Positions 1 through 64,000 of a stretch of 64,000 bases of DNA are shown here, one piece after another. The DNA is from Bacteroidales bacterium (GTDB lineage: Bacteria; Bacteroidota; Bacteroidia; Bacteroidales; Tenuifilaceae). The notes below the pieces were generated by a model. It made no database searches. It worked only from the letters and a program-made list of their open reading frames with translations, and was not told where the DNA came from. The position numbers and the translations under genes are program-made. Where the stretch lies: contig JABFRB010000016.1 of NCBI GenBank assembly GCA_013141385.1, forward strand, positions 248,001 to 312,000, given 5' to 3'. The first letter of the stretch is position 1; each line of letters starts with the position of its first letter.

Positions 1-1448
1 TTACTTACGTTAGCCCCTCCGTCACAAAAATCCTTGGCTATACTCCTCAAGAAATGATGAGTGGTAAGGACATTGATAGATTGACACGAAAAGGTGAAAT
101 TGATCTTAATCAGATGTTTGAAAATCTTAACAACAATCCACGTGTTGCCGTTACTATTCAGTATACATTTATGAAAAAGGACGGTGAGAAGATTTTCCTC
201 GAAGTAACTGGTCGAAATCTACTTGATGATGCTGCAATAAATGGTATTATTCTCAACTCACAGGATATAACAGAACGGAAAAGAGCCGAAAAGGAAGAGC
301 GTATGCGTAGCAAAATGCAATCGCTATCAGAAAACTCGCCCGATGTTATTTTACGACTTAATACTACTGGCCAATTCTTTTACGCTAACCCAATGGTTGA
401 GCGTTATCTTAATATTCCTGCAAGGGAGCTTATAAATCAAACACTCAGTTCAATTCAAATAAATGAAAATCTAGCTAATTTTCTTAAAGATTCGATCAAG
501 GCTATAAAAAATTCTAAGGAAAAGGTCGAAGGAGAACTCTCGTTTCCAACACAAATGGGAGAAACTATAATGCACGTTGTGGCAATTCCTGAATTTAATG
601 AAAATGAACTAGAAACCATACTATTCGTTAGCCATGATATTACAGAGGCCAAACGAATTGAGATGGAGATACAAGATAAAAATCGAAAAATAACTGAGAG
701 TATTAATTACGCCCAACGAATTCAAACATCCATTCTACCCAATAGTAGAATCGTTAGACAGTATTTACCAAAATCATTCATTTTTTATCATCCTCGTGAT
801 GTTGTAAGTGGTGACTTTCCTTGGTTCTTCATTAAAGAGGACTATATATATATTGCCGTAGTCGACTGTACTGGTCATGGGGTTCCTGGTGCGTTGTTAT
901 CTTTTATTGCTTACTTCACGCTGAATAATGTTGTTGACCACGATATATCATATTCAGCAGGAAAAATACTTGACCTATTACACTTTGGTGTTCGAAAAAC
1001 GCTAAAACAGGATAGACCCGATGCTGATGCCAGAGATGGTATGGATATTGCATTATGTAAAATTCAACTTAAAAAACACGAATTGCAGTATGCTGGAGCA
1101 CATCGTCCCTTATTCCTTCTTAGAAAAGGTGAATTACTAGAGTTTAAAGGTGATAGAAAGGCCATTGGAGGAATACCTCACCCTAAAAAAGGAGAAGAAG
1201 ATTTTACAAACCACCAAATAGATATACTATCTGGAGATAAAATATTTTTCTTTTCTGACGGTTTAACCGATCAAGTTGGGGGTGAAGAAAAAAGAAAATA
1301 TGGACCGATGAGAGTTAGGGATTTAATTTTGGGTAACCAAGAATTTACAATGCCCCAATACTCCGAACTTTTTGCAAAAGACTTTGAAGAGTACAAAGGA
1401 AATAACAAGCAAGTTGACGACCTTTTACTTATTGGTATTGAGTTCTAA
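1..1448 (+). CDS. PAS-domain SpoIIE-type (PP2C) serine phosphatase, 5' end outside the window
   Basis: The reading frame is open from base 3, before the first internal ATG at 54, and that stretch encodes a PAS motif (YVSPSVTKILGY). The gene therefore begins upstream and 482 residues are visible. They comprise the rest of one PAS domain, a second PAS domain (about visible residues 95-205), a short coiled linker and a C-terminal PPM/SpoIIE phosphatase domain (about 225-480). Metal-binding acidic motifs are present: VVSGD near 271, VVDCTGHG near 288 and FSDGLTD near the end. Enzymes of this family dephosphorylate an STAS-like protein in a partner switch. The next two genes are SiaB- and SiaC-like, so this is by position the SiaA-equivalent phosphatase, probably acting on the SiaC-like product at 2077. 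The signal sensed by the PAS domains cannot be read from sequence. Confidence 0.9.
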   Translation, partial: TYVSPSVTKILGYTPQEMMSGKDIDRLTRKGEIDLNQMFENLNNNPRVAVTIQYTFMKKDGEKIFLEVTGRNLLDDAAINGIILNSQDITERKRAEKEERMRSKMQSLSENSPDVILRLNTTGQFFYANPMVERYLNIPARELINQTLSSIQINENLANFLKDSIKAIKNSKEKVEGELSFPTQMGETIMHVVAIPEFNENELETILFVSHDITEAKRIEMEIQDKNRKITESINYAQRIQTSILPNSRIVRQYLPKSFIFYHPRDVVSGDFPWFFIKEDYIYIAVVDCTGHGVPGALLSFIAYFTLNNVVDHDISYSAGKILDLLHFGVRKTLKQDRPDADARDGMDIALCKIQLKKHELQYAGAHRPLFLLRKGELLEFKGDRKAIGGIPHPKKGEEDFTNHQIDILSGDKIFFFSDGLTDQVGGEEKRKYGPMRVRDLILGNQEFTMPQYSELFAKDFEEYKGNNKQVDDLLLIGIEF

Positions 1449-1466
1449 TTAAGATTAATATATTTG
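1438..1466 (+). promoter_or_regulatory. candidate Bacteroidota promoter before the siaB-like gene
   Basis: TTG at 1438-1440, an 18-bp spacer, and TATATTTG at 1459-1466 fit the Bacteroidota consensus (TTG, about 19 bp, TAnnTTTG). It overlaps the 3' end of the phosphatase gene and lies 24 bases before the ATG at 1490, so siaB-siaC and the transporter could be transcribed independently of the phosphatase. Pattern match only. Confidence 0.4.
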
Positions 1467-1489
1467 TAAATTATATAACTTTACGGGCT

Positions 1490-2065
1490 ATGGATAAAAA
1501 AAATGTTAGAGGATTTCTTGAGTTCGTTTACGACTTTTATAAGTCGATGAAGGCTCATGAAATCACCCTTGTATATGAGGGAGAAATTACCCATCAGATT
1601 ACCAAAGCCTTTACTTCCCTTACTGAGTCAAATATGGCAAAGGAGGAAGAATCTAATACTGTTCAAAAGAAAGTATTCCATGTTATGGTAGAATGCCTTC
1701 AGAACATCAGTAAACATGCCGACAGCTTTGGTTCGGACGATTTCTTGTTTGCTGGCCGAGGAATCTTTATGGTTAGCAAAGGAGACATAGAATACCATGT
1801 TACTACAGGTAATGTAATCGAGAATGCTAAAATTGAAGAATTATCTCGAATTCTCGATCACATAAACGTATTGGACAAGGAAGGTCTAAAACAACTTTAC
1901 AAAACTCAAATGCGCGAAGGAAGACTTTCCGAAAAAGGTGGTGCAGGACTTGGTTTTATCGATATAGCAAGAAAAACTGGTAGAAAACTTGACTATCATT
2001 TTCTCTCTATCGATGAGGAGACCTCTTTCTTTATTCTAACTTCAACCATTTCCAGAACTGAGTAA
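1490..2065 (+). CDS. SiaB-like protein kinase (DUF6272 type)
   Basis: A 191-residue soluble protein that matches the SiaB family, GHKL-fold kinases that phosphorylate SiaC on threonine. The visible signs are an N-box-like helix (VECLQNISKHAD, about residues 68-79) and a glycine-rich loop (GGAGLGFIDIAR, about 152-163). There is no signal peptide or membrane segment. It sits 41 bases after the SpoIIE phosphatase and 11 bases before the SiaC-like gene, the same phosphatase-kinase-target order as siaABC of Pseudomonas aeruginosa. The inferred role is the kinase that opposes the phosphatase on the SiaC-like protein. The family call is firm; the kinase activity is inferred by analogy. Confidence 0.82.
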   Translation: MDKKNVRGFLEFVYDFYKSMKAHEITLVYEGEITHQITKAFTSLTESNMAKEEESNTVQKKVFHVMVECLQNISKHADSFGSDDFLFAGRGIFMVSKGDIEYHVTTGNVIENAKIEELSRILDHINVLDKEGLKQLYKTQMREGRLSEKGGAGLGFIDIARKTGRKLDYHFLSIDEETSFFILTSTISRTE

Positions 2066-2076
2066 ACAAAACAACT

Positions 2077-2460
2077 ATGAATACCATAAAAATAATGGGG
2101 ACAGATGACACCCCAACTGTAATTCTAGACTCTGAAAACGAAATTTTTGAGATTTCAGGACGCTCACTACCTGAAGATGTAACTGCATTCTATGAGCCGA
2201 TTTTACGTTGGCTCGAAGAGTATTCTTCTAGTCCTAATTCAAAAACCATCTTTACTTTCAAGTTGGTCTATTTTAATACTGCTAGTTCAAAACTATTGCT
2301 CGATATTCTTATGAAACTTGAGCAGATGCATGAAGATGGTAAGGATATGTTAATTCGTTGGTACTATCCGGAAGATGATGAGGACATGCAGGAAGCAGGT
2401 GAAGAGTACGCCGACATCGTGGATGTACCATTCGAACAGGTGAGTTACACTTTAAATTAG
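2077..2460 (+). CDS. SiaC-like regulatory phosphoprotein (DUF1987)
   Basis: A 127-residue acidic protein of the DUF1987/SiaC family. In P. aeruginosa, SiaC is phosphorylated on Thr68 by SiaB and dephosphorylated by SiaA, and the unphosphorylated form activates the diguanylate cyclase SiaD. Here the matching motif YFNTASSK places a threonine at residue 68 exactly, with serines at 70 and 71 as alternative acceptors. The protein ends 30 bases before a large ABC transporter gene, and no cyclase is present. The partner of this SiaC is therefore probably something else, with the transporter or its N-terminal domains the nearest candidate. Family assignment is strong; the output is inference. Confidence 0.87.
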   Translation: MNTIKIMGTDDTPTVILDSENEIFEISGRSLPEDVTAFYEPILRWLEEYSSSPNSKTIFTFKLVYFNTASSKLLLDILMKLEQMHEDGKDMLIRWYYPEDDEDMQEAGEEYADIVDVPFEQVSYTLN

Positions 2461-2490
2461 TAATACCTTTATTATATTAATAGTTAAGCA

Positions 2491-5400
2491 ATGAGTGAAG
2501 AGATTCTCAAAGCGTTAATGCAACTTTTTGCAATAATTGCTAAGCAGGATGAGGGTGTGGTTTCGAATGAAAGGGAATATGTAGTAAACTTTCTCACCCA
2601 GCAGCTTAACGATGAAGCAGTAAAAGAGTATATCAACCTTTTCGATCAGCACGCTGGTTTACTCAATGAAAAAGAGGAAGAAGCAGAAGAAAGCGATAAG
2701 CCCAAAAAGCCTAAGCTTACTTCTGTTAAAGATTCAGTAAAAATATTGGGTATCTGTAAGAAAATCAACAAAACTCTTACCCAAAAACAAAAAATTGTTG
2801 TTCTAGTTCGTCTATATGAACTTATTAATGCTGACCGTAAGTTTACTGAGCAACGGATGGCAATCATCAATACAGTTGCAGAGGTTTTTAAACTTACCAA
2901 GGAAGAAATTAGTGATGTAGAAAACTTTATTGTAAAGAACGAACTTAGAGACCTTGACTTTTCAAGTTTCCTCACCATTCATGATAAGAAAGAGTTCGGT
3001 GATTCCTGCAAACATATCCCAACAGAGGCACTTGATGGATTTATTATCATTTTACAAATAAAGAGCGTTGATCTTTATTTCTTAAGATACACTGGAACAG
3101 AGGATATCAACCTCAATGGACTACCAATTAATAGTCGTAGAATTTATCTTTTTGCCAGTGGTAGTTCAATTAAACTACCAAAGGGTAAACCTATCTACTA
3201 CACCGATGTTGTTGCCCATTTTCTTGCTGATTCCACCACGACTCGAATTTCCTACAAGGTTCAAAACCTTGAATATCGATTTAAAAGCGGAGCTATTGGC
3301 TTACGCAATATCAACTTCTCCGAGGGTCATGGCAAGTTGATTGGTATTATGGGTGCCAGCGGTGCTGGTAAAACCACATTATTAAATGTGCTTGCAGGTA
3401 TCGAAATGCCAACATCTGGAAATATACATATAAATGGTATAGATTTTCATAATGAAAAAGACAAACTCGAAGGGGTTATAGGTGTTATTCCCCAAGATGA
3501 TCTTCTAATTGAAGAATTAACAGTCTTTCAAAACCTTTACTACAATGCTAAGCTATGTTTCAAAGATAAAACCGAAGAAGAATTAGTACAACTAGTCCAT
3601 AAAACACTTTATAATCTTGGCCTATTAGAAAGAAAAGATTTAAAAGTTGGAACACCATTAAATAAGATGATTTCAGGTGGTCAGCGAAAAAGATTAAATA
3701 TAGCCCTTGAACTTATTCGCGAACCATCTATTCTATTTGTAGATGAACCAACATCCGGTTTATCCTCTCGTGACTCGGAGAATGTTATGGATTTACTTCG
3801 AGAGTTAACGCTAAAAGGTAAACTGATTTTTGTAGTAATCCACCAGCCATCATCGGAAATCTATAAGATGTTCGACAATATGATGATTCTCGATACAGGT
3901 GGCTACATGATTTATTACGGAAATCCCGTTGAGTCTGTTATGTATTTCAAACGGCTCGATATGCAGATTAACAGCGATGTAGGTGAATGTCCAACTTGTG
4001 GTAACGTTAACCCAGAGCTAATATTTAACATCATTGAGGCAAAAGTGGTTGACGAATTTGGTCGTTACACCAATATCCGTAAGGTTTCACCACCTAAATG
4101 GGAGGGATATTTTATTGATAACATCAAACTCGATAAAGTTCCCGATGAAACAAGTCCTCCTCCAAAATCTCTCAATATTCCTTCAAGGATAAAACAATTC
4201 TTTATTTATACCACCAGAGATTTTCTTTCGAAGGTTAGTAATACGCAGTACATTATCCTTAACCTACTTGAAACTCCATTACTTGCATTTATCCTATCAT
4301 TTGTTATCCGCTACATTGCTGATCCAAATTCTAATATCTATATTTTCAGAGAAAACGAGAATATAAACATTTACATCTTTATGTCTCTTATTGTTGCTCT
4401 ATTTATAGGGTTAACAGTAAGTGCCGAAGAAATTTTCCGTGACAGAAAAATACTTAAACGCGAAGCATTTCTCAACCTAAGCCGATCAAGCTATTTATTC
4501 TCAAAAATTTTCATACTTGTATTCCTTTCCGCCATTCAATCTATTGCATTTGTACTAATTGCAAATAGCATCCTTGAAATTCAAGGAATGTATTTCGATT
4601 ACTGGCTGGTGCTATTCTCAACAGCAGTATTTGCCAATATGCTTGGATTAAATATCTCTGCAACATTTAACTCTGCGGTCACAATTTATATTGTAATTCC
4701 ATTGATAATGATACCAATGATGGTTCTTTCTGGAGCCATGTTTAGCTTCGAAAAACTAAACCGTGTAGTTGGTAGCATCAATAAAGTTCCCCTTGTTGCT
4801 GAGTTTATGGTTACTAAATGGGGCTATGAGGCATTATTAGTACATCAATTCAAGGATAATAAGTTTGAAAAAGACATCTATGAGTTTGAAAAAACTGCTC
4901 GAAATGCAGATTTTAAAACAGTTTACTATATCCCTGAACTTGAAAAGCGTTTAAATCAGTGTATTGAACTTTCAGAAAAAAAGGACGATCCGAAGATTAA
5001 ACCTAAATTTGACGATAACCTCGCAGTTGTTCACAAAGCCATTCAAAAAGAAACTCAAAAAGAATCCCCAGAAATTACTTTTGACCAGCTTGAAAATCTA
5101 AATACCCAAAAATTCACAAGCGATATTGGTTTTTCTGCCCTTGGTTACATAGAACAGCTTAAAGAGCATTACTCAAAGATTTTCAATGCAGCAGATCAAA
5201 AGCGCGATAGGATTATCAACTATTGGAAAGATAAATATAAAGGCGCTTTTGAAGCAAAACGTAGAGCTTATCATAACGAAAGCATCTCCGATTTAGCAAC
5301 AAAAGCTTTTGAAAAAAATCCAATTTTACAATATAAGGATGAGCTTATTGAACAAATTGATCCAGTGTATCGCGATCCTAATCCTAGTTATTATTTAGAT

Positions 5401-5583
5401 ATTCGAACTCATTTTCTTTCCCCTCGAAAGCATTTCATGGGGAGATTATTCGATACATTTTGGTTTAATGTTACTATAATCTGGTTAATGACAGTAGTTT
5501 GTTACATCACTTTGTACTATGAATCGTTAAAGAAGTTATTAGAACTATTTTCGAAAATAAAGCTACCATCTTTATCTAAATAA
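2491..5583 (+). CDS. TerB-like / ABC ATPase / ABC-2 permease fusion transporter
   Basis: A 1030-residue half-transporter of the ABCG (White) layout with extra N-terminal domains. Residues 1-150 are helical and acidic and resemble a TerB fold. Residues 155-250 are beta-rich and FHA-like in pattern, without a convincing phosphopeptide-binding motif. The ATPase follows: Walker A GASGAGKTT at 288-296, signature ISGGQ at 394-398, and Walker B ILFVDEPTSG near 412-421. A CPTCG motif near residue 505 may bind zinc. The membrane part has about six helices, with a charged, coil-rich soluble insert (about 790-960) between the fifth and last helix. It probably works as a dimer in the inner membrane; the substrate is unknown. 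It follows the siaC-like gene by 30 bases, which suggests control by that partner switch. Confidence 0.85.
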   Translation: MSEEILKALMQLFAIIAKQDEGVVSNEREYVVNFLTQQLNDEAVKEYINLFDQHAGLLNEKEEEAEESDKPKKPKLTSVKDSVKILGICKKINKTLTQKQKIVVLVRLYELINADRKFTEQRMAIINTVAEVFKLTKEEISDVENFIVKNELRDLDFSSFLTIHDKKEFGDSCKHIPTEALDGFIIILQIKSVDLYFLRYTGTEDINLNGLPINSRRIYLFASGSSIKLPKGKPIYYTDVVAHFLADSTTTRISYKVQNLEYRFKSGAIGLRNINFSEGHGKLIGIMGASGAGKTTLLNVLAGIEMPTSGNIHINGIDFHNEKDKLEGVIGVIPQDDLLIEELTVFQNLYYNAKLCFKDKTEEELVQLVHKTLYNLGLLERKDLKVGTPLNKMISGGQRKRLNIALELIREPSILFVDEPTSGLSSRDSENVMDLLRELTLKGKLIFVVIHQPSSEIYKMFDNMMILDTGGYMIYYGNPVESVMYFKRLDMQINSDVGECPTCGNVNPELIFNIIEAKVVDEFGRYTNIRKVSPPKWEGYFIDNIKLDKVPDETSPPPKSLNIPSRIKQFFIYTTRDFLSKVSNTQYIILNLLETPLLAFILSFVIRYIADPNSNIYIFRENENINIYIFMSLIVALFIGLTVSAEEIFRDRKILKREAFLNLSRSSYLFSKIFILVFLSAIQSIAFVLIANSILEIQGMYFDYWLVLFSTAVFANMLGLNISATFNSAVTIYIVIPLIMIPMMVLSGAMFSFEKLNRVVGSINKVPLVAEFMVTKWGYEALLVHQFKDNKFEKDIYEFEKTARNADFKTVYYIPELEKRLNQCIELSEKKDDPKIKPKFDDNLAVVHKAIQKETQKESPEITFDQLENLNTQKFTSDIGFSALGYIEQLKEHYSKIFNAADQKRDRIINYWKDKYKGAFEAKRRAYHNESISDLATKAFEKNPILQYKDELIEQIDPVYRDPNPSYYLDIRTHFLSPRKHFMGRLFDTFWFNVTIIWLMTVVCYITLYYESLKKLLELFSKIKLPSLSK

Positions 5584-5645
5584 ATATTTTTTCTATCTTT
5601 ACTTGATTACTTTTATGTAAAACATCTTTTATTCCGGGTTTCACC

Positions 5646-6560
5646 ATGACGAGGAGATTTATATTTTTTATAGTCGTTTCCATACTGTTTTCATCATGCA
5701 ATTCTTGTAGGAATTCAAACACTGACAAGAATCTTAATGTTGATTTTGATATACCCGACTCCATTAAGGAAGATAAACCTCTTCCAATCTCTGCAAAAAC
5801 TATTGAAGAAATGTCAAATATTTCTTCACCCATCGAAACTGCTGCTGTAATTAAGGGTCTTAAGATTCCGTTCAATAAAGATTTAATTGCTAGTACAGAT
5901 TACGCTGAAAATTTCAATACGAATTTTGCAAAGGCATTAGGATTGGGGATGTATGGATGTGACCTAGGATATCTAAACATGTATGGTAAAACATCAATGG
6001 TTCTTAACTATATATCAACAATAAGATCCTTAGCTGATGGTATTCAGGTTGGTCAGTTTTTCGATTTTTCTACCCTAAAAAGGCTAGCAACCAACAATGA
6101 GAACATCGATTCTCTTGTGCTCATCTCTCAGCAAAGTATGACAAGAATAGATAACTACCTTCGGGAGAATAACAGATCTAACCTAAGCGTTGTAATTGTT
6201 GCTGGAGTTTGGATTGAGGGTTTATATATATCTAGTATGGTTACTCAAGAAACGAACCATAAAAGGATGAGAGAAACCGTTGGCGAGCAAAAAGAAATCA
6301 TTGGTCCACTTATGATTCTTATGAATAACTATAGGAAAGATCCGAACATGGCGAGGTTGATTGAGAATTTTGAAGAGATTAAATCAATATACAGTAATGT
6401 GAAAATAACCTCCGAGGTTGGAGAACCTACTGCTGTTGAAGTAAATGGGGTTCTTACAATTAAACCTAATGACACTCAGAATATTGATATGAGTGATGAA
6501 ACCTTAAAAAAAATTATTAATAAGGTTCAGGAGATTAGAAATAAACTTTTAAAAGGATAA
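5646..6560 (+). CDS. exported lipoprotein of unknown function
   Basis: 304 residues. The N-terminus is a lipoprotein signal: two arginines, a hydrophobic stretch and the lipobox LFSSC with Cys18 as the lipidated residue. The mature part is mostly helical, with no enzyme motif I recognise. It starts 62 bases after the ABC transporter gene and is followed 12 bases later by a second exported protein, so the two probably form the end of the same transcription unit. It could be an accessory or cargo of the transporter; this rests on position only. The start ATG gives a signal peptide of normal length. Confidence 0.7.
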   Translation: MTRRFIFFIVVSILFSSCNSCRNSNTDKNLNVDFDIPDSIKEDKPLPISAKTIEEMSNISSPIETAAVIKGLKIPFNKDLIASTDYAENFNTNFAKALGLGMYGCDLGYLNMYGKTSMVLNYISTIRSLADGIQVGQFFDFSTLKRLATNNENIDSLVLISQQSMTRIDNYLRENNRSNLSVVIVAGVWIEGLYISSMVTQETNHKRMRETVGEQKEIIGPLMILMNNYRKDPNMARLIENFEEIKSIYSNVKITSEVGEPTAVEVNGVLTIKPNDTQNIDMSDETLKKIINKVQEIRNKLLKG

Positions 6561-6572
6561 CACTAGAATTTT

Positions 6573-7010
6573 ATGAAAAATAAGTTCCTGATTTTTGCAA
6601 TATTAATTTTCCTAGTGGGCTTTTCGGGAACCACTTTTGCCCAAACAGAGGATGAACTCGTTGAAATATGTGGTATGGTTGCTAAGGATGCCACATATCT
6701 TAAGGATTTCAAGGTTAGGTTGGATGCAGGTGATCCCCCTCCCCTTCAACGATTTTCTGTAATTCTAAAAAAAGACATAAAATATCGATTTTCTGTCTGT
6801 AACTCTAAAGATATGGAAGGAAAGGTTGTTCTGGAACTTTTCGACAATAATAGGTTAATTGCTACCACATATGTTATTGCTACTGGAAAAGATTATCCGT
6901 CCATTGATGTTGTATGTCAAAAAACTGGAGCCTATCACCTCTCATTCAAATTCAAAGAAGGGAAACCGGGACTTGCGGTTGGTTTGCTATCGCTAGTTGA
7001 AACGCTTTAA
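6573..7010 (+). CDS. small exported protein of unknown function
   Basis: 145 residues with a classical Sec signal peptide (hydrophobic core at about 5-19, cleavage after TTFAQ at residue 24). The mature portion of about 120 residues is rich in beta strands and hydrophilic, and reads like a small beta-sandwich (for example RFSVILKKDIKYRFSV and VVLELFDNNRLIATTYV). There are two cysteines, in EICGM and FSVCN, and a third near the end in VVCQK. It is probably periplasmic or surface-exposed. It is the last gene of the plus-strand run and ends exactly one base before a long bidirectional terminator. No function is recognisable. Confidence 0.65.
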   Translation: MKNKFLIFAILIFLVGFSGTTFAQTEDELVEICGMVAKDATYLKDFKVRLDAGDPPPLQRFSVILKKDIKYRFSVCNSKDMEGKVVLELFDNNRLIATTYVIATGKDYPSIDVVCQKTGAYHLSFKFKEGKPGLAVGLLSLVETL

Positions 7011-7057
7011 ATCTTATAACAAAAACCCGACTTGAAGTCGGGTTTTTGTTATAAGAT
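7011..7057. terminator. bidirectional intrinsic terminator, 22-bp perfect inverted repeat
   Basis: Arms 7011-7032 and 7036-7057 are perfectly complementary around a 3-base loop (tga). The core is ACCCGACT/AGTCGGGT flanked by A and T tracts, so it works as a terminator in both directions. It separates the convergent exported-protein gene and PfkB kinase gene and contains the last codons of the kinase gene. Confidence 0.9.
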
Positions 7058-8032
7058 TTCTATCTCTTTGACCATTTTAAGTATTTCCGTCCAAGTTTCA
7101 TCATTCATTTTCGGACCAACCACCTCAATTACCTTACCTGAAAGAATTGCACCAATTTGCCCACACTTATTAAGTGGTAACCCTTTTGCTAATCCATATA
7201 AAAAGCCTGCGGCATATAAATCACCCGCACCTGTGGTATCAACACTATTTACTTTAATAACCCCAACGTTCACAACCTCATTTTTCCTTTTGATCATTGA
7301 TCCTTTTGAACCTATTTTAACAACGGCAATATCTACCATCTTAGCAATTTCATGTAATGATTCTTCGGGTGATTTCCCAGTAAAAGCTTTTGCCTCCTCT
7401 TCATTGGCAAAAAGAATATCAACATACTTCTCGATCATCTCCTTAAGAAATTCACGGTTGGCTTCAACAACGTTATAACTAGCCATATCTAAAGATATCT
7501 TAACCCCTTTCTCATGAGCAAGTTGCATTGCCTTCCGAATGAGGTCGTGGTTCTGAACAAGGTATCCTTCAACATGAAAATAACTATAACCATCAAACAT
7601 ATCGGAAGTTATCTCATCAGGAATCATTTCGATTGCTGCACCAAGATAAGTTCCAAAAGTTCGTTCAGAATCCTTTGAGATAAAAACTGTTGCTCTGCCT
7701 GTTTGGGCTTTACCTTTTAGTAAGATGGGCTCAATCCCATTCTTTACCATATCATCACGATAGTATTCGCCAAACTTATCATCACTGATTTTTCCAATGA
7801 ACGAGCATGGAATTCCAACATTAGCTATTCCATTTATAGTATTTGCAGCACTTCCCCCTGCTGCTACGTTTTGCTTTAGCCCTTTTGTAACTTCCGTGGC
7901 TAATTTCAAAAAATTCTCATCCACCAGCTGCATGCTGCCTCTTGGCAGGTTAAGCTGATTAAGAATATTATCATTTTCGATGCTTATTAAAACATCTACC
8001 AAAGCATTTCCAAGTCCAAGTATTTTTGTCAT
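7049..8032 (-). CDS. PfkB-family kinase, adenosine kinase-like
   Basis: 327 residues from the ATG at 8032. A longer frame would begin at a TTG at 8074, but its extra 14 residues are unlike the family, and the protein normally opens MTKILGLGNALVDVL. The PfkB C-terminal signature DTTGAGDLYAAG, holding the anion hole and the catalytic Asp, lies near residue 262. The N-terminal GGSAANTI motif is the substrate-binding glycine stretch. Bacteroidota homologues are usually annotated as adenosine kinase, phosphorylating adenosine to AMP in purine salvage. A ribokinase or other sugar kinase cannot be excluded by sequence alone. The gene stands alone, downstream of tRNA-Asn on the same strand. Confidence 0.85.
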   Translation of the reverse strand: MTKILGLGNALVDVLISIENDNILNQLNLPRGSMQLVDENFLKLATEVTKGLKQNVAAGGSAANTINGIANVGIPCSFIGKISDDKFGEYYRDDMVKNGIEPILLKGKAQTGRATVFISKDSERTFGTYLGAAIEMIPDEITSDMFDGYSYFHVEGYLVQNHDLIRKAMQLAHEKGVKISLDMASYNVVEANREFLKEMIEKYVDILFANEEEAKAFTGKSPEESLHEIAKMVDIAVVKIGSKGSMIKRKNEVVNVGVIKVNSVDTTGAGDLYAAGFLYGLAKGLPLNKCGQIGAILSGKVIEVVGPKMNDETWTEILKMVKEIEIL

Positions 8033-8180
8033 TGCTATTTTATTATGTAAAATGTTTTTTGTAAAAATATTCAATTTAAGAATTAGGACAGCTCTGGCTA
8101 TAAATTATTTTGCCCTAACTTTTTTTAAAGATTAAATCCTCAATCAAAACAATATCAGCTTGACCTGAACTATTTTTTAA

Positions 8181-8212
8181 AAAATAAAAAAGCCCCGATT
8201 TTCATCGAGGCT
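8181..8212 (-). terminator. intrinsic terminator after tRNA-Asn
   Basis: On the minus strand a 9-bp stem (AGCCTCGAT/ATCGGGGCT, one G-T pair, loop GAAA) is followed directly by a run of T. It lies 3 bases beyond the tRNA 3' end, so it ends the tRNA transcript. Confidence 0.85.
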
Positions 8213-8214
8213 CG

Positions 8215-8288
8215 CTCCTCATCTAGGACTTGAACCTAGGACCCCCTGATTAACAGTCAGGTGCTCTAACCAACTGAGCTAATGAGGA
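8215..8288 (-). tRNA. tRNA-Asn (anticodon GTT)
   Basis: 74 nt cloverleaf on the minus strand. The acceptor stem TCCTCAT/ATGAGGA is perfect. The D arm is GCTC...GAGC, the anticodon stem CCTGA/TCAGG holds loop CTGTTAA (anticodon GTT), and the T arm is CTAGG-TTCAAGT-CCTAG. The discriminator base is G. CCA is not encoded, as is common in Bacteroidota. Confidence 0.97.
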
Positions 8289-8325
8289 GTGTTATTCTAC
8301 ATACTCCCTTTTGGGTTTAGCGGTG

Positions 8326-8354
8326 CAAATGTAATATAATTTTTATTTATCCAA
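8326..8354 (-). promoter_or_regulatory. Bacteroidota promoter of tRNA-Asn
   Basis: Read on the minus strand: TTG (8354-8352), an 18-bp spacer, and TACATTTG (8333-8326), a full match to TAnnTTTG. It lies 37 bases upstream of the tRNA 5' end at 8288. Confidence 0.65.
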
Positions 8355-8399
8355 ACAATTCAGATAATTTTTATACTAAGATTTTATTCATTTTGTTAA

Positions 8400-9341
8400 T
8401 TATACCTGATTGTCAACTCTTCCTCCAAGCCATGATTTGATATTGTTGATCACAATTTCGCTTCTTGCACAAATTGCCTCTTCGGTTGCAAAGCCTATAT
8501 GTGGCAGTAAAATACTATTCGGTGCCGAGAATAAAGGATGGTTTCCCTCAATTGGAGGTTCGTGTTCATATACATCTATTGCTGCTCCTCCAATAATCCC
8601 AGTTATTAGAGCATTGGCAAGTGCTGTAGAATCAACTATTGGACCTCTAGCAGTATTTATGAGCACAGCATTGGGTTTCATTAACTTTAATTTACTCTCA
8701 TTAATTAAACCATAAGTTTTATCGGTTAATGGTATATGAAGAGAAACGATATCCGAATTTTTAAGTAGATATTCGATTTCAACAAACTCAACTCCTTCAA
8801 AATTTTTAATGGTTCGTGACCAGACTATAACCCTGCAACCAAATGCCATTGCAAGTTTTGCAACTCGCTCTCCGATTGCTCCAAAACCAATAATTCCAAA
8901 TGTTTTTCCATTTAATTCCCCGCCAAGAAAACCATCTCTGGTTTTGCCAGATCTTGTGGAATTATCTAATGGAACAATTTTTCTGTATAGGTTGATTGAT
9001 AGAGCAATAGTCAACTCAGCAACTGCCTGCGTACTATACCCTGCGGCATTACAAACTATAATTCCCTTTGATCTACATAAATCCACTGGAATATGATCAA
9101 CTCCTGTAAAGGCTACTGCAATCAACTTAAGGTTTTCTGATTTCTCAATTACTTCTTCAGTAATCCTATAGTTACTTATAACTAATACATTAACATCTTT
9201 ACAACGTTTGATCAATTCATCTTGATTAGAGGGCATAGTATCATAAAATCTAATGGAATGACCAAGTCTTTCCATCTCAAAAGCAAAGGAATTCTTTTGA
9301 GAAACTGCTAACCCGATAGGTTCTGCAAAAACAATATTCAT
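8400..9341 (-). CDS. D-2-hydroxyacid dehydrogenase (NAD-dependent)
   Basis: 313 residues, the usual length for the glycerate/phosphoglycerate dehydrogenase superfamily. The NAD-binding loop GFGAIGERVA lies near residue 148. The catalytic triad is present: Arg in NTARGP (about 230), Glu in DVYEHEPP (about 260) and His in LPHIGFAT (about 279). It reduces a 2-keto acid or oxidises the D-hydroxyacid; substrates in this superfamily vary, so I give no gene symbol. It is a stand-alone catalytic core with no ACT domain, which argues against the regulated SerA type. It is the last gene of a minus-strand run after the DNA glycosylase, 11 bases away. Confidence 0.88.
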   Translation of the reverse strand: MNIVFAEPIGLAVSQKNSFAFEMERLGHSIRFYDTMPSNQDELIKRCKDVNVLVISNYRITEEVIEKSENLKLIAVAFTGVDHIPVDLCRSKGIIVCNAAGYSTQAVAELTIALSINLYRKIVPLDNSTRSGKTRDGFLGGELNGKTFGIIGFGAIGERVAKLAMAFGCRVIVWSRTIKNFEGVEFVEIEYLLKNSDIVSLHIPLTDKTYGLINESKLKLMKPNAVLINTARGPIVDSTALANALITGIIGGAAIDVYEHEPPIEGNHPLFSAPNSILLPHIGFATEEAICARSEIVINNIKSWLGGRVDNQV

Positions 9342-9352
9342 ATGATTATCTT

Positions 9353-9874
9353 CTATTTATCATTTGTAAAAAAACGCCAAGGTTTTGATGACCAATGTTC
9401 ACCCGCATAGTCCACTCCAATTCTTGGAGCAGTAATAATATTGTAATTATGGTGATTTTCTTCGACCCAAAGCCTTGGTGATTTAATTAAATCCTCACCA
9501 TAAAAATCTTTTCCTATCATTAACTTCTTCGTCAGTCTCCCAGGGCCATAACAATCGTCCAATCCCCGAATGAGAACTGCTTGTGGATTATCGGGTTCTC
9601 CTGTAACAATATTCAACATCCAATACATGCCATATATAAGGTACACATAAACCAATCCTCCTTGTCTAAACATCACATCAGTCCGCGGAGTGCGTCCTTT
9701 ACTTGCATGACAAGCTAAATCCTCAACACCCCTGTAGGCCTCAACTTCTGTTATAGTATAGCGTTGTGTTGAATTATTGCTAAAAGAACGAACTAACGTT
9801 TTTCCAATTAACTCCGGAGCGACCCTAAGAACATCCCTATTATAGAAACCAAATCCTAAACGTCTTTCTTTCAT
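9353..9874 (-). CDS. 3-methyladenine DNA glycosylase (AAG/MPG family)
   Basis: 173 residues, slightly shorter than the usual 190-210. It removes alkylated purines such as 3-methyladenine and hypoxanthine in base excision repair. Family motifs are visible: TEVEAYRGVEDLACHA (residues 43-58) with the conserved acidic residue that activates water, GGLVYVYLIYGMYWMLN (DNA-binding tyrosines), and CYGPGRLTKKL. The missing length is at the C-terminus. Its ATG overlaps the stop of the O-antigen ligase-like gene as ATGA, so the two are translationally coupled, although no functional link is apparent. Confidence 0.92.
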   Translation of the reverse strand: MKERRLGFGFYNRDVLRVAPELIGKTLVRSFSNNSTQRYTITEVEAYRGVEDLACHASKGRTPRTDVMFRQGGLVYVYLIYGMYWMLNIVTGEPDNPQAVLIRGLDDCYGPGRLTKKLMIGKDFYGEDLIKSPRLWVEENHHNYNIITAPRIGVDYAGEHWSSKPWRFFTNDK

Positions 9875-11448
9875 TCTTGTTTATTAAAATTGTAACCAAA
9901 AAAGAGTATTGAATAAAAAAGTGCTGCGAACGAAACACCAATATGTGTCTCGAATGTATCCTCGTTAAGCATAGATGCTATTATTATTATTTGAAAAACT
10001 AAGCAAAGAAATATTTTATGTTTCTTTTCCAAGAATAATGGGTAAAACAATCCTACAAGAAATAAAATCAACCCAAATAAGCCCGATGCGATCCAAACAG
10101 TTAGATACTCATTATGGGATATCGGCCAAAATTTCTGTTCAACTTTAAAGCCAATAGTTCTATAATAATCAAATAATGAATCGGATCCATCGCCCGTTCC
10201 AACCCCAAACAAAAAATGATTTTTTATAATATGCCAGGATGCCTTAAAGAAAATATATCGTTGAACAATAGAGCTACCTTCAACTAAGCCACGTGTATGA
10301 TATGAATCTATTTCCCAAAGCATCTGGTAAAGTCGAGGGTAAATCCCGATCTTATGATCTCTATAGATCACACTAGCGACACTACCCTCTATCAACTTAA
10401 CATCTATTGAATCCAATTGAGCAATGCCAACGGAATCCTTTCTTAAACCTTTTGATGCGAGATATCGAATTAACGTTAACCCGACTCTTTGCCCATCAAA
10501 ATCTTTATCATCAAAAGAAAGCCGGCTAACTTTACTCCACTCCTTTTTTAATTCAGGATAACAAATGTTTATCCAAACAAGATTTCCGTTCTCATACTGT
10601 TGGCTTATAGTATCATGTGTATATGGATTACCATTAGGAGTCTCTTTAGGTAAACTCTTAAAATCAACTTTATTTCTAGTAAAGTAACTATCAACAGTAT
10701 GTGTCAGATATGAAGCCCCAATAATTATTAATAACCCAAAACCAACTATAATAGTAAACCTCAGAATAGAATCATTAACCGATAAAATCCAGCGGATCGC
10801 TAAAAATAAAAACACTATTCCTAAAATAGCAATTCCAGTTAAGGATTGCAGTACAAAAAGAAATACATTCAACCAAATTGCAACAATGAATAATAATGAT
10901 TTTATAAAATACCTACTTATATATTTGCCAGTAAAAGTAAAATATTCAAGAATGAAGATTGAAAGAAGTATCATCAAAGAAAGGCGAATATGTGATATAT
11001 AGGGAGATATTGCCCTAACATTTTGACTTCCCTCTGAAAAATCTCTTAAATAAATTGAAAAACTGATTATGGTAGCAACAAATACCGATAAGCAAAACAT
11101 CAAAAGCAAAAACTTAAACTCTCCCCATTTAAGAGGCGCACTTGTAGCCAAAATAATTGGTACGAGTAGTAACGGCAACCAAAGTCGAAGTTCTTTTAGT
11201 GCATAGTTTATATTATCCGAGTAAAAAAAGCCAATAACAATTGTTAAATAAATAAGTAAAAACGCCCAAAGGGATTTACGATTGATAAAACGATTTATCT
11301 TATCAACCCAAAATCCATCTAAAAACCAGTTTACTGCAAGGGTTATTAATCCAACACTTAATGCAAATGGAGAGTAAGGTAATGCACATAGGCTAAGGGC
11401 AAGACCTAAAAGAAAAAAAAATCTATGGATTTTAACAGTAAAAAGCAT
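9871..11448 (-). CDS. O-antigen ligase / Wzy-type polytopic membrane protein
   Basis: 525 residues with about ten to twelve hydrophobic helices and a large periplasmic loop (about residues 265-395). The loop precedes the family signature FLFGVGTGDG...HNEYL near residues 410-455. Such proteins (Wzy_C/WaaL superfamily) transfer or polymerise undecaprenyl-linked glycans at the outer face of the inner membrane. No glycosyltransferases lie next to it, so whether it is a ligase or a polymerase cannot be told. It is the first gene of a minus-strand run that continues into the DNA glycosylase with a 4-base overlap. Confidence 0.8.
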   Translation of the reverse strand: MLFTVKIHRFFFLLGLALSLCALPYSPFALSVGLITLAVNWFLDGFWVDKINRFINRKSLWAFLLIYLTIVIGFFYSDNINYALKELRLWLPLLLVPIILATSAPLKWGEFKFLLLMFCLSVFVATIISFSIYLRDFSEGSQNVRAISPYISHIRLSLMILLSIFILEYFTFTGKYISRYFIKSLLFIVAIWLNVFLFVLQSLTGIAILGIVFLFLAIRWILSVNDSILRFTIIVGFGLLIIIGASYLTHTVDSYFTRNKVDFKSLPKETPNGNPYTHDTISQQYENGNLVWINICYPELKKEWSKVSRLSFDDKDFDGQRVGLTLIRYLASKGLRKDSVGIAQLDSIDVKLIEGSVASVIYRDHKIGIYPRLYQMLWEIDSYHTRGLVEGSSIVQRYIFFKASWHIIKNHFLFGVGTGDGSDSLFDYYRTIGFKVEQKFWPISHNEYLTVWIASGLFGLILFLVGLFYPLFLEKKHKIFLCLVFQIIIIASMLNEDTFETHIGVSFAALFYSILFFGYNFNKQE

Positions 11449-11552
11449 TGCTTTAGTATTAACTCCAAATGTAGAAAAAAATTATAGAGGGTAACATGCT
11501 GAATAATTAGGGATATAATAATTAGCTTTATGAAATAATTTATAGGTTATTC

Positions 11553-11582
11553 TTGTGGTTTAAATAAATAATTGTATTTTTG
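11553..11582 (+). promoter_or_regulatory. strong Bacteroidota promoter of the rplM operon
   Basis: TTG at 11553-11555, exactly 19 bp, then TATTTTTG at 11575-11582: a perfect match to TTG-N19-TAnnTTTG. It drives rplM-rpsI and possibly rpsB-tsf, and it shows that the in-frame ATG at 11580, inside the -7 element, cannot be the L13 start. Confidence 0.85.
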
Positions 11583-11654
11583 CATCCCGCTTATTATAAC
11601 CACTTGTATCATAGGAAAGATCAAGTTATTAACTTAAACAAAGGAGTTTTAGAC

Positions 11655-12110
11655 GTGGACACTTTGAGTTACAAAACGGTATCGGCAAATAAAGCCACTG
11701 TTAACAAGGAGTGGGTAGTAATTGATGCCAACAACGAGGTTTTAGGTAGACTTTCAAGTAAAGTAGCCAATATTCTTCGTGGAAAGTACAAAGCCAATTA
11801 CACCCCACATGTTGACTGCGGTGATAATGTGATTATCATCAATGCTGAGAAAATCCGACTGACAGGGAAGAAATTAACCGACAAGGTTTACATTCGTCAT
11901 ACAGGATTTCCTGGAGGACAGAGATTTTCAACCCCAAAAGAGATGCTTAAGAAACGGCCAATCGCCGTTATCGAACATGCAGTAAAAGGTATGCTCCCAA
12001 AAAACAAATTGGCTTCTGCTCTTTATAGAAACCTTTATGTTTATGCTGGTATTGAGCATCCACATGAGGCTCAAAAGCCTAAAGTAATAACCTTAAGTTC
12101 ATTAAAATAG
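11655..12110 (+). CDS. rplM: 50S ribosomal protein L13
   Basis: 151 residues when started at GTG 11655. That start has an unusually good ribosome binding site (AAGGAG at 11641-11646, 8-base spacing) and gives the typical Bacteroidota N-terminus (M)DTLSYKTVSANKATVNKEWV. The longer frame begins with an ATG at 11580 that lies within the promoter, so it is not used. The L13 body is clear: VIDANNEVLGRLSSKVA, TGKKLTDKVYIRHTGFPGG, and AVKGMLPKNKLASALYRNL. L13 is an early-assembly protein of the large subunit. It is followed 6 bases later by rpsI, the usual pair. Confidence 0.97.
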   Translation: MDTLSYKTVSANKATVNKEWVVIDANNEVLGRLSSKVANILRGKYKANYTPHVDCGDNVIIINAEKIRLTGKKLTDKVYIRHTGFPGGQRFSTPKEMLKKRPIAVIEHAVKGMLPKNKLASALYRNLYVYAGIEHPHEAQKPKVITLSSLK

Positions 12111-12116
12111 TAAAGT

Positions 12117-12503
12117 ATGCAGGTACTTAATTCAATAGGTAGACGTAAATCTGCTGTTGCTCGTGTTTATATGAATGAAGGAAAAGGCAACATCACTATT
12201 AACGGAAGAGATTTAAAAGAATATTTTCCTTCAGAGTTGATGCAGTACGTAGTAAAACAACCCCTTCAGGTATTAAACTTAACTAGTAATTTCGACTTCA
12301 ATGTAAATCTTGATGGAGGAGGAGTTAAAGGTCAAGCTGAAGCACTACGTTTAGGAATTGCTCGTGCATTAATTTTGCACAATCCTGAATATAAACCAGC
12401 TCTTAAAGCTGAAGGATTTATGACCCGTGATCCACGCGAAGTTGAGCGTAAGAAACCAGGTCAGCCAAAAGCAAGAAAGAGATTCCAGTTCAGCAAACGT
12501 TAA
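12117..12503 (+). CDS. rpsI: 30S ribosomal protein S9
   Basis: 128 residues, full length. It begins with the typical S9 motif SIGRRKSAVARVYM and ends with the conserved basic tail KARKRFQFSKR, whose last residues reach the decoding-site tRNA. The core GGGVKGQAEALRLGIARAL is intact. It is cotranscribed with rplM (6-base gap) and followed by a 106-base structured spacer before rpsB. Confidence 0.97.
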   Translation: MQVLNSIGRRKSAVARVYMNEGKGNITINGRDLKEYFPSELMQYVVKQPLQVLNLTSNFDFNVNLDGGGVKGQAEALRLGIARALILHNPEYKPALKAEGFMTRDPREVERKKPGQPKARKRFQFSKR

Positions 12504-12518
12504 TCGATTTTTAATAAT

Positions 12519-12594
12519 AATTATTGGCAAGCAGTTTAGGTACTAAATTGCCCAGACTTCCGATATCCGGGGCTACTGAGCGATTGCCATAATT
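12519..12594 (+). ncRNA. structured RNA leader before rpsB, candidate S2 autoregulatory element
   Basis: The spacer between rpsI and rpsB folds into a closed multi-branch structure. The closing stem pairs AATTATTGGCAA (12519-12530) with TTGCCATAATT (12584-12594), one bulge. An inner stem pairs CAGT 12532-12535 with ACTG 12575-12578. Inside are hairpin TTTAG-gta-CTAAA (12535-12547, sharing one base with the inner stem) and GCCC 12550-12553 with GGGC 12570-12573, capped by CCG/CGG. There is no T-run, so it is not a terminator. It ends 16 bases before the rpsB ATG. Ribosomal-protein leaders commonly bind their own product to block translation; that role is inferred. Confidence 0.6.
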
Positions 12595-12609
12595 CTAAAC
12601 TAAATCAAA

Positions 12610-13452
12610 ATGTCTAGGACAAACTTTAATGAGTTACTCGACGCTGGTGTGCATTTTGGCCACCTAAAGCGCAAATGGAACCCCAAAATGGCTCCATACA
12701 TTTTTATGGAACGCAATGGTATCCATATCATCGACTTACAAAAAACTTCTGTAAAGATTGATGAGGCAGCCGCAGCTCTAAAGCAAATTGCAAAATCAGG
12801 ACGTAAAGTTCTCTTCGTAGCAACCAAGAAACAAGCGAAAGAAATTGTTGCAGAAAGAGTAAAACAGGTAAACATGCCATACGTTACTGAACGTTGGCCA
12901 GGGGGTATGTTAACCAACTTCCCAACCATTCGCAAGGCTGTTAAAAAGATGTCGACAATTGACAAAATGGCTACCGATGGGACTTTTGAAAACATGTCAA
13001 AACGCGAAAAACTTCAAATTACCCGTCAACGTGCAAAACTTGAGAAGAACTTAGGTTCCATAGCTGATCTAAACAGACTTCCTGCAGCACTTTTCATAGT
13101 TGATGTTCAGAAAGAATACATCGCTGTTCGCGAAGCAAAAAGACTAAACATTCCTGTTTTTGCTATGGTTGATACTTGTTGCGATCCTTCTCTAATTGAC
13201 TTTGTAATCCCAGCTAATGATGATGCTTCAAAATCAATTTCGTTGATTGTTGATATCATGTCAAAAGCTATTCAGGAAGGTCTTGAGGAGCGTAAAGCAG
13301 AGAAAGAAAAAGAACCTGCTCAGAATGAAAGGAAAGATGAGCCAGCCCATCATACTCGTGCCCGCAAAGGTAAAAAACCAATAACAGGTGAAGAGGAAAA
13401 ACCTGAAGTTGAAGAACCAAAGGCTAATGATGAAGAAAAGGCTGAAGAATAA
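12610..13452 (+). CDS. rpsB: 30S ribosomal protein S2
   Basis: 280 residues. The S2 core is complete: FNELLDAGVHFGHLKRKWNPKM, RWPGGMLTNFPTI, and NIPVFAMVDTCCDPSLIDFVIPANDDA. After about residue 225 there is a long charged extension rich in Glu and Lys (from EERKAEKEKE to the end), which is common in Bacteroidota S2 and likely disordered. It sits between the structured leader and tsf, the near-universal rpsB-tsf pair. Confidence 0.97.
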   Translation: MSRTNFNELLDAGVHFGHLKRKWNPKMAPYIFMERNGIHIIDLQKTSVKIDEAAAALKQIAKSGRKVLFVATKKQAKEIVAERVKQVNMPYVTERWPGGMLTNFPTIRKAVKKMSTIDKMATDGTFENMSKREKLQITRQRAKLEKNLGSIADLNRLPAALFIVDVQKEYIAVREAKRLNIPVFAMVDTCCDPSLIDFVIPANDDASKSISLIVDIMSKAIQEGLEERKAEKEKEPAQNERKDEPAHHTRARKGKKPITGEEEKPEVEEPKANDEEKAEE

Positions 13453-13483
13453 TACTAGTCGAATTTAATAAACTTATAATACA

Positions 13484-14314
13484 ATGGCCGAAGTAACAGC
13501 AGCTGATGTTGCAAAATTAAGAAAAGCTTGCGGAGCAGGCATGATGGATTGCAAGAATGCCCTTGTAGAGTCGAATGGTGATTTTGAAAAAGCTATTGAA
13601 CTTATTCGCGAGCGTGGTAAAGCAATTGCTAACAAACGCGCAGATCGTGAAGCAGGCGAAGGCGTTGCTCTTTCTAAAGTTAACGCAGCAGGCAACCACG
13701 GTGCAATGATTGTTCTAAATTGCGAAACAGACTTTGTTGCTAAGAATAATGATTTTATTGCTCTTGCTCAAAGTATGCTAGATGTAGCTCTTGACAAAAA
13801 ACCAGCTGATCTTGAGGCTTTAAAAGCATTAGAGATTAAAGGTCGTAAGATCGGTGATCTTGTAATGGATCAATCAGGTATTACAGGTGAAAAGTTTGAA
13901 CTTTCATATTTCGATAAAATTGATGCTGCAAAAGTTGTTGCCTATATACACCCAGGTAACAAACTTGCAACTCTTGTTGGTTTAAACGTTGCTGATGTTG
14001 ATACACAAGTTGGCAGAGATGTTGCAATGCAAGTTGCAGCAATGAGCCCAGTCTCGATTGATAAAGGTGATGTAACAGAAGAAGTTCGCAAGAAAGAATT
14101 CGAAATTGGTCGTGAACAAGCTCGTTTAGAAGGTAAACCAGAAAACATGCTCGATAAAATTGCCGAAGGTAAACTTCAGAAGTTTTATAAAGAGAGCACT
14201 CTACTTAACCAAGACTTTGTAAAAGATAACAAGATGACTGTTGGAAGTTATCTAAAATCAGTTAACAAAGAGCTTACAGTAACTGGTTTCAAGAGGGTTT
14301 CTTTGAACGCATAA
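13484..14314 (+). CDS. tsf: translation elongation factor Ts
   Basis: 276 residues, normal length. It is the nucleotide-exchange factor for EF-Tu. The N-terminal UBA-like domain contains VAKLRKACGAGMMDCKNAL, and the core carries the conserved NCETDFVAKN motif that contacts EF-Tu. It starts 31 bases after rpsB and is followed by an intrinsic terminator, which closes the rplM-rpsI-rpsB-tsf unit. Confidence 0.97.
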   Translation: MAEVTAADVAKLRKACGAGMMDCKNALVESNGDFEKAIELIRERGKAIANKRADREAGEGVALSKVNAAGNHGAMIVLNCETDFVAKNNDFIALAQSMLDVALDKKPADLEALKALEIKGRKIGDLVMDQSGITGEKFELSYFDKIDAAKVVAYIHPGNKLATLVGLNVADVDTQVGRDVAMQVAAMSPVSIDKGDVTEEVRKKEFEIGREQARLEGKPENMLDKIAEGKLQKFYKESTLLNQDFVKDNKMTVGSYLKSVNKELTVTGFKRVSLNA

Positions 14315-14334
14315 ATAAATTTTATATTTCATGA

Positions 14335-14362
14335 AAAGCCTCGTAAAGTCGAGGCTTTTTTA
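14335..14362 (+). terminator. intrinsic terminator after tsf
   Basis: Stem AGCCTCG (14337-14343) / CGAGGCT (14350-14356), 6-base loop, followed by a T-run. Flanking A and T tracts may allow function towards the convergent response-regulator gene as well. Confidence 0.9.
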
Positions 14363-14370
14363 TTATACAT

Positions 14371-15120
14371 CTATTGACCTAACCAACTTTTAAAAGATGT
14401 TGCTTTTAATTTACTTATAATAATATCATCTGGAGTGGTCGGTTTAATAATAAGTTTCAACTTTTGGTTTCCATAATTATGAATTTTCTGAATAGATTTT
14501 GACGAAATGATAAACTGCCGGTTGGCACGAAAAAAATCGGTTGGATTCAACTCTTCTTCTAACGTATCGAGCGATTCGGCAATAAAATAACGTTTATCTT
14601 CATTGGTTACTAACATGGTAACACCATCTTCGGAAAGGAAATAGGCAACATCTTGCCATGAGATTGGAATAAGGCTATCGCCTGAATATACAAGAAAACG
14701 TTCACGATGCTTTTTTTGAACCAATCTACTTAGCAACTCATCAAAGTTATTAACCTGACTTTTCTGTTGAATGGTTTTATACTTATCAATACTCTTCTTT
14801 AAATCATCAGCGTTTATTGGTTTCAGTAAATAATCGATACTATAGAATTTAAAAGCTCGAATAGCATATTCATCGTACGCTGTTATAAATATGATTGGAA
14901 TAGTTACATTGAGTTCCTTGAAAATGGTAAAACTCAGATCGTCGGCAAGCTGAATATCAGAAAAAATCAAATCGGGTAAAGGATTAGTTTGAAACCATTC
15001 TAAGCCGTTTTTTACGCTCTGAATAATTCCAACAACCTCGGCCGAACTATCGCACTCCTGAATTAACTTCGACAGACGACGATATGCAGGAGCTTCATCC
15101 TCTATAATGAGTACTTTCAT
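14371..15120 (-). CDS. LytTR-family response regulator
   Basis: 249 residues. It has an N-terminal receiver domain (acidic pocket IEDEAPA, phospho-acceptor Asp55 in IFSDIQL, conserved Lys in YLLKPINAD near 105) and a C-terminal LytTR DNA-binding domain (about 145-249). LytTR proteins bind pairs of direct repeats. The partner histidine kinase lies 3 bases upstream in the same operon. The pair is encoded just downstream of an RND efflux operon on the same strand, so regulation of that operon is likely; a candidate repeat site lies before the tolC gene at 21903-21930. Confidence 0.92.
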   Translation of the reverse strand: MKVLIIEDEAPAYRRLSKLIQECDSSAEVVGIIQSVKNGLEWFQTNPLPDLIFSDIQLADDLSFTIFKELNVTIPIIFITAYDEYAIRAFKFYSIDYLLKPINADDLKKSIDKYKTIQQKSQVNNFDELLSRLVQKKHRERFLVYSGDSLIPISWQDVAYFLSEDGVTMLVTNEDKRYFIAESLDTLEEELNPTDFFRANRQFIISSKSIQKIHNYGNQKLKLIIKPTTPDDIIISKLKATSFKSWLGQ

Positions 15121-15123
15121 GGA

Positions 15124-16215
15124 TTAGGCTTCATAATCATCATACACTCTTTCCGTTTCTACCCTTTTTACCAAAGGTATTCGTACAACAAAAGAGTCAT
15201 CTGTATCTTCAATAATTACATCTTTATTAACCAAAAACCTGTAGCGTTCGCTTATATTGTGCAGACCTACTTTTGTTGTTGAAGGCATGATGGTACGTTT
15301 CTGTTTATTGTTTGAAACTACTAATTGCTCTTCGTTGCAAAGTATTTTCACAACCAGCGGAAGATTGCTACTTATTTCATTGTGTTTTACTGCGTTTTCA
15401 ATGAGCAATTGCACGGTCAGGGGCAAAATATAGTAGCTGATATGATTCTCACAAATATCCAGTTCAACAACTAAATCCTCTTCAAAGCGCATCTTAAGTA
15501 AGGTGATGTATGAGTGAGTAAACTTCAACTCGGAGGGCAAATCAATCCATGTATTTTTTTGGCTATTGAGTACATACCTGTAAACCACTGATAATTCCTG
15601 AATATAAGCAACCGCCTTGGGGGTATCTTCCTCAACAATCGTTGTAAGTGTATTCAAACTATTAAATAGAAAGTGTGGATTAAGCCTGCTTGTAAGATTT
15701 TGGTATTGTGCTTCAATGCTCTCCTTTTTATAGCGTTCTGTTTCAAGTGCCGTTTCTGATAAGCGAAGAAATAAATAATAACCCTCGTAAATAGTATTAA
15801 TTAGAAAAGTCAGTAGGATTACTGTTAGTATAAGATTTTTCAAATCTAATAAGTCCAGATCACAATATTCTGGCTTTAATGTGAAATAAAAGTCACCAGC
15901 ATAGTACAAACATAATGTAATTGAAATTGATATTACACATGATATTAATATCTGTATGGCTAATCTTAATCCGAATACAATTCGTCTACAATGCTTTCTG
16001 AAAAAATTACTTAAAGCCCTAATACTTATCCAACTTGCAATAACCCCAACAAAGGAAAGAATAAAATGAGCCAAAAATTGAATGCTTATAAGATTAAATG
16101 GATATGGGGTAAGAAAAAGTGCCGCCAAAATAGTGAAAGTAGGTATCCCAATAAATTTAATCCATCGTTCAACTTTTAAAAACTCATACTCAAAATGTTT
16201 TTCGCAGAAAAGCAT
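15124..16215 (-). CDS. LytS/YehU-type sensor histidine kinase
   Basis: 363 residues. There are four predicted membrane helices in the first 150 residues, without a large extracytoplasmic sensor domain. A coiled linker leads to the His_kinase motif LNPHFLFNSLNTL with the phosphorylatable His near residue 180, and then a HATPase domain with N-box LLIENAVKHNE. The usual G2 glycine box is reduced, as in this subfamily. It is paired with the LytTR regulator 3 bases downstream. The stimulus is unknown; such small membrane-embedded sensors often report envelope stress. Confidence 0.9.
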   Translation of the reverse strand: MLFCEKHFEYEFLKVERWIKFIGIPTFTILAALFLTPYPFNLISIQFLAHFILSFVGVIASWISIRALSNFFRKHCRRIVFGLRLAIQILISCVISISITLCLYYAGDFYFTLKPEYCDLDLLDLKNLILTVILLTFLINTIYEGYYLFLRLSETALETERYKKESIEAQYQNLTSRLNPHFLFNSLNTLTTIVEEDTPKAVAYIQELSVVYRYVLNSQKNTWIDLPSELKFTHSYITLLKMRFEEDLVVELDICENHISYYILPLTVQLLIENAVKHNEISSNLPLVVKILCNEEQLVVSNNKQKRTIMPSTTKVGLHNISERYRFLVNKDVIIEDTDDSFVVRIPLVKRVETERVYDDYEA

Positions 16216-16260
16216 AACTTTTAATATTTTCTACAAATCTAAGAATTTAATAATTAAGGA

Positions 16261-16331
16261 ATAGCCAAGTAATTTCCATATAAAATCATCGATGCGATTC
16301 AATTTAACTTCATACAGAATTACCTGGCTAT
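16261..16331. repeat. inverted repeat between the RND pump and kinase genes
   Basis: Arm 16261-16274 (ATAGCCAAGTAATT) and arm 16318-16331 are complementary except for one position, with a 43-base spacer. There is no adjacent T-run, so it is not a simple terminator. It lies between the RND gene and the kinase gene, where it could affect read-through or stability of the shared message, or be a regulator site. Confidence 0.45.
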
Positions 16332-16361
16332 ATTTCCTACCTTAAATTAACCTATACATAA

Positions 16362-19300
16362 CTATTTTAAAAGCAACTTACACAATACAGGTGTTACAAC
16401 TCTTGTAAATAACGTGGAACTAATTAGCCCTCCAATTATGGTCAACGCTAACGGTGAAAACATTTCAGAACCTTGCAATGCCAATGGAAGCAAACCTCCT
16501 ATTGCAGTTAACGTTGTAAGGATAATGGGTATAAATCTTATTTTCCCGGCCGTTTGAATTGCTTCATCCAAACTGGTTCCACTTTCACGCAAATGGTTTG
16601 TATAATCTACAAGTATAATAGAATTTTTAACCTCAATACCAATAAGACTTATCATGCCTACAAAAGCAGTAAATGAGAATGAATATCCTGTAATATAAAG
16701 CAACACGATACTTCCAATAATTCCAAGAGGAATTGAAGAGGCAACTATCAATGAGCCCTTCACTGTTTTGAACTCCAGAATAAGAATTAGCAGGATTACA
16801 AAGAATGTAACGATAATGGCCGTATTCATATTACCAAAGGTTTCCTCACGACTTGCGATTTCTCCGAATGGCTGATATCTATATCCATCTGGTAGTTTCT
16901 CCTGATTAAGCTTAGCCAAAACGTTTTTTGTTACTTTATCGGTTAGATACCCAGGGATTACATTTGCACGAACCGTTATACTACGTTCTCTCTGATAATG
17001 CTCAATAACATTGAGTGAATTTTGAAATTCAATACTGGCTAGGTGTTTCAAAGGTATTTGTGCTCCGGTTAACGAACCAACATATATTTTATCAAGATCC
17101 TCAACTGCTTTTTTCTTATTCCCGCTAAGGGTAAACAGGAGATTATAATCCTTACCATCATCATCGGTGAACTTTCCAATTACCAAACCGGCTATTGCCA
17201 TACGCACTGCCTTTTCGATCTCCACAACAGGCACGCCAAGCATTCCCGCTTTATCTTTATTAATCCAAATTTTAAGATCAGATACAGAAGATTTTAACGG
17301 ATTCCTCACAAAGGTTGTTCCTTCGGTGTTTTTCAGTAACGCCTCGCCCCTAAAAGCCAGATTTTTTAAAGTATCCAAATTGGATCCGAAGAAGGCAATT
17401 TCAATAGGCGCTTCCTCGGCTGTCCCGTTCTGAAATTCCTTGATTTCGATACGAGCGCCGGGAATACAACTCAACTCATCGCTCAACTTTTTTAAGAAAA
17501 CTGGAGTTTTATGCTGATCATATTTCTTCAGCTGTACAAAGAGTTGGGCGTAGTTAGGCTTTTCGTTAGCTTGCATCAGATTATAATACACCATCGGATT
17601 GCCCTTACCAACATTAGTACAGTAATTTTGCACCTCATCTTTCTTGCTGATTACCATTTCGACATACCGTGCAATGCTATCCGTTTGAATCAGATTTGTT
17701 CCTGCCGTAGTTTCAATATTGATAAAAAATTGAGGCTTTTCTGCTTTTGGAAATAGGCTAAAGCCTACAATGGGTAATAGCATAAAACTACCCACAACTG
17801 CAATAGCTGAAATCAGTAGGGTTCTAATAGGGTATTTTAGTCCAAGCATTAGCAATTTCTGATAAGGGCCATTGTTAACCTTATTCAGCATTCGTAGAAA
17901 GAAATTCTCTTTCTCGTACTCTTTTTCTTTCAGAAAACGCGATGCAATAAATGGTGTTAGAGTAAACGATACCAGCAACGAAGCGGCTAGCGTATAAACA
18001 ACTGCAATTGGTAAACTTCGAATAAAAGTTCCCGGACCTCCAGGTAGTACCATTAGTGGAACAAAGGCAACAATCATAGTAGCAGTACAACCAAGCACCG
18101 CCCAACTTATCTGGGTGGTTGCTTTAAGAGTTGCATCGAATCGACTATAGCCATTCCGCATAAACCGGACAATATTCTCAACTACAACAATGGAATCATC
18201 CACCAGTAAGCCTAATGAAATAACTAACCCTACAATAGAAAGTTGATTCAACGAATAGCCAGTTAGGTAAAGCAGTACAACACCTATAAGCAATGATGAA
18301 GGAATGGCTACCATTACTATAACTGAGGCTCGTGTACCCAATGGAAGTAGAGTAAGTAATATTAGAAAGATGGCTATACCAAAGTCACGGTATAAGCCAG
18401 ATAATCGAGAATCGACATTAACCGATTGATCGAATGCCTTTTCGAGTTTCATGGAAGTTGGTATGCTGGGAGCAAAGGCATCTACATTCTTATTCACCGC
18501 TTCTACAACTTGAAATATATTGGTTCCAGCTTTCTGGTTTACAGTAATAAATATTGCTTTCTTTCCTTTATATCGCCCGATATGCGTTTGGTCGTTATAA
18601 TCGAATGATACCTGAGCGATATCCTTAAGGTAAACAACCTTGCCATTTCCAGCATGAATAATGGTATTCTGAATATCAGCCAACGATTTATAGTTTCCCA
18701 TTGTTTTGATGTTAAACTTACTACGACCCATATCAAGATCTCCACCCGGAATATTCACATTATTACTCTGAATGGCTTGCATAACATTGTTTACTGCAAT
18801 GCGTTTTTGGGCTAATTTCTGCAGGTCAACCTCAATGCGAATATCCTGTTTTGGGTAAGCCGATATCTCAACCTTTTTAATAGAGGTGGTTTTCTCAATC
18901 TCCTTCTTCAACTTTTTCGCCTGCTCCTCCAGCTCACTGTATGGTGCATTATCGGAAACCAGCGCATATTGTAGGATATTGACATTGGTGGTGGACCATC
19001 GACCAACCTCCAAACTATACAAATCCGCAGGAAGTTTACTGCGAATATTGTTTACCTGCCTGTTTACCTCATCGTATTTTCTATCGCCATCAACATCAGA
19101 ATTGAACTCAATATTGATAACAGCAAGCCCATCATTCATGGTGCTGTTCAACTTTTTAATATCCTCCAACTCATTAAGCGATTCTTCCACAGGTTCAACC
19201 ACAAGTTGTTCCATGTCCTTAGGGCTAGCCCCAGGATAAACAGCTATCAAATAGAAATAAGCAGCAGTAAGAGGTGGATCCTCGCTACGCGGCATGTTAA

Positions 19301-19385
19301 TAAACGAATTAACACCTAGCACTGCCACCATTATGAATACAGTGATAGTTAGCTGATAATTTTTAATTGAAAATTTTGTTAGCAT
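16362..19385 (-). CDS. RND-family efflux pump, inner-membrane permease
   Basis: 1007 residues, typical HAE1/AcrB-like length with twelve transmembrane helices and two large periplasmic loops. The proton-relay acidic pair is in GLLVDDSIVVVEN (about residues 392-404, TM4), and the N-terminus has the usual NMPRSEDPPL region. It takes up substrates from the periplasm and inner membrane and exports them through the tripartite complex. It lies directly after its membrane-fusion partner (12 bases) and TolC-like channel, in the order tolC-mfp-rnd. Substrate class (drug, bile salt, metal) is not evident. Confidence 0.93.
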   Translation of the reverse strand: MLTKFSIKNYQLTITVFIMVAVLGVNSFINMPRSEDPPLTAAYFYLIAVYPGASPKDMEQLVVEPVEESLNELEDIKKLNSTMNDGLAVINIEFNSDVDGDRKYDEVNRQVNNIRSKLPADLYSLEVGRWSTTNVNILQYALVSDNAPYSELEEQAKKLKKEIEKTTSIKKVEISAYPKQDIRIEVDLQKLAQKRIAVNNVMQAIQSNNVNIPGGDLDMGRSKFNIKTMGNYKSLADIQNTIIHAGNGKVVYLKDIAQVSFDYNDQTHIGRYKGKKAIFITVNQKAGTNIFQVVEAVNKNVDAFAPSIPTSMKLEKAFDQSVNVDSRLSGLYRDFGIAIFLILLTLLPLGTRASVIVMVAIPSSLLIGVVLLYLTGYSLNQLSIVGLVISLGLLVDDSIVVVENIVRFMRNGYSRFDATLKATTQISWAVLGCTATMIVAFVPLMVLPGGPGTFIRSLPIAVVYTLAASLLVSFTLTPFIASRFLKEKEYEKENFFLRMLNKVNNGPYQKLLMLGLKYPIRTLLISAIAVVGSFMLLPIVGFSLFPKAEKPQFFINIETTAGTNLIQTDSIARYVEMVISKKDEVQNYCTNVGKGNPMVYYNLMQANEKPNYAQLFVQLKKYDQHKTPVFLKKLSDELSCIPGARIEIKEFQNGTAEEAPIEIAFFGSNLDTLKNLAFRGEALLKNTEGTTFVRNPLKSSVSDLKIWINKDKAGMLGVPVVEIEKAVRMAIAGLVIGKFTDDDGKDYNLLFTLSGNKKKAVEDLDKIYVGSLTGAQIPLKHLASIEFQNSLNVIEHYQRERSITVRANVIPGYLTDKVTKNVLAKLNQEKLPDGYRYQPFGEIASREETFGNMNTAIIVTFFVILLILILEFKTVKGSLIVASSIPLGIIGSIVLLYITGYSFSFTAFVGMISLIGIEVKNSIILVDYTNHLRESGTSLDEAIQTAGKIRFIPIILTTLTAIGGLLPLALQGSEMFSPLALTIIGGLISSTLFTRVVTPVLCKLLLK

Positions 19386-19397
19386 TTCTAGAAATTA

Positions 19398-20444
19398 TTA
19401 TCGAACAATATTTATCCTTGTACCCTCTTCCATAAAAGCAGCACCCTTTGTAATCACCTGACCTGCTTTACTCAATAGTTCATAAACAGCTATTTCATTA
19501 TCTTGGATATATGCAACGGTAACTGGTATCTTCTTTGCAGATGTATTATCTGCATTTACAACGTAGACAAAACCTTTATTTCCATTTGCTTCAGCAATGG
19601 CATCAGGAGGGATAAGCGACACTCGTTGAGTATTGGAAGAGTTGATTTTTATTGATGCCACCATTCCGTTAATAAACGATGTATCGCCCTGCTTAACGCT
19701 TAATTCGATTTCAAATGTACCACTTAGCAGATCAACCACTTCGGCTAGTTGGGTAACTTGTGCTGAAAATTCTTTCCCTTGGTAAGCATCAAAAGTTACT
19801 GTTGCCTTATCACCTTTCCTGATGGAAACCATATCCTTATCGGAAATACCTGTTTTAACCACCCATTCATTACTACCTTGCTCACCAAATACAAGAACTG
19901 GCATTCCAGGTCCTGTTAATTCATTTTCTTCGGCTAGTATGCTAATAATCTTTCCATTTGCAGGTGCCATAATTCGCGAATATCTCTGATTAAATTCTGC
20001 TATATTCTTAGTTTCCAAAGCAGCATCAAATACTGATGTAGCATTTTGCAGTTGCTCAAGAGTTACCACAGAATCAGCGTATAAATTCTTTGCACGTTTT
20101 AAATCGCGATCGGCTTTTTCGAAAGCCACTTTTGCCTGCTGAACTTGCGCAGCTATTTCTGTCATATCAAGAGTTGCTAAAAGTTGACCTTTTGAAACCC
20201 TACTTCCCTCTTCAACATAAAGCCTATTAATGATACCACCAGTTTTAAAAGATAGTTTACTTATCCGTTTTGATGAAAGCAGACCAGCACATTGGATCGT
20301 TCTGGCAGCATCAGTTTCGACGACATGCTGTGCTTCTACACAAACAACCTCTGGAATATTTTCATTTATTGCAGGTTTTTTAGCACATGAAGTAGCTATT
20401 AGTACCACAGATACTGCAATCCATAAAAAATGTTTTGTTTTCAT
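19398..20444 (-). CDS. RND efflux periplasmic adaptor (membrane fusion protein), lipoprotein
   Basis: 348 residues. Signal with lipobox IATSC places the lipidated Cys at residue 20. The body has the family layout: a lipoyl/barrel-sandwich half (SRVSKGQLLATLDMTE, about 80-95), an alpha-helical hairpin (about 97-150), the second lipoyl half (APANGKIISILAEENE), then beta-barrel and membrane-proximal domains. It links the RND permease to the TolC channel. The operon order and short gaps (27 and 12 bases) confirm the partners. Confidence 0.92.
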   Translation of the reverse strand: MKTKHFLWIAVSVVLIATSCAKKPAINENIPEVVCVEAQHVVETDAARTIQCAGLLSSKRISKLSFKTGGIINRLYVEEGSRVSKGQLLATLDMTEIAAQVQQAKVAFEKADRDLKRAKNLYADSVVTLEQLQNATSVFDAALETKNIAEFNQRYSRIMAPANGKIISILAEENELTGPGMPVLVFGEQGSNEWVVKTGISDKDMVSIRKGDKATVTFDAYQGKEFSAQVTQLAEVVDLLSGTFEIELSVKQGDTSFINGMVASIKINSSNTQRVSLIPPDAIAEANGNKGFVYVVNADNTSAKKIPVTVAYIQDNEIAVYELLSKAGQVITKGAAFMEEGTRINIVR

Positions 20445-20471
20445 AACTTGAAGTTTTTCAATAACGTATTA

Positions 20472-21839
20472 CTATAATTCATATCCAGCGTTGGCTCGTT
20501 CCAACTCTGCCAACCTGATCAGCGTTTCAAAGTGAGATACTGCATAATTAATTTGTGAACTGGTCAGCTGGTTACGGGCATCAAGCAAATCGAGCAGCGA
20601 TTTTTGCCCTTCAGCATAGTGTAGACTTATTACTTTATAATACTCTTTGGAACTGGTTAACGAGCTAAGATTTGCCTTCTCTGTCCGAACAGATGTCTCT
20701 AGATTATTTTGCGATAATTGTAGTTGTAAATCAAGCTGCTGTCCTGTCTCAGCATATTTTTTATCCAGTATATCCTTATCAATTCGTGCCTGACTAATCC
20801 TTCGACGATTCTGAAGTCCATCAAAAATTTTCCAGCGGAAATCTATTACATTCATAGCATAGCGTTGTTCGCCATTGAACTTATACTGATTTCCCTGATA
20901 TCCCAAATCAGTAATATTACTAATGGTTGGAATCCAGTATGCTTTTTTCATATTCAAATATATCTGAGATGCATTAACAGCACTCCTAATCTGGGTTAAC
21001 TCTTCACGTATTTCGACTTCAGCAATAAGAGGTTTAACAGATATTACTTCTTGATTATTCAGCAGTAAACTATCCGTTTTTATCTCGCTTTGTAAAGGTT
21101 GATTGATAATAAAATTAAAATAGGATATTGCCGATTTTCTATCATTCTCAGCCTTTGTTAGCTGTGCTTCAACCTGACTTAACTCCGCTCTTATGCGATA
21201 AAGTTTATCATTACCAACCATTTGATTCTTCACCAACTTTTCATTTACTCGCAGGGCCTCTGCAACCAATTCGGAAGCACTAGAATACGCCTCAACAACC
21301 TTTACCAACTGCAAGTATCGCATATAGGCTATCTTGATTTCCTTCACCAGTTCACGTTTATATACTTTTACTTCGGCTTGAGAGTAGTTTATTTGCTCCT
21401 TTTTGAATTTTCGGTTATAGTAAATCTCGGCATTCACCAATGGTACAATAATTTGAATTTTCGTATCGTGATAATCATTGGGAAGAAATTGTATTTTCTG
21501 ATTGTCTATTTGAGGAAAGTTGCCCTGTTGTCCAATGTTTTGTAACAGTTGGTTTAGAGAAGAATATACTGGGTTAAGCAAATCACCAATGGGCAGATTA
21601 ACAGAGCGACCACCGCTTGCAAGCATATACTGAGCATTCAACGAAACCGAAGGATAAAATAGCCCATTGGCCTCCTTCAACGCTTGCAGGCTTTTTTCAA
21701 GATTGAGGCTCTTCTGCTGAAGTGCAAGATTATTCCCTAAGCCCTGACTTATATACGATTTCAGAATAAGGCTCGATTGCGCCTTAGCAACCTGAATTGT
21801 AATTAGAAGAACACAAACAAAAAACACTAAACGATTCAT
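20472..21839 (-). CDS. TolC-family outer-membrane efflux channel
   Basis: 455 residues with a Sec signal peptide (cleavage after VAKAQ, about residue 21). Two repeats of long coiled-coil helices characteristic of TolC proteins are visible, for example EALRVNEKLVKNQMVGNDKLYRI-type helices and the C-terminal LLDLLDARNQLTSSQINY motif. It forms the outer-membrane exit duct for the RND pump encoded next. It is the first gene of the operon, with about 370 bases of regulatory sequence upstream. Confidence 0.92.
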   Translation of the reverse strand: MNRLVFFVCVLLITIQVAKAQSSLILKSYISQGLGNNLALQQKSLNLEKSLQALKEANGLFYPSVSLNAQYMLASGGRSVNLPIGDLLNPVYSSLNQLLQNIGQQGNFPQIDNQKIQFLPNDYHDTKIQIIVPLVNAEIYYNRKFKKEQINYSQAEVKVYKRELVKEIKIAYMRYLQLVKVVEAYSSASELVAEALRVNEKLVKNQMVGNDKLYRIRAELSQVEAQLTKAENDRKSAISYFNFIINQPLQSEIKTDSLLLNNQEVISVKPLIAEVEIREELTQIRSAVNASQIYLNMKKAYWIPTISNITDLGYQGNQYKFNGEQRYAMNVIDFRWKIFDGLQNRRRISQARIDKDILDKKYAETGQQLDLQLQLSQNNLETSVRTEKANLSSLTSSKEYYKVISLHYAEGQKSLLDLLDARNQLTSSQINYAVSHFETLIRLAELERANAGYEL

Positions 21840-22206
21840 GACATAATAATTTTATGCCACAAAAGTCGAGTTGTTTACTTATGCTTCCTATAAAAAACCT
21901 GTGAGGTGGATAAAATTGGAGGTGAGATGGATATTGACCGTCTATTTTGGGCTTAACAAAAAATGAACCTCCCCTTCGCAAGTGGTATGGAATTAACCCT
22001 TAAAGATTAACATTGAACTTAGTGGTCATCCAACCATGCTATACAACCCGAACAGGAGTATCGCTAAATGCATGGAAATTTCAATTTTCCATGAAAAATC
22101 AAAAGATGCTAGGGTTTTTCTATTTTATAGATCCTACAAAATTTATAAATCCTTAAACATCATACAGAAAAAAATTTTACTAGTTTTGAATGTTTAATAC
22201 GATTTT
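21840..22206. promoter_or_regulatory. divergent intergenic region between tolC and the PKD giant
   Basis: 367 bases with no gene. Towards tolC, two direct copies of GAGGTG (21903-21908 and 21919-21924, 16 bp apart, the second continuing into GAGATGGAT) could be a LytTR-regulator site. At 22071-22093 a near-perfect hairpin pairs CATGGAAATT with AATTTTCCATG, one bulge. Towards the PKD gene, TAGTTTTG (22181-22188) fits the -7 consensus, but no TTG lies at the expected distance. Everything beyond these patterns is unassigned. Confidence 0.4.
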
Positions 22207-25200
22207 ATGAAAAGGAAATTGCTTTTTATCTCTCTTTTAACCATTTTATACAGTTCTTTAATACCAAATAAGACTTATTCACAAGCCGATACCGAATTTT
22301 GGTTCGTAGTGCCTGAAATTAGTGTTAACCATGGCTTTCCAGGGGGAATTCCCGCAAGTCTAAATTTTGCAACATCCAATTTACCTGCAACGATAACGGT
22401 AAGAATGCCAGCCAATCCAGTCCAATTTCCAGATATTGTTATAAACATTCCTGCCAATTCTGCTTACTCTTTAGATCTTTCAAATTGGATCTATTCCTCT
22501 AATACAGAGCAAAATAAACTTGAAAATAAACCACTTAATGCTTCGGGCATTAATAATTTTGGTCTTTATATAACATCTACAAGACCAATTACAGCCTATT
22601 ATGATTTAAATAACGCTTACAATACTGATATCTGGGTACTTAAAGGTAAAAATGCGTTGGGTACAGATTTTTACACTCCTTTTCAAACGCATGGAGCCAA
22701 TGGCAACTATGGTGCTCCTGATGCAACAGCACAACCTTATTCTGCTATTGATATTGTAGCTACAGAGAATAATACAACCGTAGTAGTTACTCCTACAAAA
22801 AATGCTAGTTATGGTAATTCTGGTTTTACAATTATTGCGAACACACCAAAAACTTTTATTCTCAATAAGGGTCAAACCTTATCAATTTTTCCTGAAAATA
22901 AAAGTCAATTAGCTGCTAATAGGTTGGCGGGCACCCATATTACATCCGATAAGCCAATTGCAATAACACTCAAGGACGACACAGCCAATCATTCAACGGG
23001 TGGTTGTAAAGATGTCATTGGTGATCAGATTATCCCGGTAAATTTAACTGGTGCTGAGTATATTGTGATGAGAACTTTCTTAACCAATAATGACTTTGTT
23101 TATGTTGTTGCAACTCAAAATGCTACACCTATATACATTGATGGAGTTCTAACTGCTACATTAAATGCAGGGCAACAATATCAAATTCAATTTCTCGCTA
23201 CCCATCCAACAGGATTCATGAAGATTGCATCGCATTTAAATGTCACTGATCCATATAAACCTTTCTACGTTTTTCATGTTGGTGGTTTTGGTTGTGAACA
23301 AGGCGGAACAATAATTCCACCTATTGATGGTTGTACAGGTAGCCCAGCAATTGATATCAACCGTACAAGAACAACCCCATATTATCTCACGATTATGGTA
23401 AGGGATAATGCTCAGGACGGTTTTTTAATCGATGGAGTTGTGCGAAATGATCTAATTCCACCCGCTTCATTTCAACTTGTTCCAGGAACTTCTTGGAGGG
23501 TGGCCAGACTTGGTAGTTTTTCTACAATGAATTTAAGCTTAGGGCATCACAAAATATCTAACATTAAGGATATGTTCCACCTAGGCGTTGTTAATGGGGA
23601 TGCGGCTAGCAGTTGTAAATATGGTTTCTTTTCGGACTTCAATAAATTTGCTCCTGAAGCACTTATCGTTGAAACCGGAGGGTCTGGTGGCTATTTTTGC
23701 TATGGTGACTCTGCTCAACTTTTTGCTTACGGGGGAATTAGCTATAATTGGACTCCAACCGATTTTCTTAACGATCCTCAAAGTTCTTTCCCTATTGCAA
23801 GAAATTTAACCCATTCGATAAAATACAAGGTAGTTATTACTGGTGCATGCAACCTAAAAGATTCGTCAGAGATTGAGTTGATTGTTGGAAAATTCATTGA
23901 CTCAAAGTTTAATACGGATGTTATTGAAGGATGCTCTCCCCTTACCGTTAATTTTACCAATAACTCCGTTAATGCGGCACAAAATTTATGGGACTTCAAT
24001 AGTGATGGGGATTTAGCAGATACTGGAGAGGGATTAAATAATTCAGCATCATTTTCTCATGTTTTCGACAACACAACCAATGATACAATAAGGTATAACA
24101 TTACATTACTAATAACGGATGAAACAAGTACTTGCTATAAACAGCTAACCAAAAGTGTTCTTGTTTACCCTCATATAAAGGCTGATTACAGCACAACAAT
24201 TACAGATGCAAACCATTGCAACCCTCTAAATGTGTCGTTTAGTAGCACTTCAAATCCAACCGGCACTTTATACAGTTGGGATTTCGGAGATGGAGAATCT
24301 TCCAATTTAGCAAACCCCGATCATTCATTTAACAACCAAAATCTAATAGCAACTACTTATAATATCAAATTAATCGTCAAGGACAAGTACAACCACTATA
24401 AGGATAGTATTACTAAACCTATCACCGTTCAACCTTCCCTCAAGGCGGATTTTGCAATCGATAAAACGGAGGGGTGTTCTCCTTTAACTGTAGCCGTAGA
24501 TAATATTAGTCAAGGAAGCATTAGCAACTTTTTTTGGGATCGCGATGGAGATGGAACATACGAATATTCAGCACACGCACCTACGGGCTGGTCACTCTTT
24601 TACATTAATACTACAATAACAAATATTCCGAAAATAGTTACCATTAAACTGAAAGCAGTTAATGCAGCAGGATGCTCCGATATTTCATCAAAAAGTATAA
24701 CCATCTTTCCTCCTGTAACGGCAAGTTTCACTATAAATAATAATGATAACCCATTAGGATGCTCTCCTTTAAAGTTAGATTTCACATCTACAACAATTAA
24801 TTCTAATATTTTTAAGTGGTCGGTTGATGGCGATTCAATTAGTAATACCCAAAATCTTGTTGATACTTTTGAAAATCTCAGTGCCACACCAATAACAAAG
24901 ATTATTATTCTCAAAGCATCCAATGAATATGGATGTTCAGCAATCCAGTCTTCGAATGTAATTGTTCAACCTTATGTTAATGCTGATATTTCAATAGTTA
25001 ATCAGGTAGGTTGTTCGCCATTAACTACTAGTTTTGATAATACTTCATCTGTTGGAACTTCAATTTTCCAGTGGGATATTGAAAATAATGGTACTATTGA
25101 TTTTTCAACTAAGAATATTCCAGTACAAGTTTTTACAAATACTACAACCAACCTTGAAGTAAGGTCTATTCCTATTAAACTCATAGCAAGCAATGCTGCT

Positions 25201-27498
25201 GGTTGCACAAGCAGCATTATCAAAACAATTAGTGTTAACCCACAATCTACGGCAAGTTTTTCTTACATCGATAATGGAAATGAAAACCATTGCTCTCCAC
25301 TACTTGCAAGTTTCGCAAGCACGGTTACAAATACAGAGACTTACCAATGGGAATTTGGTAGTTATTACACATCAACATCAGCAGATACATCACTTTCCTT
25401 CGTAAACAATGGAACTATTGACATTACTATACCTATAAAACTAACTACAAATAATAGCTTTGGCTGTTCGGCATTTACATCACAAAATATTAATGTTAGA
25501 CCGGGTGTGAAGGCTCTTTTTAGTTTAGATAATTTTGAAGGATGTCCTCCTTTCAACGCAAATGTTGATGCCTCCCCGTCTACTGGTCCAATTATAAACT
25601 ACACGTGGAATTTTGATGGAACAAATTATTCTGGATTGAATCAGGTTTTCACAAATCCCATCAATTCTACTGGTCTTAATATCAATCGTAAGATAATACT
25701 TTCCGTAAGTAATGGTTTCTGTTCTGATACAATTTCCAAGAACATTGTTGTTCATCCACAAGTTGAAGCAAATTATACAGCATTGCCTATTTTAAATGGA
25801 TGTAGCCCGTTAGCAGTAAACTTCGAAAATAAGTCAACACTACTCGGAACCACTACACCCATCAATAATATACTGTGGGATTTTAATGATAACACCACTT
25901 CCAACGTAACAATTGCAAGTCACACGTTCATAAATTCCGATAGTAATATCTCTAAAACCTTCAATGTGTCGATTGCAGCAACTTCTAATGATGGTTGTAC
26001 CAACACTAAGAGTTTTGCGATAACGGTAAATCCCACTTTACAAGCATCCTTTAGTACCGAGGTTATTAAGGCTTGTACCCCAATGCAATTGAGGGTTATC
26101 AATACATCGCCAGCAGATCCAAATGCCACCTACAATTGGAACTTTAATGGTGGAATTCCGCAAGGTACAGTTGGTAATGACTTTTCAGTTGAGTATTCAA
26201 ACTCTGATCCTGAGAATTCTATTAATAAAGTAATCTCTCTGGAGGTTCAGAATTCATTCAACTGCTCAAGTAGCGCATCGAAGACTATCACAATCGATCC
26301 TCTCGTTGTGGCGAATTTCAATATTGTATCCCCTCTCGATGGGAATGGATTTCCTGTTGATAGTTGGTGTTCTCCTGCCAACTTTACATTCGGCAATTTA
26401 TCTACTGGAGGCGACCTAACTTATACATGGGATTTTAGTGATGGCAATAATCAAACTGTTTTTAATAGGATTAATATTTCACATCTATTCAAAAACATTA
26501 CTAACGAATCCAAAACCTTTAGCATCAAATTAAACGCTCAAAATGCAAGTGGTTGCCTAAACACTGTAACATCAAATATCACTGTTAAGCCAATTCCAAC
26601 TGTAAATCTTGGAGAAGATCAGCAAATCTGCGAAGGAAATTATGTAAGCCTTGATGCACAGAATGATGGGATGAACTTTCTTTGGAATAATGGATTAACC
26701 AGTAGAACAATTAACGCTAGTTCAGCAGGAGAATATTCTGTTGCTGTTACAAATAGTTTTGGTTGCATCCAAAAGGATACAATGAAACTAGCTGTTAATC
26801 CTAAGCCTATTGTTGACCTAGGTGCTGATAAATCAATCTGTGAGGGAGATAGCGCAATACTTGATGCGGGAAATTTTGGATCGGAACATCTATGGAATAC
26901 AAATGAAACATCACAAGTAATTACTGTATTTCCTCCGGGTACATATTCTGTATTGGTAACCAATTCTGAGAATTGCTCAAATTCAGATGAAGTAAAAGTA
27001 ACCGTGAATACAAAACCAAATTTAGATCTAGGCTCGGATACAATTAATACATCATTACCTTATACTTTGATTTCGAATACCGATAATGTGAATTATCTCT
27101 GGAGCACAGGCGAAACAACTCCTTCAATTGTGATAAATAACTATGGAAAATATTCTTTGACCGTAACCAATAGTTTTGGTTGCAAGGCTTATGACGAAAC
27201 AGAAGTCATGATCTCAATCAATGTTGAAACCTCCGATGAATCCAACACCGCAGTATTGTTATATCCCAACCCTGTATCGGAAATTCTAAATATTACCGTT
27301 GAATCCAAAAACATAGATGTTTACACAGTTGAATTAATCGATCCAACATCAAGAGTTGTAAAAAGATTAACTTCTGAAAGCACAAAGTCATTCAAGGCAA
27401 AAATGAATATTCACGACCTTACATCGGGCATATATCTTGTTAAAGTGAGCACAAATAACGGTTCTATAACTAAAAAAGTTATTATTCAAAAAAAATAA
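22207..27498 (+). CDS. giant PKD-repeat surface protein with IgGFc-binding-like N-terminus and T9SS sorting domain
   Basis: 1763 residues. Signal peptide (cleavage near TYSQA, residue 26). Residues 28-480 look like the IgGFc_binding N-terminal domain (opening TEFWFVVPE). Next comes one cysteine-containing beta module, then ten PKD-like modules (about 570-1460), each opening with a motif such as GCSPL or NHCNPL and holding a WDFGDG-like strand. Three DLG.D..IC.G modules follow (about 1462-1670). The last 80 residues form a type A T9SS C-terminal sorting domain (LLYPNPVSE...SGIYLVKV). The protein is therefore carried across the outer membrane by the T9SS and anchored or released; adhesion or matrix roles are typical. 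No catalytic domain is seen. Confidence 0.9.
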   Translation: MKRKLLFISLLTILYSSLIPNKTYSQADTEFWFVVPEISVNHGFPGGIPASLNFATSNLPATITVRMPANPVQFPDIVINIPANSAYSLDLSNWIYSSNTEQNKLENKPLNASGINNFGLYITSTRPITAYYDLNNAYNTDIWVLKGKNALGTDFYTPFQTHGANGNYGAPDATAQPYSAIDIVATENNTTVVVTPTKNASYGNSGFTIIANTPKTFILNKGQTLSIFPENKSQLAANRLAGTHITSDKPIAITLKDDTANHSTGGCKDVIGDQIIPVNLTGAEYIVMRTFLTNNDFVYVVATQNATPIYIDGVLTATLNAGQQYQIQFLATHPTGFMKIASHLNVTDPYKPFYVFHVGGFGCEQGGTIIPPIDGCTGSPAIDINRTRTTPYYLTIMVRDNAQDGFLIDGVVRNDLIPPASFQLVPGTSWRVARLGSFSTMNLSLGHHKISNIKDMFHLGVVNGDAASSCKYGFFSDFNKFAPEALIVETGGSGGYFCYGDSAQLFAYGGISYNWTPTDFLNDPQSSFPIARNLTHSIKYKVVITGACNLKDSSEIELIVGKFIDSKFNTDVIEGCSPLTVNFTNNSVNAAQNLWDFNSDGDLADTGEGLNNSASFSHVFDNTTNDTIRYNITLLITDETSTCYKQLTKSVLVYPHIKADYSTTITDANHCNPLNVSFSSTSNPTGTLYSWDFGDGESSNLANPDHSFNNQNLIATTYNIKLIVKDKYNHYKDSITKPITVQPSLKADFAIDKTEGCSPLTVAVDNISQGSISNFFWDRDGDGTYEYSAHAPTGWSLFYINTTITNIPKIVTIKLKAVNAAGCSDISSKSITIFPPVTASFTINNNDNPLGCSPLKLDFTSTTINSNIFKWSVDGDSISNTQNLVDTFENLSATPITKIIILKASNEYGCSAIQSSNVIVQPYVNADISIVNQVGCSPLTTSFDNTSSVGTSIFQWDIENNGTIDFSTKNIPVQVFTNTTTNLEVRSIPIKLIASNAAGCTSSIIKTISVNPQSTASFSYIDNGNENHCSPLLASFASTVTNTETYQWEFGSYYTSTSADTSLSFVNNGTIDITIPIKLTTNNSFGCSAFTSQNINVRPGVKALFSLDNFEGCPPFNANVDASPSTGPIINYTWNFDGTNYSGLNQVFTNPINSTGLNINRKIILSVSNGFCSDTISKNIVVHPQVEANYTALPILNGCSPLAVNFENKSTLLGTTTPINNILWDFNDNTTSNVTIASHTFINSDSNISKTFNVSIAATSNDGCTNTKSFAITVNPTLQASFSTEVIKACTPMQLRVINTSPADPNATYNWNFNGGIPQGTVGNDFSVEYSNSDPENSINKVISLEVQNSFNCSSSASKTITIDPLVVANFNIVSPLDGNGFPVDSWCSPANFTFGNLSTGGDLTYTWDFSDGNNQTVFNRINISHLFKNITNESKTFSIKLNAQNASGCLNTVTSNITVKPIPTVNLGEDQQICEGNYVSLDAQNDGMNFLWNNGLTSRTINASSAGEYSVAVTNSFGCIQKDTMKLAVNPKPIVDLGADKSICEGDSAILDAGNFGSEHLWNTNETSQVITVFPPGTYSVLVTNSENCSNSDEVKVTVNTKPNLDLGSDTINTSLPYTLISNTDNVNYLWSTGETTPSIVINNYGKYSLTVTNSFGCKAYDETEVMISINVETSDESNTAVLLYPNPVSEILNITVESKNIDVYTVELIDPTSRVVKRLTSESTKSFKAKMNIHDLTSGIYLVKVSTNNGSITKKVIIQKK

Positions 27499-27544
27499 TT
27501 TCTGCATTTACACCTAATTAGTTTTGAGTGTGATGATTTTTCAT

Positions 27545-27576
27545 AAAAGGCCTCGGTTTCTCTGAGACTTTTTTAT
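27545..27576 (+). terminator. probable terminator after the PKD giant
   Basis: A stem of about 7 bp with one mismatch (GCCTCGG with CTGAGAC, 4-5 base loop) is followed by seven T. It lies 47 bases beyond the stop and separates the giant gene from pyrH. Confidence 0.6.
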
Positions 27577-27605
27577 TATATCTTTATAGCGTAAAAATTA
27601 ATAAC

Positions 27606-28316
27606 ATGTCGAAATACAAACGTGTACTCCTAAAACTTAGCGGCGAAGCCCTTATGGGTGACGATAGTTACGGAATAAATACTGAGATTATTAACTCCTA
27701 TGCAAAACAGATTAAGGAAGTTTCTGAACTTAATGTTGAAGTTGGAATTGTTATAGGTGGTGGAAATATTTTCAGAGGTTTAAGCGGAGTTTCAAAAGGG
27801 TTTGATCGAGTAAAAGGAGATCAGATGGGAATGCTAGCAACTGTTATAAATAGCATTGCCTTACAAAGTGCAATTGAGGGTCAAGGTGGAAAAGCAAAAG
27901 TTTTTACCGCAACTAAGATGGAACCTGTTGGAGAACTTTACTCCAAAGCAAAAGTTCTTGAATCGTTTAAACAAGGCTATGTTGCAATTATAGCAGGGGG
28001 TACAGGAAATCCATTTTTCACAACCGATACTGCATCGGCATTACGCGGGGTTGAGATAGAGGCTGAGGCTCTTTTAAAAGGAACTCGTGTTGATGGGGTT
28101 TATACCGCAGATCCTGAAAAGGATAAATCAGCAAAACGTTTCGATTCTATTACCTTTGCCGATGCTTATGAAAAGAAATTAAAGATAATGGATCTAACCG
28201 CTTTTACTATGTGTAGCGAGAACAATCTACCCATTATTGTTTTCGATATGAATACCTCAGGAAATCTAAAAAAACTTATTTTAGGAGAAAAAATTGGTAC
28301 GTTAATTAAAAATTAG
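27606..28316 (+). CDS. pyrH: UMP kinase
   Basis: 236 residues, full length. It phosphorylates UMP to UDP in pyrimidine synthesis and works as a hexamer in the cytoplasm. Family motifs are intact: KRVLLKLSGEALMG at the N-terminus, VIGGGNIFRG (about 51-60), AGGTGNPFFTTDTASALR (about 130-147) and the nucleotide-binding segment VDGVYTADPEKD. It is followed 33 bases later by frr, the classical pyrH-frr pair. Confidence 0.97.
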   Translation: MSKYKRVLLKLSGEALMGDDSYGINTEIINSYAKQIKEVSELNVEVGIVIGGGNIFRGLSGVSKGFDRVKGDQMGMLATVINSIALQSAIEGQGGKAKVFTATKMEPVGELYSKAKVLESFKQGYVAIIAGGTGNPFFTTDTASALRGVEIEAEALLKGTRVDGVYTADPEKDKSAKRFDSITFADAYEKKLKIMDLTAFTMCSENNLPIIVFDMNTSGNLKKLILGEKIGTLIKN

Positions 28317-28349
28317 ATAATTTTAGTTCCGAATTTTAAGTATACCACT

Positions 28350-28916
28350 ATGAAAGAAGAAGACGCAGATCTATGTTTAGATATCGCCAATGATAGGATG
28401 CAGAAAGCTATTGATCATCTTGAAAATGAGCTTAGAGTTCTAAGAGCTGGTCGTGCTAATCCTAATATGCTATCGGGTGTTATGGTTGATTACTATGGAA
28501 CACCAACACCTCTAACTCAAGTAGCTAGTGTTGGTAGCCCCGATGCCCGTTCAATTGCAATTCAACCTTGGGAAAAGAAGATGATTGAACCAATTGAAAA
28601 AGCAATAATGGCAGCTAATCTTGGGTTTAATCCTCAGAATAATGGCGAAACAATTCGTGTTGTTGTACCTCCGTTAACCGAAGAACGCCGCAAGGATCTT
28701 GTAAAGCAAGTTAAACATGAAGGGGAAAATGCACGTGTAAGTATTCGTAATGCTCGCCGCGATGCTATTGAAGAGTTAAAGAAACTTCAAAAGAACGGAC
28801 TTGCTGAAGACTTAACAAAAGACGCTGAGACTAAGGTTCAGAAAATAACAGATGCTTTTAATAAGAAAGTTGAAGAGCATTTGGAAAAGAAAGAAAAAGA
28901 GATATTAACAGTTTGA
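28350..28916 (+). CDS. frr: ribosome recycling factor
   Basis: 188 residues, normal length. It splits post-termination ribosomes with EF-G. Typical motifs are ELRVLRAGRANPNML (about 29-43) in domain I, and the C-terminal helix segment KHEGENARVSIRNARRDAIEEL (about 125-146), which pack as the three-helix bundle. It is the second gene of the pyrH-frr unit. Its stop codon is followed without a gap by an inverted repeat that frames the next small gene. Confidence 0.97.
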   Translation: MKEEDADLCLDIANDRMQKAIDHLENELRVLRAGRANPNMLSGVMVDYYGTPTPLTQVASVGSPDARSIAIQPWEKKMIEPIEKAIMAANLGFNPQNNGETIRVVVPPLTEERRKDLVKQVKHEGENARVSIRNARRDAIEELKKLQKNGLAEDLTKDAETKVQKITDAFNKKVEEHLEKKEKEILTV

Positions 28917-28942
28917 AAATGAAAAATGAAAAGTGAAAAATT
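28917..28942 (+). repeat. left imperfect terminal inverted repeat of the four-helix-bundle cassette
   Basis: 26 bases, starting at the base after the frr stop. It matches the reverse complement of 29373-29398 at 23 of 26 positions (three mismatched bases in the centre). The sequence is A/G-rich on this strand, so low complexity accounts for some of the similarity. Confidence 0.5.
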
Positions 28943-28963
28943 GCTTTTCACTATCTTTTAAAT

Positions 28964-29001
28964 AATACTAAACCGTCAAAGCAATGACGGTTTAGTATTT
29001 T
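28964..29001 (+). terminator. intrinsic terminator after frr
   Basis: Perfect 14-bp stem AATACTAAACCGTC (28964-28977) / complementary 28986-28999, 8-base loop, then T residues. It lies inside the cassette between the left repeat and the four-helix-bundle gene. Confidence 0.85.
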
Positions 29002-29013
29002 AAATATATTGGT

Positions 29014-29367
29014 ATGACAAATCCATTGAAAGAAAAGAGTTTTGCTTTTGCTGTTGAAATTGTAAAACTTGCTCAATTTCTTGTTACAGAAAAGAAGGAA
29101 TATGTTCTAAGTAAACAAATATTAAAATCGGGGACATCTATTGGAGCATTAATTCGCGAATCAGAATTTGCTGCAAGCAAGGCTGATTTCATAAATAAGT
29201 TAACCGTTGCATTAAAGGAAGCGAATGAGACAGATTTCTGGTTAATGCTATTGTTTTCAACTGATTATATTAGTAAAGAAAAATTTACGAAACTTCAGTC
29301 AGATTGCAAGGAATTAATAGCAATGCTTGTTTCATCAATCAAAACTTCAAAAAGTAAAAAACCTTAA
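29014..29367 (+). CDS. four-helix-bundle protein (S23/IVP family)
   Basis: 117 residues of the four-helix-bundle family once called 23S rRNA intervening-sequence protein (TIGR02436 type). Family marks are FAVEIVKLAQFL, the LSKQILKSGTSIGALIRESEFAASKADFI-type segment (about 34-62; conserved S-G-[TS]-S-[IV]-G) and the C-terminal helix with KELIAMLVSSIKTS. Relatives form basic pentamers and include the Avd accessory of diversity-generating retroelements; their general function is unknown. Here there is no retroelement or rRNA nearby. The gene has its own short spacer and is framed by inverted repeats that touch both neighbours. Confidence 0.85.
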   Translation: MTNPLKEKSFAFAVEIVKLAQFLVTEKKEYVLSKQILKSGTSIGALIRESEFAASKADFINKLTVALKEANETDFWLMLLFSTDYISKEKFTKLQSDCKELIAMLVSSIKTSKSKKP

Positions 29368-29372
29368 CTTAT

Positions 29373-29398
29373 AATTTTTCACTTTTATCTTTTCATTT
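29373..29398 (-). repeat. right imperfect terminal inverted repeat of the four-helix-bundle cassette
   Basis: 26 bases, the reverse-complement partner of 28917-28942 with 3 mismatches. It ends within the stop codon of the convergent isomerase-like gene, so the cassette fits exactly between the two neighbouring genes. Confidence 0.5.
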
Positions 29399-30590
29399 AT
29401 CCAACTACCTCCATCCTCAGCAGATTTGCAGCCAATTTCAATCGCTGAGTCCAATCTCCGGGAAATATAAGATGATGATTTCCAAATGGATTATTTAAGA
29501 AATAGCTCTGTGCCGAATCGGTTAGCTGAACCTCAAGCTGTGTCCTACAGGCATTTTTGCATTTCGGATGATCTGTAACCTTTGCTAGGGTTATAAAAAT
29601 TCTATTAAGAGTATTCTCAAATCTAAAAATGGTAACCATCTCCCCTTTTAATTCACCTGATAGAGCCAAACCTTTATCGGTTTCGTAATGGGTTTCTGTT
29701 TTAAAATTCTTATAGAGATTTGTAGGTGCTGTGCAATGAGCAAAAAGTGCCTTATCACCATTAATAAAAGAGGTGTTTGCCATCCAAGGAATAACTCCAC
29801 AAACCTCACTGCCTAGCATTAACCCAACTGCACTACAGGTATCACCTTCGCATCCAGAAGGAAGTCCATCATGATTTAATTTTGATAAAGCCAGACAGGC
29901 TGTATGACCCGTTTGGTTAACTAACGAGAAACACTCAACCGATAACGCATTAAGTTTATAGAATGGCACCAAGGATGCAAGTCCTTCATAAATCTTACCA
30001 CTTTCGAAAAGTTCGCTAGCATTATTCGCCTGAAAAAGTGATGTGAAATCAGGAGCAACCTGCTTAACTTCATCCAGAATAATATCGTTCCAGCTAATAT
30101 CAACCTGTTCTACACCCAATCTGCTTTGCATAATAAATGGGCTAACCACCGATGACACCAACCAATCCGAAGGATTACCAATCAACCCCAACCTTTGTCC
30201 ATGAAGCCTACGAATGCCATTCCTAACATAATAGAAATCGTTAATTAGTTCTACAACATTCTCATCCTCATAGTTAATGAGCATTGATGTGATATTATGT
30301 TGATTCATCCATGCCTTAACCTCCGTTGCCGATGCCCAAGAATTATCGTCACGAGAAGCTAAAATCAGATAAAACTTATATTCTTGAACAGAGTTGATCG
30401 CAACTCGCTCAGATCCACCTGTAAGAAACATTAGGACATCTGGCTTATCATTCACATATTCAACCTTATCCTGACTAAAAACATTTAGTAACTTCTTCTT
30501 TCCCTTATCAAAAACAGCCAATTCAGCCGATGGAAAAGTAAGTAGTTTAACACGCAATTTCTCCATTAACGAGAAGGTTTCTTCCTTCAT
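29397..30590 (-). CDS. L-fucose/L-arabinose isomerase-like protein
   Basis: 397 residues from ATG 30590. A TTG at 30603-30605, overlapping the upstream stop, would add five residues but is the weaker start. The C-terminal half has marks of the FucI/AraA superfamily: the metal-site region SGCEGDTCSAVGLML (about 280-294) and GNHHLIFPGDW near the end (about 372-382). The N-terminal half is a two-layer domain such as sugar isomerases use for oligomer contacts. Whether it isomerises a sugar is unproven, since several superfamily branches have lost the classic substrate residues. It is cotranscribed with the serine hydrolase gene just upstream. Confidence 0.68.
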   Translation of the reverse strand: MKEETFSLMEKLRVKLLTFPSAELAVFDKGKKKLLNVFSQDKVEYVNDKPDVLMFLTGGSERVAINSVQEYKFYLILASRDDNSWASATEVKAWMNQHNITSMLINYEDENVVELINDFYYVRNGIRRLHGQRLGLIGNPSDWLVSSVVSPFIMQSRLGVEQVDISWNDIILDEVKQVAPDFTSLFQANNASELFESGKIYEGLASLVPFYKLNALSVECFSLVNQTGHTACLALSKLNHDGLPSGCEGDTCSAVGLMLGSEVCGVIPWMANTSFINGDKALFAHCTAPTNLYKNFKTETHYETDKGLALSGELKGEMVTIFRFENTLNRIFITLAKVTDHPKCKNACRTQLEVQLTDSAQSYFLNNPFGNHHLIFPGDWTQRLKLAANLLRMEVVG

Positions 30591-30601
30591 ATCTTTCAAA
30601 A

Positions 30602-31747
30602 TCAATTATTAATAATATCAATTCCACAATCAATATACTTATATACATCCTCTGGATGACCATCTATTTTAATATTGCTTCGCATATGTCCTAACCGAAC
30701 AATAATAGCATTTAACTCCGGGATGACAAATATATACTGCCCAAGGAGACCTCGTGCATAAAAGATGTTATAATTTTTATAGTTCAATAACCACCACTGC
30801 ATGCCATACCTCTTATTTGGCTGGTTAAGTTCAAGATCAATAAGATGACTTTCCTGCTTAGTTATTTCTTTCACCCACCATTCTGGAACAATTTGCTTGC
30901 CTTTCCATTTACCACCGTTAAGCATTAGCTGACCGAAACGGGCAAAATCACGTGCATTTGAATTAAAGCAGCACGAGGCTTTCTCTGTTCCATTCTTCTT
31001 ATCAAGACTCCAAAGTGCATCCTGCTCGGCACCTATTTGTTTCCATATTTTCTCGGATGCATATTCGGAAATCTTCTTGCCAGAAACCTTTTCTATAATA
31101 AGAGCCAACAGCTGCGGATCGCTCCCTCTGTAGTCATAAAATTTCCCTGGCTCACCCATTGAGTGAAGATTTAAGACAATTCTTTTAATATCATTCCCAT
31201 AGTAGGCCTGTGTGGTGATTGAGAATAAACTGCTATACGACTCATCCCAGCTAAGGTTTGAACTCATGGTTAAAAGATTTCTAAGAGTAATTTTTGACCT
31301 ATCACCCTCTTTATACTCTGGAAGAAAATCAGCAACAGGTTGATCAATATTCTTGATGTAACCATCCTGAATTGCACAACCTATCAACAAACTAATAAAA
31401 CTCTTCGACATTGAGAACGAGTTGGAATAGGATTCCTTATTATAACCGCCCCAATAAGTTTCGGATAAAAGCGCAGTATCCTTAACCACTAAGTATGCAA
31501 CAGTTTTATAGGTATCAAAATAGGTAAGTTGTTCTTTATTAAAATTATAACTATTGTATTTTTCTGAAACAGCCCATTTCTGTGGTTCGCCTTTTTCTAC
31601 TTTACGATTATCAAACAGCTTATAGCTATCAATTTTTGGCTTTTGGTAGATCAATGCCCTAGTAATATAGTGGTTACGGGGGATTGCCAGAAATATTGCC
31701 AAACAAGCAATTAGTAGTATTGAAGTAATTTTTAATATCCTTTTCAT
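30602..31747 (-). CDS. serine hydrolase of the beta-lactamase/class C family
   Basis: 381 residues. An N-terminal hydrophobic segment (about 4-22) serves as membrane anchor or uncleaved signal. The active-site SxxK is in SFSMSKSF near residue 112, and the beta-lactamase fold continues with the YDYRGSDPQLLALIIEKVSG segment in place of YxN. The late motif region around RLGHMRS may replace KTG. Relatives include D-aminopeptidases, esterases and 6-aminohexanoate-dimer hydrolase-like enzymes; true beta-lactamase activity is unlikely to be the main role. It is followed, with a stop/start gap of about 10 bases, by the isomerase-like gene. Confidence 0.85.
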   Translation of the reverse strand: MKRILKITSILLIACLAIFLAIPRNHYITRALIYQKPKIDSYKLFDNRKVEKGEPQKWAVSEKYNSYNFNKEQLTYFDTYKTVAYLVVKDTALLSETYWGGYNKESYSNSFSMSKSFISLLIGCAIQDGYIKNIDQPVADFLPEYKEGDRSKITLRNLLTMSSNLSWDESYSSLFSITTQAYYGNDIKRIVLNLHSMGEPGKFYDYRGSDPQLLALIIEKVSGKKISEYASEKIWKQIGAEQDALWSLDKKNGTEKASCCFNSNARDFARFGQLMLNGGKWKGKQIVPEWWVKEITKQESHLIDLELNQPNKRYGMQWWLLNYKNYNIFYARGLLGQYIFVIPELNAIIVRLGHMRSNIKIDGHPEDVYKYIDCGIDIINN

Positions 31748-31962
31748 TGGTATAAGGTGTTTGATTGATGATGCAATATAGCATAAATCAATTTTTTAAC
31801 AAATTGAATGCTCAAATCAGGAAGTTGATTCCAAATTATAATGTATCCTCGGTTTTTTAGCGAGTAACATTTACATTGAAATTTGTGATTTCCAATTCTC
31901 CGCCAAAATCCGGGTAGGTATAGCGGAATGATTATATGGTTTGGAATGAGTTGTTACTGCTA

Positions 31963-32274
31963 TTAAATCACTTGTTGTGATGTGGTTTTTCTAATTCGCT
32001 TGATTCTTTTAAATACCTCTTTCTTGTTTTTACTTTCCTTTTCAATATCGTAATCATCTTGGAGTCCAAGCCAAAACTTGGGGCTTGTACCAAAATAATG
32101 GCTCAACCTAAGTGCGGTGTCAGCCGTTATACTTCTTTTTCCTTTCAAAATTTGGGAAATTCTTGTTTGCGGAATTTCTGTGTCCTTTGATAGCCTGTAA
32201 GCGGTTATATTCATTGGTATTAGAAATTCTTCATTTAGAATTTCTCCCGGATGTACATTCTCTAACCTCTCCAT
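31963..32274 (-). CDS. higA: HigA-family antitoxin / HTH transcription regulator, without a HigB partner
   Basis: 103 residues. The family opening HPGEILNEEFL and the helix-turn-helix (AYRLSKDTEIPQTRISQILKGKRSITADTALRLS, about 25-58) followed by YFGTSPKFWLGLQDDYDI are typical HigA. HigA binds its own promoter and neutralises the HigB ribosome-dependent mRNase encoded just upstream. Here no higB gene is present on either side. Directly upstream, 14 bases before the ATG, a fragment reading D-Y-H-stop is preceded out of frame by W-K-N-N, a possible scrap of a HigB C-terminus. The C-terminal 20 residues are unusually basic. Confidence 0.85.
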   Translation of the reverse strand: MERLENVHPGEILNEEFLIPMNITAYRLSKDTEIPQTRISQILKGKRSITADTALRLSHYFGTSPKFWLGLQDDYDIEKESKNKKEVFKRIKRIRKTTSQQVI

Positions 32275-32400
32275 AGTTAATCCTTTAATTAATGATAATC
32301 AACAATTTAAACGATTGTTTTTCCATTTTATCATCGACCTCAATAATTTTCAACATGTGTAACAGGCTGGCATTTTGCTATCAATGTTTTGTCAGCATTT

Positions 32401-32643
32401 CTATTTTTCAATTTCAAGTTTCAATTCTTTACAAACCTCTTTAAGCATTTCGCACGGGTCAACGTCAATTGCTAATGCAATTAAATAAAGTTCATCTACA
32501 CGAAGTTTTGTGCTACTATTATTTGTCAATTCACTAAGCCGTGTCTTGCTAATTCCAGTCTTCCTCGAAACCTCGGAACGATTTATAGATTTTCGTGAAA
32601 GATAAAGCCCTAATTCGGTCATATTATCTGATTTTAAGAACAT
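32401..32643 (-). CDS. small XRE-family HTH repressor
   Basis: 80 residues, nearly all a Cro/C1-type helix-turn-helix (SRKSINRSEVSRKTGISKTRLSELTNN, about 15-41). An internal ATG at residue 8 (32622) would also fit. It is divergent from the small gene at 32759 with 115 bases between them. That spacer contains a perfect 17-bp palindrome and two related half-site pairs, so it most likely represses its own and the divergent promoter. Not cotranscribed with a recognisable toxin. Confidence 0.82.
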   Translation of the reverse strand: MFLKSDNMTELGLYLSRKSINRSEVSRKTGISKTRLSELTNNSSTKLRVDELYLIALAIDVDPCEMLKEVCKELKLEIEK

Positions 32644-32666
32644 AAAAATACTTAATCAGAAAATAT

Positions 32667-32683
32667 ATTCAGATAATCTGAAT
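32667..32683. promoter_or_regulatory. palindromic operator candidate of the XRE repressor
   Basis: ATTCAGAT-a-ATCTGAAT is a perfect 17-bp palindrome in the divergent spacer. A related inverted pair, TTATCCGA at 32698-32705 and TCGGATAA at 32730-32737, brackets the -7 element of the rightward promoter. A further half site (ATCAGA) lies at 32655-32660. Confidence 0.6.
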
Positions 32684-32690
32684 TCATATT

Positions 32691-32720
32691 TTGTAAATTA
32701 TCCGAATATCTTTATATTTG
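32691..32720 (+). promoter_or_regulatory. perfect Bacteroidota promoter of the 65-residue gene
   Basis: TTG at 32691-32693, exactly 19 bp, TATATTTG at 32713-32720. One operator-like half site sits in the spacer and its partner 10 bases past the -7 element, the geometry of a repressed promoter. Confidence 0.75.
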
Positions 32721-32758
32721 TTCATTAAATCGGATAAATTTAACTTAAATTAAGATAT

Positions 32759-32956
32759 ATGGGACGATTAAAATACACGAAAACCGATCTTGAGCACATC
32801 GTCATGGCACAACTGGAAAATCTGAATGCTATGAACGATCTATTATGTATCATGAAAGTTCAGAACGAGTTATTGCATAACGCTAATAAAAAATTGAATG
32901 AAGAAATTACTAAGTCCAAAGAAAAGCAATTTATCCATCAGTCAAAAAGTCGTTAG
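32759..32956 (+). CDS. small helical protein of unknown function
   Basis: 65 residues, basic and helical, with a heptad-like run (LEHIVMAQLENLNAMNDLL) that suggests a coiled coil; no signal peptide or membrane helix. It is supported as a real gene by a perfect promoter 38 bases upstream with operator-like repeats and by its divergent pairing with an XRE regulator. Such pairs are often toxin-regulator or mobile-element control genes, but nothing in the sequence names a function. Confidence 0.6.
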   Translation: MGRLKYTKTDLEHIVMAQLENLNAMNDLLCIMKVQNELLHNANKKLNEEITKSKEKQFIHQSKSR

Positions 32957-33164
32957 TTTTATATTAATGTGCTTGGAAAACACTAATAAAATCGTTTGTT
33001 TATTGGTTTTTTCTTTAAGAAATATACTGTTTCAAATGATTGCTCAGGGAATTTCTGTATAATGATTTTTTTTAGAATTAAGGGTATCCTCCGTTAAAAC
33101 TGTAACTAAAAAACTAATGAAATACATATCTGCATCTCAGTCCTGTTGGATTAGGCGATGTTGT

Positions 33165-33920
33165 TTATTTTTCTTCGAAAGCCTTATTATCATATAGTTT
33201 TTTAACCTCCAAATCAATGGTTTTAATATGTTTAATATCTTGAAGCATAGTATATTTTTCTATGCGATTTTTAAAGTTTTTAAAATCTGAACTTGCCACG
33301 CCATTGTAAAGTAAAAAGACCATTTCATCACTGTCCATTTGTGCTCTTAATAAGTGTGCATATGTTATTTTGTGTGTATTAATGCAATAATTATCAATTA
33401 TCTTTAAGCAGTTATGCATGTTTTTCATGTAGATTGCGGAACTCCCATCAATATCATCAAACACCGACCAAAAAGCCTCATATACAATATCTTCTATTTT
33501 TCTTGAATTATCTTTCTTTTTTAAATATGTAATTAATTTATTTAAGTCATTATTGATAAATTTAATTGCTTGCTTATTAGTGTATGTCTTTCGTCCTTTT
33601 TTTATTGAAATTAAATCCTTTTTCTCTTCTAATGAATCAAATAGAATCTGAAACATATTTTTAAATTCCGATTGACGGCTTTCTTTATTTTGATTATTTA
33701 ATATATTATATGTAAGAACAATTCCAATTATTCCGATAAAAGGTGAGGTTATTCCTTCTAAATAACTTCCAAAATCACCCCAGTCCGAATTATTGCTTGA
33801 AGGATGTCCAATAAAGTTTAATAAATATCCAATAATACTGAATGCAACAAACGAAAGTCCAATTAAAAAAGAGTTTTCTGTAATAAACAATTGAAATTTC
33901 CTCATATAATTATTCTTCAT
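33165..33920 (-). CDS. putative AbiC-type phage abortive-infection membrane protein
   Basis: 251 residues. Two transmembrane helices (about 16-34 and 50-72) surround a WGDFGSYLEGITSPFIG motif. They are followed by a cytoplasmic helical domain with FKNMFQILFDSLEEK and YAHLLRAQMDSDEMVFLLYNG. This layout and these motifs match the putative phage abortive-infection (putAbiC) family. The defence role is known only for a few distant relatives, so here it is inferred. The start could be ATG 33920 or 33905. The gene overlaps the preceding zinc-ribbon gene by 11 bases and lies in an accessory patch with HigA and XRE genes, which supports a defence-type assignment. Confidence 0.72.
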   Translation of the reverse strand: MKNNYMRKFQLFITENSFLIGLSFVAFSIIGYLLNFIGHPSSNNSDWGDFGSYLEGITSPFIGIIGIVLTYNILNNQNKESRQSEFKNMFQILFDSLEEKKDLISIKKGRKTYTNKQAIKFINNDLNKLITYLKKKDNSRKIEDIVYEAFWSVFDDIDGSSAIYMKNMHNCLKIIDNYCINTHKITYAHLLRAQMDSDEMVFLLYNGVASSDFKNFKNRIEKYTMLQDIKHIKTIDLEVKKLYDNKAFEEK

Positions 33921-34203
33921 TAACGATTGAAAATTCTGGTTTTATAATAATTTTACATCCATGGCACTCAACATCTTCATAATTTAGAACTCCAATAGGA
34001 TATTCAAATGCCCGTGGTATTACCTCAAGTGAATTTGAACATTTGAAACAATCAAATACACAATTCCAATAGTATTCAGTTTCATATCCCATATTTCTTT
34101 CTTCGGAATTTATTTCAGCTACTCCAAAATCATTAATGTCAATTTCATTTTCAGTTCCACATTTCTTGCATTTAACTGAGAATTTGTTTGTTATTTCAAT
34201 CAT
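33910..34203 (-). CDS. small zinc-ribbon-like protein coupled to the AbiC-type gene
   Basis: 97 residues, acidic. It has cysteine pairs CKKC (residues 12-15) and CFKC (52-55), with further cysteines at 48 (WNCVFD) and near 79-82 (CHGC). The pattern suggests one or two zinc ribbons. There is no membrane segment. Its 3' end overlaps the AbiC-type gene by 11 bases, so the two are translationally coupled. It may be a nucleic-acid or protein sensor for the membrane effector; I do not recognise the family. Confidence 0.6.
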   Translation of the reverse strand: MIEITNKFSVKCKKCGTENEIDINDFGVAEINSEERNMGYETEYYWNCVFDCFKCSNSLEVIPRAFEYPIGVLNYEDVECHGCKIIIKPEFSIVNEE

Positions 34204-34272
34204 GTTTCAAATTGTTTGTTAATTTCCGTATAATATTGCCTAAATTTATATGATCATCGTCTATTGTATTTA

Positions 34273-34305
34273 TAAAACCCCAAAGAAAAATCTTCGGGGT
34301 TTAAA
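34273..34305 (-). terminator. intrinsic terminator after the OmpA lipoprotein gene
   Basis: On the minus strand AAACCCCGAAGA pairs with TCTTTGGGGTTT (one G-T pair) around a 5-base loop and runs into T residues. It lies directly downstream of the gene ending at 34311. Confidence 0.8.
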
Positions 34306-34310
34306 ATCAT

Positions 34311-35342
34311 TTAGTTCGATTCCAACAATTTGAACAGCTCATCCAACTTTGGTGTAAGGATTATCTCTGTCCTTCGATTTTTCTGGCGTGCCTCTGGAGT
34401 TTTGGTTTTATCGAGGGGAACATACTGGCTTCGTCCTGCGGCTGTAACCCTAGCAGGGTTAATTTTAGTGCCGTTGACTAAAATCCGAAGGATTGTTGTT
34501 GCACGTTTGGTACTTAAGTCCCAGTTATCGAGCAGTATCGTGTTTCCTTTGAAGGGAACATCATCGGTATGCCCTTCAACCAAAATATTTATATCAGGAT
34601 TTTGCTCAAGTACGGGGATTAGCTGCTTAAGGGCTGTAGCACCTTTAGGATCAACATCGTACTTACCCGATTTAAACATCAACTTCTCCTCCAACGATAC
34701 GTAAACCTTCCCGTTTTGTACTTTTATGCTTAAGCCCTTTCCTTCAAAGCCGTAAAGCGCATCAGTAACCTTCTTCTTAAGGGCAAGCACAATAGAATCT
34801 TTGCTTCGTAGTATCTTTTCAAGCTCAATCAACCTTGCATTACGCAGCTCAAGTTCTTTATTCAACTTATCAAGATTAGCCTGCATCTGATCCAGATTAC
34901 TCTTTCGCAGAAGTAGTTTTCTTTCCAACTCCTTTAGAGCATCCTCCTTATCCTGTAACTCTTTTTGAGTTATCTGGAGTTGGCTTAGCACTTTTCGGGT
35001 CTCCTTTTGGTTTCCTTGCATCAAGTTTTGCTGTAACTCCTGCAACTCATTATATTTACCAAATACCCGTTCGTAATCCTCCCTTAATCGCTTTAGCTCA
35101 ACCGAACGATTTGCGCTATCCGCCATAAGCGCATCAACCTCTTTTTGTAGTACCTTTAGCTTTGTATCGCATTCTGTAACTCTAACATTTAACGACTCGT
35201 TTTCGGTCGAAAACTTTTCACGCTCTTCCTCACATTTCAAATTTTTATCCTGTAACGCTTGAAATTCTTTTGCAGGCACACAACCCAACAGAAAGGATGC
35301 AAGCACAATACAGATGTAAAGGGATTTACTTATTTTTGACAT
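34311..35342 (-). CDS. OmpA/MotB-like lipoprotein with a long coiled coil
   Basis: 343 residues from ATG 35342; the longer frame starts at a TTG and spoils the signal peptide. Lipobox LLGC gives lipidated Cys21. Residues 25-195 form a long coiled coil full of Leu, Glu and Lys heptads, and residues 215-335 are an OmpA C-like peptidoglycan-binding domain (VEGHTDDVPFKG, STKRATTILRIL, GRSQYVP, NRRTEIIL). The Asp and Arg that bind diaminopimelate are present. It probably tethers the outer membrane to the cell wall at a distance set by the coil. Divergent from dxs. Confidence 0.9.
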   Translation of the reverse strand: MSKISKSLYICIVLASFLLGCVPAKEFQALQDKNLKCEEEREKFSTENESLNVRVTECDTKLKVLQKEVDALMADSANRSVELKRLREDYERVFGKYNELQELQQNLMQGNQKETRKVLSQLQITQKELQDKEDALKELERKLLLRKSNLDQMQANLDKLNKELELRNARLIELEKILRSKDSIVLALKKKVTDALYGFEGKGLSIKVQNGKVYVSLEEKLMFKSGKYDVDPKGATALKQLIPVLEQNPDINILVEGHTDDVPFKGNTILLDNWDLSTKRATTILRILVNGTKINPARVTAAGRSQYVPLDKTKTPEARQKNRRTEIILTPKLDELFKLLESN

Positions 35343-35479
35343 AGATAGATTTTTTAACAATCTTTACAATTTGGATTAGAGCAAAGATAAAATAATAGAC
35401 GTTACTCATCGTTAAACAAAAAAGGTTTTTACGGGTTAAATTGTTTTAACTTTGCACCGATAAACATCCGAGGTTGAAT

Positions 35480-37399
35480 ATGAGCGGTAGCTACCCTTTA
35501 TTAGATCAGATTAACTATCCAAGCGATTTAAAAAAACTTGAATCGGATCAACTCGTACAGCTAAGCGGCGAGTTGAGACAGTTTATTATTGATGTAGTAT
35601 GCGAAAATCCCGGGCATTTTGGTGCTAGTTTAGGTGTGGTTGAGCTTACTGTTGCTTTACATTATATTTTCAACACACCCGAAGATAGAATTGTCTGGGA
35701 CGTTGGACATCAGGCTTATGGGCATAAAATACTAACTGGTCGAAAATCAGTTTTTCACACCAATAGAAAGTATAAGGGGATTAGCGGTTTTCCAAAACGC
35801 AGCGAGAGTGAATATGACTCTTTCGGTACGGGTCACTCATCAACGTCAATATCTGCTGCTCTTGGAATGGCTATTGCATCTCAAAAAGAGGGAAATAAGC
35901 GTCAGGTTATTGCTGTAATCGGGGATGGTTCGTTAACCGGAGGTCTTGCCTTTGAGGGGTTGAATAATGGGGGAATCGAAAAATCAAATCTGCTTGTTAT
36001 TCTTAACGATAATAACATTGCCATCGATCCAAATGTTGGTGCATTGAAGGAATATCTTCTCGATATTACTACATCAAAAACATACAATAAGTTTAAGACT
36101 GACGTTTGGAATATACTTGGAAAGGTGGATAAACTTGGTCCCAAAACTCGCTCCGCAGTTCAAAAAATTGAAAATGCAATAAAAGTTACTCTTCTAAAAC
36201 AGAGTAATCTTTTTGAATCACTTGGTTTTCGATATTTCGGTCCTGTAGATGGTCACGATGTTGTCTATCTAACTAAAATATTAAGTGATTTAAAAAATAT
36301 TCCAGGGCCAAAACTCTTACACTGCATAACAACAAAAGGAAAAGGATTTACTCCTGCGGAGGAAAATCAAACGCTATTCCATGCTCCTGGTGTATTCAAC
36401 AAATCAACTGGTGAAAGAATTGTTATTGTCAACGATAAGCCCACACCTCCCCGATATCAGGATGTTTTTGGAAGAACTTTGGTTGAACTAGCATCAACTA
36501 ACAGTAAAATTCTTGGAATTACTCCAGCTATGGCTAGCGGTTGCTCAATGAATATTATGATGGAATTGATGCCCGATAGAACATTTGATGTGGGCATTGC
36601 CGAGCAACATGCGGTAACCTTTTCGGCAGGGTTAGCAGCAGAGGGTTATGTACCATTCTGCAATATTTACTCTTCATTCATGCAAAGAGCTTACGATCAG
36701 ATAATACATGATGTGGCTATTCAAAAGTTACAGGTTATTCTTTGTCTAGATCGTGGTGGATTGGTTGGCGATGATGGGGCTACACACCATGGTGCATTCG
36801 ATATATCTTATCTCCGAAGCATTCCTAACATGGTTGTAGCAGCACCAATGAACGAGGAAGAACTTCGTAACATGATGTATACTGCTCAGCTGGAAGGAGG
36901 TGGCCCATTCTCGATTCGTTACCCAAGAGGAAATGGGGTTATGGTAGATTGGATAAAACCATTCTCTCAAATTCCAATTGGAAAAGGTAGGGTTGTGAGA
37001 GAGGGATCGGATCTTGCTTTTGTAACATTCGGTCATATTGGGAATTTTGCTTCAATTGTAGCAGATATGCTTGAATCTGATGGTGTAAGCATTGCACATT
37101 ATGATATGCGCTTTACTAAACCATTAGACGAAAACCTTCTTAAAATCATTGGGAAAAAGTTTGAAACTATTATTACCATTGAGGATGGCTGCATACAAGG
37201 AGGATTTGGGAGTGCTATTTTAGAATGGTTGAATGATAATGACTTTAATACAAAGGTAATTCGATTAGGAATTCCTGATCGTTTTGTTGAGCATGGAACT
37301 CAGCAACAACTATATAAAGAGTGTGGGTTTGATGTAGAGGGGATATATCAAACGGCTAAGAAACTGGTTGCGCATAAAATTGTTGGAAAGGCAGTATAG
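35480..37399 (+). CDS. dxs: 1-deoxy-D-xylulose-5-phosphate synthase
   Basis: 639 residues from ATG 35480, which has CCGAGG at 35468-35473; a TTG two codons earlier is less likely. It joins pyruvate and glyceraldehyde 3-phosphate in the first step of the MEP isoprenoid pathway. The thiamine-pyrophosphate motif is [16 protein letters not shown] (about 154-169). The transketolase pyrimidine domain carries the catalytic Glu in [14 protein letters not shown] (about 370), and the C-terminal domain has [13 protein letters not shown] -7-like TAACTTTG lies at 35447-35454. Monocistronic, between the OmpA gene and tRNA-Leu. Confidence 0.96.
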
Positions 37400-37430
37400 T
37401 AACTATTTTGCATAACATTTGATTTCGATA

Positions 37431-37461
37431 TTGCCCAAACCAAATAAACTTTATATCTTCG
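37431..37461 (+). promoter_or_regulatory. probable promoter of tRNA-Leu
   Basis: TTG at 37431-37433, 20-bp spacer, TATCTTCG at 37454-37461 (one mismatch to TAnnTTTG). It lies 25 bases before the tRNA 5' end. Confidence 0.45.
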
Positions 37462-37485
37462 CAACCCAAAGTTCTTAGATTTACT

Positions 37486-37569
37486 GCCCGGGTGGCGGAA
37501 TTGGTAGACGCGCTGGTCTCAAACACCAGTGGTAGCGATACCGTGCCGGTTCGATCCCGGCCCCGGGTA
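37486..37569 (+). tRNA. tRNA-Leu (anticodon CAA)
   Basis: 84 nt, with the long variable arm of class II tRNAs. The acceptor stem is GCCCGGG/CCCGGGT (one G-T pair). The anticodon stem CTGGT/ACCAG holds loop CTCAAAC (anticodon CAA). The variable arm is TGGTAGCGATACCG-like, and the T arm is GCCGG-TTCGATC-CCGGC. The discriminator is A, and CCA is not encoded. A terminator follows within 10 bases. Confidence 0.97.
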
Positions 37570-37576
37570 CTTATCG

Positions 37577-37605
37577 AAAAAACCCTCGGATCGAGGGTTT
37601 TTTTA
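37577..37605 (+). terminator. intrinsic terminator after tRNA-Leu
   Basis: Stem AAACCCTCG (37580-37588) / CGAGGGTTT (37592-37600) with a 3-base loop and following T-run. Confidence 0.92.
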
Positions 37606-37742
37606 TAATATAGAAAGTGGAGTAATCCCCATATTTATTGTCAGTTCAAATTTCAATTTATCGAAATAAAAGATTTCAGAACAAGGATATTTATCGATCA
37701 AAACAGCATACAAAACAACAATCGGTTAATCCGCTTTAATGT

Positions 37743-38183
37743 ATGAACAAAGAGCTGTATCCATACGGAGAAAGACAAGATCAGTTCGACCGTCGTTACC
37801 TCGAAATGGCTCAAATTTGGGCTAAGAATTCCTACTGCATTCGCCGACAAGTTGGAGCACTATTAGTAAAAGGTCGGATGATAATTTCCGATGGATTTAA
37901 TGGAACTCCCTCTGGTTTCGAAAATATTTGTGAAGACGAGGAAGGAAAAACCAAATCTTACGTATTGCACGCTGAGGCAAATGCTATTACAAAAGTGGCT
38001 AAATCGAATAATAGCAGCGAGGGTTCTACACTATATGTCACATCGGCCCCATGTGTTGAATGTGCTAAGCTAATTATTCAATCGGGTATCCGAAGGGTTG
38101 TTTTCAAGGATGATTACCATAAGGTTGAAGGGATTGAACTTTTACAGAGAGCAAATATTGAGATCGTCAAATTAGAATTATAA
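37743..38183 (+). CDS. dCMP/CMP deaminase (ComEB-like)
   Basis: 146 residues. Zinc-dependent deaminase fold: the HAE motif (His76-Glu78 in LHAEANAI) and PCVECA with Cys104 and Cys107 complete the zinc site and general acid. It converts dCMP to dUMP for dTMP synthesis; Bacteroidota homologues are usually annotated as dCMP deaminase. The N-terminal GERQDQFDRRYLEMAQIWAK and QVGALLVK are typical of this branch. It is followed 10 bases later by an S41 protease gene, a common pairing in this phylum with no obvious functional link. Confidence 0.9.
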   Translation: MNKELYPYGERQDQFDRRYLEMAQIWAKNSYCIRRQVGALLVKGRMIISDGFNGTPSGFENICEDEEGKTKSYVLHAEANAITKVAKSNNSSEGSTLYVTSAPCVECAKLIIQSGIRRVVFKDDYHKVEGIELLQRANIEIVKLEL

Positions 38184-38193
38184 TACATTCTTT

Positions 38194-39906
38194 ATGCAAT
38201 ACGAAAACAGGAAGAGAGATATCATCTACCCAATTATTTTGGGTGTTGTGCTAATTGTTGGAATTGTTATCGGATTCAAACTTAATAAGGGTAATGTTAG
38301 AACAAGTCTACTCGTTAATCCAAAAACGGATAAACTTACCAGCGTTCTTAAATATATTGAAGACGATTATGTTGATACGATTAGAATGGAAAGGCTTGTG
38401 GAACAGGCTCTACCAGCAGTATTAAAGAATCTCGATCCTCACTCAATATATATTCCAGCCTCAGAGTTTCAAGGCATGAACGAACCACTTGAAGGAGGTT
38501 TCGATGGCATTGGTGTTCAGTATAATGTAACCAAGGATACAGTTGTTGTGATTAATCCTGTTAAGGGTGGACCATCGGAAAGACTTGGCGTTTTGGCTGG
38601 AGATAGAATTATCAAAATAAATGGGAAAATAGTTGCTGGGGTAAAATTTCCACAGGATAGCGTTCCAAAACTTCTTAAGGGTCCCACCGGTACTAAAGTT
38701 AAAATTGGTGTTAAAAGAAACGGTCTTAACGAACTGATTGATTTCGAAATAACACGTGCTAAAATACCAATTTATAGCGTTGATGTTAGCTATATGCCAA
38801 CAAAGGATATTGGTTATATCAAAATAACAACATTTGCTAAAACTACCTACCATGAATTCCTAAAGGCTGTTGTTAAACTAAAAGGAATGGGTATGAAAAA
38901 ACTCATCCTTGATTTGAGAGGAAACAGTGGGGGTTACATGGATGCAGCCACAGATATTGCCGATGAATTCTTAGATTCAACACAATTAATTGTTTATACT
39001 CAGGGTAAATCCAGATCACGTCAAAATATATTCTCAACCTCTGGCGGTGAATGTGTTAATGAAAAGGTAATAGTTCTTATAGATGAATTTTCAGCATCTG
39101 CTAGTGAAATTCTTGCTGGTGCAATTCAGGATAACGATAGGGGTACAATAATTGGAAGAAGATCGTTTGGCAAAGGGCTAGTTCAAGAACAGGTATTCTT
39201 TAAAGATGGTTCAGCATTAAGATTAACCACAGCACGTTACTATACCCCATCGGGTCGCAGTATTCAAAAGCATTACAACCCAGGTGATGATGAGTATTTT
39301 AACGATATTAGCAATCGTTTCCGACATGGCGAATTTCAACAGGCAGATAGCATAAAATTTGCTGATTCCCTTAAGTTTCATACAGCAGGGGGTAGAATAG
39401 TTTATGGAGGCGGAGGTATTATGCCAGATATATTTATACCTATGGATACAACTGGTATTAGTCCATATCTAACTAAGGTTGCAAATCGAAATCTTATCTA
39501 CCGATTTGCCTTTGAGTTTACTGATAGGCATCGGAATGAAGTTCGTAGTATTAAAGATTTTGAATCTGTTAAACAGTATCTCAGTACTTTCAACCTGCTA
39601 AAAGAGTTCATTGCTTATGCTCAAAAAAATGGAGTAGAACCTAACGTGAAGCAAATTGATCATTCAAAGTTTATTTTAGAAACCCAACTTAAAGCTGTAA
39701 TAGCACGAAATATTATTGATAATGATGGCTTTTACCCCTACATTCTTGAAGTTGATGAAACGCTTCAGAAAGCAATTGACTATTTTTCGAAAAAAGATAT
39801 AGCCATTAATCTTTCAATATTCAGCCCTAAAATCACCATCGAAAATTGGGTGTGCTCCCAACTAAAAACACACCCTAAAAAGCCGCTGATTGCATTAAGT
39901 GCCTAA
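38194..39906 (+). CDS. S41-family C-terminal processing peptidase
   Basis: 570 residues. One N-terminal membrane helix (about 10-27) serves as anchor or signal. A PDZ domain (about 95-170, GGPSERLGVLAGDRII) and a tail-specific protease core follow, with catalytic Ser in FSASASEIL (about 300) and Lys in FGKGLVQ (about 325). A C-terminal helical extension of about 150 residues is typical of Bacteroidota CtpA/Prc homologues. It works in the periplasm on C-terminal ends of envelope proteins. It is the second gene after the dCMP deaminase and is followed by a strong terminator. Confidence 0.92.
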   Translation: MQYENRKRDIIYPIILGVVLIVGIVIGFKLNKGNVRTSLLVNPKTDKLTSVLKYIEDDYVDTIRMERLVEQALPAVLKNLDPHSIYIPASEFQGMNEPLEGGFDGIGVQYNVTKDTVVVINPVKGGPSERLGVLAGDRIIKINGKIVAGVKFPQDSVPKLLKGPTGTKVKIGVKRNGLNELIDFEITRAKIPIYSVDVSYMPTKDIGYIKITTFAKTTYHEFLKAVVKLKGMGMKKLILDLRGNSGGYMDAATDIADEFLDSTQLIVYTQGKSRSRQNIFSTSGGECVNEKVIVLIDEFSASASEILAGAIQDNDRGTIIGRRSFGKGLVQEQVFFKDGSALRLTTARYYTPSGRSIQKHYNPGDDEYFNDISNRFRHGEFQQADSIKFADSLKFHTAGGRIVYGGGGIMPDIFIPMDTTGISPYLTKVANRNLIYRFAFEFTDRHRNEVRSIKDFESVKQYLSTFNLLKEFIAYAQKNGVEPNVKQIDHSKFILETQLKAVIARNIIDNDGFYPYILEVDETLQKAIDYFSKKDIAINLSIFSPKITIENWVCSQLKTHPKKPLIALSA

Positions 39907-39931
39907 TCTGACTTCTCTATAAAATCCTTAT

Positions 39932-39969
39932 AACCCGAATTGTTAAAGAAAACAATTCGGGTTTTTTTA
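39932..39969 (+). terminator. intrinsic terminator after the S41 peptidase gene
   Basis: Perfect 13-bp stem AACCCGAATTGTT (39932-39944) / 39951-39963, 6-base loop, then seven T. Confidence 0.92.
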
Positions 39970-40170
39970 GTAAAATGCACGTCCTTCATCTTTTAGGTTT
40001 TTAACCTCATCTCTAAAAAAAGCACTATTCACTTTTTGCATTGACATGTATCAACCCAAAACATGCCCAGAAACATAAAAAATTATTGGTTGCTTAAGGA
40101 TTTTTTTCGGAAAATTACAATAGGTAAATAAATTACTTATCTTGTTTCGTATAACACAAATCCAAAACCT

Positions 40171-40848
40171 ATGAATGGTATATTCAGTTCTTCGCTTGGG
40201 AAAAAATTAATCATGAGCATCACAGGACTTTTCCTGATGATGTTTCTTTTGGTACACCTTACCGTTAACCTCATGCTTCTTTTTGGCGATGGTAAACTTT
40301 TTAATTTTGCGGCAAATTTTATGGCAACTAATCCGTTAATCGAAGTTGTTGAGCCAGTACTTGCCATTGGATTCATTATTCACATCATCTATGCAAGTAT
40401 CATCACCTTGCTTAACCTAAGAACAAGACCAATGGCTTACGCCGAAACCAGTTCAAATGGCGTTACATCTTGGGCCTCAAAGAATATGTATATTCTTGGA
40501 GGAACAATATTCATTTTTCTGGTAATTCACCTTACAAATTTCTTTTGGAAAATCAAGTTTGGTGAAGTTGCCACCCTTTCTTATGATAATGGCTTAACCC
40601 AAATAACGGATACATATTCACTTGTTTCTGGGCTATTTATTACCTACTGGTGGTACAACCTAATTTACATTGCAGGTGCCTTGCTCCTTGGATTTCATTT
40701 AAGCCATGGATTCTGGTCGGCATTTCAAACCTTAGGTTGGAATAATAAAATATGGATCAAACGCCTTGAAATTATAGCCTATATCTATGCAATTATTATT
40801 GCAACTGGTTTTACCATTATTCCTCTATATTTTCTAATTCTGAAATAA
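40171..40848 (+). CDS. sdhC: succinate dehydrogenase/fumarate reductase cytochrome b subunit
   Basis: 225 residues with five transmembrane helices, the b558-type single large anchor typical of Bacteroidota and Wolinella-like complexes. Heme-ligand candidates are His in LLVHLTVN (TM1), [16 protein letters not shown] and [12 protein letters not shown]. It anchors the flavoprotein and iron-sulfur subunits to the membrane and exchanges electrons with menaquinone. First gene of sdhC-sdhA-sdhB, 10 bases before sdhA. Confidence 0.94.
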
Positions 40849-40858
40849 AATTCCATAT

Positions 40859-42778
40859 ATGAGCAAACTAAACTCAAAAATACCGGATGGTCCATTAGCC
40901 GATAAATGGACAAATCATAAAGCATCACTTAAACTTGTTAACCCCGCAAACAAGGGCAAACTTGATATAATTGTAATTGGAACTGGACTTGGGGGCTCTT
41001 CTTCTGCTTCAACCCTTGGGGAGCTTGGTTATAATGTAAAAGTATTTAGCTATCAGGATAGCCCTCGCCGTGCACACTCTGTTGCTGCACAAGGAGGTAT
41101 CAATGCTGCAAAGAACTATAAAAACGATAACGATAGCATCTATCGTCTTTTCTACGATATGCTTAAGGGGGGAGATTTTCGTGCCCGCGAAGCCAATGTT
41201 TACCGTGCTGCGGAGGTCAGTAATTTGGTAATAGATCACTATACTGCACTCGGAGTTCCCTTTGCTCGAGATTACGGTGGAACCATCGATAATAGATCGT
41301 TTGGAGGTGTTCAGGTTTCTCGCACCTTCTATGCAAAAGGGCAAACAGGTCAACAATGCTTAGTTGGTGCATACTCTGCACTTACAAGGCAAATAGCAAA
41401 AGGTACTGTTACTATGTACCCCCGACGTGAAATGCTCGATTTAGTAATTGTTGATGGCAAGGCACGTGGAATTATTACTCGTAACCTTGTAACTGGCGAA
41501 ATAGAAAGACACTCAGCACATGCTGTAGTTCTTGCAACAGGTGGTTATGGCACAATTTACTACATGTCAACTCTTGCGCTAAATTCAAATGCATCGGCTA
41601 CATGGAAAGCACATAAAAAGGGAGCTTTTTTTGCCAACCCAAGTTTTGTACAGATACATCCAACCTCTATACCTGTTTTAAACAGCTATCAATCCAAACT
41701 GACGTTGATGTCCGAATCTTTGAGAAACGACGGTCGAGTTTGGGTTCCCAAAAAACAAAAAGATACCAGAAAACCGAATGATATCCCAGAAGATGAGCGT
41801 GATTACTATCTCGAACGTCGTTACCCAGCATTCGGAAATCTTGTACCCCGAGATGTAGCCTCACGTGCCGCTAAAGAACGTTGCGATGCTGGATTTGGTG
41901 TTGGCTCTACAGGACTTTCTGTTTATCTTGATTTTCGTGATGCCATTAAGAAAAAGGGTAAAAAAGTTATTGAAGAGAATTATGGAAATTTATTCGATAT
42001 GTACGAAAAAATTTCTGGAGAATCACCTCTTGAAACACCAATGCGTATATACCCAGCAGGTCATTACACCATGGGTGGTCTATGGGTTGATTATAATCTT
42101 ATGACCACAATTCCTGGTCTGTTTGCCGTTGGCGAATCAAACTTCTCCGACCATGGGGCAAATCGATTAGGTGCTAGCTCCCTAATGCAGTGCTCCGGCG
42201 ATGGATATTTTATACTCCCTTATACCATCACTGATTACCTTGCGTCTGACATTAAAACACCCAAAATAAAAACTGATAGTCCTGAGTTTGAAGTTGCCGA
42301 AAAAGAGGTTAGCGAAAGGGTTAAAAAACTTTTAAGCATCAATGGGAAAGAAACCCCTACCTCCTATCATCGTCGATTAGGTAAGATAATGTGGGATTAT
42401 TGTGGTATGGTTCGTAACGAAGAGGGTTTGAAAAAAGCACTTGTTCTGATTAAGGAACTAGAGGATGAATTTTGGAAAAACCTAAAAGTTGCAGGCAAAG
42501 CCGAGGAGTTAAACCAAGAACTTGAAAAAGCTGGTAGAGTAATGGACTTTTTTGAACTTGCCAAACTACTTTGTACTGATGCTTTGAACCGAAAGGAAAG
42601 TTGTGGTGCCCACTTCCGCGAGGAGAGTCAAACCGAAACAGGCGAAGCTAAGCGTGATGATAATAATTTCTCTTACGTTGCTGCTTGGGAGTATAAAGGC
42701 CAAGGGCAGGAACCAGATCTTCACAAAGAGGAACTTAAATTCGAATACGTGAAACTTCAGGAACGTAGTTACAAGTAA
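40859..42778 (+). CDS. sdhA: succinate dehydrogenase/fumarate reductase flavoprotein subunit
   Basis: 639 residues. FAD-binding motif [18 protein letters not shown] (about 42-59) and the segment [17 protein letters not shown] (about 71-87), which holds the His expected to carry covalent FAD. The active-site region has [11 protein letters not shown], and the C-terminal [10 protein letters not shown] is intact. It oxidises succinate or reduces fumarate; the direction cannot be told from sequence, and in this phylum either occurs. It lies between sdhC and sdhB. Confidence 0.95.
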
Positions 42779-42790
42779 CCAATATTATCA

Positions 42791-42883
42791 GTTTCTCCGT
42801 GTTATTCTGTAAAAAATTCGTGTGCTCTGTGTTGAAAAACTCTAACACAGAGTTCCACGAAGGTTACACAGAAACTCACAGAG
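42791..42883. repeat. nested inverted repeat between sdhA and sdhB
   Basis: The inner pair CTCTGTGTT (42825-42833) / AACACAGAG (42844-42852) is perfect with a 10-base loop. An outer imperfect pair joins about 42795-42812 with 42864-42883. The motif ACAGAG recurs several times. There is no T-run. It lies within a 144-base spacer inside an operon whose other gap is 10 bases. It looks like an inserted intergenic palindromic repeat. Confidence 0.6.
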
Positions 42884-42922
42884 TCAAATAAAATAGCCGT
42901 TAATTAAATAACTTTCCGACAA

Positions 42923-43666
42923 ATGAATATAAAACTCAAAATATGGCGACAACCAAATGCTAAGAGCAAAGGTCGCTTCGAAACTTACCCGTTAAATGAT
43001 GTATCATCTGAAATGTCGTTCCTTGAGATGCTCGATTATCTTAATAACAGCCTAATTAAGGAGGGCAAAGAACCCGTTGCCTTTGAGCATGATTGTCGCG
43101 AAGGAATTTGCGGGTCTTGTGGAATGTACATCAGTGGTCGTCCACATGGCCCACAGCATAAAACAACCACCTGTGAACTTCGCATGCGAGAATTCAAAGA
43201 CGGACAAACAATTACCGTAGAGCCATGGCGTGCTGCAGCATTTCCTATAATTAAAGATTTAATTGTAGATCGAAATGCTTTTGATAAGATAATGCAATCT
43301 GGGGGATTTATCTCTATTAATACTGGCGCAGCACAAGATGCCAACAGCATCCTTGTTCCAAAAAAGAATGCTGACGAGGCATTCGATTCAGCATCGTGCA
43401 TAGGCTGTGGAGCCTGCGTTGCAGCTTGTAAAAACTCATCAGCCATGCTTTTCATTTCTGCAAAAGTTACTCATCTGGCACAGTTTCCTCAGGGAAGAAC
43501 AGAGGCGGAAATTAGAGTAAAAAATATGGTTGCCAAAATGGAGGAACTAGGGTTTGGAGGATGCACAAATACACGAGCCTGTGAGGCCGAATGTCCCAAG
43601 GGGATTTCCATTTCGAATATAGCCAAACTAAATAGAGAGTTTTTTGTAGCCAAATTAAAGGATTAA
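42923..43666 (+). CDS. sdhB: succinate dehydrogenase/fumarate reductase iron-sulfur subunit
   Basis: 247 residues. N-terminal [2Fe-2S] ferredoxin domain with [12 protein letters not shown] (about 53-64) and the fourth Cys in TTCELRM. The C-terminal domain has [14 protein letters not shown] (about 155-168) and [16 protein letters not shown] (about 214-229) for the [4Fe-4S] and [3Fe-4S] clusters. It passes electrons between FAD and the quinone in the anchor. It is separated from sdhA by a repeat-bearing spacer and followed by a strong terminator. Confidence 0.96.
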
Positions 43667-43683
43667 ACCGATATTATAACCTT

Positions 43684-43719
43684 AAAAAAGAAGGCGGTAA
43701 AAAACCGCCTTCTTTTTTT
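43684..43719. terminator. bidirectional terminator after sdhB
   Basis: Perfect stem of 15 bp (43684-43698 with 43704-43718, AGAAGGCGGT core) flanked by A and T tracts on each side, 5-base loop. It serves both sdhB and the convergent caspase-like gene. Confidence 0.93.
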
Positions 43720-43733
43720 CATTCTAATCAATC

Positions 43734-45545
43734 CTACGGAGCAAAAACCCATCCCTCCCACGATTTTTGAAGATTAGGGCTGCTATTGAGTTGAGGATCT
43801 TGTTCCTTATAATTAGTTCGTAAAGATTCAATCGAAACATTCTCTTTTAGGTAATCGAACATATCCTTGTATGAAACTTTCCCTTTACAATCTTTCAATT
43901 TTTTCAAAAAATAGTATGTAAACATTCCATGCCCTTTTTCAGAAAATGGTAAAGATGATTGCTCACCTGAACATGCAGTGAAAACAACAATATTTCCAAC
44001 AGCCTCATCTTCTCTAGGTTTTATTCTAACTCCTCTCGCACTAACCAAGCCACCTTCACGACCACCACCAGAAAAACAAGCATCTAGTATAACTGAAACC
44101 CTTTTAGCTCCACAACTATTTAACTTTTCATAAAGATCAGATAGTTTAATACCCTGATTGATATTTATAATATTTACATCTACAGGTATCAGATATGGCA
44201 TTCGAGTCTCTTCATCAGGAAATCCATGTCCTGCATAATAAAAGAAAAGTTCAGCCATTCCATTCATTTTAGAGATAATCTTAGTCACCAATTCAATCTT
44301 CTGATTCATTGTTCCAGCCGTGGCATTGGTAAGGAAAAAAATATTTCGCTCCTCAAGGCCAAGAACCTTTTGAGCGTACATCTTAAATGCTGTTGCATCG
44401 TTTATTGCATACCTAACATTGGATTCAGCCCCTAGATTTTTTTGATAGCTCGAATAATCCTCATTTCCAATAACCAATGCAAATCGTTTTGGGTTTGAGG
44501 GATTTACGGGAATATCAATATCAACATCTGATTGTATGCTTATTGCAGGCTGCGTATTTGGTATAATATTTTGATTTGCCACAGTTTTACTGATTCCAAT
44601 CTGATTACTACTTGTGTTGCTAACACTCCCATATGCAATTATTGCTGGTTTCGAATTAACCATTTCACCTCCATTCGAAACTTTAAGAACGATGCTATTA
44701 TTCCCTGAATTTAGCGCTACCTTTTTCTGAAAATAGTAATCATTTTCAATTTTAACTAAATCGTCTTTTGAAGCGGGAACTGGAAAATCATTTACAAAAA
44801 GTAATAGATTTGATATCGTCTTCAACGACGTAATTTTAGCTTTTACGATATACTCTTCAAGTTGAGATTGTTCCACGGTTTGTGGAGAAATCCAAGAGAT
44901 ACTGGGTTGTGGGCAAATTAATGTTTTAACGTTCCAATAATCAGTATAAATAATTGTTGAATCGGGTGCTTCAAAACCCATCCAATTTCCCATCAATGGT
45001 TCATATGGCATTGAATGAACAAGTTCCTCATTGAGGAAAAAGCAATACGTATTATCAACCTTCCGGATAGTTAACTTATTGTAATCCTTAGTTTTCACTA
45101 AAGGTGATTTTACCCATTTTAGGATGGGAACCCACTCATCATTGATAAGTTTATTTACACGATAGTAACCGTTGCCTGAAAAACCAAAAAGATAATAGTT
45201 CTTAACATCCTTTCTGGACCAGCACATCCCAATAAAAGCATTATCGTTTCCCTTAACAAACTTTATGCTAGCCTCAATTTCAAAATCACTATTAGGGTTA
45301 ATAAGAATTTCATGTCTAATTATTTTTGATACACTATCAAGAACTTGAAGAAAATAATATCCGTTTTCAATTCTTCCATTAGTTTTATATTCGTTGTTAT
45401 ACAGATACCATTTATTCCTATTGTCAACAAAATCATCTTTAAAAACATCAACCTTCCCCCAATTTAGAATATCCTTATACCCACTTTGAGCAAAACTTGA
45501 TAGAATTGATGTTGAAATAAGCCAAACAGTTAATATTTTTTTCAT
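43734..45545 (-). CDS. exported caspase-like (peptidase C14) protein, paralogue 1
   Basis: 603 residues with a Sec signal (cleavage after SSFAQ, about residue 20). Residues 35-205 form a concanavalin-like beta domain (GFSGNGYYRVNKL, NKLTIRKVDNTYCFFLN), and 215-310 an Ig-like domain. The C-terminal metacaspase/caspase domain starts RFALVIGNEDYSSY. Its catalytic His is in YYAGHGFPDE (about 439) and Cys in LDACFSGGGREGG (about 489). It is probably periplasmic or on the surface. A close paralogue lies just upstream on the same strand, 107 bases away. Substrate unknown; the retained His-Cys pair suggests an active protease. Confidence 0.9.
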   Translation of the reverse strand: MKKILTVWLISTSILSSFAQSGYKDILNWGKVDVFKDDFVDNRNKWYLYNNEYKTNGRIENGYYFLQVLDSVSKIIRHEILINPNSDFEIEASIKFVKGNDNAFIGMCWSRKDVKNYYLFGFSGNGYYRVNKLINDEWVPILKWVKSPLVKTKDYNKLTIRKVDNTYCFFLNEELVHSMPYEPLMGNWMGFEAPDSTIIYTDYWNVKTLICPQPSISWISPQTVEQSQLEEYIVKAKITSLKTISNLLLFVNDFPVPASKDDLVKIENDYYFQKKVALNSGNNSIVLKVSNGGEMVNSKPAIIAYGSVSNTSSNQIGISKTVANQNIIPNTQPAISIQSDVDIDIPVNPSNPKRFALVIGNEDYSSYQKNLGAESNVRYAINDATAFKMYAQKVLGLEERNIFFLTNATAGTMNQKIELVTKIISKMNGMAELFFYYAGHGFPDEETRMPYLIPVDVNIININQGIKLSDLYEKLNSCGAKRVSVILDACFSGGGREGGLVSARGVRIKPREDEAVGNIVVFTACSGEQSSLPFSEKGHGMFTYYFLKKLKDCKGKVSYKDMFDYLKENVSIESLRTNYKEQDPQLNSSPNLQKSWEGWVFAP

Positions 45546-45652
45546 TTTAGATAAACTTGAATCGTATACAAATTTATGGAATGAATCAATTAGGGTAATA
45601 TAGATTCTTTGTTTTTTTTACTAGTTATTCTAAATAGAGCCTTTACAGAATA

Positions 45653-47437
45653 TTACTTATCAGGTGCAAACCTCCATTTCTCCCAAGTTCCTTGTAATGT
45701 TGAACTCGTTTTTATTTGGGGATCCTGTTCTTGATAATTGGTTCTTAAAGATTCGATAGAAACATTCTCTTGAATGTATTTTGCCAATTCCGCATAGGAT
45801 AAATCTCCCTTGCTCTCTTTCAACTTTTTAAGCAGAAAATAAGTAAACATTCCATGCCTCTTTTCTTTATATGGAAGAGATGTTTGCTCCCCCGAACTAG
45901 CTGCAAAAACGACTAGATTTCCAATGGCATCTTCCTCTTTAGGCCGAACCTTAACACCTCTTGAGTTAATTAAGCCACCCTCGCGCCCACCACCAGAAAA
46001 ACAGGCATCAAGGAAAACTGAAACTCTCTTTGCTCCGCAACCATTGAGTTTCTGATAAAGATCAGAAAGTTTTATCCCTTGATTAATGTTCAGAATATTA
46101 ACATCAACGGGAATAAGGTATGGAATCTTTGTGTTTTCATCCGGGAAACCATGTCCGGCATAGTAAAAAAACAGTTCAGCCGAACCATTCAACTTTGAAG
46201 CAATTCTCGTAATTAATTCAATCTTTTGATTCATTGCACCAGCTGTTGCATTGGTTAAAAAGAAAATATTTCGATCTTCAACACCTAATATTTTTTGTGC
46301 ATAAATTTTAAACGCTGTTGCGTCATTTATTGCATAGGCAACATTCGCCTCTGAACTCAAATTTCTTTGGTAACTCATATAATCTTCATTACCAATTATT
46401 AATGCAAATCGCTTTGGATTGATAGGATTTTGTGGAATATTCTCATCAATGTCAGAGGTTCCTACATTACTGATGACATCTTCTTGCTTTGATATTGGTA
46501 CCTGAACGGTTTTAGTTTCACTACCATACATCACCATTATTGGATTTGAAATAGCATTTCCCTGAGAATTTGATGTGCTTAGCACAACCTTATTTCCACC
46601 TTGAGATAGCAGAACTTTCTTTTGAAAAAAATACTCCTTACCAATCTTAACTAAATCATCCTTTGATACCTTAACAGGAAAACCATTATTGAGAAGCGTA
46701 AATTCTGAAATTTCAGTCCCCGAAGTAATTTTCGCTTTTAAAAGGTACTCATCGTTACTTGAATTTGCTGAATTATTTGAGGGATCTATCCAAGTAATAA
46801 TAGGTGATTTATATAGAATTTGTGAAGCTCTAAAGAAATCAACTCTTATAGATGATTTGTCATTTACCTGAATGCCAAGCTTATTGCATCTAACCGGTTC
46901 GTATGGCATTTGATGAATAAGATTTTCGTTTACAAAGAAGTAGAAGGTATTTTCAACTTTACGAACAGTTAATTTATTGTACTCATCTTGCTCAATCAAT
47001 GCTTTTTTCCAATCCAAAATAACAGTCCATTTCCCATTCTCTATTTTTTTTATAACATAATAGCCATTTCCAGACATTCCAAGAGAATAACTATTATCAC
47101 CATCAACCCACGACCATTCTAATGCATTCATATTATTATCCTGCCCCGATATGTACTGAATGCTTGTTTCAATCTCCCAGTCACCGGATGTATTCATATT
47201 GATGTCTTTGTAAACAACCCGAGGTTGGTCTACAAGGGATTCAACATTGTAATACCCTGATTTTATATTTGCTCGGGTCTTGCCATTATCACCAGTATAC
47301 CAATTGCTTGAATTATCATCAAAATTATCAAAAAGAATATCCTTTCTATCACTGGGTGCTATATCAGTGTATAATACCTGAGAGTAGCAGTAGGAACAAA
47401 TTGTTATAATTAGTCCCGAAAATATTATCTTTTTCAT
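45653..47437 (-). CDS. exported caspase-like (peptidase C14) protein, paralogue 2
   Basis: 594 residues, same architecture as its neighbour at 43734: Sec signal (cleavage after CYSQ, about 20), concanavalin-like domain, Ig-like segment, and caspase domain with His in YYAGHGFPDE (about 429) and Cys in LDACFSGGGREGG (about 479). The caspase halves are nearly collinear with high identity, while the N-terminal halves have diverged. This points to a tandem duplication followed by change in what the proteins bind. Both end in the same conserved Y-[KQ]-EQDPQ and W-[EK]-x-W-x-FAP segments. Confidence 0.9.
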   Translation of the reverse strand: MKKIIFSGLIITICSYCYSQVLYTDIAPSDRKDILFDNFDDNSSNWYTGDNGKTRANIKSGYYNVESLVDQPRVVYKDINMNTSGDWEIETSIQYISGQDNNMNALEWSWVDGDNSYSLGMSGNGYYVIKKIENGKWTVILDWKKALIEQDEYNKLTVRKVENTFYFFVNENLIHQMPYEPVRCNKLGIQVNDKSSIRVDFFRASQILYKSPIITWIDPSNNSANSSNDEYLLKAKITSGTEISEFTLLNNGFPVKVSKDDLVKIGKEYFFQKKVLLSQGGNKVVLSTSNSQGNAISNPIMVMYGSETKTVQVPISKQEDVISNVGTSDIDENIPQNPINPKRFALIIGNEDYMSYQRNLSSEANVAYAINDATAFKIYAQKILGVEDRNIFFLTNATAGAMNQKIELITRIASKLNGSAELFFYYAGHGFPDENTKIPYLIPVDVNILNINQGIKLSDLYQKLNGCGAKRVSVFLDACFSGGGREGGLINSRGVKVRPKEEDAIGNLVVFAASSGEQTSLPYKEKRHGMFTYFLLKKLKESKGDLSYAELAKYIQENVSIESLRTNYQEQDPQIKTSSTLQGTWEKWRFAPDK

Positions 47438-47904
47438 TGAAGTAATTTTTCTAATACAAAGTTAAATTATTTCAATTGTTTAGCACATTATAATGGGTAA
47501 CAAAAAATGAAAATTATGTATATCGGGTTTGACTTTACACTTTTTGAGCTTTCCTAAATGTTTACGTCTATTAAGAATCTTGGTTTATCCCCTTTGAAGA
47601 AGAAAAGAGCCTGCGAAGATTAGTTGTTAATATCAAAAAATATGCCTTCGCTCAATATTTATGAACACTTTAGCAAAAGAATAGGTTCAAAGATTATACT
47701 AGTTAGGTTTGGAGAAAAATCAGGATTACATCACTTAAAAACTATTCCGATATTCGATTCAAGTGGCTAGCTAATGATACAATACGGTGTATTCTGATAC
47801 GTGTAATTATTCAATTCATCTAAAACGCTAAATATATTTCTCATAATCAATAGCATATTAACTTTCACTTAATAGCTAGCGACTTGGGTCAATTATATCG
47901 AACC
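47438..47904. other. 467-base AT-rich gap, no gene seen
   Basis: Upstream of the caspase pair on the minus strand. I find no open frame worth calling, no tRNA and no strong hairpin. Only short matches occur (TGATAC twice at about 47773-47800 around AATACGGTGTATT). It may hold the caspase promoter and decayed sequence. Confidence 0.4.
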
Positions 47905-48153
47905 TTATACAATATCTGATTTATTGGAACTTTGATCCTTTGATCCTCTCATATAAATAATTAGCCCATTTAGGAAGTTGCGAAGGAGTTGATCACCACA
48001 AGGCTTATAGTTTGGGTGATCATCCTTTCTAAATACAGCACTTAACTCACTTCTTGTAATATTAAAATCAACAAGTTTAAGAATCTGTATAATATCTTCA
48101 TCCCTTAAATGAAGAGCAACTCGTAATTTTTTTAGTACATCGTTGTTTGACAT
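47905..48153 (-). CDS. single-repeat DUF1456 (YehS-like) protein
   Basis: 82 residues. One DUF1456 repeat (NDVLKKLRVALHLRDEDIIQILKLV... and GDQLLRNFLNGL). YehS proteins normally contain two such repeats in about 150 residues; here only one is present with a short polar tail, so this is a half-length form. Small, cytosolic, function unknown in the family. It starts 26 bases after the exported protein at 48180 and is probably cotranscribed with it. Confidence 0.75.
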   Translation of the reverse strand: MSNNDVLKKLRVALHLRDEDIIQILKLVDFNITRSELSAVFRKDDHPNYKPCGDQLLRNFLNGLIIYMRGSKDQSSNKSDIV

Positions 48154-48179
48154 TCAAAGTAAGATGAATTAATTAAAAC

Positions 48180-48896
48180 CTAATAGCTCTCAATCAAGCG
48201 TTTTATATTGTAATGTAACTCTTTTACTGCTTTTTGATGGAAAATGGGATACAACCTCTTTTCTCTAAACTTTGATCTATTTCGATATCTTGTTTCTTGG
48301 GTTATTAGCGTATTACCATCGCTAGTTTCAACTAGTTTTACTTCTTGTGAGCCCTCTGTCATTCCATTATTCAGGTAGCAAAACTGAATTATCTTATTCT
48401 CCTCATCCACCTTAGTTACTTCCAAAGCTACACCAATATTTTTAATTCCTCCAAGTAATTTAAGGTTTAAGAAAAAAATCTCCCCCTCCTCAATATCTTT
48501 AAAATCATCATCATTATAGAATATTTGATTCAATCGTTTTGAGTATAAGAAACCGAAGGAAACCATCCTTCCACTATATTCATCTTTTGGTTTTAACCCC
48601 TTTAACTTTTTCCATACTTTTTGAATCACCTCTCGAATAATATTTGAACTTTTTTGATAGCTGTACTTTAAAGAATCCTGTACATCATAACACGATGGTT
48701 TAAGGTCGCTAAAAAATTCTACTCCATTAAGAGTCTGCTGTTGAACAAGTTCTCTAACCTTTTTTTGTGGAATTCTCTCAAGGTTAACGGTTGATATGGG
48801 CAATTGAGCATATGAGGATCTACTGCACATAATACAAGAAAATAGCACCAAAAAAATCAATATCCTTATATTGGTATTTTGCTTCAATGTATTCAA
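48180..48896 (-). CDS. exported protein of unknown function
   Basis: 238 residues if started at TTG 48896, which gives a complete signal peptide (hydrophobic core about 10-24, cleavage near SSYAQ at 31). No in-frame ATG exists before the signal core, so a TTG start is likely. The mature part contains a beta-rich C-terminal half (SFGFLYSKRLNQIFYND, GVALEVTKVDEENKIIQFCYL) that could bind a hydrophobic ligand in a helix-grip-like fold, but I do not recognise the family. It precedes the DUF1456 gene by 26 bases. Confidence 0.6.
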   Translation of the reverse strand: MNTLKQNTNIRILIFLVLFSCIMCSRSSYAQLPISTVNLERIPQKKVRELVQQQTLNGVEFFSDLKPSCYDVQDSLKYSYQKSSNIIREVIQKVWKKLKGLKPKDEYSGRMVSFGFLYSKRLNQIFYNDDDFKDIEEGEIFFLNLKLLGGIKNIGVALEVTKVDEENKIIQFCYLNNGMTEGSQEVKLVETSDGNTLITQETRYRNRSKFREKRLYPIFHQKAVKELHYNIKRLIESY

Positions 48897-49222
48897 AATT
48901 AAAGTTTTATTGGCACATCTACCTAATCTCTCAGAGCGTAAAATCCGACTTTTTTAGGATTAAAGAGTCTATTTAACTCTATCAAAGATAATTATTTCGG
49001 TGAATTTGTATATTTCCCGATGAAAAACTTAGAAATTTAACCAAAACAGAAATCATTATTGTGACTAAACACCTTTATCACCGAATATGATGTAAATCAA
49101 GAGTGAGCAAATAATTCAATAGTGCTCAAAAGGGGTATACAAAAAATCACTATTTTTATTATGCAATTACTCATAGGGTTATTTTATTATTGACACTCTT
49201 ATTACGAAAAGCATTAACAAAA

Positions 49223-50545
49223 ATGAGAAACATATTTTTGATTTTAATGATTGGAAATATTTTAGTTGGAGATCTCTTCGCTCAGTCTCCCAATCTAAAT
49301 AAAAGTACAATTATTAACAAATACGTTCAATCAGATAAAGAATTGAAGGAAAAAGTATCTAAAGAATTAATCAAGCAAAATATTGATTTTGATAGCCTAT
49401 TTCATTACCTTAAACAGGGGAAGTTGTTTAGCAGTGATGTACAAAAGGGATTTCTTGAGCGTAACTTTAAAAATAAGTTTGGGGTTGAACACCCAAACCT
49501 TGTTTTTATTCCTTACAAGTATGATCCAAAGAAAAAGTACCAAGTTCATCTTTTCCTTCATGGCGCTGTTTCAAGTTTTGACATGTACCAAGTTAGTAGA
49601 TCTATAAATAGAGCAGATACAAGTTGGCGTTCAGTAAATAAAATTTGCATGTTTCCTGCTTCTTGGGTTTTTTCAAAATGGTGGAACTATAGTCAGTATG
49701 AGAATATTTCAAAACTTATAGGCTATATCAAAGAGTATTATAATGTGAATGAAAATGACATTTACATAAACGGCATTTCCGATGGTGCTACAGGTTTGTT
49801 CTATCTTTCAAATTTTTATCAAACCCCTTTTTCATGCTATCTACCCTTTATTGGCAGCATGCATATGTTACACAAAGTTCCCGACAAGCAATTCTATATG
49901 AAAAATTATCAAGGACTTTCATTTTTTGTTGTTAACGGAAGGGAAGATGAAATTTTTGATATTCAAAGTGTTATCCCATATGTGAATGAACTTAAAACTG
50001 TGACTAAAGATGTTAAATTTATTGTTGTAGACTCATCAAAACACAACACAAATTGGTATCCTGTTTTAAGAGACTCAATAAAGGGTTTTATATCAGCTCA
50101 TAAACGAAACCCTTTCCCCGATTATATTTACTATGCAACGGAAAAGCCAGATACTTTTGGCAGAAAATTTTGGGTTGTAATTGATAAGATCGGAAGAATG
50201 AAAAATGAATATGCCTCTGATTCTACAAGAATGATATATTACAATCAATCTGATTCAACGTTAAATCACACAAGGCTTTTTGGACAAATAGAAGTGGTTA
50301 AAACAGGTAATATAGTTAATGTCAGAACACAGAATGTGAAAAAATATACCCTCTTAATATCTCCTGATTTTTTTGATCTAAGCAAACCGATAACAGTATT
50401 TACTAATAATTATTTATCATTTGATGGTATGCTAACAAAGGATATTAGAACTCTTATTAAGTACAATATCATGGACAACGATAGAACAATGCTCTATTCT
50501 TCGGAACTAAAAATAACCGTTGGGAAAATAATCAAAAAGGAGTAA
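49223..50545 (+). CDS. exported esterase/PHB-depolymerase-like alpha/beta hydrolase
   Basis: 440 residues from ATG 49223; a TTG 11 codons earlier would lengthen the signal peptide without reason. The signal is cleaved after DLFAQ (about residue 21). The hydrolase core has the strand-oxyanion motif VHLFLHGAVSS and nucleophile elbow NGISDGATG with Ser186. A His in SSKHNTNW fits the triad. A C-terminal domain of about 120 residues follows, with a beta pattern that could be a binding module. The SxDG form of the elbow is unusual compared with GxSxG of classic esterases. Convergent with the next gene, 12 bases apart, with no terminator between. Confidence 0.68.
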   Translation: MRNIFLILMIGNILVGDLFAQSPNLNKSTIINKYVQSDKELKEKVSKELIKQNIDFDSLFHYLKQGKLFSSDVQKGFLERNFKNKFGVEHPNLVFIPYKYDPKKKYQVHLFLHGAVSSFDMYQVSRSINRADTSWRSVNKICMFPASWVFSKWWNYSQYENISKLIGYIKEYYNVNENDIYINGISDGATGLFYLSNFYQTPFSCYLPFIGSMHMLHKVPDKQFYMKNYQGLSFFVVNGREDEIFDIQSVIPYVNELKTVTKDVKFIVVDSSKHNTNWYPVLRDSIKGFISAHKRNPFPDYIYYATEKPDTFGRKFWVVIDKIGRMKNEYASDSTRMIYYNQSDSTLNHTRLFGQIEVVKTGNIVNVRTQNVKKYTLLISPDFFDLSKPITVFTNNYLSFDGMLTKDIRTLIKYNIMDNDRTMLYSSELKITVGKIIKKE

Positions 50546-50557
50546 GTTTCGTAACAA

Positions 50558-51136
50558 CTATTGGATAAGACACATCCTTACTTCTGTTCTAAAGCTTTTC
50601 CATAAATCCTGAATGCCAGAACAAGATCCATTAATCTTAGTATCAACAACAGATCTAAAAGTGGCAAAGCGATTTTTATCTTTTAACGCTTGTCCAATAA
50701 ATGTTGTCCACTTAACAACGTTAATATCAATATCCTGCTCATTAAATGCAGTAAAGTACTCACAAGGATATGTTTCAACAAACTCTAAGCATTTACTAGA
50801 GACTAAATTTAGCATCTTTTCATCCGACAAATCCACTATCTGATTAAATATGAAGAAGTAAAATGGCCTTGTTTCCTCATTTTTTGTAAGAACGCTATCT
50901 AGAATTCCATAAGTAATTGCATTGTTAGAAATTGCCAATTCGCCTTTAAAAAACATTTTTGAATGGGAATCAATTTGAGGATGATTTAGGTAAAAACTAA
51001 CTTGATGACCGACGAGCGTACTAATTCTATTTTTATTCCTATAATCATTTTGCTTCGATTGATTTTTCGTTGCTGCTGTTTGGGCTAAAGCATTACCAAT
51101 CAAAAAAATAAATATTACTACAAATGCATTTCTCAT
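50558..51136 (-). CDS. exported protein of unknown function
   Basis: 192 residues with a Sec signal peptide (cleavage after NALAQ, about 19). The mature part is mostly helical. It contains three or four cysteines (KCLEFVETYPCEYF, GSCSG, VRMC), which suggests disulphides in the periplasm. No known motif. It stands alone with a 414-base AT-rich region upstream. Confidence 0.6.
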   Translation of the reverse strand: MRNAFVVIFIFLIGNALAQTAATKNQSKQNDYRNKNRISTLVGHQVSFYLNHPQIDSHSKMFFKGELAISNNAITYGILDSVLTKNEETRPFYFFIFNQIVDLSDEKMLNLVSSKCLEFVETYPCEYFTAFNEQDIDINVVKWTTFIGQALKDKNRFATFRSVVDTKINGSCSGIQDLWKSFRTEVRMCLIQ

Positions 51137-51604
51137 TTTTTATCGCTGTCGTTTAATTTTTATTTATCTTATTGTAAATCTAAAGGAACTCACGTTATTG
51201 TAACTTTCCTATTACCTCTTTTGGGCTATTACTCCAAAGAGCTAAAAAATTATCCGCCAAAACTATAAAATCAAATTTTTCTTTTAATAACTTATAGGGG
51301 TATTTTACACAAAAGTATCATAATAAAAAACGAAGTGTATTTTCGTTGATTTATGGTTATGCAAAATTGAATGTTTTTAAAAATGAAAAAATAATGAAAC
51401 TTTAATCACTTTTGAATAATAAAATCGTATAATTCTCATTATATATATAATAACTGACCATTTAGAATTAGAAAACGTATCAATCTATAAACTTACTAAA
51501 CGATTAATACTATCAAAAATATAATGTAAATCGACTTTTTTTAATTATGATTGCAGTTTAATTGCATCAATTGGGGCGTGATTTTTGTTGAAAATTTAGC
51601 ATAT
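51137..51604. other. very AT-rich gap, promoters of divergent genes
   Basis: About 470 bases. An in-frame TTG at 51551 would extend the next gene backwards, but the better start is ATG 51605. I see no gene, strong hairpin or tandem repeat; the stretch near 51440-51450 is a run of AT dinucleotides. It presumably carries promoters for the genes on either side. Confidence 0.4.
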
Positions 51605-51838
51605 ATGAATACAAATAGATTGTACAATCAGTTCATGGTTCTTTTCGGAAGTATAATGACAGTATTCTACTTTGGAATTGGACTATATTTTATTTTTTCA
51701 GGTAATGTATCACATATCGATAAGTTTATACGTTATTTAGTTGGAGGAACATTTATTTTCTATGGCATCTATAGGCTATTTAGAACCATAATGAAAGTTA
51801 AAGAAGAGTTCTTTTCAGATAAGTATGATTCAATGTAA
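51605..51838 (+). CDS. small two-helix membrane protein
   Basis: 77 residues with two predicted transmembrane helices (about 9-31 and 42-60) and a basic loop, ending in a charged tail EEFFSDKYD. It resembles small inner-membrane proteins that often precede Pst-like/TonB clusters in Bacteroidota, of unknown role. It is followed 134 bases later by the PstS-like gene. Confidence 0.65.
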   Translation: MNTNRLYNQFMVLFGSIMTVFYFGIGLYFIFSGNVSHIDKFIRYLVGGTFIFYGIYRLFRTIMKVKEEFFSDKYDSM

Positions 51839-51944
51839 CTAGAAGACCGGTGGGTTATTTTTTTATTGAATCTGTTAAGCGACACTTTATATTTTGATGT
51901 CTGCTTAGTACCAGATATTCAAAATTTTATTATCATTGCGTGCC

Positions 51945-51952
51945 TAATTTTG
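51945..51952 (+). promoter_or_regulatory. -7 element candidate before the PstS-like gene
   Basis: TAATTTTG matches TAnnTTTG, 20 bases before the ATG at 51973. No TTG lies at the right distance upstream, so only half of the promoter consensus is met. Confidence 0.3.
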
Positions 51953-51972
51953 TTTTATTTTAACTTAAAAAA

Positions 51973-52929
51973 ATGAATAAAAAGGTTAGTACTTATACAT
52001 TTAATGGGATATGGATAACCCTTTTAATCCTGTCGCTTTTATTCATTTCATGTTTATCAGGAAGCAAAAAAGCCATTGATGAAACTCCAACTCGAGGAAG
52101 TATTAAGATTTTTGTAGATGAATCATACCAACCAATTATAGATTCAGAAATATATACATTTACAAGTCTTTATACATACGCTAATATTACACCAATATTC
52201 AAACCCGAAGTTGATGTTATTAATGATTTTATGAATGACTCGGTTAAGGTTATTGTAACAAATAAAAAACTTACCGATGCTCAGATTAAGTATTTAAGGG
52301 ATACACTTATAATTGCTCGAACTTTTGCTTTTGCTTATGATGCATTAGCTTTGATTGTAAATAATTCCAATCGAGATTCATTACTATCCTATAATACAAT
52401 TAAGAATATTTTTCTTGGCAACATTAAAACTTGGAAGGATATTAATGATAAATCGAATCTCAGTAACATAAGTATAGTATTCGATAATACTAAATCTGGT
52501 AATATTAGGTATTTTAAGGAAAAATTTGAAATCACGAATAAACTTCCAAATAACTTCTATGCTGTTAACTCAAACGAGGAGGTCATTAACTTTATCAAAA
52601 AGAACCCGAATGCTTTAGGCATTATATCTGTTAATTGGATTAGTGATAAAGACGATCCTCGTAGTCAAAAATTCATCAACGAGGTAAAAGTTATTGGTGT
52701 TTCATCCGAATTTGATCCGTCATCATATTATTTGCCTGAACAAGGTTCAATATATAACAAATCATACCCTTTTACACGTGAGGTATATCTTATTTCACGT
52801 GAAACATTTTCGGGACTTGGTTCTGGTTTTATTTCCTGGGTTACCCATGATCAGGGTCAAAGGATAGTACTAAAATCGGGTCTTGTACCGTCTGTTGCCC
52901 CAATTCGACTAATTCAAGTAAAACACTAA
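51973..52929 (+). CDS. PstS-like periplasmic substrate-binding lipoprotein
   Basis: 318 residues. Lipoprotein signal with the box LFISC (Cys27). The rest is a type II periplasmic-binding fold like PstS (IKIFVDESYQPIIDS; YNTIKNIFLGNIKTWKDI; SVAPIRL at the end). PstS binds phosphate for the PstSCAB importer. No pst permease is present; instead the gene heads a run of TPR, ExbB, ExbD, ExbD and TonB genes. The ligand may be phosphate or another anion, and the protein may feed or sense for a TonB-dependent receptor encoded elsewhere. Stop is followed 3 bases later by an alternative ATG of the TPR gene. Confidence 0.82.
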   Translation: MNKKVSTYTFNGIWITLLILSLLFISCLSGSKKAIDETPTRGSIKIFVDESYQPIIDSEIYTFTSLYTYANITPIFKPEVDVINDFMNDSVKVIVTNKKLTDAQIKYLRDTLIIARTFAFAYDALALIVNNSNRDSLLSYNTIKNIFLGNIKTWKDINDKSNLSNISIVFDNTKSGNIRYFKEKFEITNKLPNNFYAVNSNEEVINFIKKNPNALGIISVNWISDKDDPRSQKFINEVKVIGVSSEFDPSSYYLPEQGSIYNKSYPFTREVYLISRETFSGLGSGFISWVTHDQGQRIVLKSGLVPSVAPIRLIQVKH

Positions 52930-52956
52930 ATAATGTTTGACATAACCATAACACAT

Positions 52957-55164
52957 ATGAGAAAAGTTTGTTTTAAATCGGTTTTATTATTAGCAAGTTT
53001 GTTTTGCATTTTTGTTACAAGCAATATCAATGCACAAGATCTACAAACTGCTATTACCCTAACCAGAAGCGAGCAGTACGATGAGGCGGAAGCAGCTTAT
53101 AATCAAATTATTCAAAAGGAACCCAATGTTAGTAAGAATTACTTCTTCCTTGGTGAAAACATATTGTTAAGCTATTTTGCCGATACAATTTCAAACTCCT
53201 TAAAAGAATTAACCACTCAAGCAAAAGATGTTTATCTAAAAGGTGTAAATGCAGATAGTTTGAATCCTTTAAACTACATAGGTCTATCAAAAGTGGCTTT
53301 CTACTTAGGACAAGATCAAGAAGCTGCAAAATTCAGACTAAAGGCAAAGAAAAACCTGCCTGCTTACAAGAAAGTCTCCAAAATTCTGAACCCAAAAGAT
53401 TACGCTTTTGCATTAGCAAAACTCGCCGAATCTTATATTAGAAACGAAAAGGTTGATACCTCTAAGGCTTTGCCTTTACTTAAAGAGGCGATTAACATTG
53501 ATTCAAAAACCCCTGAAATCTTTATTATTGCAGGTGATATCTATTTCCTTGCAAAGGATGGATCAAATTCAATTAGAAACTACAATATTGCAAATAATCT
53601 TGATAAAACTCGTCCTACTGCAAATATGAAGATTGGTAGTATTTACATGAAGGGGAGAAATCTAACTGCTGCAATTCCATACTTTGAAGAAGCAATTAAA
53701 TTAAACGCTAACTATGCTCCTGCATATCGTGAACTTGGTCTGCTCTGGTCAATGGCCGGTAAATATGATAAATCGAAGGAGTACTTTAAGAAATATCTTG
53801 AGATAACTAAAGGTAATATTCCCGCTAAAATTCGTTACGTCACTGCTCTTTTCTATGCAAAAGAGTATGATGAGGCTGTGAAAAATGTTGAGGAGATATT
53901 CAGTATAGATCAAAAGAGAACTTACTTAAACCGCATTGCTGCTTACTCAAGTTTTGAGAAAAATCCACCAGCTTATGATAAGGCATTGGCATACATGGAT
54001 AAACTATTTAAAGATATGCCCGAAGACAGAATTATCCAAAAGGACTATACCTACTATGCAAAGATTCTTTTAAAGAAAAATTCTGACTATCCCAAAATGG
54101 TACAGAATACTGAAAAATTAGAACGCGATTTAGCCAGAAATCAAGAGAGATACGATGCCGCCAAAACAGCAGACGCAAAGGAAAAACTCAAAGTTCAAAT
54201 AGATACACTTACAAATCAAATTACCAAATTCAGAAAATTAATTTCTATAGATGATGTTGAACTCGACAAAGCATTTTTAGCCTATAAAAAAGCACACGAA
54301 TTAACACCCGAAGATAAATATCTATTAAACGATGTTGCAGTAAATCTTTACAACTTCAAACGTTTTAATGAATCCGCAAAATATTTTGAAAAACTGATTG
54401 CTCTAGGGAAAAATGATGCTAATGATTATTTGCAAGTAGGAAAAGCATACAACCAAGGTAAAAACTATGTCAAAGCAGATTCAGCTTTATCAATTTTAGT
54501 TCAAAAATTCCCAGATAATATTCAAGGTTATGTTTGGATTGCAAATACATATTCTGCAATGGATCCTGATAATAACAAGGGAATTGCTAGACCAAAATTT
54601 GAAATGGTAATTCAAAAAGCACGTATGGATAGTGTTAAATATGCCTCAGATCTATTCAATGCATACCGTTTCATGGGAGGTGATTATTTCTCTCAAAAGA
54701 ATTATGTAAAAGCCAGAGAATACTACTATAGAATTGTTAATCTTAGCGCAGATAATAAAGATTATAAAACCATTGGTTATAATTCTATTGGATTAACTTA
54801 CTATTCAAACAGTGAGTTTGACAAAGCTATTGAAGCATATAGAAAGACGCTAGAAATAGATCCTAAGAATCAAAATGCTACCATTTCAATAAAGAACGTT
54901 GAAATAGCAAAGAATAATCAAGTACAAGTAAAACCTAATGAGATAAAGGGTCTCGTTAAGGATGTATTTGGTAGTCCAATTGCTAGTGCCTCTGTACGTG
55001 TTAGAGATACAGCTGCTGAGGCATGGACAAATGCCGACGGAAAATATGCTTTTGAAATTCCTGAAGGCTCCGAAGCATTAATCGTAAGTGCAAAGGGTTA
55101 TAAATCAAAAGAGGTTATAATTACTAAAGCACGAATCTATAATATCAGCCTTGAACAACAATAA
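52957..55164 (+). CDS. exported tetratricopeptide-repeat protein with a carboxypeptidase-regulatory-like domain
   Basis: 735 residues from ATG 52957, which gives a proper signal peptide (cleavage after NINAQ); an ATG at 52933 adds eight residues of poor signal character. Between about residues 20 and 640 there are at least eight TPR units (for example AAIPYFEEAIKLNANYAPAYRELG and AIEAYRKTLEIDPKNQNA). A coiled segment lies near 375-420. The last 80 residues form a CarboxypepD_reg-like beta-sandwich (GLVKDVFGSPIASASVRVRD). It is a periplasmic scaffold. Its place between PstS-like and ExbB genes suggests a role in assembling or tuning the Ton complex. Confidence 0.85.
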   Translation: MRKVCFKSVLLLASLFCIFVTSNINAQDLQTAITLTRSEQYDEAEAAYNQIIQKEPNVSKNYFFLGENILLSYFADTISNSLKELTTQAKDVYLKGVNADSLNPLNYIGLSKVAFYLGQDQEAAKFRLKAKKNLPAYKKVSKILNPKDYAFALAKLAESYIRNEKVDTSKALPLLKEAINIDSKTPEIFIIAGDIYFLAKDGSNSIRNYNIANNLDKTRPTANMKIGSIYMKGRNLTAAIPYFEEAIKLNANYAPAYRELGLLWSMAGKYDKSKEYFKKYLEITKGNIPAKIRYVTALFYAKEYDEAVKNVEEIFSIDQKRTYLNRIAAYSSFEKNPPAYDKALAYMDKLFKDMPEDRIIQKDYTYYAKILLKKNSDYPKMVQNTEKLERDLARNQERYDAAKTADAKEKLKVQIDTLTNQITKFRKLISIDDVELDKAFLAYKKAHELTPEDKYLLNDVAVNLYNFKRFNESAKYFEKLIALGKNDANDYLQVGKAYNQGKNYVKADSALSILVQKFPDNIQGYVWIANTYSAMDPDNNKGIARPKFEMVIQKARMDSVKYASDLFNAYRFMGGDYFSQKNYVKAREYYYRIVNLSADNKDYKTIGYNSIGLTYYSNSEFDKAIEAYRKTLEIDPKNQNATISIKNVEIAKNNQVQVKPNEIKGLVKDVFGSPIASASVRVRDTAAEAWTNADGKYAFEIPEGSEALIVSAKGYKSKEVIITKARIYNISLEQQ

Positions 55165-55174
55165 GTATTTGTTT

Positions 55175-55208
55175 TACAGCATAATAGCAATTCATCAAAT
55201 ATGCTGTA
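55175..55208. repeat. inverted repeat between the TPR and exbB genes
   Basis: TACAGCATA (55175-55183) / TATGCTGTA (55200-55208), perfect 9-bp arms, 16-base spacer, no T-run. It could be a partial terminator, an mRNA processing site or an operator. Confidence 0.4.
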
Positions 55209-55237
55209 GAGCAATAAAAAGTAAATAAATGAATCTA

Positions 55238-55245
55238 TATATTTG
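55238..55245 (+). promoter_or_regulatory. -7 element candidate before exbB
   Basis: TATATTTG, a full TAnnTTTG match 40 bases before the exbB ATG. No TTG at the expected distance, so exbB may have a weak or activated promoter of its own in addition to read-through. Confidence 0.35.
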
Positions 55246-55285
55246 CAACTTAAAAAAATTCTAAACCTAACCAAACAATACGACA

Positions 55286-56101
55286 ATGAGTAAAAAAGGA
55301 AGTAAGTTTAAAGATGTGTTTGCATCAATTTTCGCAACTGGTGCTATTTTGGTAGCATTTGCTATTTCCCTTTATCTATTTATTTTTATAATGGGAAGTC
55401 CTGTTAACTTTGAAGGTGGTAACCCTGCTGGACATCCACTACCAGGTAACTATTTAGGTATTATTTATAAAGGTGGAGTTATTGTTCCTATTCTTATGAC
55501 TTGCGTTTTAGTACTTCTTATCTTCACATTCGAAAGATTTATTACATTATCAAGAGCTCAAGGAAAAGGTAGATTAAATACTTTCGTTCGTAACCTTCAA
55601 AACCTAATGAATGAAGGTAAAATTGATGAGGCATTAGTTTCATGCGATAAACAACAAGGTTCTCTAGCAAATGTTATGAGAGCAGGCCTTACCCGCTACA
55701 ATGATCTTAAAAATGATAAGGAATTAGAAAAAGATCAGAAAATTCTTTCAGTACAAAAATCTCTTGAAGAGGCAACAGCTCTTGAACTACCTATGCTAGG
55801 TAAAAACATGATTATTTTTTCAACTTTGGCATCTATCTCCGTGCTAATCGGTCTTATTGGTACTGTACTTGGTATGATCAAGGCTTTTGCTGCTTTGGCT
55901 CAATCAGGTGCTCCAGATGCTCTTGCTCTTGCAACAGGTATTTCTGAGGCTCTTATTAACACTGCATTTGGTATTACTGGTTCTACAATCGCTATTGTTA
56001 TGTACAACTACTTCTCATCAAAAGTTGATGGTTATACATTCAAAATTGATGAAGCTGGTTTCAGCTTGACCCAGACCTTTGCAGCATCATTAAAAAACTA
56101 A
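55286..56101 (+). CDS. exbB: ExbB/TolQ/MotA proton-channel protein
   Basis: 271 residues with three transmembrane helices (about 14-36, 68-90, 168-195 with a fourth short stretch near 215). The MotA_ExbB signature is LPMLGKNMIIFSTLASISVLIGLIGTVLGMI-like (about 165-195), ending in GTVLGMIKAF, and the second is SEALINTAFGITGSTIAIVMYN. It forms the pentameric proton channel in the inner membrane that, with ExbD, energises TonB. First gene of exbB-exbD-exbD-tonB. Confidence 0.93.
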   Translation: MSKKGSKFKDVFASIFATGAILVAFAISLYLFIFIMGSPVNFEGGNPAGHPLPGNYLGIIYKGGVIVPILMTCVLVLLIFTFERFITLSRAQGKGRLNTFVRNLQNLMNEGKIDEALVSCDKQQGSLANVMRAGLTRYNDLKNDKELEKDQKILSVQKSLEEATALELPMLGKNMIIFSTLASISVLIGLIGTVLGMIKAFAALAQSGAPDALALATGISEALINTAFGITGSTIAIVMYNYFSSKVDGYTFKIDEAGFSLTQTFAASLKN

Positions 56102-56136
56102 TTTAACTTTTGGCTTAAACCCAAAAAGTACGATCC

Positions 56137-56775
56137 ATGCCAAAGATTAAATTACCAACAAAGTCCCCACATATTGATATGACGCCGATGGTTGACTTAT
56201 TCTCGGTTGTTTTAACATTCTTAATGTTAACCACAACTATGAGACAACCAGAACCGGCTCCTATCGATACACCCTTTTCGATTTCAGATAAAACTGCCCC
56301 TGAAGCCAATATTATGACTGTTCTCTTATCAAAGGACAGCAAAGTATTCTTCAATATAGATAATGGTAAGGATACCGCTTTCCATTTTAAGGGCAAAATT
56401 CTGACAGAAATGGGTAAAAGGTACGAAATGACCTTTACCCCAGAAGAGGTGAAACAATTTGAAGCCTACCCGTCATCGTTTGGTTTACCCATACAGAAAA
56501 TGCATGAATTTATTAAAACGAAAGACGCAAAAGAAAGGGCAACCCTACAAGTTAATGGTATCCCTGTCGATTCAACCGATAATCAGCTAGCTCTTTGGAT
56601 TCTATTTGCACGCCAAGTTAACCCTGCGGTTCAAGCTTGTATTAAAGGTGATAACGATGCTCCGTATCCAATTGTAAAAAAGGTGCTGGATATTTTACAA
56701 GATAAAAATGTAAACAGGTTCAACCTGATTACAAATCTTGAAGTAACTAAGGTAACTACTCAAAGCGAACAGTGA
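56137..56775 (+). CDS. exbD: ExbD/TolR-type protein 1
   Basis: 212 residues. One transmembrane helix near the N-terminus carries the essential acidic residue in the motif HIDMTPMVDLFSVVLTF (about 9-25, Asp in MVDL). The periplasmic domain is longer than the usual ExbD (about 140 residues) because of an insert between about 75 and 140, which is common in Bacteroidota. It ends one base before the start of the second exbD; both ExbD proteins probably join the same ExbB channel. Confidence 0.92.
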   Translation: MPKIKLPTKSPHIDMTPMVDLFSVVLTFLMLTTTMRQPEPAPIDTPFSISDKTAPEANIMTVLLSKDSKVFFNIDNGKDTAFHFKGKILTEMGKRYEMTFTPEEVKQFEAYPSSFGLPIQKMHEFIKTKDAKERATLQVNGIPVDSTDNQLALWILFARQVNPAVQACIKGDNDAPYPIVKKVLDILQDKNVNRFNLITNLEVTKVTTQSEQ

Positions 56776-56776
56776 T

Positions 56777-57427
56777 ATGGGAGAAATAATTCAAGAGGAA
56801 AAACAAAAAGGTGGAAAAAAGAGACCTAAGCATCACTCTACCCACATTGATATGACCCCGATGGTTGACCTTATGTGTCTTCTCATCACGTTCTTCATGC
56901 TTACAACAGCTTTTAGTAAATCAAAGGTAATGGAAATAGCCCTACCTGAAAGGGATCCTAAGGTTAAACCACCCCCAGTTTCTAAAGCTAGAACCGTAAA
57001 TATCATACTTGGTCCCGAAAATAAAGTTTTTTGGTATCCTGGTATGGTAGAAAACCCAAAGAGTCCTCCTCCGCTACAGGAAACAAACTTTAGCGATCAA
57101 GGTATTCGTAAGATGTTACTCGAAAGAAATAAATTCTTATTCAAAAAAGTAGCTGCATTTAGAGAGAAAACCATTAAGGAGAACCCTACTATGAGTAGAG
57201 ACTCTTTGCTTGCAAACATCAAAAGGTTTAATAAACTTGATGACTCTGGGCCTATTGTTCTGATAAAGGCGTATAAAGATTCAAGATATGCTAATGTTGT
57301 TGATATTATCGACGAAATGGCTATCTGTAATATAATACGTTACGCTATAGTAGATATTAATTACGTGGAAGAAGATATGGTGAAAACAGCTATGGCTGCC
57401 TCTACCAAATCAACTAAACCACAATAG
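56777..57427 (+). CDS. exbD: ExbD/TolR-type protein 2
   Basis: 216 residues, the second ExbD of the cluster. The motif HIDMTPMVDLMCLLITF (about 23-39) holds the proton-carrying Asp. The N-terminus is lysine-rich and cytoplasmic (EEKQKGGKKRPKHH). The periplasmic part again has a long insert (about 85-155). Sequence similarity to the first ExbD is strongest in and around the membrane helix. Starts one base after the preceding stop; followed 24 bases later by tonB. Confidence 0.92.
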   Translation: MGEIIQEEKQKGGKKRPKHHSTHIDMTPMVDLMCLLITFFMLTTAFSKSKVMEIALPERDPKVKPPPVSKARTVNIILGPENKVFWYPGMVENPKSPPPLQETNFSDQGIRKMLLERNKFLFKKVAAFREKTIKENPTMSRDSLLANIKRFNKLDDSGPIVLIKAYKDSRYANVVDIIDEMAICNIIRYAIVDINYVEEDMVKTAMAASTKSTKPQ

Positions 57428-57451
57428 AAAAGCCCATATACATTGAGCATT

Positions 57452-58228
57452 ATGGAAAATGAACTAAAAAATATTCCCTCTTTTGACGACATCGTTTTCG
57501 AAAACAGGAATAAAGAGTATGGAGCTTATAATATTCGCAAAAAGTACAACCGTACCGTTTTGTGGGCGATGCTTGTGGGTACAATTATCCTTGGCACCGT
57601 AATTATTACTCCATATGTAATGGCTTCTGTTAGTGAACGAAGACAACAAAAAGAGGAAAAAGCCGTTACGGCTGAAATGGAGAAATTGGATACACCACAA
57701 GAAGAAATTGCTCCACCTCCACCTCCACCTCCACCAGCGGAAGCTCAGGCTGTGGTTAAATATGTTGCACCAGTTGTTGTTGACTCTGTTAAGACAGAAG
57801 ATAGAGGAGATTTTGCAACCGTAGATGAGGTAAAAGAAACTGTAACAGACGAGGCTGTAGTTGAGGTTGTTGAACAACCAAAGGAAGAAGTTCAAGAGGT
57901 TAAAGAAGAAGAAGTATTCCTTGTAGTTGAAGAGATGCCTAGTTTTGGTACTGGTGATGCAAATGGATTCCGCAGCTATGTTTCTGCAAATATGAAATAC
58001 CCTGAAGTTGCCGCAGAAAACGGTATTCAAGGACGTGTATTTGTTCAATTTGTTGTTGAATCTGATGGTCGCTTAACCAATGTTAAGGTTATCCGCGGTG
58101 TAGACCCTGCGCTTGATAGAGAAGCTGTTAGGGTAGTTGAAGGATCACCCAGATGGAATCCTGGTAAGCAGAGAGGTAAACCAGTTCGTGTATCATTTAC
58201 CTTCCCAATTACTTTTGTTCTTCAGTAA
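57452..58228 (+). CDS. tonB: TonB energy-transducing protein
   Basis: 258 residues from ATG 57452; a TTG three codons earlier is unlikely. A short cytoplasmic N-terminus (FDDIVFENRNKEYGAYNIRK, a Bacteroidota TonB hallmark) is followed by a membrane helix (about 31-53). A periplasm-spanning stretch has eight prolines in a row (near 87-94), then Val/Glu-rich repeats to about 165. The C-terminal TonB domain ends YPEVAAENGIQGRVFVQFVVE...RWNPGKQRGKPVRVSFTFPITF. It transmits the ExbBD proton-motive energy to outer-membrane receptors. Last gene before a terminator. Confidence 0.95.
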   Translation: MENELKNIPSFDDIVFENRNKEYGAYNIRKKYNRTVLWAMLVGTIILGTVIITPYVMASVSERRQQKEEKAVTAEMEKLDTPQEEIAPPPPPPPPAEAQAVVKYVAPVVVDSVKTEDRGDFATVDEVKETVTDEAVVEVVEQPKEEVQEVKEEEVFLVVEEMPSFGTGDANGFRSYVSANMKYPEVAAENGIQGRVFVQFVVESDGRLTNVKVIRGVDPALDREAVRVVEGSPRWNPGKQRGKPVRVSFTFPITFVLQ

Positions 58229-58250
58229 ATAAATTTATTTCTGTATATTT

Positions 58251-58283
58251 AAAAACCCTGATTTAATTTATCAGGGTTTTTTT
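58251..58283. terminator. intrinsic terminator after tonB
   Basis: Perfect 12-bp stem AAAAACCCTGAT (58251-58262) / 58270-58281, 7-base loop, continuing T-run. It closes the pstS-like to tonB unit. Confidence 0.92.
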
Positions 58284-58300
58284 ATAAAAATACTTTCCAC

Positions 58301-59497
58301 ATGGCAAATCCAGTTATTACCTCTCGTAAAGCCGAAACGGCAATTCTTATTGGTATTATACTTCCGCGTCAGGCGGAGGAAGATATTCGTGATTATCTTG
58401 ACGAATTAGAGTTTTTAGCCGAAACAGCAGGCGCTATAACGCAAAAGAGATTTTTACAAAAGGTTGATGCACCTAATCCCAAGACCTTTATCGGGTCAGG
58501 AAAAGTACTGGAAATTAAAGAGTACGTTGAGCAAAACGAAATTGACCTAATCATTTTTGATGATGAGCTTACTCCGACTCAACTTAGAAATCTTGAGAAG
58601 GAGTTTGAAAGAAAAGTATTAGATAGGACAAATTTAATTCTTGATGTTTTCGCTCAACGAGCAAAAACAGCTTATGCAAAAACGCAGGTAGAATTAGCAC
58701 AGTGCCAATTCCTTTTGCCAAGACTTACCCGATTGTGGACTCACCTTGAGCGCCAACGAGGAGGAATTGGGATGAGAGGCCCTGGTGAAACTGAAATTGA
58801 GACAGACCGTCGTGTGATTAGGGAGAAAATATCAAAACTAAAAGAAGAATTAAAAAAGATTGACCGACAAATGTCGACTCAGCGAAAAGGCAGAGAAAGT
58901 ATTGTTCGTGTGGCTCTTGTAGGTTATACAAATGTAGGAAAATCAACCATAATGAACATGCTCAGCAAATCTGACGTTTTTGCAGAGGATAAACTTTTTG
59001 CAACCCTTGATACAACGGTTCGTAAGGTTGTATTTGAAAATCTTCCCTTTTTGCTGTCGGATACCGTTGGGTTTATTCGTAAACTACCACATCAACTTGT
59101 TGAATCATTTAAATCTACGCTTGATGAGGTTCGAGAGGCAGATTTGCTACTACATGTTGTTGATATCTCACACCCAGCATTCGAAGAACAGCTAAATGTT
59201 GTTGTTCAAACATTACAAGAGATAGGTGCAGCAGACAAACCTGTATTACTAGTTTTTAATAAAATAGATGCCTATAAGTGGGTTAAAAGGGATGAAGATG
59301 ATCCATCACCACTTAGAAGTAAAGAAAATTACAGTTTAGAGGAACTTAAGAATAGCTGGATGGCTAAAAGTAACTCTCCTTCAATCTTTATATCCGCAAA
59401 GCATAAAACAAATTTTGACGAATTTCGAGAAAAAATTTACAATTTGGTTAGGGATATACATACTACAAGGTATCCTTATGATAAGTTTCTGTACTAG
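58301..59497 (+). CDS. hflX: GTPase HflX
   Basis: 398 residues. The N-terminal HflX domain includes PKTFIGSGKVLEI and GGIGMRGPGETEIETDRR (about 155-172). The GTPase domain has G1 GYTNVGKST (about 208-216), G3 DTVGF and G4 NKID. HflX binds the ribosome, splits stalled 70S particles and rescues heat-stressed ribosomes. It starts 18 bases after a terminator hairpin, so it has its own promoter or depends on read-through. Length and motifs are normal. Confidence 0.95.
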   Translation: MANPVITSRKAETAILIGIILPRQAEEDIRDYLDELEFLAETAGAITQKRFLQKVDAPNPKTFIGSGKVLEIKEYVEQNEIDLIIFDDELTPTQLRNLEKEFERKVLDRTNLILDVFAQRAKTAYAKTQVELAQCQFLLPRLTRLWTHLERQRGGIGMRGPGETEIETDRRVIREKISKLKEELKKIDRQMSTQRKGRESIVRVALVGYTNVGKSTIMNMLSKSDVFAEDKLFATLDTTVRKVVFENLPFLLSDTVGFIRKLPHQLVESFKSTLDEVREADLLLHVVDISHPAFEEQLNVVVQTLQEIGAADKPVLLVFNKIDAYKWVKRDEDDPSPLRSKENYSLEELKNSWMAKSNSPSIFISAKHKTNFDEFREKIYNLVRDIHTTRYPYDKFLY

Positions 59498-59510
59498 GTT
59501 TTCATGCTAA

Positions 59511-59536
59511 AAATCTTATAGTAATATTATAAGTTT
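59511..59536 (+). terminator. weak terminator candidate after hflX
   Basis: CTTATA/TATAAG stem of 6 bp with flanking A and T runs, 7-base loop. All A-T apart from one pair, so it may be inefficient. Confidence 0.35.
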
Positions 59537-59679
59537 TACAATTAAGTACTTGCCACTTAAAACATTATATCTTCAATTATTAAAAATTGATATCTGGAAT
59601 AGCTATGAAAAATAAATTTTACAACATCAGCAAAGGTTTATTCAAGATGCAATTAGCGTCGCAAAGCCTTTCAGGGTTC

Positions 59680-60657
59680 ATGAAACCTAAAAAAAACAGA
59701 CCTGTTAAAGAACTCCTAACAATTCGTTTTTCTTCACTAATCGCAATTTTAATTTTTTTCATGATTGGTTGTAGTAAAGAAGATGATAATATTGAAAAAC
59801 CGAATCCTCTTATCTCAGAATTTGTAGAAGAGGTGAACTCCGATAGCCTCAGAAATTCTGTGGAATGGCTTCAAAATATGCAAACCCGGTTTATGTTAGC
59901 CAATAATAGAAGGCTAGTTGCAAAGAATATCCAAAATAAATTTATTCAAATTGGATACCCAAATACTAAAATTGATTCATTCAGTAACACTCGATCGTTT
60001 AATAATATAGTATACCAAACTTGGCAATATAATGTGATTGCTACACTGGATGGAGGTTCAACACCAAATGACTTTTGTATCCTAGGTGCTCATTATGATT
60101 GTTATACTAAAAATGTAGATCAATTTAATTTAACACTTGGGGCAAACGATAATGCCAGTGGAGTTGCTGTTATTTTTGAAATTGCACGTTTAATCCACAA
60201 ACAGGCTTTCATACCAAAAAACTCAATTCAGTTTGTTGCTTTTGCAGCAGAGGAACTTGGATTGTATGGAAGTTTGGATTTTTCGGCTAAAGTCGCAAGC
60301 TCCCAAACAAATATAGAAATGATGCTTAACTTTGATATGGTGGCTCATTGGCCTGGAAGCGATCCTTCTCTATGGACTATAAATATAGTAGATTATGAGA
60401 ATTCTATGCAACTTCGTTTAAAGGCCGAAAAACTATGCTCACTTTATACTAGCTTAAAAACAATAAATAACAATACGGATTATAATCGAAGTGATAGCTA
60501 TTCCTTTTTCAGATATGGTTATCAAGCACTTTTTTTTATGAGTTCAGCAACTGATAATACTTATCACACAACTGATGATATTTCATCAAACTGTAATTTT
60601 GATTATTGTAGAGAAGTAGCAAAAGCATCATACGCTTTGGTAATTGACAATAATTAG
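59680..60657 (+). CDS. M28-family metallopeptidase, lipoprotein
   Basis: 325 residues from ATG 59680, preceded by AGGG with short spacing. This start gives a lipoprotein signal (box FFMIGC, Cys31). An ATG at 59605 and a TTG at 59587 lie in frame but add 25-31 residues before a normal signal. Zinc ligands of M28 are all visible: His and Asp in GAHYDCY, Asp in GANDNASG, Glu in AAEELGLYGS, Asp in NFDMVAHW, and His in YHTTDD. It is probably an aminopeptidase at the outer membrane or periplasm. Followed by an alpha/beta hydrolase gene 73 bases on. Confidence 0.9.
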   Translation: MKPKKNRPVKELLTIRFSSLIAILIFFMIGCSKEDDNIEKPNPLISEFVEEVNSDSLRNSVEWLQNMQTRFMLANNRRLVAKNIQNKFIQIGYPNTKIDSFSNTRSFNNIVYQTWQYNVIATLDGGSTPNDFCILGAHYDCYTKNVDQFNLTLGANDNASGVAVIFEIARLIHKQAFIPKNSIQFVAFAAEELGLYGSLDFSAKVASSQTNIEMMLNFDMVAHWPGSDPSLWTINIVDYENSMQLRLKAEKLCSLYTSLKTINNNTDYNRSDSYSFFRYGYQALFFMSSATDNTYHTTDDISSNCNFDYCREVAKASYALVIDNN

Positions 60658-60730
60658 TCCTAATTTGGTCATAGCTATTATCAACTACCTGTTCATGTTT
60701 TGTTGGGGTATAGTTTAAAAGCATTATATC

Positions 60731-61912
60731 ATGAAAAAACTCAAATTCCTTTTCCACAACCGAAAGTTGTATATTTTCTCTACTAGCATCTTGTTAATAG
60801 GGTATTCGATTATTTATCTTTTAATAACAGCAGCAAAAACGGATTTTGAGCCGCCACTTCCCTCCTCAACCGACGAACTTGATTTTCTTGATGTTGATCT
60901 TTTAACATTAAGTCAGGATGCAAAATTTGCATTCGAAAAAAAGAGCTATAAGGATGCCGCAAAAAAATATATTGAAATATTACATTATAAACCATCCGAC
61001 GTTACAACACTTTACAATTTGGCAAGTTGCTATGCACTTCTTAAAAAACCAGAACTTGCTGCAAAAGCCTTAAACCATGCTTTAGATGCTGGTTTAAATG
61101 ATATTTCAGGCCTGCTTTCAGATTCTGTTTGGACTAATGTTAAGAATAATCTCGTTTTCAAATCCACTTATGATCAAGCTGAGGGTTATAGAAAGGAAAG
61201 GGGTGAGCCATTTTACGCTGAGTGTAAAGTTTTAATACGTGGTCGTTTAAGACGACCCGATAGTTATGACTCCACCAAAACATACCCATTGTTGATTCTT
61301 CTTCATGGATATGGATCGTATGCAGAATCGTATATGTCCGTTAGAGACAAGATGGGTGCAACAAATTTTTTTGTTGCTGCTCCTCAAGGGCCATATCCAG
61401 AAAAACTACTGGAAATAAATAGTCCATCATACAGCTGGTTTTATCTTACTAAAAACAAAGATTTATGGAATAGGGCAGATCCAATGGCAATAGATTATAT
61501 CCTTAATGTTATTGATGAGATTAAATGCCACTACAAAATTTCGGGGGTATACTTACTTGGACACTCTCAGGGCGGAGGGTTGGCCTATATGACAGGAATT
61601 AATGCTTCGAATAAGATATCAGGTATTATTTGCTTTGGAGCTGCCAATCCTAAAGAACTCGTAAGTCCAATGGCATTGAGCACTGCTTCCAAAAATTTAC
61701 CTATTTTTATTGGCCATGGTTGGAATGATCCTAAGGTAAATTTTGAAAAGGCGCAACAAGCAAAATATTTACTAAAAGATTACCAATTCAATGTTACTTT
61801 TAAACCTTTTAAGGGCGGGCATTGGCTAGATGCCAATACTCTAATAGAGGCCAAGAAATGGATTGAGGAGGTTGAGGAGAAAAGAAACAATTCAGCCTCA
61901 AATGGCAGCTAA
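60731..61912 (+). CDS. TPR-anchored alpha/beta hydrolase (esterase-like)
   Basis: 393 residues. One N-terminal membrane helix (about 13-34), then a TPR pair (about 55-120, DAAKKYIEILHYKPSDVTTLYNLA), then an alpha/beta hydrolase like the carboxylesterase/PHB-depolymerase group. Oxyanion loop LLHGYGSYAES (about 191-201), nucleophile in LLGHSQGGG (about 278), Asp in GHGWNDPKV (about 332) and His in GGHWLDA (about 364). It faces the periplasm or outer leaf of the inner membrane. Substrate is not evident. The TPR probably bring a partner to the enzyme. The M28 gene is upstream on the same strand. Confidence 0.85.
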   Translation: MKKLKFLFHNRKLYIFSTSILLIGYSIIYLLITAAKTDFEPPLPSSTDELDFLDVDLLTLSQDAKFAFEKKSYKDAAKKYIEILHYKPSDVTTLYNLASCYALLKKPELAAKALNHALDAGLNDISGLLSDSVWTNVKNNLVFKSTYDQAEGYRKERGEPFYAECKVLIRGRLRRPDSYDSTKTYPLLILLHGYGSYAESYMSVRDKMGATNFFVAAPQGPYPEKLLEINSPSYSWFYLTKNKDLWNRADPMAIDYILNVIDEIKCHYKISGVYLLGHSQGGGLAYMTGINASNKISGIICFGAANPKELVSPMALSTASKNLPIFIGHGWNDPKVNFEKAQQAKYLLKDYQFNVTFKPFKGGHWLDANTLIEAKKWIEEVEEKRNNSASNGS

Positions 61913-62008
61913 GCTATTTTTTCAAGAATAAATTAGCTGTGAATAGAATTTTCCGCTAGTAAGTTTTGTTCGATTATCGCAAAATGCGATATACTTCACA
62001 ATTTTACT

Positions 62009-62446
62009 TCAAGTGAAAAATGCTACTACGGTAAATCGATGCATCTCCTCTTTTCCTGTGACTATTACAGAACCACAACGTAACCATGCATGAGCCGTTA
62101 GCTTGTTCAAACCATCTTTACCAACACCAAGGTACAATGTTGATTTTATTCCTTTACGTTTAAGTACGTTTTTTGCTGATATTCCTTTTGCAAAGCAGGA
62201 TGTTTTCCATGGAGAGTATCGAACAGCACGTCGAATTGATTTTGCTACTTTCAGAACAATTATTCGGTTTTCTTCAGGAATCTCTGAAATAGACTCCACC
62301 CCTAAAACGCCTATTTTTCTCAGAATGATTCGTCGAGGAACACAAATTATAAGCAAGTTAATAAATGCTGTTTTTGTAAAGGTCAAAAGGAACAAGTTTC
62401 GTTCAAAACGATCTAGTTTAAAAAATCGAGAAATTAACCCAGGCAT
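62009..62446 (-). CDS. lasso-peptide biosynthesis B2-type protease (transglutaminase-like)
   Basis: 145 residues, the Transglut_core3 fold of lasso peptide B2 (McjB C-terminal) proteases, which cut the leader from the precursor. The catalytic Cys is Cys84 in SPWKTSCFAKG and the His is His119 in TAHAWLRCG. The third triad residue, an Asp about 12 positions after the His in McjB as I recall it, is Gly131 here, within VTGKEE. It follows the B1-like gene by 7 bases. No precursor or ATP-dependent cyclase lies within reach. It may process a peptide encoded elsewhere or belong to a B1/B2 unit with another role. Confidence 0.82.
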   Translation of the reverse strand: MPGLISRFFKLDRFERNLFLLTFTKTAFINLLIICVPRRIILRKIGVLGVESISEIPEENRIIVLKVAKSIRRAVRYSPWKTSCFAKGISAKNVLKRKGIKSTLYLGVGKDGLNKLTAHAWLRCGSVIVTGKEEMHRFTVVAFFT

Positions 62447-62453
62447 ATAATAT

Positions 62454-62744
62454 TTACTTAGCGGGTATGATAGTTAGTAGCTTTTTATCAAGAAGATGGT
62501 TAAGAAACTCCATAGTCTCCGCTTCGCATTGCTCACGGCTAACATCAAACTCATCGAGGAGTAATTCAATAAGTGTATTGACCTTAATAGGATTTTCAAT
62601 GAGCTCCCACATCCTACTACCCACGGAATTTAAGCCAAAATACTCGCCATTCTCAATGCTCATCATTACAGTTTCCCCATCCATATTACTAGAGACTAAC
62701 TTATTGCTACGCTGAATGATAGATTGGTAATCAATGATAATCAT
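62454..62744 (-). CDS. PqqD-like peptide-recognition protein (lasso B1 type)
   Basis: 96 residues from ATG 62744; a TTG six codons upstream is not needed. It is a PqqD/RRE winged helix that binds leader peptides of ribosomally made natural products. Typical marks are SSNMDGETVMMSIENGEYFGLN (about 17-38), where the fold starts, SVGSRMWELIENP and EFDVSREQCEAETMEFLNHLLDKKLL. With the B2 gene 7 bases downstream it forms the split B1/B2 leader peptidase known from lasso clusters. Its own promoter must lie in the 62763-63096 spacer, where TAGATTTG (minus strand, about 62861-62868) fits a -7 element. Confidence 0.82.
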   Translation of the reverse strand: MIIIDYQSIIQRSNKLVSSNMDGETVMMSIENGEYFGLNSVGSRMWELIENPIKVNTLIELLLDEFDVSREQCEAETMEFLNHLLDKKLLTIIPAK

Positions 62745-62762
62745 TAAATTAATTTTTGACAA

Positions 62763-63096
62763 AGATAGTTTTTTAAAATAAGTTACTTGTTGCTGTTTCT
62801 AGTAATAACAGACAACTGATGCCCACATTCCAACAACTTGCAACTTGCGCCAATCTAAACAAATCTACAATTATACTGTTTATCACTTTTACAAAGAAAA
62901 TTAGGTTTTAAAAAATAACTTTTTTACGATAGCACGCTTTTTGTAGATGAATATATGCTATACTATAACCAATTAACTGATATTGTAGTACCTTTGTAGG
63001 TCAAAGTAGGGTTTGGCGTTACCTATTTTGTAACTCATTGATTTTAGCAACGTAAAACATAAAGAGACAGTTGGGCATTTGCGAATTTTAAACGGT
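62763..63096. promoter_or_regulatory. divergent intergenic region between the B1 gene and the adhesin-like gene
   Basis: 334 bases, AT-rich. Rightward, TACCTTTG at 62989-62996 matches the -7 consensus without a good TTG. Leftward, TAGATTTG (minus strand) could serve B1. CAACTTG occurs twice in tandem at about 62834-62847. Two short minus-strand frames (21 and 28 codons) exist but show no leader/core pattern, so no precursor peptide is called. Confidence 0.4.
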
Positions 63097-64000
63097 ATGA
63101 AAACAAATATGCATATAAAGATCCTGATGAAAAGAAAATTCATTCTTAGCCTTGTCCTGCTTTTGATTATGATGCTTAGTAATGAGGTTACTTTTGGAGC
63201 AACTTACTCAGCAGTGAAATCAGGATCATGGAGCGACCCATTAACTTGGGCTGCTGGTGGTACTACATTTCCTGGATCAGGTGATAATGTTACCGTACCT
63301 TTATCTTGGACAGTAACATTAACAGCAAATGCTGCTTGCAATAATTTGACTTTACTAGGAACCACAGGCACTCGCCTAGCAATCGGGGATTATACATTAT
63401 CCGTAAATGGAACATTAAATGGCCCAAGCAGTTCATTTATCAATAATGTTATCATTACTACTGGAACTTCTGGTGAATTAAAATTTGTGGGTGGATCAAG
63501 GGCTTTGTTTGGAGCAAACTGGTCTGCTTCTCATACAAGTGCTTGGAATTGGAGGTGTGAGATTGCTCTTAACGTCGGAGCAATAGGAACTGCTTCAACC
63601 CATGTAAAGATGGGAGAACTAATCGTAACAGCTGGAACTTTTACTGTAGGAACAACTGTTGCTGCAAGAGATTTGCGAATTGATGGGGATGGTACAGACG
63701 GTTCCGGTACTGTTACAATTGCATCAGGTGCGTATTTAATTGTAACTGGCAGTATGGGTACAAGAACAACATTAACAACAACATATTGTGGTACAATTAA
63801 CATTGATGGAACACTGATAATACAGGGAGCAAGGCTTAACGGTACAATAAACATCAACTCCGCAGGAGTTTTGGTTATGAAAAGACTAACAAATACCAAT
63901 GTTGTTTTATCTAATCCAACGAATAATTTTACATATGCTGCTGGGTCAACATTACAATATGATTTGGAAGGATCGATTGGTAAAATTAATACTGGGGCTG
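63097..64000 (+). CDS. large exported adhesin-like protein, 3' end outside the window
   Basis: Open without a stop from ATG 63097 to the window end (301 codons); starts at 63109 or 63127 are also possible. A signal peptide follows (hydrophobic core about 15-27, cleavage near VTFGA). The mature start YSAVKSGSWSDPLTW...PGSGDNVTV is the opening of repeat-rich Bacteroidota surface proteins with G8-like and beta-helix domains. The rest is rich in Thr, Gly, Asn and Val with regularly spaced short strands (for example NIDGTLIIQGARLNGTININ), consistent with a parallel beta-helix. A T9SS sorting domain is expected at the missing end. Confidence 0.8.
   Translation, partial: MKTNMHIKILMKRKFILSLVLLLIMMLSNEVTFGATYSAVKSGSWSDPLTWAAGGTTFPGSGDNVTVPLSWTVTLTANAACNNLTLLGTTGTRLAIGDYTLSVNGTLNGPSSSFINNVIITTGTSGELKFVGGSRALFGANWSASHTSAWNWRCEIALNVGAIGTASTHVKMGELIVTAGTFTVGTTVAARDLRIDGDGTDGSGTVTIASGAYLIVTGSMGTRTTLTTTYCGTINIDGTLIIQGARLNGTININSAGVLVMKRLTNTNVVLSNPTNNFTYAAGSTLQYDLEGSIGKINTGA

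Follow-up and report, generated by a model that had tools for sequence, protein, structure and literature searches.

An ABC exporter occupies the output slot of a Sia-type phosphatase-kinase switch in a member of the Bacteroidales, at the position where Pseudomonas aeruginosa encodes the diguanylate cyclase SiaD, an enzyme of biofilm signalling. This wiring is well supported, since relatives of the transporter mostly occur together with siaB and siaC, and no GGDEF cyclase is encoded elsewhere in the genome for SiaC to bind. Judging from sequence, we also lean towards a mechanism in which the exporter is the output of the switch and SiaC docks on its TerB domain to control export. The window analysed here is a stretch of 64,000 nt from a Bacteroidales bacterium (Tenuifilaceae; GCA_013141385.1, contig JABFRB010000016.1, positions 248,001-312,000, forward strand). 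An ORF check located six genes in it, all on the + strand, encoding a phosphatase, SiaB, SiaC, the transporter, a lipoprotein, and a small secreted protein, at the places and in the order given by a sequence-only reading; profile matches agreed with its SpoIIE phosphatase, SiaB, SiaC order, as in siaABC, and siaC is separated from the transporter gene by exactly 30 bases, as first claimed. The six genes stand, but the real unit is larger: the window starts inside the operon, the phosphatase gene begins upstream (G000:C16:246836; L009:3837), and ahead of it, beyond the window edge, lie genes for CheR, CheB, and a protein with a GAF domain. At the other end, an inverted repeat with flanking runs of A and T, read directly (aaaaacccgactt-gaagtcgggttttt; 7021..7047, +), is probably the terminator that ends the operon.

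The sensor phosphatase (1..1448, the C-terminal ~480 of ~870 residues) has a PAS-PAS-SpoIIE/PP2C arrangement, with PAS domains and a SpoIIE domain in Pfam (PF07228, E 4e-18), and its residues 215-479 score 170 bits against the NCBIfam SiaA model, short of the equivalog cut-off of 700 bits. The SiaB-family protein kinase (1490..2065, 191 aa) matches DUF6272 (E 2e-43) and the NCBIfam SiaB-family kinase model NF038262 (175.9 bits versus a cut-off of 85), and scores 87 bits against the equivalog model of P. aeruginosa SiaB, below its cut-off of 225; apparent GHKL boxes can be read directly in its sequence (N-box ECLQN, G-box GGAGLGF). SiaC (2077..2460, 127 aa) belongs to PF09345 (E 6e-42, 142.6 bits) and aligns without gaps with P. 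aeruginosa SiaC (6kko), keeping N67 and, as had been read from the sequence, a threonine at residue 68 (in YFNTASSK). This threonine is unsurprising on its own, because the position is a feature of the whole SiaC family. The locus resembles SiaABCD (PMC7647112, PMC8457831) in having the PP2C/SpoIIE gene first, a SiaB-family kinase, SiaC with T68, and an output gene after siaC. It differs in that SiaD is replaced by an ABCG-type exporter in a genome without GGDEF proteins, in the contact face of SiaC and the docking motif, and in the CheR, CheB, and GAF genes added upstream. The combination of PP2C phosphatase, GHKL kinase, and STAS-like phosphoprotein is also that of SpoIIAA/SpoIIAB/SpoIIE and the Rsb partner switches, whose classic output is a sigma factor rather than an exporter.

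The transporter (2491..5583, 1030 aa) is a fusion of TerB, FHA-like, ABC ATPase, and ABCG-type permease domains. The TerB and ABCG parts of this reading are upheld by Pfam (TerB E 6e-7, above gathering; ABC_tran 5e-31; ABC2_membrane 1e-20), and Pfam TerB is found in 66 of 67 transporter relatives at E up to 0.05. The protein carries Walker A GASGAGKT at 288, SGGQR at 395, Walker B LFVDEP at 415, and CPTCGN at 500, and its ATPase domain precedes a permease with six hydrophobic segments and a loop of ~245 residues between the fifth and the sixth, as in ABCG-type exporters; it matches TIGR00955 with E 2e-70, below the cut-off of that model. The FHA-like part is a model-based likeness: no Pfam FHA match occurs among the 67 relatives, while in the N-terminus as modelled by AlphaFold (pLDDT 90) the helical part matches the TerB-like protein 2h5n in Foldseek and FHA domains are the top PDB matches, with probabilities mostly of 0.95-1.0 but E of 0.03-0.1 and TM-scores below 0.5. 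This domain appears to have lost the phosphothreonine-binding loops (SxxH, SxNGT), of which just the second NG is retained in the MEK1 alignment, the upstream loop being judged by eye.

This bears on a parallel with Rv1747/PknF of Mycobacterium tuberculosis (PMC5549992, PMC3908365), an ABC exporter with an N-terminal FHA domain under Ser/Thr phospho-control, as is presumed here. A phosphothreonine protein keeps Rv1747 inactive (PMC5549992), so that phosphorylated SiaC might likewise bind the modelled FHA-like fold and inhibit export. We regard this as very improbable, given the apparent loss of the binding loops, the missing Pfam FHA match, and the finding that phosphorylation prevents SiaC from binding SiaD (PMC8457831). 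The two systems also differ in other respects: FHA I of Rv1747 binds phosphothreonine, no TerB domain has been reported for that protein, and PknF is not of the SiaB family.

The association of transporter and switch extends through the class and recurs in many Bacteroidota. Cultured environmental carriers of the operon include Anaerophaga thermohalophila DSM 12881 (L123), Flexithrix dorotheae DSM 6795 (L122), and Nafulsella turpanensis (L109). Both siaB and siaC lie near the transporter gene in 36 of 44 relatives with sufficient flanking sequence, and siaC is directly upstream in 32 of the 44; in the eight without the pair, siaBC is absent within 6 kb, which counts against the exporter being the output. 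Among 80 transporter relatives, siaC is immediately upstream on the same strand in 53, with gaps of 15-356 bp. Across 395 genomes of the class, the transporter is found in 198 and SiaB in 210, with 189 encoding both, 9 the transporter only, 21 SiaB only, and 176 neither (phi 0.85); SiaC is likewise missing from the nine transporter-only genomes. The absence of a cyclase noted in the window holds for the whole genome, in which no GGDEF protein is encoded, nor is one in 20 of 22 other genomes with the module. In G348 and G682, a STAS-RsbW-PP2C set adjoins the transporter.

The genome encodes 20 SiaC domains, and the others have other neighbours. SiaC might thus serve an unlinked target, such as a histidine kinase, another phosphatase, or a non-GGDEF effector, with the transporter sharing merely its transcript and signal, a reading that also gains from the lack of a SiaD-type docking motif in the transporter. 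We consider it rather unlikely. Several families, and a paralogous set in the same genome (L010), have the convergent order lipo-exp145-ABC> <siaC-siaB, so the link outlasts rearrangement and is kept where the two parts are separately transcribed. It is also kept in four relatives with a single SiaC, which adjoins the exporter, and no GGDEF, and the TerB motif described below is missing where SiaC is missing.

In other classes, the gene after the siaBC pair encodes a GGDEF protein, a histidine kinase, or a class III cyclase, and these proteins have a stalk motif in common, EY..L...Y..LL.Q..K(I/L)TRI(G/S)D.TQ.KL, matching the SiaD residues contacted by SiaC. The output slot of siaBC is therefore modular, since varied proteins with the same SiaC-docking motif fill it. 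A stalk of this type in the transporter was rejected: among 2216 ORFs, the stalk HMM matched cyclases, kinases, phosphatases, and stand-alone proteins, and no transporter at E 10. The best 8-mer of the transporter against the stalk core K(I/L)TR(I/V)(G/S)DS, KLTSVKDS (E about 0.03 per protein), is a weak candidate whose likeness is gone with longer profiles, and convergent-type transporters are one residue shorter; it was not used as evidence.

The exporter instead has a motif of its own, TSV(K/R)DSV, where a helix of the TerB domain begins (79-93 in the model). Codons 75-89 (KLTSVKDSVKILGIC; 2713..2757, +) are proposed as a putative SiaC-docking motif that tracks the presence of SiaC. In siaBC-linked transporters, S82 is present in 71 of 71 and V83 in 70 of 71, while the S82/V83 motif occurs in none of nine exporters from SiaC-less genomes and none of four in an unlinked paralogue clade; transporters without it still retain the conserved ATPase (0.87) and permease (0.84) positions. 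Transporter-type SiaC has a corresponding signature (R29, L31, A69, A107, I114) on the SiaD-binding face, with Y65, N67, and T68 kept. All five residues are found in 49 of 53 operon-linked SiaC proteins, but in none of 16 of the stalk type, nor in any of 18 further SiaC domains from the genome. Independent contrasts between motif and SiaC number two to three pairs, all concordant and too few for significance, because SiaC-less transporters are basal or fall in one or two clades. Divergence is not significant over all 14 interface positions (p 0.19), and reaches p 0.012 over 11 peripheral positions that were chosen post hoc. Coevolution of SiaC with the transporter N-terminus had been proposed as a check. 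In a mirror-tree test of distances based on 43 complete operons, all parts correlated and TerB did not stand out (partial r with SiaC of -0.11, compared with 0.24 for the FHA-like and 0.23 for the ATPase domain), and the test was rejected as support for a TerB dock.

Of the phospho-switch gating export through the N-terminus, as originally conceived, the wiring holds, and the mechanism is backed indirectly by the TerB motif and the SiaC face, with the SiaD stalk absent. In the mechanism that we favour, the PAS/GAF and PP2C sensor phosphatase and the SiaB kinase would determine how far SiaC is phosphorylated at T68. By homology with P. aeruginosa, where phosphorylation of SiaC blocks its complex with SiaD (PMC8457831), the dephosphorylated form would be the one that binds. 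Its face around T68 may then dock on the cytoplasmic TerB domain at residues 75-89, and docking would switch ABCG-type export of a substrate on or off. A single SiaC face has to meet SiaB and the phosphatase too, which counts against a TerB dock. A further likeness is MlaFEDB, where an ABC transporter is bound by MlaB, a small protein of STAS fold that has a conserved Thr (PMC7367683), as predicted here for SiaC; a T52E mutant of MlaB was tested and phospho-control proposed (PMC7367683). MlaB sits on the ATPase domain as a stable subunit and has no known kinase or phosphatase, whereas both enzymes are encoded here and the proposed dock is TerB.

In the searchable literature, SiaABC is described solely as the controller of one Pseudomonas diguanylate cyclase, and no published link between SiaC and an ABC transporter, nor a TerB-FHA-ABC protein, was found in the freely readable literature searched. 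The authors of the structure suggested that SiaC-like proteins generally control neighbouring proteins (PMC8457831), a suggestion that becomes testable with this locus and its relatives, which number at least 576. Outputs include proteins of the GGDEF, histidine kinase, and class III cyclase types, and the exporter in about half of the sampled genomes of the class. We give an even chance to the broader reading that the exporters form a widespread undescribed class in Bacteroidia, gated directly by a phosphorylatable STAS-like protein on TerB via TSV(K/R)DSV, and that SiaABC is a general plug-in switch that swaps docking elements for cyclases, kinases, and transporters. If true, a STAS-like partner would exert reversible phospho-control over an ABC transporter, as was proposed for MlaB but not shown there, and SiaC proteins would gain a function in genomes that lack c-di-GMP cyclases; residues 75-89 single out the first positions for mutation.

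The two exported proteins foreseen after the transporter proved to be a lipoprotein (5646..6560, 304 aa), whose C18 is invariant across 58 relatives, and a secreted protein (6573..7010, 145 aa) with a signal peptide read directly; their genes lie near 67 and 62 of the 80 transporter relatives, respectively. Together with the large loop of the exporter, they may handle the substrate in the periplasm. Flux-sensing ABC transporters act as detectors for two-component systems, and this loop and the two dedicated exported proteins could similarly form a detector to which the switch responds, in an operon that also holds a sensor phosphatase and CheR/CheB. Such an input role seems improbable, since the recognisable genes in the slot in other classes encode output enzymes and the phosphatase carries its own sensor domains. 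At the curated cut-off, Pfam has no family for either exported protein, and a PDB search with the lipoprotein fold (model pLDDT 87) gave no match better than chance. The lipoprotein also matches SPC105 at profile level (E 0.002), over a helical stretch only.

The first 7 kb of the window hold six genes on the same strand, separated by intergenic gaps of 41, 11, 30, 62 and 12 bases and closed by a terminator-like inverted repeat (7021-7047). These genes encode, in order, the C-terminal part of a PAS/SpoIIE phosphatase, a SiaB-family kinase, SiaC, a 1030-residue TerB/FHA-like/ABC/ABC2-membrane protein (the transporter; 2491..5583, plus strand), a lipoprotein (5646..6560) and a small secreted protein of 145 residues (6573..7010). 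The source genome amounts to 5.5 Mb and its nearest named relatives are Bacteroidales. The phosphatase, of about 870 residues, starts upstream of the window, and genes for a GAF protein, CheB and CheR lie 5' of it; thus, the operon is larger than was visible to the sequence-only reading. That reading had recognized the genes of a siaABC-like switch with an ABC exporter in place of the cyclase, and this wiring is real and widespread. CheR and CheB are methylation enzymes and stand at the operon head here (L009:1640-3827) as well as in L043, L044 and L045. No MCP signalling domain was found in five genomes (G049, G146, G186, G399, G405), the CheR and CheB of G049 being confirmed, and therefore these enzymes cannot serve a classical chemoreceptor there.

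When 84,980 species genomes were scanned, at least 576 relatives of the transporter were confirmed, and the best 80 of these were read. The order CheR-CheB-GAF-phosphatase-siaB-siaC-ABC-lipoprotein-secreted protein was found again in Bacteroidales, Marinilabiliaceae, Salinivirgaceae, Cytophagales and others, and siaC lies immediately 5' of the transporter in 53 of these best 80. In other families, siaB-siaC is convergent with ABC-secreted protein-lipoprotein, an arrangement also present as a paralogous set in the source genome (transporter 48% and lipoprotein 31% identical). The wiring would have been doubtful if most relatives lacked siaB and siaC, but most have both: the pair lies within 6 kb of the transporter in 36 of the 44 loci that have 4 kb or more of flank on each side, and 189 of 198 transporter-bearing genomes of the class contain SiaB. 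Among the 395 sampled genomes of the class, 189 carry transporter and SiaB, 9 the transporter only, 21 SiaB only and 176 neither (phi 0.85; these genomes are related to each other, and the p-value is not literal). Moreover, SiaC is absent from the nine transporter-only genomes, the same query being positive in 21 of 22 other genomes with transporter and siaBC.

A SiaC-bound cyclase encoded elsewhere was the other alternative, and no GGDEF domain was found in the source genome (the same search was positive in 8 of 14 control genomes) or in 20 of the 22 other transporter-bearing genomes. The source genome contains 20 SiaC and 5 SiaB domains. In G049, G146, G186 and G405, the only SiaC is located in this operon; thus, SiaC cannot work via SiaD there, and the transporter is its neighbouring candidate partner. 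Several SiaC genes of the source genome (L011, L012, L013-L020) are in tandem, and two proteins have two SiaC domains each (L018). At residue 68, ten of the 20 domains have T, seven S, two R and one G. A glycosyl hydrolase family 16 gene follows one SiaC gene by 24 bases (L013:3024-4928).

Across the phylum, SiaB exceeds the cut-off in 22 of 396 genomes and, outside the class, the gene after siaB-siaC encodes a GGDEF cyclase, a histidine kinase or a class III cyclase. These output proteins share an N-terminal stalk, EY..L...Y..LL.Q..K(I/L)TRI(G/S)D.TQ.KL, which agrees with the SiaD residues that make contact with SiaC in the crystallized complex, namely K77, R80, I81, S82, D83 and Q86 (PMC8457831). 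Therefore, SiaABC is a modular input, with the exporter in the output place. The stalk is portable, occurring in diguanylate cyclases, histidine kinases, class III cyclases, PP2C-type proteins and stand-alone proteins of about 90 residues adjoining siaBC (L142, L143, L145-L151, L153, L154, L158, L161-L163).

The SiaD-type stalk was not found in the transporter. In the model of its N-terminus (pLDDT 90), a helical TerB domain precedes a small beta domain, whose best matches are FHA folds but which has apparently lost the phosphothreonine loops. When 72 siaBC-linked transporters were compared with the nine from SiaC-less genomes, the latter retained 0.87 of the positions conserved in the linked set in the ATPase domain and 0.84 in the permease, but only 0.56 within TerB and 0.50 over residues 73-105. 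This region includes a candidate docking stretch, K(L/R)TSV(K/R)DSV(K/R)xLxIC (residues 75-89), whose S82 and V83 occur in 71 and 70 of 71 linked proteins, respectively (one of the 72 lacks the N-terminus). Both are absent from the nine transporters of SiaC-less genomes and from all four members of a well-supported second-paralogue clade, not siaBC-linked and nested among linked transporters. Where the genome encodes SiaC but siaBC lies away from the transporter, the motif is mostly retained, which is what action of SiaC in trans would predict. The association rests on only about three independent contrasts, the SiaC-less proteins are more diverged overall, and some of them may be ancestral, the motif never having been present.

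Transporter-linked SiaC retains Y65, N67 and T68, but at positions of the face that in SiaC binds SiaD the residues are exchanged for a constant set, R29, L31, A69, A107 and I/L114. All five occur in 49 of 53 operon-linked SiaC, and 14 of 15 SiaC from convergent loci have three of them; none occurs in any of 16 stalk-type SiaC, and the full signature is missing from the 18 other SiaC domains of the source genome. A face that is conserved and specific to the partner in this way is compatible with direct docking, although the same face also contacts SiaB and the phosphatase. The best explanation, inferred from conservation, is that SiaC gates the exporter directly via TerB; in our judgement this is somewhat more probable than not. 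Of the nearest known systems, SiaABCD has the same switch with another output, MlaB-MlaF pairs a STAS-fold partner with an ABC ATPase (PMC7367683), and Rv1747 is a phospho-controlled FHA-ABC exporter; no described system combining these features was found in the searchable literature.

In the nine SiaC-less genomes (L165-L172, L050), the lipoprotein is mostly present near the transporter, but no small secreted protein was detected there. This protein may be part of the switch rather than of the transport machinery, or too diverged to detect. In two of these genomes, G348 and G682, genes for a STAS protein, an RsbW-like ATPase and a response-regulator/SpoIIE phosphatase adjoin the same transporter (L050:2984-6847; L169:2797-6679). 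This set is not beside the transporter in G700, a third genome of that family, and a second kind of switch on the same transporter is thus only suggested. A second phosphatase/siaC/siaB set, whose SiaC has another signature, immediately follows the exporter operon at three loci (L109, L113, L116).
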